A stretch of 36,100 nucleotides of DNA from Rhodoferax sp. (GTDB lineage Bacteria; Pseudomonadota; Gammaproteobacteria; Burkholderiales; Burkholderiaceae_C). The translations under genes and the position numbers were made by a program. Under the pieces are notes generated by a model. The model was not told where the DNA came from. It ran no database searches and saw only the letters and a list, made by a program, of their open reading frames with translations. This document shows, piece after piece, positions 1 through 36,100 of the stretch. The stretch is from contig JAIPDC010000011.1 of the NCBI GenBank assembly GCA_021737865.1, positions 1 through 36,100 on the forward strand. Direction: 5' to 3'. Every line of letters starts with the position of its first letter. The first letter of the stretch is position 1.

Positions 1-2
1 TC

Positions 3-1256
3 TTCATCACCAACGAAGACTCCAACACGCTCGTCGTCATCGATCCCAAGACCAACACCGTCGAGAGCACGATCAACCTGACCAGCTTCGACGAAGACCC
101 GCGGCCGCCGTTCCGCTACGTCACCGCCGGCGTGGCGCCCACGCACGCGGCGATGATCCACAAGCCGCTGTACCACGGCTGCATCGACGCCCACGGCGCG
201 GTGCCGTCGCCCGACGGCCGGCTGCTGGCCACCAGTGGGCGTGGCTCGAGCAACATCTATCTCATCGATACCGAACAGCGCCGCGTCATCGGCAACACGC
301 CGAACCCGGCCGCCGGCCCCAGCACCAACCCCGAACGGTTGAGCAGCGGCCTGCTGCTGGGCCGCGAACCGCACGAGCCCACCTTCACGCGCAATGGCCG
401 TGAACTGTGGGTCACGCTGCGCGGCGAAGACCGTATCGCCATCCTCGGCGTTGACCAGGCGGTGCGTCAGTTGAAAGGCGCCGACAGCCCGGGTTCAACC
501 GCCATCCGCCAGTTCCTGCCGACGATCAACGGCCCGGCGCAAGTGTGGTTCAACCGCGAGGGAACACTCGCCTTCGTGGCCAGCCAGAAGGTGTCGCAGA
601 TCGACGTGTTCCGCGTCAACCCGGGCGCCGACGGCCACAGCCGGCCGCAGCGCGTGACAACCCTGGACATCAGCGCACAGGACAAGCCCGGCTTCACGCC
701 CTTCATGAAGACCACGCCTGACGGCGCCGAGGTGTGGTTCTCGCACAAGCTGGCCGATGCGCTGTCGTGCCGCTCGACGCAGGGCGGCTTCGACCTGATC
801 GACAGCGTGCCGCTGGGCATGGGCGCGCGGCCCAACCACGTCGAGTTCGTCAGCAATGCGCGCGGCAGCGTGGTCTATGCCAGCCTGGCGCGCATCGACG
901 ACGGCGGGCCCGGCGGCGTGGCGTCCAGCCCCATCGCCATCATCGACCGCAGCGCCCCCGGCGGCCAGCGCAAGGTGGTGGGTACCTTCTTCAGCCACGG
1001 GCGCGAGTCGCATGGGCTGTGGACCAACCCCGAAAACACACTGCTGTACGTGGCGCACGAGCAGGACGAGCTGCCTGGCACGCCCAACGCCGGCCAGACG
1101 GTGTGCAGCGCCTTCGACGTCAGCGACCCGCTGCGGCCTGCCTTCATCGCGCAGATCCCTCTGGGCAACCTGGCCCTGCCTTCAGGCGCGTTGCGCAACA
1201 AGAAGAGCATCAACCTGGTTTACGTGCGCGTGGGTGCGAAGGGGCAGACCGCATGA
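3..1256 (+). CDS. YVTN/beta-propeller repeat protein, 5'-truncated by window edge
   Basis: Frame is open to the window edge (FITNEDSNTLVVIDPKTNTVES...); repeats such as NTLVVIDPKTNTV, SNIYLIDTEQRRVIG and GRELWVTLRGEDRIAILG are typical of beta-propeller proteins. Confidence 0.75.
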   Translation, partial: FITNEDSNTLVVIDPKTNTVESTINLTSFDEDPRPPFRYVTAGVAPTHAAMIHKPLYHGCIDAHGAVPSPDGRLLATSGRGSSNIYLIDTEQRRVIGNTPNPAAGPSTNPERLSSGLLLGREPHEPTFTRNGRELWVTLRGEDRIAILGVDQAVRQLKGADSPGSTAIRQFLPTINGPAQVWFNREGTLAFVASQKVSQIDVFRVNPGADGHSRPQRVTTLDISAQDKPGFTPFMKTTPDGAEVWFSHKLADALSCRSTQGGFDLIDSVPLGMGARPNHVEFVSNARGSVVYASLARIDDGGPGGVASSPIAIIDRSAPGGQRKVVGTFFSHGRESHGLWTNPENTLLYVAHEQDELPGTPNAGQTVCSAFDVSDPLRPAFIAQIPLGNLALPSGALRNKKSINLVYVRVGAKGQTA

Positions 1257-1585
1257 ACGGCGGGGGAGCCAGCGCCTTCCAGCGCGAGATGGACGAATCG
1301 ATGACGCGGATGATGCAAGACATGCACGGCACAGGCCACGTGGGCCATGCCGACATCGACTTCCTGGCGATGATGATTCCGCACCACGCCGGCGCCGTCG
1401 AGATGGCGCGGCTGGTGTTGCAGCATGGCCGCGACCCGGCCACGCGGCAACTGGCGGAGGAAATCATTGCCGGGCAGACCATCGAGATTGAAAGCATGAC
1501 GCGGCGGCTGGCGGCTTTGCGGCAAGGGCGCAGCGGCGATGCGGCGGCCGAGTTCCCGTCGCTGGGCGGCACGCGCGGCCCCTAA
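1253..1585 (+). CDS. DUF305-family protein
   Basis: MDESMTRMMQDMH...DIDFLAMMIPHHAGAVEMARLVL...AEEIIAGQTIEIESM matches DUF305; ATGA overlap with upstream stop. Confidence 0.85.
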   Translation: MNGGGASAFQREMDESMTRMMQDMHGTGHVGHADIDFLAMMIPHHAGAVEMARLVLQHGRDPATRQLAEEIIAGQTIEIESMTRRLAALRQGRSGDAAAEFPSLGGTRGP

Positions 1586-1647
1586 GGGTCAGCCCTGAGG
1601 GTAACTACCAATGATCGGTATGGAATGAGCGGGCGCACCCAGCGCTC

Positions 1648-2190
1648 TTGATCAACATGCTCTTCCAGTCGGCCGAATCCCGCTACAACCAATGGGTGCG
1701 TGAGCACTACCGTTTCCTGCTGCGCAGCGCGTGGGCGTTGACCGGCTCGCGTGCGACGGCTGAAGACGTGGTGCAGGACTGCTTTGCCAACGCCTGGAAA
1801 CATCGCGAGCAGTTGCGCGATGCAACGCTGGCTCGGGCCTGGCTGTTCCAGATCATGCGTCGCGCGGCCTTCCGCCAGGCTACGCCGGGCATGCAGTCGC
1901 TGGACGATGAAGAGCGTCCCGAGCAGGCCGCGCCCGACAGCGGGCTGGACGACAAGCTCGACGTCGTCAAGGCCCTGGCGCGTCTGGCGCCGATGCACCG
2001 CGAGGTGCTGGTGCTGTTTTATTTTGACGATATGCCCACCGCCCAGATGGCCGAGGCGCTGGAGATCGCGCCGGGCACCGTGCTGTCGCGCCTGGCGCGC
2101 GCGCGCGACGCGCTCAAGCGCGTGATGGGCGTGCCCGTGCAAGCACCCTCAGGCGCGCGCGTGACGCCGCTGAGAAAAACCTCAACATGA
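1648..2190 (+). CDS. ECF-type RNA polymerase sigma factor
   Basis: Region 2-like (WALTGSRATAEDVVQDCFANAWKH) and region 4-like (LAPMHREVLVLFYFDDMPTAQMAEALEIAPGTVLSRLARARDALK) motifs. Confidence 0.9.
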   Translation: MINMLFQSAESRYNQWVREHYRFLLRSAWALTGSRATAEDVVQDCFANAWKHREQLRDATLARAWLFQIMRRAAFRQATPGMQSLDDEERPEQAAPDSGLDDKLDVVKALARLAPMHREVLVLFYFDDMPTAQMAEALEIAPGTVLSRLARARDALKRVMGVPVQAPSGARVTPLRKTST

Positions 2191-2822
2191 AGCTCCGAAT
2201 CACCACCGAACCCGAGGACAGTGCATTCGACCTGCGCGCCCGCGCCGAGCTGGCGCTGGCCTTCGAAGCCACCGACCCACCGCCTCACCTGTACCGCAAG
2301 GCGCAGCCGATGCTGTCGCGACGCGGCTTCCAGCGGTCTGTGCTGGCCCTGCTGCTGGTCGGCAGCGGGACCGGCACCGTCTTGGCGATGCGCCCACCCG
2401 AGCTGGTGCGGGGTGCCATCGAGCATGAATATTTTGAGCGCACGCTGCGCGGCACCTTCATGGAACCTGCACCGCTGTTGCAGCACCTGGGGCTTGGCGG
2501 CAAACAAGTGGTCCCTGGCTTCCCGCAGTTGATGCGGCCTTGCGACATCGACGGCCACCTTGCCTATCACCTCACCACGTTCTTCGAGAAGGGCGGCATG
2601 GTCACCGTGTTTGCTTTCGACAAGGCCGTGGCGCTGAAGGAAGGCGGCGGCTGGTGGGGCAATGTCTACTGGAAAGTCATCACCTCGCGCGACGGCAAGC
2701 CGCTGGTGCTGGTTGCGCAAAAGAAACAAGCACTGGCCGTGGCGCAGAACCAGTTCGGCAAGACCAGTGAAACACCTACACCCACATCCACACCCACCAC
2801 CACCCCCAAGGAGACACGATGA
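2187..2822 (+). CDS. putative anti-sigma factor/membrane-anchored hypothetical protein
   Basis: ATGA overlap with the sigma gene; cytoplasmic N-terminus followed by one predicted TM (RSVLALLLVGSGTGTVLAM). Confidence 0.5.
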   Translation: MKLRITTEPEDSAFDLRARAELALAFEATDPPPHLYRKAQPMLSRRGFQRSVLALLLVGSGTGTVLAMRPPELVRGAIEHEYFERTLRGTFMEPAPLLQHLGLGGKQVVPGFPQLMRPCDIDGHLAYHLTTFFEKGGMVTVFAFDKAVALKEGGGWWGNVYWKVITSRDGKPLVLVAQKKQALAVAQNQFGKTSETPTPTSTPTTTPKETR

Positions 2823-4045
2823 AACAGACCCTGAACTTCCTGCAGCGGCGCCAGTTGCTCGCCGGCAGCGCCAGCGCCGTGGCCGCTGCCGGACTAGCGA
2901 CTTTTGCGCGCGGCGCCGCCGCTGCTGGCGAAACTCCTGTGGCCAGCGCCACGCTGAAGCCGCTGCCCGCCTACGTGAACTGGAAAGACCCGGCCAGCGT
3001 CATCGTGCACAGCAGCACCACCATCGAGACCAAGCGCACGGCCTTCGGCAGCGGTGTCATCACGCCGGCCGAGCAGCTCTACATCCGCAACAATCTGCCT
3101 GCGCCAGACGCATCCATCATTGCCGACCGCGACGCCTGGGAAGTGGCCATCGAAGGCGTGAAGGCCCCGCGCACACTGACGCTGCGCGAACTCAAGACCC
3201 TGGGCGTGGAGACCACCGCCATGGTGCTGCAATGCTCTGGCAATGGCCGTGGCTACTTCCCCAGCAAGCCCAGCGGCACGCCGTGGCAAGTGGGGGCAGC
3301 CGGCTGCGTGATCTGGAGTGGCGTGCCGGTGCGGGTAGTGGCCGAGGCGCTGGGCGGCATGGTGCCGGGCGCAGGCTTCATGACCGGCACCGGCGGCGAG
3401 AAGCTGCCCGAAGGGCTGGACCCGCTGAGCATCATCGTTGAGCGCTCGGTACCGGCCGCGGCGATGGCCGATGCGCTGCTGGCGTGGGAAATGAACGGTG
3501 TGCCTATCTCGCTGGCCCACGGCGGCCCGCTGCGCCTGATCGTGCCCGGCTACACCGGCGTGAACAACATCAAGTACATCAAGCGCTTGGCCTTCACGGC
3601 CAAGGAGACGGACGCGAAGATCATGTCGCACGGCTACCGCATCTCGCCGCCGGGCGGCAAGGGCGACCCCAGCCAACCTTCGGTGCAGGAGATGACGGTC
3701 AAGTCGTGGATCAACTCGCCTGGGCCCGACGCAGCCGGCGTGAAAGCCGGTCTGGTGCAGGTGCAGGGCGTTGCCTTTGGAGGGCTGAACGGTGTCAAGC
3801 GCGTCGAGGTGTCGCTGGACGGCGGCAAGACCTGGAGCGACGCGCGCTTCGTCGGCCCCGACCTCGGTCGCTATGCCTGGCGCCAGTTCGTGCTGGCTGC
3901 CAGGCTGCCCGCCGGCAGCCACACGCTGGCCAGCCGCGCCACCGACTCCGCAGGCAACGTGCAACCCGAGCAGCGGCAGGAAAACGCCGGCGGCTACAAC
4001 AACACGAGCTGGTCCGACCACGCCGTGAAAGTGACGGTGGCCTGA
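2819..4045 (+). CDS. sulfite oxidase-family molybdopterin oxidoreductase, Tat-exported (SorA/SoxC-like)
   Basis: RRQLLAGSASAVAAAGLATFARGAAAA twin-Arg-type leader; conserved VLQCSGNGRGYF Cys motif; GGPLRLIVPGYTGVNNIKYIKRL; C-terminal dimerisation-like VEVSLDGGKTW. Confidence 0.88.
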   Translation: MKQTLNFLQRRQLLAGSASAVAAAGLATFARGAAAAGETPVASATLKPLPAYVNWKDPASVIVHSSTTIETKRTAFGSGVITPAEQLYIRNNLPAPDASIIADRDAWEVAIEGVKAPRTLTLRELKTLGVETTAMVLQCSGNGRGYFPSKPSGTPWQVGAAGCVIWSGVPVRVVAEALGGMVPGAGFMTGTGGEKLPEGLDPLSIIVERSVPAAAMADALLAWEMNGVPISLAHGGPLRLIVPGYTGVNNIKYIKRLAFTAKETDAKIMSHGYRISPPGGKGDPSQPSVQEMTVKSWINSPGPDAAGVKAGLVQVQGVAFGGLNGVKRVEVSLDGGKTWSDARFVGPDLGRYAWRQFVLAARLPAGSHTLASRATDSAGNVQPEQRQENAGGYNNTSWSDHAVKVTVA

Positions 4046-4047
4046 TC

Positions 4048-4416
4048 ATGCGCAGCACCATTCAGCAGCACCCTGTGTTGCATGCCTTGAGAGTTGCGTC
4101 GATGCTTGGTGCCTGCCTGGCGCTGCCCGTTCTGCCCGCGCTGGCGGCCGACGACAGCGCGCAGTTCGCCCTGGGGAAGAAGCTGTTCCTGGAAGGCGTC
4201 GTGCCTTCGTGCGCGGTTTGCCACACCTTGCAGGCCGCGGGCGCCGAGGGCGCCGTCGGCCCGGTGCTGGACGAGTTGAAGCCCGACGCTGCGCGCGTGG
4301 CGAAGGCGCTGCGCAACGGGCTGGGCCAGATGCCTTCGTACAAGGAAAAGCTCACCGATGCAGAGATCGCGGCGCTGGCGCTGTATGTGTCCAAGGCCAG
4401 CGGGGGTGCCAAGTGA
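4048..4416 (+). CDS. c-type cytochrome (SorB-like partner)
   Basis: Signal peptide followed by CAVCH haem motif and MPSYKEKLTDAEIAALALYV. Confidence 0.88.
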   Translation: MRSTIQQHPVLHALRVASMLGACLALPVLPALAADDSAQFALGKKLFLEGVVPSCAVCHTLQAAGAEGAVGPVLDELKPDAARVAKALRNGLGQMPSYKEKLTDAEIAALALYVSKASGGAK

Positions 4417-4988
4417 GACTCTGTGCGGGTGGAATCTGCGGGTTAGCCCGCACCGATGAACGCTCACCCGCGCGGGCCGCAAGAAACTGATCGACACCGA
4501 ATCGCAGGGCATCTTCAGCGGTTGCCGCCGTCGAGGGCCTACCCGTCCTGGCAACCACGGGGTCACACCCCGCCAGGATTGAAGATGGCGTTGGTCGAGC
4601 CCTGCGTCTGCCCGGAATCAACAGGTGTCAAGCGAATGGGGCCCGCCTTCGCGGTCTAGGTCCGCTTCCCTGCAGTCTCGACGGTCGGCAACGGGTCGGG
4701 AGCTGCCGGTTACGCATAGAGAGAGGACGACTCTGCCCAGTCTTGACCGTTCAGTGGACAGCTCGGGGCGAACGACTGCTCGTGGCGATTGGTGAAGTCT
4801 AGCCGGCCGCGCACCTGCCCGCCTAACCAACATGGCGACTGGGCGCCGCAGCGTCGACGCCTACTGGCAGCACATTGTGCGTGTCCATGAGTGCCGAACT
4901 GGGTCCCATCTCCCGCCGTTCCCGCTGTCCAAGAGAAACCGAAATGAGTGTCCAGCAGCGACCGAAATACGCAGTCTGCGCTCCAGAG

Positions 4989-5342
4989 TCAGACCACGGT
5001 GATTACACCACCGTCGCCAAGGCGCTGCCAGGGCAGGCCCAGCACCAGCGCATCGAACTGTGCGCGGGTGAGCGCGGCGGTGCTTGCCGCATCACGCGGC
5101 CAGACGAACTTGCCGCTGTTCAGGCGCCGCGCTGCCAGCCACACCCCGATGCCGTCGTGCACCAGCACTTTCATGCGGTTGGCTCTTCTGTTGGCGAACA
5201 GATAGGCGTGGTGCGGGCGTGCAGCGCCAAAGACCGACACCACACGGGCCAGCGCCGTCTGGGTGCCCGCTCGCATGTCCAGCGGCTCGGTGGCCAGCCA
5301 CAGGGCATCCACCCGGATCACTTGAGCAGCTCTCGCATCCAT
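4989..5342 (-). CDS. tnpB: IS66 TnpB (outer element remnant)
   Basis: VDALWLATEPLDMRAGTQTALARVVSVFGAARPHHAYLFANRRANRMKVLVHDGIGVWLAARRL... is typical IS66 ORF2. Confidence 0.85.
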   Translation of the reverse strand: MDARAAQVIRVDALWLATEPLDMRAGTQTALARVVSVFGAARPHHAYLFANRRANRMKVLVHDGIGVWLAARRLNSGKFVWPRDAASTAALTRAQFDALVLGLPWQRLGDGGVITVV

Positions 5343-5532
5343 ACTGCGCACTGATCGGCCGCCGCCAGGGGCCAGGTCACTGACACGCTGGTGGCACCAC
5401 GGCGCAACTCGATGCGGATGTCCGGTGCAGATGCACACGCCGCTGGTGGCAGCGGCACTGGAACAAATGCGGGAGCCTGCAGGGCAGGCAGCGCCCTACA
5501 TCCCTCTCGACGCCACTTGTGCACGACATTGG
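5318..5532 (-). pseudogene. tnpA: IS66 TnpA C-terminal fragment, outer element
   Basis: NVVHKWRREGCRALPALQAPAFVPVPLPPAACASAPDIRIELRRGATSVSVTWPLAAADQCAVWMRELLK; N-terminal half lies at 8338-8469. Confidence 0.85.
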
Positions 5533-5583
5533 GTAAGCGGCCAGCCATGGCATCTTGAAACAATGGCGTACTCGTAGGAGCCT

Positions 5584-5612
5584 CGTGTCCACCTCAACTC
5601 TAGGTGGACACG
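5584..5612 (+). promoter_or_regulatory. Hairpin over tnpA Shine-Dalgarno (inner IS66)
   Basis: CGTGTCCACCT-caactct-AGGTGGACACG, 11-bp perfect arms; AGGTGGA upstream of GTG start at 5612. Confidence 0.7.
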
Positions 5613-6004
5613 TGAACACTACTCCTGAACAAAGCGGCGAAGGTCGTCGGCGCCGACGCTTGCACAGTGACGAATTCAAAGCGAACGCAGTGGCGTCATG
5701 CATGCAGCCAGGCATCTCGATGGCTGCGGTGGCGATGGCCAATGGGATCAACGCGAACCTTCTGCGCCGCTGGGTGCAAGCTGCCGAGATGCGCCCCGGT
5801 AGCGTCGTTCCAGATGCGCCGCCGGCGCCCAAGCGCCAGGGGGCAAACACACCTGCAGCCTTCGTGCCGATGCAGCTACCCGCCAAGGCTGCGGCGGCTG
5901 ACATCCGCATTGAACTGCGTCGCGGCAACACCTCGATCTCCATGGCATGGCCCATCGATGCCGCCAGCGAGTGCGCGGCCTGGGTGCGCGAGTTGCTTCG
6001 ATGA
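5612..6004 (+). CDS. tnpA: IS66 TnpA (ORF1, inner element); likely GTG start
   Basis: RRLHSDEFKANAVASCMQPGISMAAVAMANGINANLLRRWVQ HTH; ATGA overlap with tnpB. Confidence 0.88.
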   Translation: MNTTPEQSGEGRRRRRLHSDEFKANAVASCMQPGISMAAVAMANGINANLLRRWVQAAEMRPGSVVPDAPPAPKRQGANTPAAFVPMQLPAKAAAADIRIELRRGNTSISMAWPIDAASECAAWVRELLR

Positions 6005-6339
6005 TGCGCATTGATGCCATGTGGCTCGCAGTGGACCCCGTGGACATGCGTGCCGGAGCCGACCGCCTGATCGCCCGCGTGGTGCAAGTCTTCGGCGCCG
6101 CGCAGGCCCACCACGGCTACCTCTTTGCCAATGCGCGCGGCACGCGGATGAAGCTGGTGGTGCATGACGGCTTTGGCGTATGGTGCGCAACGCGCCGGCT
6201 CAACCAGGGACGCTTCGCTTGGCCCAGCGATGGGGCGCCGCTGCAGCAACCCGCACTCACGCAGGCCCAGTTCGAAGCCCTGATCGTGGGCCTGCCGTGG
6301 CAGCGGCTCGCGCACATGCAGACCATCACGCGCGTGTGA
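6001..6339 (+). CDS. tnpB: IS66 TnpB (ORF2, inner element)
   Basis: MWLAVDPVDMRAGADRLIARVVQVFGAAQAHHGYLFANARGTRMKLVVHDGFGVW. Confidence 0.93.
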   Translation: MMRIDAMWLAVDPVDMRAGADRLIARVVQVFGAAQAHHGYLFANARGTRMKLVVHDGFGVWCATRRLNQGRFAWPSDGAPLQQPALTQAQFEALIVGLPWQRLAHMQTITRV

Positions 6340-6441
6340 TGGTGTGTGACGGATAGCCCCGTGCGCGCCGGTGAGGATCGCGCCCGGGGCAATTCGAGAA
6401 TGCCCCGATGACATCCATCGCCAAGCTTCGGACAATGGCGC

Positions 6442-8085
6442 ATGCTCGATGTGAATGCGCTCAAAGCCCAGGACCTCCAAGGCCTGAGCCAGAGCGCCAT
6501 GGTCGAGTTGGCCACAGAGATGCTGGCCCGGATCGCGGCGATGAACACTCTGCTGCAGGCACGCGACAAGCAGGCAGCCGAGCACGCCCAGGAGATCAAG
6601 TTCAAGGACACCAAGCTGGAGCGCATCACGCACGAGCTGGCGCGTCTGAAGGCCTGGAAGTTCGGAGCCAAGACCGAACGCATGAACGCCGGGCAGCGGC
6701 AGATGTTCGAAGAGACAGCGGCCGAGGATGAGGCCAGCCTGCAGGCCCAACTGCTGGCCTTGCAGGGCACATCCGAGCCGAGCACCTCGCCTGCGGCAGG
6801 CACCAGGCGCCAGCCGCGTCGCCAACCGCTGCCAGAGCACCTGCGCCGCGTCGAGCACCGCCACGAACCCGAGAACACCACATGCCCATCGCCGGGGTGC
6901 GGTCGGGCAATGGTGCGTATTGGCGAAGACGTGAGCGAGCGGCTGGATATCGTTCCAGCCGAATTCTTCGTGCAGCGCCACGTGCGCGGCAAGTGGGCCT
7001 GCAAGTGCTGCCAGCTACTGGTGCAAGAGCCCGTCGGGCCTCAGATCATCGACAAGGGCATGCCGACATCGGGGCTGCTCGCGCACACACTGGTCAGCCG
7101 CTTCGTGGACCATCTGCCGTACTACCGGCAAGAACAAATCAATGCCCGCTCTGGCGTGCACACGCCGCGCTCGACGTTGGCTGCGTGGTCTGGAGCTGCT
7201 GGGGCCAGCCTGCAGCCGCTGTATGACGCGCATCGTGCGTTCGTGCTGGGAGCGCAGGTGTTGCATGCCGACGAAACACCGGTGAGGATGCTCGACCCCG
7301 GGGCAGGCAAGACCACCAAGGCCTACATCTGGGCGTATGCCCGGGGCGAGCACGACCGCACGCCGGGCGTGATCTACGACTTCTGCGCAGGTCGGGGTGC
7401 AAAGTATCCAATGGCGTTCCTGCAAGGCTGGTGCGGCACCATCACCTGTGACGACTACAAGGCGTACGACGCGGTGTTGCGCACAGAAGGACGCAAAGAG
7501 GCTGGGTGCCTGGCGCATGCGCGCCGCAAGTTCGATGAACTGGCCAAAGCTCATGCAAGCCCGGTAGCTGCACAGGCCATCCAGCGCATGGCCGCGCTGT
7601 ACCGAATCGAGCAGCAAGCGCGGGAGATGACAGCGGCGGATCGGTTGGCACTACGCCAGTTGCACGCACAGCCGCTGTGGGACGAGTTGCATGTGTGGCT
7701 GCGGCTGGAGAGAGCCCGGGTGGCGGACGGTGGGGGCATCGCCGCTGCTCTGGACTACAGCCTCAAGCGCTGGGAGGCGCTGGGGCGCTTCCTGCACGAT
7801 GGTGATGTCAGTATCGACAACAACCACGTCGAGCGCATGATGCGCCCATGGGCGATGGGGCGCAAAGCGTGGCTCTTCTGTGGCAGCAAACTGGCTGGTC
7901 AGCGGGCCGCCATGGTGATGAGCCTCGTGCAGTCAGCCAAGCTGCATGGGCACGATCCCTGGGGTTACCTCAAGGACGTGCTGGAGCGGCTGCAGGCGCA
8001 CCCGAACCACCGGATTGATGAGTTGCTGCCGCATCGCTGGAGCCCTGCGGAAGACGGCAAAATGCCATCGCATGAAGAACATTGA
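6442..8085 (+). CDS. tnpC: IS66 transposase TnpC
   Basis: Zn-finger-like CPSPGCG/CKCC; VLHADETPVRML; CDDYKAYDAVL; GCLAHARRKFDEL; SIDNNHVERMMRPWAMGRKAWLFCGS. Confidence 0.96.
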   Translation: MLDVNALKAQDLQGLSQSAMVELATEMLARIAAMNTLLQARDKQAAEHAQEIKFKDTKLERITHELARLKAWKFGAKTERMNAGQRQMFEETAAEDEASLQAQLLALQGTSEPSTSPAAGTRRQPRRQPLPEHLRRVEHRHEPENTTCPSPGCGRAMVRIGEDVSERLDIVPAEFFVQRHVRGKWACKCCQLLVQEPVGPQIIDKGMPTSGLLAHTLVSRFVDHLPYYRQEQINARSGVHTPRSTLAAWSGAAGASLQPLYDAHRAFVLGAQVLHADETPVRMLDPGAGKTTKAYIWAYARGEHDRTPGVIYDFCAGRGAKYPMAFLQGWCGTITCDDYKAYDAVLRTEGRKEAGCLAHARRKFDELAKAHASPVAAQAIQRMAALYRIEQQAREMTAADRLALRQLHAQPLWDELHVWLRLERARVADGGGIAAALDYSLKRWEALGRFLHDGDVSIDNNHVERMMRPWAMGRKAWLFCGSKLAGQRAAMVMSLVQSAKLHGHDPWGYLKDVLERLQAHPNHRIDELLPHRWSPAEDGKMPSHEEH

Positions 8086-8293
8086 AGCACTCATCGACGA
8101 CGGCGGCGACATCACCCTTGGTGCGATCTACCCGATCAAATGCGCAGCCACAGCTGCTGACGGCCACAACAGTGTGGCCATGCTGGTTCGCCGAGAAGGT
8201 GAGACGCTGAACGCGTTGCTCAAGAGGCTGGACAAAGCCATCGGTAAGTTCTACGACGGCGGGGACGCGGTTGACGAGATCAACGGCTGCTGA
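8072..8293 (+). CDS. IS66 accessory small ORF
   Basis: Starts inside the tnpC end, within IS boundaries; MKNIEALIDDGGDITLGAIYPIKCAATAADGHNSVAMLVRREGETLNALLKRLDKAIGKF. Confidence 0.6.
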   Translation: MKNIEALIDDGGDITLGAIYPIKCAATAADGHNSVAMLVRREGETLNALLKRLDKAIGKFYDGGDAVDEINGC

Positions 8294-8337
8294 AGGGAGC
8301 CGACATCGCCGTCAAGGTGGCATGGCTGGCCGCTTAC

Positions 8338-8469
8338 GACATTGGCGTTGATGCCGTGGGACAAGGCAATGCTGGCCACCGATGCACCCGGCTCGTCGCA
8401 CTGAATGAGGATCTGCTGCTTGAGCTCGGCGTCGTATCGCCGGCGGGTCTTCTTCTTGGCTTCATTCAT
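8338..8469 (-). pseudogene. tnpA: IS66 TnpA N-terminal fragment, outer element
   Basis: MNEAKKKTRRRYDAELKQQILIQCDEPGASVASIALSHGINAN, interrupted at the insertion point. Confidence 0.85.
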
Positions 8470-8499
8470 GGTGTCCACCTAACTTGTTTGGTGGACACC
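8470..8499 (-). promoter_or_regulatory. Hairpin over tnpA Shine-Dalgarno (outer IS66)
   Basis: GGTGTCCACC/GGTGGACACC perfect arms immediately before the ATG, same design as 5584-5612. Confidence 0.65.
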
Positions 8500-8584
8500 A
8501 TCGTTGCCGCTTAGACCGTTCCCTTCAAGGGTGGGATGACCGCACGCTTACTTTATAAGCCCATCTAGCCGCACTTAAACGAAC

Positions 8585-10366
8585 TTAGGCAATGGGAGCC
8601 ACTGCAATCAAGTGGTTTGAGAAACTTGTCTCAGTTTCACATCGCCAAGTTGCCCAAAGCTTGCACCCTTCGGCGGACCCAAGATCTAGCTCCAAGGCAA
8701 GCCAGTTGCGCGCTGCCATGACATGAGTGTCATGCCCCGGAAACGTCATGACTTCAGCGACATACTGCACATCGATGTTTTGAGGCTTCTTGGCATTGGA
8801 GTTCAACCAAGCAAGAAACAACCGTTCTGTCACCCCCATCAACGATGGGTGAACAACGGCAGACGACGTAAATTGATGCATCTGCGACCATGTTTCGGAG
8901 GCGGGCAGATCTTTGCGATAGGCCGTCCCCCACGCTGCAACATGCACATCCCCCGAGACCAATGAAACCCGAATCTTCTTGTCGCGAGCAAAACTTGATA
9001 GCACCTCGAGCAGTCGCTTGCGCTCCCCCTCATGGTCATCATGGGACCAGTGATCTTTGAGGTCGTCGGCGTTGCTGTCGATGACATGGTCCTGCCCGAA
9101 TTTATCCAAAAACAGTTCTGCCAATGGCAGCTTTGGGTGCACTACCGGCACAGAGGACATGAACAGCAGGTGCTGACATCCAGTCTTCGGCTGCGGCCCA
9201 GCGCCTCCAGACTTCAGGTTGCCAGTCCATTCCTTGATTTGCCGCCACGTATCCGATCCCATGACCTGGGTTCGGGAGCGCTCCGTGCGCAAGTCGGCAG
9301 CAACGACAGCTACTGGCCCAATCGAATAGGCGAACGTAAATCCTGGTTGATTGTCGAGCAGCGGAAGTGCCAGCGGATCCTTAGCGAGCACCTTGCTCCA
9401 TGGGATAGGCCTTAGCAGAGGGTCCTGACGGGTGAATCCTGCCGGCGTTGTGTCCTCCAGTTCAGGCAGATCTTCCAGCGCATGTTGCATCTGGAACACC
9501 CAGAATGCCCTACGCGCATGGCGGAAGAGTGTTTGAAATAGCTCGCAGTTCTGCATCTCGCAGCTGTATGACCCCCAGCCGTCAAAGATGTCGTGGTCGT
9601 CCCACACCATGATGGTTGGCATGGACGCCATCGCTGCCCCAGCATCAAGCGCAGCTGTCGCGGACGACCATGGCTGCCTCTCAATGGGGAGCCATCGTTG
9701 TTTGTACAGGCCAAAATAGTAGGCCTCTATCTCCCGTTCGAGAGGCTTGCTGACCTTGAAGTCCAGTTGGGCCTGGCGAGGCAGGCCCACCCATTGCCGC
9801 AGCGCTTTGATGTCTTCCCAGATAGAGTCAAAGTAGATCTGATCGCCGCCCATGAGCATCAAGTGAAAACGCTGCAGGCCTTTGTCGTGAATGCGCTTCT
9901 CATGCCACAACTGCTCCTTGTCCAACAGCTTGACTTCTCCCTCCCCAGGCTTTCTGCGCAGTTTGCGATCATGGCTGTAGAGCAGGTCCTCCCACACCGC
10001 ATCTGACGTACGGATGATTTTCCTCATCACCGCAGGGTCAGAGAATCCGTTGCACGATACGTACGCCATGCGCGGAGAAAAATCCTTGCCTGGCACCGTC
10101 ATGTTCCAGGTTAGCCCATCCGGGATGCCGTAGCTGACCGTGCGCTCATCCTTCAAGACCTTGCAGGAAATGTCGTAGCGCAGATAGCGCTCGCCGCGCG
10201 TTGACAATAGCTCCTTAGGTGCAGCACATGCCTTGCCATCTACTTTGAATTCCGGGATCTGTGCACCTGCCTTGAGACCAATCAGTGCCGTTACTCGCCA
10301 AGCATCCCCTTTTCCGATACCGCGAAACGACAGCACCGGCCCCAGCAGCAGATCCTCTTCATTCAT
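8585..10366 (-). CDS. PhoD-like metallophosphatase
   Basis: LMLMGGDQIYFDSIW, PTIMVWDDHDIFDGWGSY, VSLVSGDVHVAAWG metallophosphoesterase motifs; AGGAGG 6 nt upstream of ATG at 10366. Confidence 0.88.
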   Translation of the reverse strand: MNEEDLLLGPVLSFRGIGKGDAWRVTALIGLKAGAQIPEFKVDGKACAAPKELLSTRGERYLRYDISCKVLKDERTVSYGIPDGLTWNMTVPGKDFSPRMAYVSCNGFSDPAVMRKIIRTSDAVWEDLLYSHDRKLRRKPGEGEVKLLDKEQLWHEKRIHDKGLQRFHLMLMGGDQIYFDSIWEDIKALRQWVGLPRQAQLDFKVSKPLEREIEAYYFGLYKQRWLPIERQPWSSATAALDAGAAMASMPTIMVWDDHDIFDGWGSYSCEMQNCELFQTLFRHARRAFWVFQMQHALEDLPELEDTTPAGFTRQDPLLRPIPWSKVLAKDPLALPLLDNQPGFTFAYSIGPVAVVAADLRTERSRTQVMGSDTWRQIKEWTGNLKSGGAGPQPKTGCQHLLFMSSVPVVHPKLPLAELFLDKFGQDHVIDSNADDLKDHWSHDDHEGERKRLLEVLSSFARDKKIRVSLVSGDVHVAAWGTAYRKDLPASETWSQMHQFTSSAVVHPSLMGVTERLFLAWLNSNAKKPQNIDVQYVAEVMTFPGHDTHVMAARNWLALELDLGSAEGCKLWATWRCETETSFSNHLIAVAPIA

Positions 10367-10377
10367 GTTCACCCTCC

Positions 10378-11493
10378 TCAGATATTCATTTCTTTCGCTA
10401 CTACCTTAACGATTCGAGCGCGAGACACCGCCCTGCGCGCCACCAGCGCTGCTTCACCGGTTTGTTGCAACCATTCAATAAAACGCTGACTCGCGTGTCT
10501 CGTCTGTGAGTCGTCTCGGCAGTTGGCCAAGAAGGCGAATTGCACCTTCTGCACGTCATCGGCCACAAACACTCCAAAGGGGCCGCTTACCACCGTCGCA
10601 TCTGGAAATCCCAGTAGCGACGTGGCTTGGGTTTCCGTTGCGCCCCGGTGACAGGCAATCAGGTGCAGTGGCCCATGGGCCGAAGCCAGAAGCTTGATGC
10701 GTTGGTGATCTTCCAGGAAGGGCCGCCCCACCAACTCGCGCGCCGCGGCCACACTGAACGAGGCTGGAATCGCATGAACGACTACCACTACTTCCTTGCC
10801 ATCCAGATTGACCACCACACCGCCGTCCACCGCCTTGGCGCCCTTGAGCCCACCCAACGCCGTTTTGAGTGTCATCTCCATGGCTGTTTTCCGTTGACGG
10901 AAGTCGAGCCGGGTCCAATCCAGGGCAGCGCCAACATCAAAGCGCGTCGACGCGGACGCCTGAACGCCCCGTTGCGTCAGCGAAATCACAGCATCCGAGA
11001 GTGCTTCAAACACGCGCTTTTTGGCATCAGCGACGGTCTTCACCTCGCCGCCCCGGAAGGCGGTCTGCCGCGAGAGATAGTCCTGAAAGCGCCGGTTGCG
11101 CTCGCCGGCAGAGCCCTGAGCGTCGGCCACTGTCGGTAATGCCACCATGCGCACCTTGGCTTGCGCTGAACGAAGGCCCTCCATGTATTCGGCGTGACAG
11201 ATACCGATGTCCTGCTCGCCCGCAGCCCAGCCTGCATTACCGTTGGATAGCACGATAAGCACATCGCAGTCGCGCACGGCCTGCAGACAGGCATCCCAGC
11301 TATCCTGCGTGCCTTCGGCCGGCGGCGCGTCTTCGTTGATCCAGACTTCAAACAGCTTTCGCCCCAGCACCTCGGCTGATTCGATCTCCCTTTTCAGCTC
11401 TTTTCGCAGGTCGGTCAGATTGGTTTTGCTACCTGCAGGAAAAGCATCCACACATCGGCTGGACAGCATTACCCTGATAAGAGACTTGGCCAA
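10378..11493 (-). CDS. DUF4062-like (TIR-related fold) protein with unknown C-terminal domain
   Basis: IRVMLSSRCVDAF...LTDLRKELKREI...FEVWINEDAPPAEGTQDSWDACLQAVRDCDVLIVLSNGNAGWA resembles DUF4062; TTG start with AGGAG upstream. Confidence 0.65.
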   Translation of the reverse strand: MAKSLIRVMLSSRCVDAFPAGSKTNLTDLRKELKREIESAEVLGRKLFEVWINEDAPPAEGTQDSWDACLQAVRDCDVLIVLSNGNAGWAAGEQDIGICHAEYMEGLRSAQAKVRMVALPTVADAQGSAGERNRRFQDYLSRQTAFRGGEVKTVADAKKRVFEALSDAVISLTQRGVQASASTRFDVGAALDWTRLDFRQRKTAMEMTLKTALGGLKGAKAVDGGVVVNLDGKEVVVVVHAIPASFSVAAARELVGRPFLEDHQRIKLLASAHGPLHLIACHRGATETQATSLLGFPDATVVSGPFGVFVADDVQKVQFAFLANCRDDSQTRHASQRFIEWLQQTGEAALVARRAVSRARIVKVVAKEMNI

Positions 11494-12161
11494 GAAGCGC
11501 TCCTGTTGTGGTTTTCAAAGACGATGCGTAGCTAAATACCGGAAGGGCTATTTCGTCTTACTAACTAGCACGCTTGGAAGGCGCCGGCCCTCTCGCATAG
11601 CCCACGCTGCTCGACGAAGAGTCCAGTCATGTACATCCGGCAGTCGCTTTTGCTTACAAGCGTATCAGAACATTGGTTGGCCATGCTTTATGGCTAACCC
11701 ATTGAAGCTCACACTGAAGGAAGCATTGAGTTTTCTTGGATCCATGCAGACTTGTAGGAGCATCGCCGGCCCCGCACTGGGGCGATTGCAATGCGCACTA
11801 ACGAGCCTCGGAAATCGCTCTGACGCTCCAAGAAGCGCAGTGATGAGATCCGACACCGTCAGGTGCTGAGCAGAAGGGATGGACCGAGTGCGCCGGACTT
11901 GCCGGAAGTCGATCCACTAAGCTCGCACACAGGCGCGGCGTCATATAGCTGGGCGCCAAAATACTCTTCAAGAAGCTTGATTTGAGCGTCCACTTCCTGG
12001 TCAAGAGCAGCCTAAGAGGCGAACATTGCGTTCGACAGCAACCACCCGCTGCAAAACGGTCATCACGGATCTAAAGCGCTCAAAGGTTCATTGACCCTGT
12101 TCACATTTATAGCCGACGTTGCCACCGGACCGGTGCGCTGTCCGCCTAGTGCCACCCAAAA

Positions 12162-12177
12162 TTTCGCGGACGCGAAA
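12162..12177. promoter_or_regulatory. 16-bp palindrome site 1 (putative KorB/ParB operator)
   Basis: TTTCGCGGACGCGAAA, directly 3' of repA stop. Confidence 0.75.
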
Positions 12178-12178
12178 T

Positions 12179-13219
12179 TCAGAAGAGCGAGTTCTGACCA
12201 TCGTCACTGTCCCCGCTTTTACTCCCCTTTTTCTTGCGTACAGGGGCAACGTGTGGGGGCGACGGGAGCAGGACAAGGCCGTTGTCCTCGACCTTGAGCC
12301 GCGCAAGCGGGTAAACGATCTGCACGGCCTTCAATGCCTTCAAGAACCCTTTCTTGAAGTCTCTGGAAGCCTGGTCGATGTTGTCGGTGTTGAACGAGGA
12401 ACCGAATTGGCCCATCAAGGATTCCCACCGAATCGGCCTTGTCGGTCTGTCCGTGTAGCTCATTCGGTAGGTGAGCCAGGAATAAATGTCCATCGCCAGC
12501 GGCGAACCCCGCAGCGCCTTGTATGCCCGCAAATCAATGGGAATGGGGTGCTCGATCAGCTCATTAAAAAATGGAGCGCTGAGCCTGACGCTCGACTTCC
12601 ATTTCCCTGCGTCGCGCTCATGCTGCGGAACCCAAATGGCGCGCTCGTCGCCATCGACAGGCGTATCAAGGTCGAACGCTTCTTCATTCTCCAGGTGCAG
12701 GCCGTCAGCGATCAGCACATTGCGCAAAACGAAGCCAGGATCGCCAGCAGCTCCGCGTGTCATCTGCGCGGTGATGAGCGAACCAAAAAGGCGCTTCATC
12801 TGCTCGGCAACGCGGGTGGACGTTCCACGCTCGCCGCCGCCCGCGCGCAACTCTAAAACGTCTCGCAGGAACTGACGCAAGGAGTCGCCCAGCTCGATAA
12901 CCGGCGATTGGTTGCGCACCGCCTCGGTAGCCACCCATGACATAAGCAAGCGCGGGTAGATTCCATAAGGGATTCCGCCCTCGTAGCCCGCCAGGATGCG
13001 CAATTTGAAGTCGCCGTTTACGCGCGTAAAAACGTCCGCCTTCGGGTCTTTGTAGGGCATCGTGGCGAGCACCAGGGCGCGGGTCATGTACCCAAGGGTT
13101 CCGGCCTGCCGTGCGTCTTCCGCCTCGATGGCGAATTGCTCATCAATAGCGCGGCGCACCCACTCCGGCACGTGCCCTGCCCTATAGTCGATGATCGTTT
13201 CTTGCTTCTTTGCCGCCAT
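12179..13219 (-). CDS. repA: Plasmid replication initiator RepA (IncW/PromA-like RepA family)
   Basis: LGYMTRALVLATMPYKDP...GIPYGIYPRLLMSWVATEAVR...VIELGDSLRQFLRDVL...AEQMKRLFGSLITA. Confidence 0.85.
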   Translation of the reverse strand: MAAKKQETIIDYRAGHVPEWVRRAIDEQFAIEAEDARQAGTLGYMTRALVLATMPYKDPKADVFTRVNGDFKLRILAGYEGGIPYGIYPRLLMSWVATEAVRNQSPVIELGDSLRQFLRDVLELRAGGGERGTSTRVAEQMKRLFGSLITAQMTRGAAGDPGFVLRNVLIADGLHLENEEAFDLDTPVDGDERAIWVPQHERDAGKWKSSVRLSAPFFNELIEHPIPIDLRAYKALRGSPLAMDIYSWLTYRMSYTDRPTRPIRWESLMGQFGSSFNTDNIDQASRDFKKGFLKALKAVQIVYPLARLKVEDNGLVLLPSPPHVAPVRKKKGSKSGDSDDGQNSLF

Positions 13220-13270
13220 GGAAAGTTATAATTTTTCTGCCGTTGCAAATGCACTGGCTTGACTACTTAC

Positions 13271-13299
13271 AGCCCGGCATAACCTGCCGGGCTTTTTTT
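13271..13299 (+). terminator. Rho-independent terminator reading on the plus strand, antisense to the repA leader
   Basis: AGCCCGGCA-TAACC-TGCCGGGCT stem followed by a T run. Confidence 0.8.
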
Positions 13300-13304
13300 A
13301 TGGG

Positions 13305-13724
13305 TCATCGGTCGGTGCTCCGGCGCCGATATGCCGTCGCAAGCAATGCCGCCCCCGCCTCTGCCACCTGGTTCAAACGCGCCTGGTGTGCAGCCTCTGC
13401 GTCGGCCTGGCTGCGCTCAACAATTGCAGCAGGCGCGGTAATGGTCGCACGCCTCCACCCACGCGGCAAGCTGCGTTCAATCCCTGTTTCTTCGATTACG
13501 CGGGCCTCTTTGTAGCGGTCGAGGGTGTCGCGCATGCGTTGCACCGTCTTCCAAACCGCCTGACGCGTCACACCAAACTGATCTGCAGCTTCCTGGTTGG
13601 AGTAGCCATCCAACATCACTAGGCGCGCTGCCGCAATGCGGTCGGCGCTGAAGCTGTCTTTCAGCAAGTGCTGCAGCGCTTCAAACTCTGGGACAGACAC
13701 AGGAACAAATTCGCCATGCGTCAT
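13305..13724 (-). CDS. TrfB/KorA-like transcriptional repressor
   Basis: RIAAARLVMLDGYSNQEAADQFGVTRQAVWKTVQRMRDTLDR...LPRGWRRATITAP parallels IncP KorA (VLVDGK...TSLGLTRGAVSQAVHRVW...LPEGYARVTAVLP). Confidence 0.72.
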   Translation of the reverse strand: MTHGEFVPVSVPEFEALQHLLKDSFSADRIAAARLVMLDGYSNQEAADQFGVTRQAVWKTVQRMRDTLDRYKEARVIEETGIERSLPRGWRRATITAPAAIVERSQADAEAAHQARLNQVAEAGAALLATAYRRRSTDR

Positions 13725-13772
13725 AAATCACCCCACGTAGACCAAAAATAGAACAACTCGAATCCCCTTGTA

Positions 13773-13795
13773 TGCGCCGCCCCGTCGGCGGCGCA
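13773..13795 (-). promoter_or_regulatory. Hairpin between parB/korB-like and korA-like genes
   Basis: TGCGCCGCC-CCGTC-GGCGGCGCA, 9-bp perfect arms; no T-tract, so possibly an attenuator or processing hairpin. Confidence 0.45.
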
Positions 13796-13800
13796 TCACT

Positions 13801-15012
13801 TCAAACAATCACCGACAGAACATCATCCAAGCGGAACTCGCTGTTGAACGAGCCTTCCAGTCCGCACAGGCACGCTGCCAGCAGCAACGCCCCGGCGCCC
13901 TCAGTCGCAAACCGCCCTTCGCGCAGGCCTGCAAATACATGCTTCCCGGCGTTCTCGGCTTTGCGCGCCTGCTCGAACGGCGTGCGCAGCGCGGCGATGC
14001 AGGCGCTTTGCTCTTCCGGTTGCAGGTCGGACAAAACTTCTTCGGGCCGCTGTCCCTCAACTGCCAGACGCTCGTAAATGTCCACCAGCAGGCTAGGAAC
14101 ATCGACGCCTGACGAGCCGCTGGCCCGCATGTCGCGCGTTCGCATGTCCTTTTGGGCAACCGTCGTATTGGTGCCCTTCTCTGCGCCCTTCTTCCCTGCC
14201 TTGGGTGCCTTGGGCTTGACCTCGTCGCGCACAGCCAGCGCCTTGGCGCGGGCATCTTCCTTGCCCCGCGTCTTCTTCAACTCGTCCACCAATTCTTTCG
14301 CCTTGGCGGGGTTGACCTTCTCCACTTGGCGCACGGTGGAAATCACTTCGGCGTCGGCGCTGATGGACTCATTGACCAGCCGTTTTGCCTGCTCCGGCAG
14401 GTGCAGCAGCGAAAGCATTTTGGACAGCCAGGGGCGGCCTTTGTTGTGGCGTTCCAAGACCGCTTCGACCGAACCCAGCGTATCCAGGTCACGCTGAATC
14501 TTGCGGGCTTCCTCGATTTGGGTGAGGTTCTTGCGGTGTGTGTTCTCCGCAAACTGCAGATCCTCCGCTTCTTCGTCGGTCAGCTCCTTGGCCTTTGCGC
14601 GCAGCGTGGCCAGGCCTTGCAAGCGCGCAGCGCGCACGCGCCGTTCACCGGCCACCAGCCGGAACGGCTTGGGGTGTCCTGCGGGCATGACGCGCAGGAA
14701 AATGGCCTGAATCTGCATCTTGGCCAGGCTTGCCCCCAACTCCGACAATCCTTGCTCGTCGTCCTCGAATTCTTCGCGTACCTGACCGATGATTTCCACG
14801 TCATCGAGGTTCACCGCAAATTCCGGCATTTCTGCATCACCAAACAATGCATCAATGCCCGTGCCCATGGCACCGCCTGCGCCCAGCATGAGGCCAGCCC
14901 CTGCAAAGGCGTTGGAGCCCGCTGCCTTGGCCTTCATCGGGGCCTTCTTCGCGGCTACGGCCGCTGGAGCGCCCTGCCCCATCTTTTTGCTCGTCAACGT
15001 CTTGGCGTTCAT
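13801..15012 (-). CDS. parB: ParB/KorB-like partition and regulatory protein
   Basis: QIQAIFLRVMPAGHPKPFRLVAGERRVRAARLQGLATLRAKAKELTDEEAEDLQFAENTHRKNLTQIEEARKI ParB/Srx motif; ATGA overlap with parA. Confidence 0.9.
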   Translation of the reverse strand: MNAKTLTSKKMGQGAPAAVAAKKAPMKAKAAGSNAFAGAGLMLGAGGAMGTGIDALFGDAEMPEFAVNLDDVEIIGQVREEFEDDEQGLSELGASLAKMQIQAIFLRVMPAGHPKPFRLVAGERRVRAARLQGLATLRAKAKELTDEEAEDLQFAENTHRKNLTQIEEARKIQRDLDTLGSVEAVLERHNKGRPWLSKMLSLLHLPEQAKRLVNESISADAEVISTVRQVEKVNPAKAKELVDELKKTRGKEDARAKALAVRDEVKPKAPKAGKKGAEKGTNTTVAQKDMRTRDMRASGSSGVDVPSLLVDIYERLAVEGQRPEEVLSDLQPEEQSACIAALRTPFEQARKAENAGKHVFAGLREGRFATEGAGALLLAACLCGLEGSFNSEFRLDDVLSVIV

Positions 15013-15773
15013 TTCCCCATCCTCCCCAAAATTGATGCACAAGCCGCGCGCCACTCCTGCGCAGCCTTCAAATGTCCGTCGCCCCTGGTGGCAACCCACA
15101 CAGGGCGGCGCAGCGCAATTGCTTTGCGAACCGGCGCGCGCTCGGGCAGCACCTCGGGCAAGATCGCGGCCCCGTACTGGGCGCGAAGCGATGCAAGTCC
15201 CTCGCGTTCCTCGGTGCTGCGGTTGTTCGTTTTGACCGGCAGAATGCCGATGTGACGAAGACGCGGATTGAACCCCTGCGTGCGGACGATGTGAATCGTC
15301 TGCAGCAAGTCGGCCACGCCCGCCAACTCATACAAGCCAACGGAAACCGGCGTCACCACATAGTCAGCAGCGGCCAGCGAAGCCATGAGACGCACGCCCA
15401 GCAAAGGCGGCGTATCCAGCAGGCACAAATCAAAGTCGCCTGCAAACTGCCGCAGGGCAGGGCCAGGGCGGCGGATCACTTCGTTTTCGGCCTTGTCGAT
15501 GGAGAGGAGGGCGTTATCGGCGCGGATGATCGCCAGCCGGTCGGTGATGTACTCCGGCCCCACCTGCGGCGCTGCAGCGTCGTACAACCGGGAAGCCAAT
15601 AAGCCAGGTTCTGCGTCATCGCCAGCCGGGAAGCTCAGGGACAAACTGCCTTGCTTGTCCATATCCACCAGCAGCACACGCAACCCCGCCTCGATGGCGG
15701 CATAGGCCAGGTGCACGGTCAACGTGCTCTTGCCTACGCCACCTTTCTGATTCGCAATCGCAAGAATTTTCAT
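15009..15773 (-). CDS. parA: ParA/IncC-like ATPase
   Basis: MKILAIANQKGGVGKSTLTVHLAYAAIEAGLRVLLVDMDKQGSL deviant Walker A. Confidence 0.95.
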   Translation of the reverse strand: MKILAIANQKGGVGKSTLTVHLAYAAIEAGLRVLLVDMDKQGSLSLSFPAGDDAEPGLLASRLYDAAAPQVGPEYITDRLAIIRADNALLSIDKAENEVIRRPGPALRQFAGDFDLCLLDTPPLLGVRLMASLAAADYVVTPVSVGLYELAGVADLLQTIHIVRTQGFNPRLRHIGILPVKTNNRSTEEREGLASLRAQYGAAILPEVLPERAPVRKAIALRRPVWVATRGDGHLKAAQEWRAACASILGRMGK

Positions 15774-15836
15774 GTTCGGCTCGACTAATTAATTTATAAG
15801 TTTTGCAGAGAGGGTAGGGCGGTGTACCACAGTTCG

Positions 15837-15852
15837 CAACCTTTTTAGGTTG
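15837..15852. promoter_or_regulatory. Operator-like palindrome class 2, copy 1
   Basis: CAACCT-TTTT-AGGTTG, adjacent to a minus-strand TTGACA (15851-15856) upstream of parA. Confidence 0.6.
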
Positions 15853-15863
15853 TCAAGACAGAT

Positions 15864-15879
15864 TTTCGCCTCCGCGAAA
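15864..15879. promoter_or_regulatory. 16-bp palindrome site 2
   Basis: TTTCGCCTCCGCGAAA in the ssb-parA intergenic region. Confidence 0.72.
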
Positions 15880-15894
15880 TTTCCGCCCTCACAC

Positions 15895-16332
15895 TCAGTA
15901 TGGCAAATCGTCATCCATCTCCTGGGGCGGGGCGCCCACCGGTTGCGGCTCGTTTCCTTGGCCTTGCGGCTGGCGAGAGCCACCCCCTGCGCCCTCTGGG
16001 CGAGCGCCAAGCGGCTGGACATCATCTGCGCGCACCTCCGTGCTGTAGCGTTCGATACCTTGCTTGTCCGTCCATTTGCGCGTGCGCAAGAAACCCTCGA
16101 CATAGATCTGACGACCTTTGCCCAGGTACTCCCGCACAAAGTCGGCTTGCTGCCGGTAGCACACGATGCTGTGCCACTCGGTGTGCTCCTTTCGCTCCTG
16201 CGTGCTTCGATCCGTCCAACCCTCGGTGGTCGCAAGGCGAAAGTGCGCCACCGGATCACCGTTGGGCATCGTGCGGCACTCGGGCGCGTTTCCGATGTTG
16301 CCCATCAGCATTACTTTGTTCAAAGAGGCCAT
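15895..16332 (-). CDS. ssb: Single-stranded DNA-binding protein
   Basis: MASLNKVMLMGNIGNAPECRTMPNGDPVAHFRLATTE...WHSIVCYRQQADFVREYLGKGRQIYVEGFL...; acidic tail DDDLPY. Confidence 0.96.
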   Translation of the reverse strand: MASLNKVMLMGNIGNAPECRTMPNGDPVAHFRLATTEGWTDRSTQERKEHTEWHSIVCYRQQADFVREYLGKGRQIYVEGFLRTRKWTDKQGIERYSTEVRADDVQPLGARPEGAGGGSRQPQGQGNEPQPVGAPPQEMDDDLPY

Positions 16333-16380
16333 TTTTTCTACTCCGTTGCGTGATGGCCCGATACCGGGCCGGGTTGAAAT

Positions 16381-16824
16381 TCAGAACAAGCCCAATCGCT
16401 TGCGCACGCTCTCGCGCACCTCGGCAAGCGGCTTGGGTGAAAAATGAAAGTCCAGTTCGAAGCCCAACAGCAGCAGCTCCGACAGATCGACATAGCCCAG
16501 TTCGGCCATCTGGTAGTCAGCGTTCAAGAGGGCGAAAGCAAACACTTGCTCGACACCCCCGCCAACGTCTTTCTCCAGCACCCACACATCAGACGCACCC
16601 AGGAAGTAGTGCAGGTACACCGTCTGTGCAGCATCGGAATCCTCCTGCCCGCCAATCACCGGCATGGCTTCGATGCGTTGCGCGAGGTCCGCCGCAACCC
16701 TCTGAAAAAATTCACTTTCTTCGCTGCCGCTCATCAAAGATTGAAGTGAGGCCCACTGTGGCAACCCCATAAAACGTGCGATGGGTTGCGCTTGGTCATT
16801 GACGGAAATCGCTTGGTTCGTCAT
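16381..16824 (-). CDS. DUF2958-like plasmid protein
   Basis: TVYLHYFLGASDVWVLEKDV...FAFALLNADYQMAELGYVDLSELLLLGFELDFHF. Confidence 0.5.
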   Translation of the reverse strand: MTNQAISVNDQAQPIARFMGLPQWASLQSLMSGSEESEFFQRVAADLAQRIEAMPVIGGQEDSDAAQTVYLHYFLGASDVWVLEKDVGGGVEQVFAFALLNADYQMAELGYVDLSELLLLGFELDFHFSPKPLAEVRESVRKRLGLF

Positions 16825-16863
16825 AAGAGTCCCTTTTCGATGGCTTGACTAGGTTTCTTGTAT

Positions 16864-16886
16864 ATGGTGATTTCTTCATTCACCAT
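16864..16886 (-). promoter_or_regulatory. Inverted repeat in leader of the DUF2958-like/ssb transcription unit
   Basis: ATGGTGA-tttcttcat-TCACCAT, just downstream of the predicted -10. Confidence 0.45.
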
Positions 16887-16893
16887 GGTATAG

Positions 16894-16921
16894 ATTATAA
16901 TCGCATCATTAATAACGTCAA
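16894..16921 (-). promoter_or_regulatory. Sigma70-type promoter for the DUF2958-like/ssb transcription unit
   Basis: Minus strand TTGACG - 16 nt - TATAAT. Confidence 0.75.
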
Positions 16922-16934
16922 CCTTTTTAGGTTG
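16919..16934. promoter_or_regulatory. Operator-like palindrome class 2, copy 2
   Basis: CAACCT-TTTT-AGGTTG overlapping the -35 element above. Confidence 0.65.
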
Positions 16935-17152
16935 TCATTGTGTATTAATTTGTAAAGCAACTTGCCCGATTCCGGGAGTTCTTCATCACACGCCACCCCG
17001 CCCGCTAGGTCTTCGGGGGTATGGGGGACACCCCATGTAGCCGCAGCGCGGCGTAAACCAGCAGCCGCAGCACACAGCCAGGGCCTCCCGCGCCCCACCA
17101 ACTCCAGCACCCACCGGCACCCCTTCGCGCACTGATCAACAGGGCTGTTCAA

Positions 17153-17168
17153 TTTCGCGTCCGCGAAA
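17153..17168. promoter_or_regulatory. 16-bp palindrome site 3
   Basis: TTTCGCGTCCGCGAAA, the reverse complement of TTTCGCGGACGCGAAA. Confidence 0.75.
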
Positions 17169-17553
17169 TTTCCCCATCACAAGGGCTCACGTATTTGTTT
17201 GGTAGGTACGCCGGGCCATACCCTTGTCCGGGCTTGCGGGGTGCCGTGCAAGAAGCACGGCAGTGCTCCGCACCGGCCCCTACCGGACAACCCGCACGCA
17301 AGGCGTGCGCGCTTCGGGGCACCATGGCCCGGTCGGGGGCAAGTCGGACGCTTGCGGCCGTCTTGGCTGTCTTTCAAGGGGGAAGCCCCAGCGGCAGGGG
17401 GATGTGCGCAGCACTTCCCCCAATAGCGGGCAAGGTGGCCTGGAGCCGTGCCCGCAGGGCAATCCCAACGGGATCGAGCCGGGTGAGGCGAGCGGCGCAA
17501 AGCCCCAACGGGGCGGGGGCATCCGGTTTTTCAACCGCAGGGGGAAAAATGCC

Positions 17554-17820
17554 TCAGAAGCGGGACGGCGGAAATGTCTGCAATCCCTGGGCGTCCAACG
17601 CATGGCCTAGCGTCAGCATGAAGGTCACCCAATCCCTATCGACGGCATCCAGCCAGGCGTGAACCTCCGTCACGTCCATACGCCGTGTTCCGGACTCGCA
17701 CTTGCTCACATAGCTCTGGGGCACCCCCAGCTTGCGGGCGACGTCCGCCTGCGTCATCCCAACATCGATGCGGGCCTGACGAAGCAAATCAAGAAACACG
17801 GAATACCGACGACGGCTCAT
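17554..17820 (-). CDS. XRE-family HTH regulator
   Basis: FLDLLRQARIDVGMTQADVARKLGVPQSYVSKCESGTRRMDVTEVHAWLDAV. Confidence 0.85.
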   Translation of the reverse strand: MSRRRYSVFLDLLRQARIDVGMTQADVARKLGVPQSYVSKCESGTRRMDVTEVHAWLDAVDRDWVTFMLTLGHALDAQGLQTFPPSRF

Positions 17821-18022
17821 AAGCAAAAAGAAGGGTTCATAAGGGCAACCCACCAGCGTGCGCCTAAGCCGGGCAAATGCCAACACAGGATTACAACTCT
17901 AACCCGCTGTAACTCAATAAATAATCCTGACTTACCAGTAACCGCATTTTTATATTTATCATCGCGCCACTGCAAAACATGGCTTTTTGCATTGGCTTAT
18001 AAATATATCGTTCAGGTTAATA

Positions 18023-18715
18023 ATGGATTTTCTTGTTTTGGCCCAGCAATGCGCCCCTGCAGTTCATCCGCAAACACTTGCGGCAATCGTTAAAACGGAA
18101 AGCGGTTTTAACCCGTTCGCAATCGGGGTTAACAAAGGCGGGCTGCAGCTCACGCGACAGCCGACAAACAAAGCGGAAGCGGTAGCGGCAGCGAAGACCC
18201 TCATTGCAGGCGGACAGAACATCGATATGGGCCTGGGTCAGATCAATTCCGAGAATCTCACAAGGCTCGGGATGACGGTCGATGAAGTTTTCGACGTGTG
18301 CAAGAACCTGAGCGCGGCAGCGCTCATTCTCGAAGACAACTTCACACGGGCGAGCGCAAAGGAGGGCGCACCGCAGGAAGCCCTCAAGAAAGCTCTAAGC
18401 GCTTACAACACTGGCGACTTCGCACGCGGCATCAAGAATGGCTACGTGCAGAAGGTCAGCACAAACGGACTCAAGATCGCCCAGGGCTACACAGTTCCGG
18501 CCATCAAACTAGATCCACAATCTGTTGCGCCAAGCGTTGCTCCTTTGGCGGCGCAAGCCGACAAATCCATTGCGGGGACGCCGCAGCCATCCGGCCAAGC
18601 AAAATCTCGCCCCGCGAAACCGACGACCGCACCCGTCACAACCGACCCCGCGATGGTCTTCGGAAACCCGCCCGAAGGGCAGGGCGATGAGATCGGCCAA
18701 GCCATGGTGTTCTGA
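18023..18715 (+). CDS. virB1: VirB1-like lytic transglycosylase
   Basis: HPQTLAAIVKTESGFNPFAIGVN...DMGLGQINSENLTRLGMT...ALSAYNTGDFARG. Confidence 0.9.
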   Translation: MDFLVLAQQCAPAVHPQTLAAIVKTESGFNPFAIGVNKGGLQLTRQPTNKAEAVAAAKTLIAGGQNIDMGLGQINSENLTRLGMTVDEVFDVCKNLSAAALILEDNFTRASAKEGAPQEALKKALSAYNTGDFARGIKNGYVQKVSTNGLKIAQGYTVPAIKLDPQSVAPSVAPLAAQADKSIAGTPQPSGQAKSRPAKPTTAPVTTDPAMVFGNPPEGQGDEIGQAMVF

Positions 18716-18717
18716 GC

Positions 18718-20745
18718 ATGAAGCTGCTCATCATCGAATCCCAAGGCAAGGTCGAGAAGCTGCAAAGCATCCTGGGCGACGGCTGGAAAGTGTCCGCCAG
18801 CCTCGGCCACGTATGCGATCTGCCCGACAAGGAAATTGGCGTCAAGGCGCCCAAGTACAAACCGCAATACAGGCTGTCCGAACGCGGCGCATCGGTGGTA
18901 TCACGGCTGCGCAGCCAGTGCGAACGGGCAAGCGAGATACTCATAGGCACCGACCCGGACAGGGAAGGCGAAGCCATCGCCTGGCATCTGGCGCGCGAAC
19001 TCAAGCTGGGAAGGGATGCAAAGCGGGTTCGCTTTCCCGCCATTACAGAAACCGTGGTGCGCCAGGCAGTGGCTGCACCTACCGGGATTGATTACAAGCT
19101 GGTGGGCGCACAAGAGGCGCGGCGCGTGCTGGATCGACTGGTGGGTTACCTGGTCAGTCCTGCGCTGTCCAAGATTGGCGGCACGACTTTATCCGCGGGC
19201 CGCGTCCAAAGTCCTGCAGTCGCGTTGGTGGTGATGCGCGAGCGAGAGATTTCCGCCTTCACGCCCACGAACCATTTTCAGGTGCGCCTGGACTTCCTGG
19301 CTCAGGGGAATTTCGCGGACGCGAAAAATTGGCATGCCATGTGGGAAGTCGTCCCTGACTTCGCCCCAGAAGATCGCCCCTATTTTCAAGACGCCGAATT
19401 TGCCGCAAGGGTTGCAGCCGTCGAGTCGGTCATGGTCGAAGGTTGTGAAGACGGCCAGCGCCGGCGCGCACCGGCCCCGCCTTTGGCTACCAGCGGGATG
19501 CAGCAAGCGGCCAGCGTGAAGCTGGGGTTCGACCCAGAAGACACGATGCGTATTGCGCAGCGGCTCTTTGAATCCGGGCATATCACCTACCACCGGACCG
19601 ACAACCCCAATATCAGCGCAGACGATTTCCCGTACATCAGCGCCTTGGCGCAAGCACACGGATGGGCGATGGCTCCGAAGCTGCGCCTCTTCAAAACCTC
19701 GGCAGCCGCGCAAGCTGGGCACCCTGCCATCACACCCACACACTGGGAAGTTGAGACGGCAGGGCAGGGGGGCGACGAGCAAGCCCTGTACAAGCTGATT
19801 CGCCAACGTGCCATCGCAAGCCAGTTGGCGGATGCTGTTTACAAGACCCGCACTGCTACCTTGCTCGGACAGGTTGACAGCAGACAAGTCCGTTTTCGCG
19901 CTAAAGGTGAAACGCTGCAGGAACCCGGCTGGCTGTCTCTGGTGGGCGAGGGACACGAGGAAGCGGACGGTCAAGACAGGCCTGAAGGGCAGGGCGCCGA
20001 AGGCAATCAGGTGCCACCGCTCGATGCGGGGCAGCGGCTCCAACCGCTGGGCGGCGAAGTTCTGGCCCTGAAGACACGGGCGCCCAAGCGCTACACCAAG
20101 GCCTCTCTGATCGGCAAGCTGGAGAGCGAGGGAATAGGGCGCCCAGCAACCTACGCGGCCATCATGGGCAACATCGAGAGGCGCGGCTACATCACCACTC
20201 GCAAGCTGTTTTTGCATCCGACAGAGACGGCATTTTTCATCGTCGATCAGCTCACGAAAGCGTTCTCCTTCATCGCCGTGGACTTCACGCGCGAAGTGGA
20301 AAGCGAGCTGGACAGGATCGCAAGCGGGCAGGGCAGCTACTTGGCCACGGTCGAGGCCACGCACGACAAGCTGCGCCAGGAACTGGCCAGCCTTGAAACC
20401 AGCGGATCAGCGCCGCGCCATCCTTGCCCCGACTGCGGCAGCGCAATGCGCCGCATTCCTGGGAAAGCAGGGCACTTCTGGGGGTGCAGCGGCTACCCCG
20501 CCTGCAACGCAACGCGGCCCGACAAGGATGGTCAGCCCGGCGAGAAGGAAACCCCAAGCGATTCCGGCCATTCGTGCCCGCTGTGCTCCAAACCACTTAT
20601 CCGCCGCACCAAAAGAGGCAAAGACGGCTACGACTTTTGGGGTTGCTCGGGCTTCAAGGACGGCTGTCGCGCCAATTTCCCCAACAAGCGCAACAAGCCA
20701 GATTTCAACGGCGACAAGGGAGGCGGCGGCAAGAAGCAAGCATGA
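18718..20745 (+). CDS. Type IA DNA topoisomerase
   Basis: LLIIESQGKVEKLQSILG toprim; IGTDPDREGEAIAWHLAREL; ITYHRTDNPNIS; C-terminal zinc fingers (CPDCGSAMRR..., CPLCSKPLIRR...). Confidence 0.95.
   Translation: MKLLIIESQGKVEKLQSILGDGWKVSASLGHVCDLPDKEIGVKAPKYKPQYRLSERGASVVSRLRSQCERASEILIGTDPDREGEAIAWHLARELKLGRDAKRVRFPAITETVVRQAVAAPTGIDYKLVGAQEARRVLDRLVGYLVSPALSKIGGTTLSAGRVQSPAVALVVMREREISAFTPTNHFQVRLDFLAQGNFADAKNWHAMWEVVPDFAPEDRPYFQDAEFAARVAAVESVMVEGCEDGQRRRAPAPPLATSGMQQAASVKLGFDPEDTMRIAQRLFESGHITYHRTDNPNISADDFPYISALAQAHGWAMAPKLRLFKTSAAAQAGHPAITPTHWEVETAGQGGDEQALYKLIRQRAIASQLADAVYKTRTATLLGQVDSRQVRFRAKGETLQEPGWLSLVGEGHEEADGQDRPEGQGAEGNQVPPLDAGQRLQPLGGEVLALKTRAPKRYTKASLIGKLESEGIGRPATYAAIMGNIERRGYITTRKLFLHPTETAFFIVDQLTKAFSFIAVDFTREVESELDRIASGQGSYLATVEATHDKLRQELASLETSGSAPRHPCPDCGSAMRRIPGKAGHFWGCSGYPACNATRPDKDGQPGEKETPSDSGHSCPLCSKPLIRRTKRGKDGYDFWGCSGFKDGCRANFPNKRNKPDFNGDKGGGGKKQA
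19311..19326. promoter_or_regulatory. 16-bp palindrome site 4, inside the topoisomerase CDS
   Basis: TTTCGCGGACGCGAAA, encoding FADAK. Confidence 0.65.
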
Positions 20746-21011
20746 ACCAACGACTTCAACGCGGACTGCAGAACGCCGAATTGTTGCACTACCTAATAAG
20801 CAACCAGGTGGAGATATTGCAAATATGGGAGAACGACAAATCCAAGTACGAATTACACGCCATCCTCAAATGGAAATCAGGTGTTTTCCCAGTAATCACG
20901 ACGCGAGGCAAAACAAGAGAGTGGTCAAGCCTCGACCGAATGGTTAAACATTTAAGAACAAATATTAATTCAGTCTCTATAGACTGTCATCTTAAAATCA
21001 AAGCAACATGA
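20742..21011 (+). CDS. Hypothetical small protein between topoisomerase and virB2
   Basis: ATGA overlap with upstream stop; MNQRLQRGLQNAELLHYLISNQVEILQIWENDKSKYELHAILKWKSGVFP... Confidence 0.65.
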   Translation: MNQRLQRGLQNAELLHYLISNQVEILQIWENDKSKYELHAILKWKSGVFPVITTRGKTREWSSLDRMVKHLRTNINSVSIDCHLKIKAT

Positions 21012-21021
21012 AAGGAAACTT

Positions 21022-21363
21022 ATGCTGAATCAATTTAAAACCGCTTACATCGACAACGCACAGCAAAAGAGAGAGACAAGCGGAAAAACGCTGTCGATGA
21101 TTGCAATGCTGCTCATCGTTTTGTTTTTCATGGCCCCAGAGTTGGCCATGGCGGAACCGTGGGATGCAGCGGCTCAGAAAGTGATGGACATTTTTACGGG
21201 CGGCTTAGCCCGGACATTGGCGATTATTGCGGTTATTGCCTGCGGCATTGCGGCAATCGCCGGTAAATTGTCATGGGACTGGGCAATCAAAATCATTATC
21301 GGGATCGTACTGATTTTTGGTGCAGCGGCGATTGTTGATTACATCATCAGCGCAGTCGGTTAA
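21022..21363 (+). CDS. virB2: VirB2 major pilin
   Basis: Hydrophobic signal, AEPWDAAAQKVMDIFTGGLARTLAIIAVIACGIAAIAGKLSWDWAIKIIIGIVLIFGAAAIVDYI. Confidence 0.9.
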   Translation: MLNQFKTAYIDNAQQKRETSGKTLSMIAMLLIVLFFMAPELAMAEPWDAAAQKVMDIFTGGLARTLAIIAVIACGIAAIAGKLSWDWAIKIIIGIVLIFGAAAIVDYIISAVG

Positions 21364-21380
21364 ACAAAGGGAGTTGATAA

Positions 21381-21743
21381 GTGGAAGAAGCCGAAAAAGT
21401 AGTCGAATTGGAAGTCGATGAGCTGTTTGTCGGTCTGACGCGCCCGGCAACGGTGTTCGGCGTGCACTTTACAGCTTTTGTGGTGGAAATGATCGTCGTT
21501 GGCTGCGTGTTCCTGGCGATTGGCAACCCGATCTGGCTTCTTCTGTTCATCCCAACACACAGTTTCCTTTACCTACTCTCTGCGAGTGACCCCGGTAGAT
21601 TTGACAGCTTGACAAAGTACGGGCTGATCAATGGCCGGTGTCTCAATCGCATGTTTTGGAAAGCTACCAGTTTTTCCCCGTTGGCCTACACCGCATTGCC
21701 AAAGTCTAAAAAGAGCAGGAATTTCGCCTCCGCGAAAAAATAA
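21381..21743 (+). CDS. virB3: VirB3
   Basis: LFVGLTRPATVFGVHFTAFVVEMIVVGCVFLAIGNPIWLLLFIPTHSFLYLLSASDPGRF. Confidence 0.9.
   Translation: MEEAEKVVELEVDELFVGLTRPATVFGVHFTAFVVEMIVVGCVFLAIGNPIWLLLFIPTHSFLYLLSASDPGRFDSLTKYGLINGRCLNRMFWKATSFSPLAYTALPKSKKSRNFASAKK
21722..21737. promoter_or_regulatory. 16-bp palindrome site 5, at virB3 3' end before virB4
   Basis: TTTCGCCTCCGCGAAA. Confidence 0.65.
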
Positions 21744-21751
21744 GGAACCGC

Positions 21752-24208
21752 ATGAAAGGCATTTTGAAATTCACGTCTGCGATAGACAAAGAGGTCGGTG
21801 TCAGCGCATTTCTTCCATATTCTGGGCATGTCACACGCAACATCGTCAAGATGATGAATGGCGACATGATGTTTACCATCAGGCTGTCGGGCGCCGCCCA
21901 CCAAAGCGCGGACATATCCGATTTGAACGGTTGGCACAGTCAGTTAAACGGTTTTATCCGAAATATCAGTTCGCCCCATGTCGCGTTATGGAGTCACATC
22001 GTCCGGCGTGAAATCAACGAATACCCGGAAGGTGAGTTCGCTTCCGAATTCATCAACAACCTGAACAAGAAATATCGAAGCCGCATCGAGGAAACCACCT
22101 TGATGATTAACGAGCTGTATATCAGCATCGTATTTCGCCCACAACCGATTGCAGCAGGGCGAATCGTGGATATGTTCTCACGGCAAAGCAAAGCGCAATT
22201 GGAAGAGCTGCAGCTTGAGCATATCGAGAACATGGAAGACTTGATTTCAACGTCGATGGCGGCATTGGATCGCTACGAACCCGAATTGCTTGGGTGCTAT
22301 GAATTCAAGGGCAACCTGTTTTCTGAAACTGGGGAGTTCCTGCACTACATCCTGAACGGTGAGTGGCGCCGCTTCCCCCTTCCACGCGCAGAGATGCGGG
22401 ACGTGCTGCCCACGTCGCGGCCATTCTTCGGCAAGGGCGGCTTGATGAGTCTGCGCACGTCCACAGAAGACTACTTCTGCGCCACGCTGGCGTTTCAAGA
22501 ATACCCCGCGCACACGCACCCCGGCCTGCTCAATGAGTTGTTGTCGGTGCCCTACGAGTTCACCCTCGGCCAGTCGTTCACGTTCCTCTCTAAGCCCGTG
22601 GCGCGCGGGCGTATGACACGCCAGCAGAAGCGGCTGGTCAATGCCGGGGACGTGGCCACGAGCCAGGTCGAGGCGATTGATGCGGCCCTGGACGATTTGA
22701 CAAGCAATCGGTTCGTCATGGGCACGCACTCACTCACGTTGATGATCCGCGCGCAGAACGAGAAGGATCTGAAAGACCATATTTCGGTGGCTGGAAGCAT
22801 CCTGAGCGATGCGGGCATCAAGTGGTCGCGCGAAGACCTAGGCATGGCGGCGGCGTATTACTCCCTCATGCCCGGCAACTTCGACTATCGAATCCGCGCG
22901 GGCGACATTACCAGCCGCAACTTCTGCTCGTTTTCCAGCCTGCACAACTACCCCATTGGGCGCCTTGAAGCGAACCAATGGGGACCAGCGGTGACGATGT
23001 TCAAAACAACGTCAGGAGCGCCCTTCTACTTCTCGTTCCACAAAGGGGAAGAGGGCGCTGACGCCAAGCGGGCCGCAAAGCTGGACCCGAATCACAAGGA
23101 GCTGGCCAACACCATCGTGCTCGGAAAGTCGGGCACCGGCAAGACAGTAATCGAGTGCTTTTTGCTCGCGCAGGCCCAGAAGTTCAACAAGCCACCAGCA
23201 AAGCGCCTCACGTCCGTGGTGTTCGACAAAGACCTGGGCGCGGCCGTGGCGGTACGCGCAATGGGTGGGCGCTACTACCCGCTGAAAAACGGCGTCTCAA
23301 CCGGCTTCAACCCGTTCCAGCTCGACCCTACCCCCAACAACATCACCTTCCTGGAAAACCTCGTGCGCTACCTGGTGCGGCGCGAAGGCATGCCCATCAC
23401 GCCGCGCGAAGAAGCGGAAATTGCAAAGGCAATTGCCGGGGTCATGAACCCAGCGGTTCCAAAGGCACAGCGGCGCCTGAGCGCCATCATGCAATTCCTG
23501 AACCCCACTGAGCAAAACGGCATTTACATGCGCCTGGCGCGCTGGTGTCACGGCTTTGGCCCCCTGGGTTGGGCGCTGGACAACGCAGAAGACACCCTGG
23601 ACGTGGAAGCAAACGCCATTGTCGGCTTTGACGTGACGGAATTCCTTGAAAACGCGGAAACCAGAACGCCAATCATCATGTATTTGATGCACCGGATCGA
23701 ATCCCTATTCGATGGCCGAAGGGTGGTCATATTCATGGATGAGTTTTGGAAACTGCTCGACGATCCAGAATTCGAGGACTTCGTTAAGAACAAACTGGTG
23801 ACGATCCGAAAACAGGACGGCTTTCTCGTTTGCTTCACGCAAGCGCCAAAGCAAGTCATTCGTTCGCCCATCGCGTTTGCCATCATTGAGCAGACAGCGA
23901 CAAAGATATTCCTCCCGAATCCCGAAGCGGACAGGGATGATTACATCAAGCATTTCAAACTCTCCGAAAAAGAATATGAATTGATCCGTGATTTACCGGA
24001 AAAATCACGGCGCTTCCTGATCAAGCAAGGATCGAATTCAGTCGTAGCAGAACTTGATTTAAGAGGCTTTGATGATGAATTGGCCGTTCTTTCAGGCAAC
24101 ACGGCCACCTCGCTACTGGCTGAACAGCTCGTAGCTCAACTGGGCGAAGATCCCGCCAACTGGTTGCCTGAGTTTCACAAAATCCGCCGAGAAAGAATTG
24201 CAGCATGA
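21752..24208 (+). CDS. virB4: VirB4 ATPase
   Basis: NTIVLGKSGTGKTVIECFLLAQAQKF Walker A; RRVVIFMDEFWKLLDDPEFEDFVKNKLVTIRKQDGFLVCFTQAP. Confidence 0.97.
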   Translation: MKGILKFTSAIDKEVGVSAFLPYSGHVTRNIVKMMNGDMMFTIRLSGAAHQSADISDLNGWHSQLNGFIRNISSPHVALWSHIVRREINEYPEGEFASEFINNLNKKYRSRIEETTLMINELYISIVFRPQPIAAGRIVDMFSRQSKAQLEELQLEHIENMEDLISTSMAALDRYEPELLGCYEFKGNLFSETGEFLHYILNGEWRRFPLPRAEMRDVLPTSRPFFGKGGLMSLRTSTEDYFCATLAFQEYPAHTHPGLLNELLSVPYEFTLGQSFTFLSKPVARGRMTRQQKRLVNAGDVATSQVEAIDAALDDLTSNRFVMGTHSLTLMIRAQNEKDLKDHISVAGSILSDAGIKWSREDLGMAAAYYSLMPGNFDYRIRAGDITSRNFCSFSSLHNYPIGRLEANQWGPAVTMFKTTSGAPFYFSFHKGEEGADAKRAAKLDPNHKELANTIVLGKSGTGKTVIECFLLAQAQKFNKPPAKRLTSVVFDKDLGAAVAVRAMGGRYYPLKNGVSTGFNPFQLDPTPNNITFLENLVRYLVRREGMPITPREEAEIAKAIAGVMNPAVPKAQRRLSAIMQFLNPTEQNGIYMRLARWCHGFGPLGWALDNAEDTLDVEANAIVGFDVTEFLENAETRTPIIMYLMHRIESLFDGRRVVIFMDEFWKLLDDPEFEDFVKNKLVTIRKQDGFLVCFTQAPKQVIRSPIAFAIIEQTATKIFLPNPEADRDDYIKHFKLSEKEYELIRDLPEKSRRFLIKQGSNSVVAELDLRGFDDELAVLSGNTATSLLAEQLVAQLGEDPANWLPEFHKIRRERIAA

Positions 24209-24891
24209 ACATCAAAAAAACCGTTTCCGTTGCCGCTGCCGCCGCAGCACTGGCATTCACTGCCATTCCAGCCAATGCATTCCTTGGGTTCGGTGGAAGC
24301 AACATCGCAAAAGAAACCACACAAATTGCATCATGGATCGCTCAATACGCGCAAATGGTGCAGGAATATAACCAGCTCGTCGAGGAATACCGCAGCTTGA
24401 ATGGAATACGCGGCATGGCCAGCCTGGTCAACAATCCCCAGCTCAGGCGCTACCTACCGGACGAGTACAAGAATATCCTGAGCCAGGGATATGGCGATTG
24501 GCAGGCGCTGCGAACTGCACTGGATAACCCGGTTGGGAGTTCCAATCTTCAAAAACTGCGCAGGGACCAACTAGCAATTGATGAGGCAATGGCACTGGAA
24601 AGTTATAAGCAAGCAAGCCGTAGATTCGGTGACATTCAAGTTCTGCTTGACAAAATCAATGATGCCAGCATTCCCGATGCAAAAGATATGGTGGACTTGC
24701 AGGCGCGCATTCAAGCGGAGCAGGTAATGATGCAAAACGAGGCATCAAAGATTGCAATGATGAAAAATTTGCAGGAAATTCAAAAGCAAAAGATGCAGGA
24801 GCAGGCGCGAATAAACGACAAGGAAATGCGTCGTAAACCAGGCATCATTGCAACCATGCGGGCACCTGAAGAACTATTCGGCGCACGCTAG
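24205..24891 (+). CDS. virB5: VirB5-like minor pilin
   Basis: Signal peptide, QIASWIAQYAQMVQEYNQLVEEYRSLNGIRGMASLVNNPQLRRYLPDEY, position after virB4. Confidence 0.88.
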   Translation: MNIKKTVSVAAAAAALAFTAIPANAFLGFGGSNIAKETTQIASWIAQYAQMVQEYNQLVEEYRSLNGIRGMASLVNNPQLRRYLPDEYKNILSQGYGDWQALRTALDNPVGSSNLQKLRRDQLAIDEAMALESYKQASRRFGDIQVLLDKINDASIPDAKDMVDLQARIQAEQVMMQNEASKIAMMKNLQEIQKQKMQEQARINDKEMRRKPGIIATMRAPEELFGAR

Positions 24892-24899
24892 AGGGTCAT

Positions 24900-25181
24900 A
24901 TGAATAAATTTTATATCAGCTCTGCCTTCCTACTTATTCTTACTGGTTGCGGCCAAAATGAACCCCCGCCGATAAATAGCAAGCAGGCAACTATCGACGA
25001 ACTCGAGTCGTACCAGCAAACATATTGCCAAGAAAAATTCAAAATGCATCCATTTTGTGTTGACATTCAGAATGAAAAGGCACACAAGACAAATGAGGTA
25101 ATGCGAAGGAAACCAGGCGCTCTTGGGACGCTACGGACACCGGAAGAAATATTCGGCAAACGGCAAAGTGGATCAAAATAA
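24900..25181 (+). CDS. Small lipoprotein (EexN-like/entry-exclusion candidate)
   Basis: Lipobox LILTGCGQ; Cys-containing CQEKFKMHPFC; position between virB5 and virB6. Confidence 0.6.
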   Translation: MNKFYISSAFLLILTGCGQNEPPPINSKQATIDELESYQQTYCQEKFKMHPFCVDIQNEKAHKTNEVMRRKPGALGTLRTPEEIFGKRQSGSK

Positions 25182-25193
25182 TTCCAAACATCT

Positions 25194-26249
25194 ATGAGCG
25201 ACTTCTATTCAAAGTTGCTATCAGCAACCACTGACCCCCTACAGGGTTTTATAAGTTCTACCGCGTCAACCGTAATCGGCGCAATCACTCCAGTTGCGAC
25301 GACGCTACTGATGATTTACGTTCTATTCTGGGGGTGGTCGATGATCCGTGGCGTCATCAGTGAGCCCATAACAGACGGAGTAACTCGAATAGTCAAATTG
25401 GCTGTTATCTGCGGGATAGCTCTGTCACTCGGTCTCTATTCACAATTTCTTGTGGACTGGCTCTGGCAATCGCCAGATAGGCTGGCCTCCATGATTGCGG
25501 GCGGGAAACCAAGCGATAAGGTGAATTTTCTGGACTCAATTTTTGAGAAGATTTGGGGTTACGCAGAAATATGGAACACGGCTGCTTCCAATAATTCAAA
25601 TGCACTGGGCATCCCCGATCTAGGCCAATTTTTCATGGCTTGGATCATAAGAATCGTAGGCGCGCTCATGACAGGATATGCAGCGTTTCTCTTCGTACTA
25701 GCAAAAATTGCTCTTGCGATTCTATTGGCAATTGGTCCAATATTTATACTAGTCACAATGTTTGAAAGTTCTAGAAAGTTTTTTGATTCATGGATTGCTC
25801 AATGCTTGAATTTTTGCTTTGTCATCATCCTTACTGCAGCAATCCTTAAAATTGTAGGTACCTACATTGATACAAGCGTGACAAGTGCAGGTACAAATGC
25901 TTCGGGTGGCGATCCAGCCTACAGTGATGGATTTTTCGTCGTCATTATGTGCGGCATCTGCTTTGTGATGATGCTTCAGGTCATGTCTATCGCATCAGGT
26001 ATATCAGGCGGTGCGGCCATTTCGACACTCGGATCAGTTGGGTGGGCTTACGCAAAAATTAGAGGGGCATCAAGCCAGGCCTATCGGCTGGGGTCTGGCA
26101 AGTCCCTTTCAGAGTGGCGAGGCAGGCGCCGCCAAGCTGCGGTAAACGCTCGATGGGCAGCTAATAACCCCTCACTCCCGGCAAGAGCTGCTGCAGCGGC
26201 AGCGCGACGGGTACGTGGTGAAAGAAATAACACAGTCGCCAAAAACTAG
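25194..26249 (+). CDS. virB6: VirB6
   Basis: Polytopic membrane protein, order between virB5 and virB7/8, ILLAIGPIFILVTMFESSRKFFDSWIAQCLNFCFVIILTAAIL. Confidence 0.92.
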   Translation: MSDFYSKLLSATTDPLQGFISSTASTVIGAITPVATTLLMIYVLFWGWSMIRGVISEPITDGVTRIVKLAVICGIALSLGLYSQFLVDWLWQSPDRLASMIAGGKPSDKVNFLDSIFEKIWGYAEIWNTAASNNSNALGIPDLGQFFMAWIIRIVGALMTGYAAFLFVLAKIALAILLAIGPIFILVTMFESSRKFFDSWIAQCLNFCFVIILTAAILKIVGTYIDTSVTSAGTNASGGDPAYSDGFFVVIMCGICFVMMLQVMSIASGISGGAAISTLGSVGWAYAKIRGASSQAYRLGSGKSLSEWRGRRRQAAVNARWAANNPSLPARAAAAAARRVRGERNNTVAKN

Positions 26250-26251
26250 AG

Positions 26252-26267
26252 TTTCGCGGACGCGAAA
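26252..26267. promoter_or_regulatory. 16-bp palindrome site 6, virB6-virB7 intergenic
   Basis: TTTCGCGGACGCGAAA. Confidence 0.75.
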
Positions 26268-26293
26268 TCACACGGCTTAACTTCTGGAAATTT

Positions 26294-26692
26294 ATGCAGA
26301 AAACTATAATTTATATTTCCTTGGTCGTTTTATTTGCGGGGTGCGCAAATGCTCCTAAGCCGCCTGCCACTGTCACGGGCGAGTATCGTCCAATTAACAA
26401 AGCCGACTTTCGTCCTCCTTCTTCCTTGATAGCTAAGGTATTTGATTTCAAATATCGAGGCGATCCTGAACACGCAATCGAAGCATTGCGGGACGTGCAA
26501 CCACAGCTAACCATTCTTCCGGCATCTGGTGAAAAATTGAGACAGGGCTTAGTAAACGTCGATCTTCGCCAAGTTACTTTGGACAAGGCTTTGTTTGAAA
26601 TCGGGAAGCAGGGCAGTGGGATTTATGAAGTCATCTATAAGCCAGACACCATAAATAACCGTGCCTTTGCATTTATCAAATACACAAAATGA
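26294..26692 (+). CDS. virB7: VirB7-type lipoprotein with extended, N0-like C-terminal region
   Basis: Lipobox VLFAGCAN; 132 aa; VNVDLRQVTLDKALFEIGKQGSGIYEVIYKPDTINNRAFAFIKYTK. Confidence 0.65.
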   Translation: MQKTIIYISLVVLFAGCANAPKPPATVTGEYRPINKADFRPPSSLIAKVFDFKYRGDPEHAIEALRDVQPQLTILPASGEKLRQGLVNVDLRQVTLDKALFEIGKQGSGIYEVIYKPDTINNRAFAFIKYTK

Positions 26693-27498
26693 TTAAACGT
26701 AAACCAAAGCCCGCATCTGACATTGATAAATATCTGTCCGAAGTTCAGTCATGGGAAACAGACAGAGTGCACATGGAACAGAAATCGCGTCAAACCGCGT
26801 GGCGTGTCGCTGGCATCAGTCTGTTTCTGGCCTGTCTGTGTGTAGGAGCTGTTGCAGCACTCGTTCCACTCAAGACCGTTGAACCCTTTGTGGTTCGCGT
26901 TGACAACACTACGGGTGTTGTAGATGTAGTTCATACCCTCAAGGGGGGCGACACCACCTATAACGAGTCGGTAAATAAGTATTTCGCACAAATCTACGTG
27001 CGTGCACGAGAAGGATATTTCCGTGAAATGGCCGATGTTAATTACAAGACGGTAGGGCTTCTTAGCGGCAATACTGAACAGCAGCGGTATTTTGATTATT
27101 TCACCCCAAAAAATCCTCAATCTCCTTTGGTAGTTTATGGCAAATATGCCAAAGTCAATATCACCATCAAGTCAGCGTCTTTCATTAAACCGAATGTCGC
27201 GCTCGTTCGTTTCGTGAAAGAAGTCGTTCGCGGCCCGGATAAGCCGGAACTCTCACACTGGGCATCCACAGTCACATTTAAATATGTAGGAGCACCTATG
27301 TCTGATGCTGACCGGGCGGTTAATCCGCTTGGCTATCAAGTCACAGACTATCGGACTGACCCTGAATCCCTTACAGCCGTTGAGCGCCAGGCCTATAAAC
27401 CGCCTGAGCCAAGCGTGTCGCCATTGGCGTCTCTCTCTGATCTGGCTACCGAAGTGGCGGCGCCTGCGACTCCCGCGAGCGCAGCTATCACGAATTGA
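26689..27498 (+). CDS. virB8: VirB8
   Basis: YLSEVQSWETDRVHMEQKSRQTAWRVAGISLFLACLCVGAVAALVPLKTVEPFVVRVDNTTGVVDVV. Confidence 0.95.
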   Translation: MIKRKPKPASDIDKYLSEVQSWETDRVHMEQKSRQTAWRVAGISLFLACLCVGAVAALVPLKTVEPFVVRVDNTTGVVDVVHTLKGGDTTYNESVNKYFAQIYVRAREGYFREMADVNYKTVGLLSGNTEQQRYFDYFTPKNPQSPLVVYGKYAKVNITIKSASFIKPNVALVRFVKEVVRGPDKPELSHWASTVTFKYVGAPMSDADRAVNPLGYQVTDYRTDPESLTAVERQAYKPPEPSVSPLASLSDLATEVAAPATPASAAITN

Positions 27499-27506
27499 GG
27501 GATTGA

Positions 27507-28349
27507 ATGAAAGAACTACTGATCGCTTGCCTATCGGCAACGCTGCTATGCGGTGCAATTGCAGAAACGATACCGGAACCTGGGGCGGCGGACGCTCGCA
27601 TTCGGGTCGTCACCTACAACCCAAGAAATGTTGTGCGCTTGAATACCTTCTTTGGGGTTTCAACGCATATCAAATTTAGCGAAACTGAACAGATCAAAGA
27701 CGTGGCAGTTGGTGATGATCTTGCCTGGAAAGTCATTCCACGTGGGAACAATATGTTTATAAAGCCCACAGCAAAGGAGGGCGACACCAACATTACCGTC
27801 GTCACGAATAAACGAATATATCAATTTGTTGCCGTAGTTTTGAACGAAAAAAATCAAAAGGCGGCATGGGCGAATCGCGATCTGATTTATTCTCTTTCTT
27901 TCCGTTATTCAGACGACGACGATGCAAATGCAAATGCACGTGCCAAAGCAGAAGCGGATAAATTAAAACGAGAAGATATTAAAAATCGACTCACACGCGC
28001 ACCGTCGCGCACGGGTCATAACATGGATTATTGGGTGGCTGGAAGTCAGGAGGTCAGCCCGAATGGCGCATACGATGACGGCCGCTTTGTTTATCTAATT
28101 TTCAACAACAATGCGGAAATGCCTGCAGTTTACGAAACCGATGAAACCGGCAAGGAATCCTTGGTAAACACCCATGTGACTAGCGGAAATACGATCGTAC
28201 TGCATCGATTAGCCGAAAAGTTCACGCTTCGGAAAGGTGATTTTGTGGCTAGCGTTTGGAATAAAGCCTATGACGGTAGCGGTGGGGCAAATAATTTAAC
28301 GGGGACTGTCGCTCCTGATGTGGAACGTGTAATCAAGGAGGTCAACTAA
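27507..28349 (+). CDS. virB9: VirB9
   Basis: DARIRVVTYNPRNVVRLNTFFGVSTHIKFSETEQIKDVAVGD...NGAYDDGRFVYLIFNNNAEMPAVY. Confidence 0.95.
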   Translation: MKELLIACLSATLLCGAIAETIPEPGAADARIRVVTYNPRNVVRLNTFFGVSTHIKFSETEQIKDVAVGDDLAWKVIPRGNNMFIKPTAKEGDTNITVVTNKRIYQFVAVVLNEKNQKAAWANRDLIYSLSFRYSDDDDANANARAKAEADKLKREDIKNRLTRAPSRTGHNMDYWVAGSQEVSPNGAYDDGRFVYLIFNNNAEMPAVYETDETGKESLVNTHVTSGNTIVLHRLAEKFTLRKGDFVASVWNKAYDGSGGANNLTGTVAPDVERVIKEVN

Positions 28350-29636
28350 ATGAGCCAGGATCAAGACAAGCATGTGGCCGCTGGCGATGACCGCAAGGAT
28401 GCGTGGCGCGGTCAGGACAAGGGGTTTCGCGGGCGTGAAAACGGCCAGGGACAGCCATCTGATGACTTTGATGACGATGCTGATCTGCCGTCGCTCAACC
28501 GAAAGCGTGGCGGTAACAAGCTCATTACAGCGGCAGGATATGTATTCATGGCATTGCTCGCTGTCGCGGCGATTGTGGCCGTGAATCGAAATCCGTCGGC
28601 TCCAGTCAAAAAGGGGGATGACGGCAAGGTCGCGAACCGCTTGCCAGCACTCATCGTTCCGGCGCCTCCTGAACCCCCGGCATCGCTTGCACCAAAAGCT
28701 GAGGTAGCCCAAGCGAACGAGGAAGACGATATTTGGAAACGCAAAATGTCTGGCAATCTGGTGGCTCAAGGTGGCAGCTCAGGCGGCGGCGCGGGCTCAA
28801 GGGCTTCGGGGCCGATGAGCAGACAGCAGATTGAACAAGAGCGGATGGCCCAGTTGATGGGGCAGGGCGCCGGGATGCATGGGATGGGTCAAGGGGGCGG
28901 CGCATCGTTCATAGGCCCTGATGGCAACCCCATTGATCAAGCAGGCCCCGAGGGCGGCATTGTGACGTCCAGCGCCCGCGCGGACTCCCTTGGGCAGCGC
29001 CTCAAACCCACGGTCACCGAAGCCGTTTCAGCCACTGTGCTTCCGCGTCGTGACTACCTGCTTGCAAAGGGCGCAACTCTCGATTGCGCCCTGGAAACGG
29101 CCATTGATTCCAGCGTTCCAGGGATGACAACTTGCCGCCTGACACGGGACGTGTATTCCGACAACGGCCGTGTTCTCTTACTGGATCGCGGCACCCAACT
29201 GGTCGGTGAATACGCCGGATCTCTGCAACGTGGCCAGGCCCGCATGTTCCTGCTTTGGACGAGGGCAAAAACGCCCGCTGGTGTGGTGGTCAGCCTCAAC
29301 TCTCCGAGCACTGATTCTTTGGGCCGTAGCGGTATCAGTGGCTATGTGGACAACCACTTTTGGGAACGATTTGGCGCGGCGATCATGACCAGCTTCCTCA
29401 AGGACACGGTGAACATCGTTGCCAACAACCGAACCAAAAAGCCAGGCGATGGCGGTGATCAGACCAACATCTATAGCGGCACGGTTCAATCCGGGGAGCA
29501 GATCGTCAGCGCAATGCTGCGCGAACAGTCGGCAATTCCATCGACCTTGATTGTCAACCAAGGTCAGCACATTCAAGTGCTCATGGCGCGCGACTTGGAT
29601 TTCAGCGACGTGTACGGCCTGCGAGCTGTTCACTAG
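28350..29636 (+). CDS. virB10: VirB10
   Basis: LLAKGATLDCALETAIDSSVPGMTTCRLTRDVYSDNGRVLLLDRGTQLVGEY...GRSGISGYVDNHFWERFGAA. Confidence 0.96.
   Translation: MSQDQDKHVAAGDDRKDAWRGQDKGFRGRENGQGQPSDDFDDDADLPSLNRKRGGNKLITAAGYVFMALLAVAAIVAVNRNPSAPVKKGDDGKVANRLPALIVPAPPEPPASLAPKAEVAQANEEDDIWKRKMSGNLVAQGGSSGGGAGSRASGPMSRQQIEQERMAQLMGQGAGMHGMGQGGGASFIGPDGNPIDQAGPEGGIVTSSARADSLGQRLKPTVTEAVSATVLPRRDYLLAKGATLDCALETAIDSSVPGMTTCRLTRDVYSDNGRVLLLDRGTQLVGEYAGSLQRGQARMFLLWTRAKTPAGVVVSLNSPSTDSLGRSGISGYVDNHFWERFGAAIMTSFLKDTVNIVANNRTKKPGDGGDQTNIYSGTVQSGEQIVSAMLREQSAIPSTLIVNQGQHIQVLMARDLDFSDVYGLRAVH
28425..28440. promoter_or_regulatory. Degenerate 16-bp palindrome site 7, inside virB10
   Basis: TTTCGCGGGCGTGAAA, one arm mismatch (GTGAAA for GCGAAA). 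Confidence 0.35.
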
Positions 29637-29639
29637 CCC

Positions 29640-30695
29640 ATGCTCGACTCATACAACACGAGCGCAGCGGTCGCGCAGCCCACGCCCCATACAGGGGAAA
29701 GGTTGGTGCGCCGGGCCATGCTCGACACGTACCTGAAGCCCATCTACCAACACTTACAGGGTGACGTTACCGAAGTTGCGATAAACAAGCCGGGTGAGAT
29801 TTGGACAGAAGGGCCTTCGGGCTGGGTGCGGCATGCAGCACCTGAAATGTCGTACCAAAGTTGCATGCACATTGGGCAACTGATAGCGACCTACAACGAA
29901 AAAGACATTTCGATTGATCGACCGATTTTGTCTGCCGCCTTGCCCGATGGGGAACGGGTTCAAGTCATTATTCCTCCGGCGTGTCTTGCGAATACGGTGT
30001 CCATGACGATCCGCAAGCCAAGCATGACCGACAAAACTTTAGAGGAGCTGGAAGCAAGCGGCGCATTCTCGAAAGTCGAAGATGCAAACGACGGGCTTCG
30101 TCCGTTTGAGACAGATTTATTGGAATTAAAGAAGCAACGTCGCATACGGGAATTCCTGCATCGTGTGGTTTTGACTAAGCGCAATTTGCTCATTGTTGGC
30201 AAAACTGGTTCTGGAAAAACCACATTAACGCGCAGTCTCATTCACTCCATTCCTAAAACTGAGCGACTGGTTACTATCGAAGATGTGCATGAATTGTTCA
30301 TGGACGACGTACCAAACAAAGTGCACTTGCTTTACGCCCGTGAAGATGAAGGCGGATCAAAAGTAACCGCCAAACAATCACTAGCTTCGTGTCTGCGGAT
30401 GAAACCCGATAGGATTTTACTCGCTGAATTACGTGGCGATGAAGCATGGGAATTCGTGAAGTCGATCAACACTGGGCACCCAGGCAGCATTAGCACCATG
30501 CACGCAAACGGTGCGTGGGAAACCTTTGAACAATTGACGGCTTTCATCAAGGATTCCCGCACTGGCGCCCACCTCGAAACTGACGACATTAAGAGACGCC
30601 TTTACACGACGATTGACGTTGTGGTGTATATGGACCGCTGGAAAGTCAAAGAAATATTCTATGACCCTGAATTTAAGCGCGCACAAATGGTTTAA
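29640..30695 (+). CDS. virB11: VirB11 ATPase
   Basis: NLLIVGKTGSGKTTLTRSLIHSIPKTERLVTIEDVHELF...GHPGSISTMHANGAWETFEQL. Confidence 0.97.
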   Translation: MLDSYNTSAAVAQPTPHTGERLVRRAMLDTYLKPIYQHLQGDVTEVAINKPGEIWTEGPSGWVRHAAPEMSYQSCMHIGQLIATYNEKDISIDRPILSAALPDGERVQVIIPPACLANTVSMTIRKPSMTDKTLEELEASGAFSKVEDANDGLRPFETDLLELKKQRRIREFLHRVVLTKRNLLIVGKTGSGKTTLTRSLIHSIPKTERLVTIEDVHELFMDDVPNKVHLLYAREDEGGSKVTAKQSLASCLRMKPDRILLAELRGDEAWEFVKSINTGHPGSISTMHANGAWETFEQLTAFIKDSRTGAHLETDDIKRRLYTTIDVVVYMDRWKVKEIFYDPEFKRAQMV

Positions 30696-32640
30696 ACCGG
30701 CACTATGGATATTTGTATCCATAGTTATAACTTTGGTATGGCTGCATCTTGCAGGCGCCGTGGTTCTGGCTGGCGTTGGGAGAGATTACAACAAGGTTAA
30801 TGCGCTTACATTTATACAATATGCGGTGTATTTCGGCGAGCAAAAGCGAATTAATACATGGCTATGGTCAGGAGCTGGATTTAGCACCGTCGCGCTGCTT
30901 CTACCACTGGTACTATTTCTTAAGCCCTCACGACAAAGCCTGCACGGAGATGCTCGTTTCGCATCGGCCCGAGAAATTCGGAAAGCAGGGTTAACGGGAA
31001 ATAGGGGAATCATCGTAGGCAAAAAAGGCTCCGGCTACTTGATGTTCGATGGCTCACAACATGTTTTGCTCTCTGCGCCAACTCGCTCAGGAAAGGGGGT
31101 TTCGGTCGTCATCCCGAACCTTCTCACTTGGCCTGAAAGCTGTGTGGTTCTGGACATAAAGCGGGAAAACTGGGATATCACCAGCGGCTATCGACGCAAG
31201 TACGGGCAGCGCTGCTACTTGTTCAACCCTGGGGCAAGCGATGGTCGAACGCATCGATATAACCCTTTGGGCTACATCAGCGAAGACCCCGGTAAACGTA
31301 TCGACGATATCCAGAAGATCGCAAACATGATCTTCCCGGATGTGCAGGGCACTGATCCTATTTGGACAGCAACTCCGCGCAGTCTGTTTCTTGGGGTCGT
31401 TTTGTTCTTGCTGGAGTCGCCCGGAAAGCCCGTAACGCTGGGCCAGGTGCTGCGAGAGACATTGACCGATGGAGATGGAAAGGACTACTTTGACAAGGCT
31501 GCGAAAGACCGCAGGGATTGCGGCAATGGACTGTCGGGTGCATGCGTTCGTGGCCTGCAAAGCTATACATCCATCGCCAGCGAGAACACGCGCAGCGGGA
31601 TCATGACCTCGTTCCGGTCGAGGCTTGAACTGTGGATGAACCCGGCGATTGACGCTGCCACCAGCGAAAACGATTTCGACTTGCGAGACCTTCGCAAGCG
31701 CAAGATGTCAATTTTCATTGGCATCACCCCTGACAACCTTGAGCGTATGGCACCGCTCATCAATCTGTTCTTTCAACAGCTTGTAGATTTAAATACTCGG
31801 GAACTCCCCTCACAAAATCCCGATTTGAAATATACGTGCCTTCTCTTGATGGACGAATTCACGTCAATGGGCAAAGTCAACATTTTGAGCAAGGGAATTA
31901 GCTTTATTGCAGGCTACGGATTGCGAATGATGCCCATCATTCAAAGCCCGGCGCAACTCACGGACGTTTATGGCCGCGAGGCCGCTGAAACTTTCCGCAC
32001 CAATCACGCCCTCAACATAGTATTTCCGCCAAAAGCATCCGAAACCGAATCTGCACGCGATATTTCCGAATGGTTAGGCTATACAACTACTAAGAGCGCA
32101 TCGAAGTCCCGAAACACTGAAATATTCAAGCGCCGCAATTCTTCGGAGAGCGTCAGCGATCAACGTCGCGCGTTACTTCTTCCTCAAGAAATAACCTCCT
32201 TGGGTGAGGAAGCAGAATTGATCGTTTTGGAAAATGTCCTCCCCATTCAAGCCAAAAAGGTTCGATATTTCGCGGACGCGAAATTCATGGATAGACTCAA
32301 GGAAGTTTCACCATCATTGAGTACTATTGGGGGAAGATTGCCCACTAAGAAAGAGATGGACGATGCAATGCGTGCTGGCGAACTGGCGGCGCCCGTTCCA
32401 CTGCTTAGCATAAATGAATATCAAGATGTAATTGCTTCTGCTGAAGGATCAATTGAGCAAGTAAGCAGCGGTACTAATCTCCATCGCGCATTTATTCCTG
32501 ATGACTATCCGCGCATTTCTGAGATTAATTTCGCACTTGATTTATCAAGCATCAAACCGCCTCCAGAAGGCGAACGCACCATAGAGAAGTTACACGAATA
32601 TGCAGACAGAATAAGCCGGGAACAGGGATTCTTAATTTAG
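30661..32640 (+). CDS. virD4: VirD4 coupling protein
   Basis: HVLLSAPTRSGKGVSVVIPNLLTWPESCVVLDIKRENWDITSGYR; LLLMDEFTSMGK; order after virB11. Confidence 0.96.
   Translation: MTLNLSAHKWFKPALWIFVSIVITLVWLHLAGAVVLAGVGRDYNKVNALTFIQYAVYFGEQKRINTWLWSGAGFSTVALLLPLVLFLKPSRQSLHGDARFASAREIRKAGLTGNRGIIVGKKGSGYLMFDGSQHVLLSAPTRSGKGVSVVIPNLLTWPESCVVLDIKRENWDITSGYRRKYGQRCYLFNPGASDGRTHRYNPLGYISEDPGKRIDDIQKIANMIFPDVQGTDPIWTATPRSLFLGVVLFLLESPGKPVTLGQVLRETLTDGDGKDYFDKAAKDRRDCGNGLSGACVRGLQSYTSIASENTRSGIMTSFRSRLELWMNPAIDAATSENDFDLRDLRKRKMSIFIGITPDNLERMAPLINLFFQQLVDLNTRELPSQNPDLKYTCLLLMDEFTSMGKVNILSKGISFIAGYGLRMMPIIQSPAQLTDVYGREAAETFRTNHALNIVFPPKASETESARDISEWLGYTTTKSASKSRNTEIFKRRNSSESVSDQRRALLLPQEITSLGEEAELIVLENVLPIQAKKVRYFADAKFMDRLKEVSPSLSTIGGRLPTKKEMDDAMRAGELAAPVPLLSINEYQDVIASAEGSIEQVSSGTNLHRAFIPDDYPRISEINFALDLSSIKPPPEGERTIEKLHEYADRISREQGFLI
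32268..32283. promoter_or_regulatory. 16-bp palindrome site 8, inside virD4
   Basis: TTTCGCGGACGCGAAA, encoding FADAK. Confidence 0.65.
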
Positions 32641-32670
32641 AATTCGTTCGATTATGACAATGGAATTTAT

Positions 32671-33921
32671 ATGTCACAAGATCAAATCAAAATTAACCCC
32701 GAAAACTCCCCGAAAGAGGATGAAGAGTTATATAAGCACAGTCCTGCTTTCGGCATCATGCAAATTAACGATCAACCAGCGACGGCAATTCGTTATGAGC
32801 ACGTTGAAAAGGACGGGCACCACCGTTACAACGTGAATTTCCTGTTGGATGGCAAGTCGGTAGTTCGATTGAAAGACTTGGACACGGAGTGCCTGGCCGA
32901 CGCTGTGGGCGACAAAAACGCGGCTTCCATCCTTGCCAGCAAGGAACGCCGGGGGGCACTCAAAGGGGAAGCGCTGTTGAACGAATATGGACTTTCGCCC
33001 AATGAAAATACCCGGCGCATGATGCTCAAGGAAGAGCGAAAGGGGACTGTGCTGGACCCGGAAGCACTAGGCGCGGTTGCGGCCAGGCGCCAGGCCGACA
33101 CGGACGCTGCAGCGAAGGAACTGGCAGTGCACCGCCAAGAGGCTTTGAATGCGATTTCTAAGGACATACGCAAGGTGGAGCAAGGCACGGGGCAGGGCAG
33201 GGACGGCGGGGACAACGAAGTCCAGTCGGATGAAGTTTTCAGCCCAGCGGAAGATGACCGTAAGCCGATAGTTCCTCAAGAGGTGGCTGCGAAATACCTC
33301 AAGGTAGGGGACAAGTACCATTTCCAGCGCAATCCGGAAGCAGTCGCGTTCCGCGATAGGGGCAGCAAGCTGGAGACACAGACAAACAGCGCCGCCGTGG
33401 CCGACTCCATGGTACGGATCGCCCAGGCGCGGGGTTGGGACGAGATTCGCGTCACAGGAAGCGAAACCTTCAAACGAGAAGTGTGGATGGAAGCGGCCGC
33501 ACGCGGCATGCAGGTACGCGGCTACTCCCCCACCGACGCGGACAAAGCGAGGCTCGCTGCAATCCAAAGCAAGGATGAGTTTCGCGGACGCGAAAACGTC
33601 AACACCGTCACGGGCAAAAAGACCCACGAACAGGGGATGGTGGATGCTTTCAAGAACGAGCGACCGGAAGCAGCGATGCAGAAGTACCCGGAACTGGCGG
33701 GAGCGTATGCGGGCGTCGAGGCAGCACGCCGCAAAGTGGATCAAGAGCGGCTATCTGTCGAACAGGCCAAGGTAGTCATGGATCGCCTGAACAAAAACGC
33801 ACTCAATGCCATTGAGCGCGGCCACGTGCCAAAGATCAACGTCACCGACAGGAACCAAGACCGCAACAGGCAACAAGAGGTGGCTGCAAGCCGCCACCGC
33901 GACAAAGAATTTGGACGTTAA
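32671..33921 (+). CDS. LPD7-domain (relaxase-associated) protein with conserved C-terminal tail
   Basis: YLKVGDKYHFQRNPEAVAFRDRGSKLETQTNSAAVADSMVRIAQARGWDEIRVTGSETFKREVWMEAAARGMQVRGYSPTDAD is LPD7-like; tail AKVVMDRLNKNALNAIERGHVP. Confidence 0.8.
   Translation: MSQDQIKINPENSPKEDEELYKHSPAFGIMQINDQPATAIRYEHVEKDGHHRYNVNFLLDGKSVVRLKDLDTECLADAVGDKNAASILASKERRGALKGEALLNEYGLSPNENTRRMMLKEERKGTVLDPEALGAVAARRQADTDAAAKELAVHRQEALNAISKDIRKVEQGTGQGRDGGDNEVQSDEVFSPAEDDRKPIVPQEVAAKYLKVGDKYHFQRNPEAVAFRDRGSKLETQTNSAAVADSMVRIAQARGWDEIRVTGSETFKREVWMEAAARGMQVRGYSPTDADKARLAAIQSKDEFRGRENVNTVTGKKTHEQGMVDAFKNERPEAAMQKYPELAGAYAGVEAARRKVDQERLSVEQAKVVMDRLNKNALNAIERGHVPKINVTDRNQDRNRQQEVAASRHRDKEFGR
33580..33595. promoter_or_regulatory. 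16-bp palindrome site 9, inside LPD7 gene
   Basis: TTTCGCGGACGCGAAA, encoding part of FRGREN. Confidence 0.65.
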
Positions 33922-33936
33922 GCAGAGGCCCCCACC

Positions 33937-34302
33937 ATGAAACAAGCAATCCTAATCACCCTCACTGCCCTCATGCTCGGCGGTTGCGCAACGGAAGAAT
34001 TTTCCACTGGCATGACGGCTACCCCGCATTACATGGCGTCGGGCCATGTCGGCACGGCCAAAGCGTGGGTGTATGCACAACGCACAATATTTGAGGGCAG
34101 GGCGGGGCAGGAATATCTATTCAGCACAACTGCCGGCGAACCCATCAAAGCCGAAAAAATAGGTGATTACTACAGTCTCCCTTTACTGGAACGAGACTTT
34201 ATTGCGCGCGAAGGCGTCCATACTATGCGGTTGGTCCTTGCTCCCGCCACTTGGACATTTACACGAACTGGCGCAACGTATGAATCCCCCCCACAGCAAT
34301 GA
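33937..34302 (+). CDS. Lipoprotein, hypothetical
   Basis: MKQAILITLTALMLGGCATEEF lipobox. Confidence 0.7.
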   Translation: MKQAILITLTALMLGGCATEEFSTGMTATPHYMASGHVGTAKAWVYAQRTIFEGRAGQEYLFSTTAGEPIKAEKIGDYYSLPLLERDFIAREGVHTMRLVLAPATWTFTRTGATYESPPQQ

Positions 34303-34604
34303 ATTCAACTTATAGCGAACTGTTGAAGCAGCGCAGCGAACTGGATCAGAAGATCGAGGAAGCGCGCATGCAAGAACTGGATGCGGCTCTAAAACAGATC
34401 CGCGATCTCATGGATCAGTACGGCATAACCGCTCAAGAAATCCTGCCAACAGGAGCGCGGGGGCCCGTGCGCCGCGAGCGAGCGAAGGTCGAGCCGAAGT
34501 ATCGCGATCCCGCAACCGGCACCACCTGGTCCGGGCGCGGCAAGCCTCCAGCGTGGATTGCAGGCAAAGACCGCGAACCCTTCGCAATCGCCAACAAGGC
34601 GTAA
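34299..34604 (+). CDS. H-NS-family nucleoid protein
   Basis: N-terminal coiled coil; C-terminal KYRDPATGTTWSGRGKPPAWIAG signature; ATGA overlap with upstream stop. Confidence 0.92.
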   Translation: MNSTYSELLKQRSELDQKIEEARMQELDAALKQIRDLMDQYGITAQEILPTGARGPVRRERAKVEPKYRDPATGTTWSGRGKPPAWIAGKDREPFAIANKA

Positions 34605-34631
34605 AATCAAGGCTTGGAAAGGGGTCGCGTC

Positions 34632-34868
34632 ATGGCAACGACAACACAGTTCGACAGCTATTTTTTTGGCTCTGGACTTGTGGACGACGCTCGAAAGGGC
34701 GTAGCCCAAGCTGTTGCGCGCACCCGTGCCGCTGGCCTGCCCGTTGAAGGCTACGCCAGTAGCCCAGCTCCACAATCCACCAAAGACCCCTTCCCCGGCC
34801 CCACGGCGCACAGTGATGCAGCACCGGGCAAGCCCGCCGACAAAGAGCCAAAAAAAAAGCGGGCCTGA
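34632..34868 (+). CDS. Small protein encoded directly upstream of zeta toxin; candidate antitoxin
   Basis: MATTTQFDSYFFGSGLVDDARKGVAQAVARTRAAGLPVEGY...KKKRA; TGATG overlap with the zeta gene; antitoxin role inferred from position. Confidence 0.55.
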   Translation: MATTTQFDSYFFGSGLVDDARKGVAQAVARTRAAGLPVEGYASSPAPQSTKDPFPGPTAHSDAAPGKPADKEPKKKRA

Positions 34869-36043
34869 TGAGTCAATCGGGCGATGCGCAGAAGGATGGA
34901 TCTGCGCCGGTGATGTTTGTTTTTGCGGGGCCGAATGGCTCCGGTAAATCATCCATTAATGCCCAGGTTCTCAAAAATCCTGCTCTGGGTTTTTTAGGCG
35001 AGTACATCAATGCCGATGACATCGCCAAAAGTATGGAATCACAGATTCCAGACTACCAAACCCGCAACATCAAAGCCGCTGAATTAGCGGAATCGCGGCG
35101 TGTTACCGCGTTGCAGGCCGGACACTCGTTTGCTTTCGAGTCGGTTATGTCCACCCCGGAAAAGGTTGCTCTGCTGACCCAAGCACGCGAACGCGGCTTC
35201 GAGGTTGCTTTGGTCTTTGTCACCACGGACGATGCAGAAAAAAACGTCGCTCGGGTCAGCAACCGGGTCGCAATGGGCGGGCATGCCGTCGAACCGGACA
35301 CTGTGCGTCGCCGCTATGCCAGCGCCATGCAGTTGCTACCGGCTGCAGTGGAGCACTCCGACAAGGCGCTGATTTTTGACAATTCGGGCACCACGCCCAT
35401 TCGCGTTGTCACAAAGAACGGCCCGGACGTGGTGATTGAGCCCAATGCCCCGCAATGGGTGGAGGCGCAGTTTGCGGCCCCATACCGGGCTCGCCAGGCC
35501 TCGCTGAAGCAGTTGGATGCGGTCGCCAAAGGCTCGGCCCCCAACATCACGATTTCAGAAGCCGCGGCCCAGCATGGCCGAAGCTATCGTGGCAAGGTTG
35601 TTGATCAAACGGCGCACCACGCGCTGCAGGAATCCGAAGATCGCGGATTCGTTATTCACGACAAAGCGCTCGGCCCCAAGCGGGATTTTGACAACGGCAG
35701 TTACGCCCAAATCACCTACGCTTACGACAAGGGGAAAATTCCTGCTGAGGAAGTTGTTCAACGCATAGAACGGGAAGCCCGAAGCAAGGCATTCAAAGAA
35801 CTCCCTCGACAGGAAGCCGTCAAGCAACACCCGGAATTGCAAGCAAATTTCGTCCAGCTCGATGCGCTCAAAAAGCAAATTCAGGGTCAACACCTCACGG
35901 CTGCTGAACAGGCAACTGTCATGGATCGGTTGCACGAAAACATGGCCAGGGCCATTGAGCGCGGCCCGGTTCCAGGCCAAAGCGCTTCCACCGAAACCGA
36001 CAAGTCAACGCCTCCCACCCCAAGCAAGGATCACGAGCGCTAG
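34868..36043 (+). CDS. Zeta-toxin-family kinase fused to KfrB-like and relaxase-type C-terminal modules
   Basis: VFAGPNGSGKSSINAQVL Walker A; YINADDIAKSM; FAFESVMST; YRGKVVDQTAHHALQESEDRGFVIHDKALG (KfrB-like); tail ATVMDRLHENMARAIERGPVPG. Confidence 0.88.
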   Translation: MSQSGDAQKDGSAPVMFVFAGPNGSGKSSINAQVLKNPALGFLGEYINADDIAKSMESQIPDYQTRNIKAAELAESRRVTALQAGHSFAFESVMSTPEKVALLTQARERGFEVALVFVTTDDAEKNVARVSNRVAMGGHAVEPDTVRRRYASAMQLLPAAVEHSDKALIFDNSGTTPIRVVTKNGPDVVIEPNAPQWVEAQFAAPYRARQASLKQLDAVAKGSAPNITISEAAAQHGRSYRGKVVDQTAHHALQESEDRGFVIHDKALGPKRDFDNGSYAQITYAYDKGKIPAEEVVQRIEREARSKAFKELPRQEAVKQHPELQANFVQLDALKKQIQGQHLTAAEQATVMDRLHENMARAIERGPVPGQSASTETDKSTPPTPSKDHER

Positions 36044-36100
36044 ACGCCGCACCCCGCCCACTATATGATGCAATGTTATATTGAAGTCAGTTAACATAAT

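Follow-up and report, generated by a model that had tools for sequence, protein, structure and literature searches.

A conjugative T4SS operon of Rhodoferax sp. has at its 3' end the gene of a zeta-type toxin whose C-terminal tail resembles that of the protein encoded immediately after the coupling protein VirD4. The question raised by this locus is whether the toxin stays in the cell that makes it, or whether it is recognised by VirD4 and exported during conjugation. A previous, sequence-only reading had proposed that the shared tail is a relaxase/LPD7-type module serving coupling-protein recognition.

The window, that is the whole stretch of 36,100 nucleotides analyzed here, is one whole contig (Rhodoferax sp., JAIPDC010000011.1, ending at 36100), on which RepA, KorA and ParAB are followed by a topoisomerase, the VirB genes and VirD4 (Table 1). 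VirB2, B3, B5, B6, B8, B9 and B10 are encoded upstream of virD4, and the Pfam matches as a set (virB2-B6, B8-B10 and virD4, on one contig and one strand) identify a conjugative T4SS. From virD4 onwards, six genes follow one another on the same strand, coding for VirD4, an LPD7 protein, a small putative lipoprotein, an H-NS-like protein, a small ORF and zeta. The gaps from virD4 through zeta do not exceed about 30 bases and no forward terminator-like site was found between virD4 and the start of zeta; from this arrangement, the genes are predicted to be co-transcribed. No relaxase was identified in the window or in the assembled genome (a MAG that is 79% complete) with PF03432 and the pMBUI6 relaxase as queries. 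At 6442-8085 the window also carries an IS66-family transposase gene, flanked by a molybdopterin oxidoreductase region and by PhoD/DUF4062 genes; on the Comamonas C11 plasmid (L003), a DUF4062 gene likewise adjoins an alkaline phosphatase gene.

Table 1. Coordinates of the features discussed (positions in the window, unless a locus is named).
Feature	Position	Strand	Basis or remark
VirB4	22286-22897		
VirD4 coupling protein, 675 aa, last of the virB/virD4 operon	30613..32640	+	Pfam T4SS-DNA_transf, E 4.9e-115
C-terminal 46 aa of VirD4, candidate tail receptor	32500..32637	+	counterpart of the KfrC-binding segment in RA3 VirD4
LPD7 protein, 416 aa, immediately 3' of virD4	32671..33921	+	Pfam LPD7 aa 204-294, E 3.5e-22
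Tail module of the LPD7 protein, aa 326-387	33646..33831	+	BLASTP, HMM
DKEFGR, C-terminal peptide of the LPD7 protein	33901..33918	+	sequence, motif statistics
Small ORF, candidate antitoxin	34632..34868	+	sequence; ATG at 34632, GGAAAGGGG just before
Zeta-KfrB-tail protein, 391 aa, ATG start	34868..36043	+	ORF, Pfam
Zeta/AAA_33 kinase domain, Walker A GPNGSGKS including K27	34889..35389	+	Pfam, Foldseek
KfrB domain, aa 239-291	35582..35740	+	Pfam E 1.2e-9, above cut-off
Tail module of zeta, aa 308-369, predicted helical	35789..35974	+	BLASTP, HMM, AlphaFold
SKDHER, C-terminal peptide of zeta, fits [DE]xxR-COOH	36023..36040	+	sequence
Genes annotated 'ribosomal protein L7/L12' in PromA-like plasmids	L093:17230-19932, L097:16362-19091, L099:31391-34084, L100:24888-27617		

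The last gene of this run indeed encodes a zeta kinase followed by KfrB and the tail, as first read from the sequence: Zeta_toxin (aa 8-174, E 5.2e-9, 36.3 bits for a cut-off of 22.3), AAA_33 (aa 16-143, E 1.8e-10, 41.7 bits for a cut-off of 27) and KfrB all score above their Pfam cut-offs, and the zeta/AAA_33 fold together with the Walker A motif marks the protein as a zeta toxin kinase. When the kinase part of the full-length AlphaFold model was compared by Foldseek, the matches were AvrRxo1-ORF1 (E 2e-7) and epsilon/zeta (E 4e-7), and also PezT. Since AvrRxo1-ORF1, the best fold match, is reported to phosphorylate NAD (as cited in PMC5675462), a UDP-sugar substrate for the window zeta is only putative. 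PADLOC returned only weak P-loop matches to defence systems, and no viral relatives turned up with P0001 or the pMBUI6 LPD7 protein as scan queries.

The stop codon of the small ORF overlaps the zeta ATG by one base, and the zeta gene of A. temperans pEP1 is also preceded by a similar small ORF (ten sequences compared, E about 2e-14), the similarity in YS12 being weak. We infer from this pairing that the small ORF may be the antitoxin of zeta. It has no family match and no antitoxin relative was found, while the small ORFs at PezT-type loci group separately; its assignment to a known antitoxin was therefore rejected. Four close relatives have a broken zeta gene: in L009 (7860-9037) zeta aa 1-156 and the 3' portion of the small ORF have given way to an IS3-type transposase, in L003 (11858-12013) zeta begins at aa 157 adjoining IS1071, in L010 (9001) it also begins at aa 157, and in L014 (4287) it diverges past aa 81. 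The LPD7 tail is kept in L009 and L014 despite the broken zeta.

The match between the tails of zeta and of the LPD7 protein, originally noticed by eye, is well borne out: over 62 positions without gaps, 22 are identical and 39 similar (BLASTP E 7e-10), and the alignment scores 113, while 5000 shuffles averaged 24 and never exceeded 58. The tail coordinates first given were correct to within a few bases. AlphaFold models the tail, with moderate confidence, as four helices in about 70 aa followed by a disordered end. Foldseek with this model gave neither a confident relative in PDB nor a BID, and profile searches of PDB (A1, A2) found no BID chain at E values up to 10, BID itself being very divergent. 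With neither a sequence nor a fold match, the tail is not recognisable as a BID domain, and this reading was set aside. The last 22 aa of zeta hold three K or R, four D or E and, by inspection, one Q, and thus form neither a positively charged BID-type end nor a Q-rich XVIPCD-type end.

What the tail may do is suggested by KfrC of the IncU plasmid RA3. We located the tail at KfrC residues 270-330, with an E value of 0.0023 using a model built without KfrC and of 3e-6 after one iteration; hhalign (95%, E 2e-8) and a BLASTP match to the IncU LPD7 tail (2e-9) concur, establishing sequence homology between the tail and the C-terminal segment of KfrC. In two-hybrid assays, KfrC residues 244-355 bind VirD4, which on its side engages chiefly its last 46 residues; for KfrC as such, co-IP bore out the binding to VirD4, and its move to the poles takes place only with VirD4 (PMC8124265). 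IncP KfrC, which is without the RA3-type end, does not bind TraG, and no homologues of the VirD4-binding segment were reported by its authors (PMC8124265). The VirD4 of the window can be aligned at its C-terminus with its pMBUI6 and Massilia H6 counterparts, and more loosely with RA3 VirD4. We consider a VirD4-docking role of the tail likely, and by analogy with KfrC the zeta protein would itself dock on VirD4. RA3 KfrC shares with the window zeta the homologous tail and the [DE]xxR end, and differs from it by an N-terminal phosphoribosyltransferase-like domain and by its role as a stability/transfer switch (PMC8124265).

The same KfrC segment also dimerises and binds KorB, and deletion of kfrC in P. 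putida altered stability and raised transfer (PMC8124265), so that docking need not imply export. Moreover, two-hybrid assays showed no binding between RA3 VirD4 and the relaxase NIC (PMC8124265), which itself ends in the same peptide as the tail proteins. Docking is supported on this record, and export is a prediction. Dimerisation and KorB binding of the KfrC region, the effects of kfrC deletion, and the presence of a KfrB domain in the window zeta would suit a module for docking or oligomerisation that never leaves the donor: a KfrC-like link of KorB/KfrA-type proteins and VirD4, timing transfer, with zeta tethered or regulated and not exported. We regard this alternative as unlikely, though not negligible, because it leaves unexplained why relaxases, which are necessarily exported, have the same terminal peptide, and why the tail occurs on a cell-to-cell polymorphic toxin with an immunity gene.

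Both of these points emerge from the distribution of the tail and of its end. Applied to the ORFs of the fetched loci, the tail HMM reveals a mobile module found on unrelated toxins. It is present on LPD7 proteins adjoining virD4 in the window, pMBUI6, Massilia H6, Stenotrophomonas and pFBAOT6/IncU, on the window-type zeta of A. temperans pEP1, on the PezT-type zeta of pMBUI6 and pRA2, on zeta proteins of two MPF_F plasmids (L091, L092), on FicT proteins of PromA-like plasmids (pTer331 and others), several of which are preceded by VbhA-family antitoxins, and on an IncU protein annotated as a phosphoribosyltransferase, which is KfrC. The copy in Comamonas C11 is an interrupted remnant, and in the zeta copy of pMBUI6 the final ER-COOH has disappeared, apparently through a frameshift at its extreme end. 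On the Massilia sp. H6 plasmid, which has a full VirB/VirD4 operon, the tail is carried by an ADP-ribosylcyclase toxin (62590-63644; L071 8591-9645), followed by Imm74. Its toxin domain matches a solved ADP-ribosylcyclase toxin (PDB 9ro8, E 6.6e-31) and is elsewhere found on PAAR and filamentous-haemagglutinin proteins, often adjoining Imm74; a domain usually sent from cell to cell by other means is therefore tailed in Massilia.

Such a toxin with its immunity protein, from a domain otherwise delivered by PAAR or filamentous-haemagglutinin proteins, and the existence of antibacterial T4SSs (PMC6536674) might indicate that the exported zeta is mainly a weapon against plasmid-free competitors, and not an aid to establishment. 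For the window this seems distinctly improbable: zeta is paired with an upstream small ORF in toxin-antitoxin fashion, the T4SS operon is of the conjugative type and shares its contig with replication and partition genes, and killing of recipients would hinder transfer (argued in PMC5675462).

Past the disordered stretch, the tail proteins mostly end in [DE]xxR (KDHER, DKEFGR, DRDLER, DKELER, GPDLER, GPERER, EDDLER). The same ending is found in the relaxases of pMBUI6 (EKDIER), M. putida (DRDIER), pFBAOT6 (RDEDER), pTer331 (DDEQTR), plasmIII (DKER) and pRA2 (DIDR). The 62-aa tail HMM has no match on the relaxases of related plasmids, in which the extreme C-terminal peptide alone is common; the earlier view of the whole tail as a relaxase module has therefore to be abandoned in favour of a shared end peptide. 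Over 11 loci, with two redundant plasmids omitted and labels hand-set from annotation and HMM, [DE]xxR-COOH closes 21 of the 32 tail, LPD7 and relaxase proteins versus 9 of 511 other ORFs (~2%; p 4e-23), and 6/10 relaxases taken alone (p 4e-8); as several plasmids are related and the labels were given by hand, these p-values overstate independence, and the test is not blind since the motif was derived from the same proteins in which it was counted. The zeta proteins of pMBUI6 and of pRA2 are without [DE]xxR. Some zeta proteins that lack the tail but are encoded on T4SS plasmids (Stenotrophomonas, YS12) end in it too, which hints that the peptide is the more general part of the signal.

The tail is also associated with the secretion system. 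VirB4 was detected in seven of the eight tail-bearing genomes, versus 86/400 Burkholderiales overall (p 1.1e-4); tail and VirB4 lie on the same contig in six genomes, and VirD4 is encoded directly upstream of the tail gene in several. Among plasmid records, 38 of 42 with an LPD7-type tail, 47 of 62 with a Fic-type tail and 222 of 567 with zeta homologues in general are conjugative, counts that MOB typing makes too low, as pMBUI6 and Massilia H6 were typed non-mobilizable despite full VirB/VirD4 operons. Exceptions exist. On pEP1, whose tailed zeta is intact, neither VirB4 nor a T4CP was detected; pRA2 (tail, relaxase and a T4CP-like protein) and the Agrobacterium plasmid L098 (tail, relaxase and T4CP) gave no VirB4 match; and no T4SS was detected in a genome with a Fic-tail gene (G258). 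The frame of the G258 Fic-tail gene (L085 8906-9820) stops just past the tail and the terminal peptide is absent, as if the export end had decayed.

Taken as a whole, the coupling-protein recognition module suggested by the sequence-only reading gains from the VirD4 binding of the KfrC homologue, the unrelated toxin cargo and the relaxase end peptide, and is qualified by the other partners of the KfrC region and by the tails on pEP1 and in G258, where no T4SS was detected. The pEP1 case also bears on another explanation, namely an ordinary plasmid-stabilising zeta toxin-antitoxin pair whose tail came from the adjoining LPD7 gene by recombination and plays no part in export. Close zeta-KfrB homologues without a tail are common (L005, L006, L007), and on pMBUI6 (L069 10258-12044, 42113-43321) three genes with differing N-termini have an identical C-terminal half, linker and tail, showing that ends are copied between genes. 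We give this explanation only a slight chance: at 35% identity, the zeta and LPD7 tails are no recent copy of one another, pEP1 has retained both the tail and a terminal DLER at 55% overall identity to the window zeta, and the tail recurs on unrelated T4SS-linked toxins.

We return to export of the toxin, which we hold to be somewhat probable. Under this proposal, a toxin gene and its candidate antitoxin lie at the 3' end of a conjugative T4SS operon, the toxin being a zeta-fold kinase whose C-terminus would act as a portable two-part docking signal, made of a helical module of ~62 aa and of a disordered stretch ending in [DE]xxR-COOH. VirD4 would recognise this signal, probably via its acidic C-terminal segment, and pass zeta into the VirB channel together with the relaxase-DNA complex. 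The kinase would then be active in the recipient as long as the newly arrived plasmid has not begun to make the small antitoxin, and the recipient would thereby become dependent on the plasmid at once, presumably to the benefit of the latter. On balance, we moderately favour this scenario of a docking-tagged zeta exported during conjugation, which may serve establishment in recipients. More tentatively, and with chances that we place a little short of even, tail and [DE]xxR-COOH might constitute a general coupling-protein signal of IncU, PromA, pMBUI6-like and other conjugative plasmids, unlike BID and XVIPCD, giving rise to swappable interbacterial effectors that would include zeta kinases, FicT AMPylators, an NAD-degrading toxin with its immunity protein, and KfrC.

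The idea of toxins carried by conjugation is not new, given three precedents. VbhT of Bartonella pVbh, which joins FIC and BID, is secreted through a conjugative T4SS, as a Cre assay showed (PMC5675462). Like the window zeta, it is a toxin of a toxin-antitoxin system with a C-terminal T4SS signal (predicted in zeta) and is encoded beside a conjugative T4SS; unlike it, VbhT combines a BID domain with a Fic toxin, whereas the window tail is shorter, is without a detectable BID match, and in zeta runs out into a slightly net-acidic extension whose last residue is arginine. PezT/Zeta-BID proteins (tBID-alpha) of alphaproteobacterial plasmids are proposed T4SS substrates (PMC6509941) and similarly join a zeta-family kinase to a C-terminal domain in linkage with a virB/virD4 locus, but that domain is a different one, and the window type is found on beta- and gammaproteobacterial plasmids with KfrB between kinase and tail. 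Finally, work of 2017 noted zeta kinases in conjugative polyvalent proteins and proposed from context their transfer with the DNA of the element; these share with the window proteins the zeta kinase and the LPD domain vocabulary, while the parts of that description available to us include no tail, end peptide or link to VirD4.

Among the X-Tfe proteins of Xanthomonadales, toxins likewise carry at their C-terminus a module for recognition by VirD4, and immunity genes accompany some of them (PMC6536674). This XVIPCD has about 120 aa, a Q-rich end and a chromosomal killing T4SS (PMC6536674), whereas the window tail has about 62 aa, a [DE]xxR end and conjugative-type plasmids. As far as the searched open-licence PMC papers go, the features that appear new are the module itself as a signal, the occurrence of its end peptide on relaxases, the connection with KfrC and the variety of toxins that bear the tail. 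Conjugative T4SSs rely on short secretion signals that are difficult to predict (PMC5675462); if our proposal is true, the tail and end peptide, as sequence-defined features common to relaxases, accessory proteins and toxins, would make T4SS cargo recognisable in the sequences of IncU, PromA and related broad-host-range plasmids. The VirD4-binding domain of RA3 KfrC, reported to have no relatives, would gain some, and it would become possible to test whether plasmids enforce their own establishment through toxins delivered to recipients, as has been proposed.

Two further observations concern the related plasmids. PromA-like plasmids have at the virD4 position a gene of ~900 aa annotated 'ribosomal protein L7/L12' (Table 1), with a very acidic end, which is probably a misnamed coupling protein. 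Other proteins without a tail end in [DE]xxR on T4SS plasmids, namely IncU TraC3, a DUF3991/TOPRIM protein and zeta toxins (L096 12424-14118; L102 23664-24572; L005 7971-8909; L072 16181-17347), and may represent further T4SS cargo.
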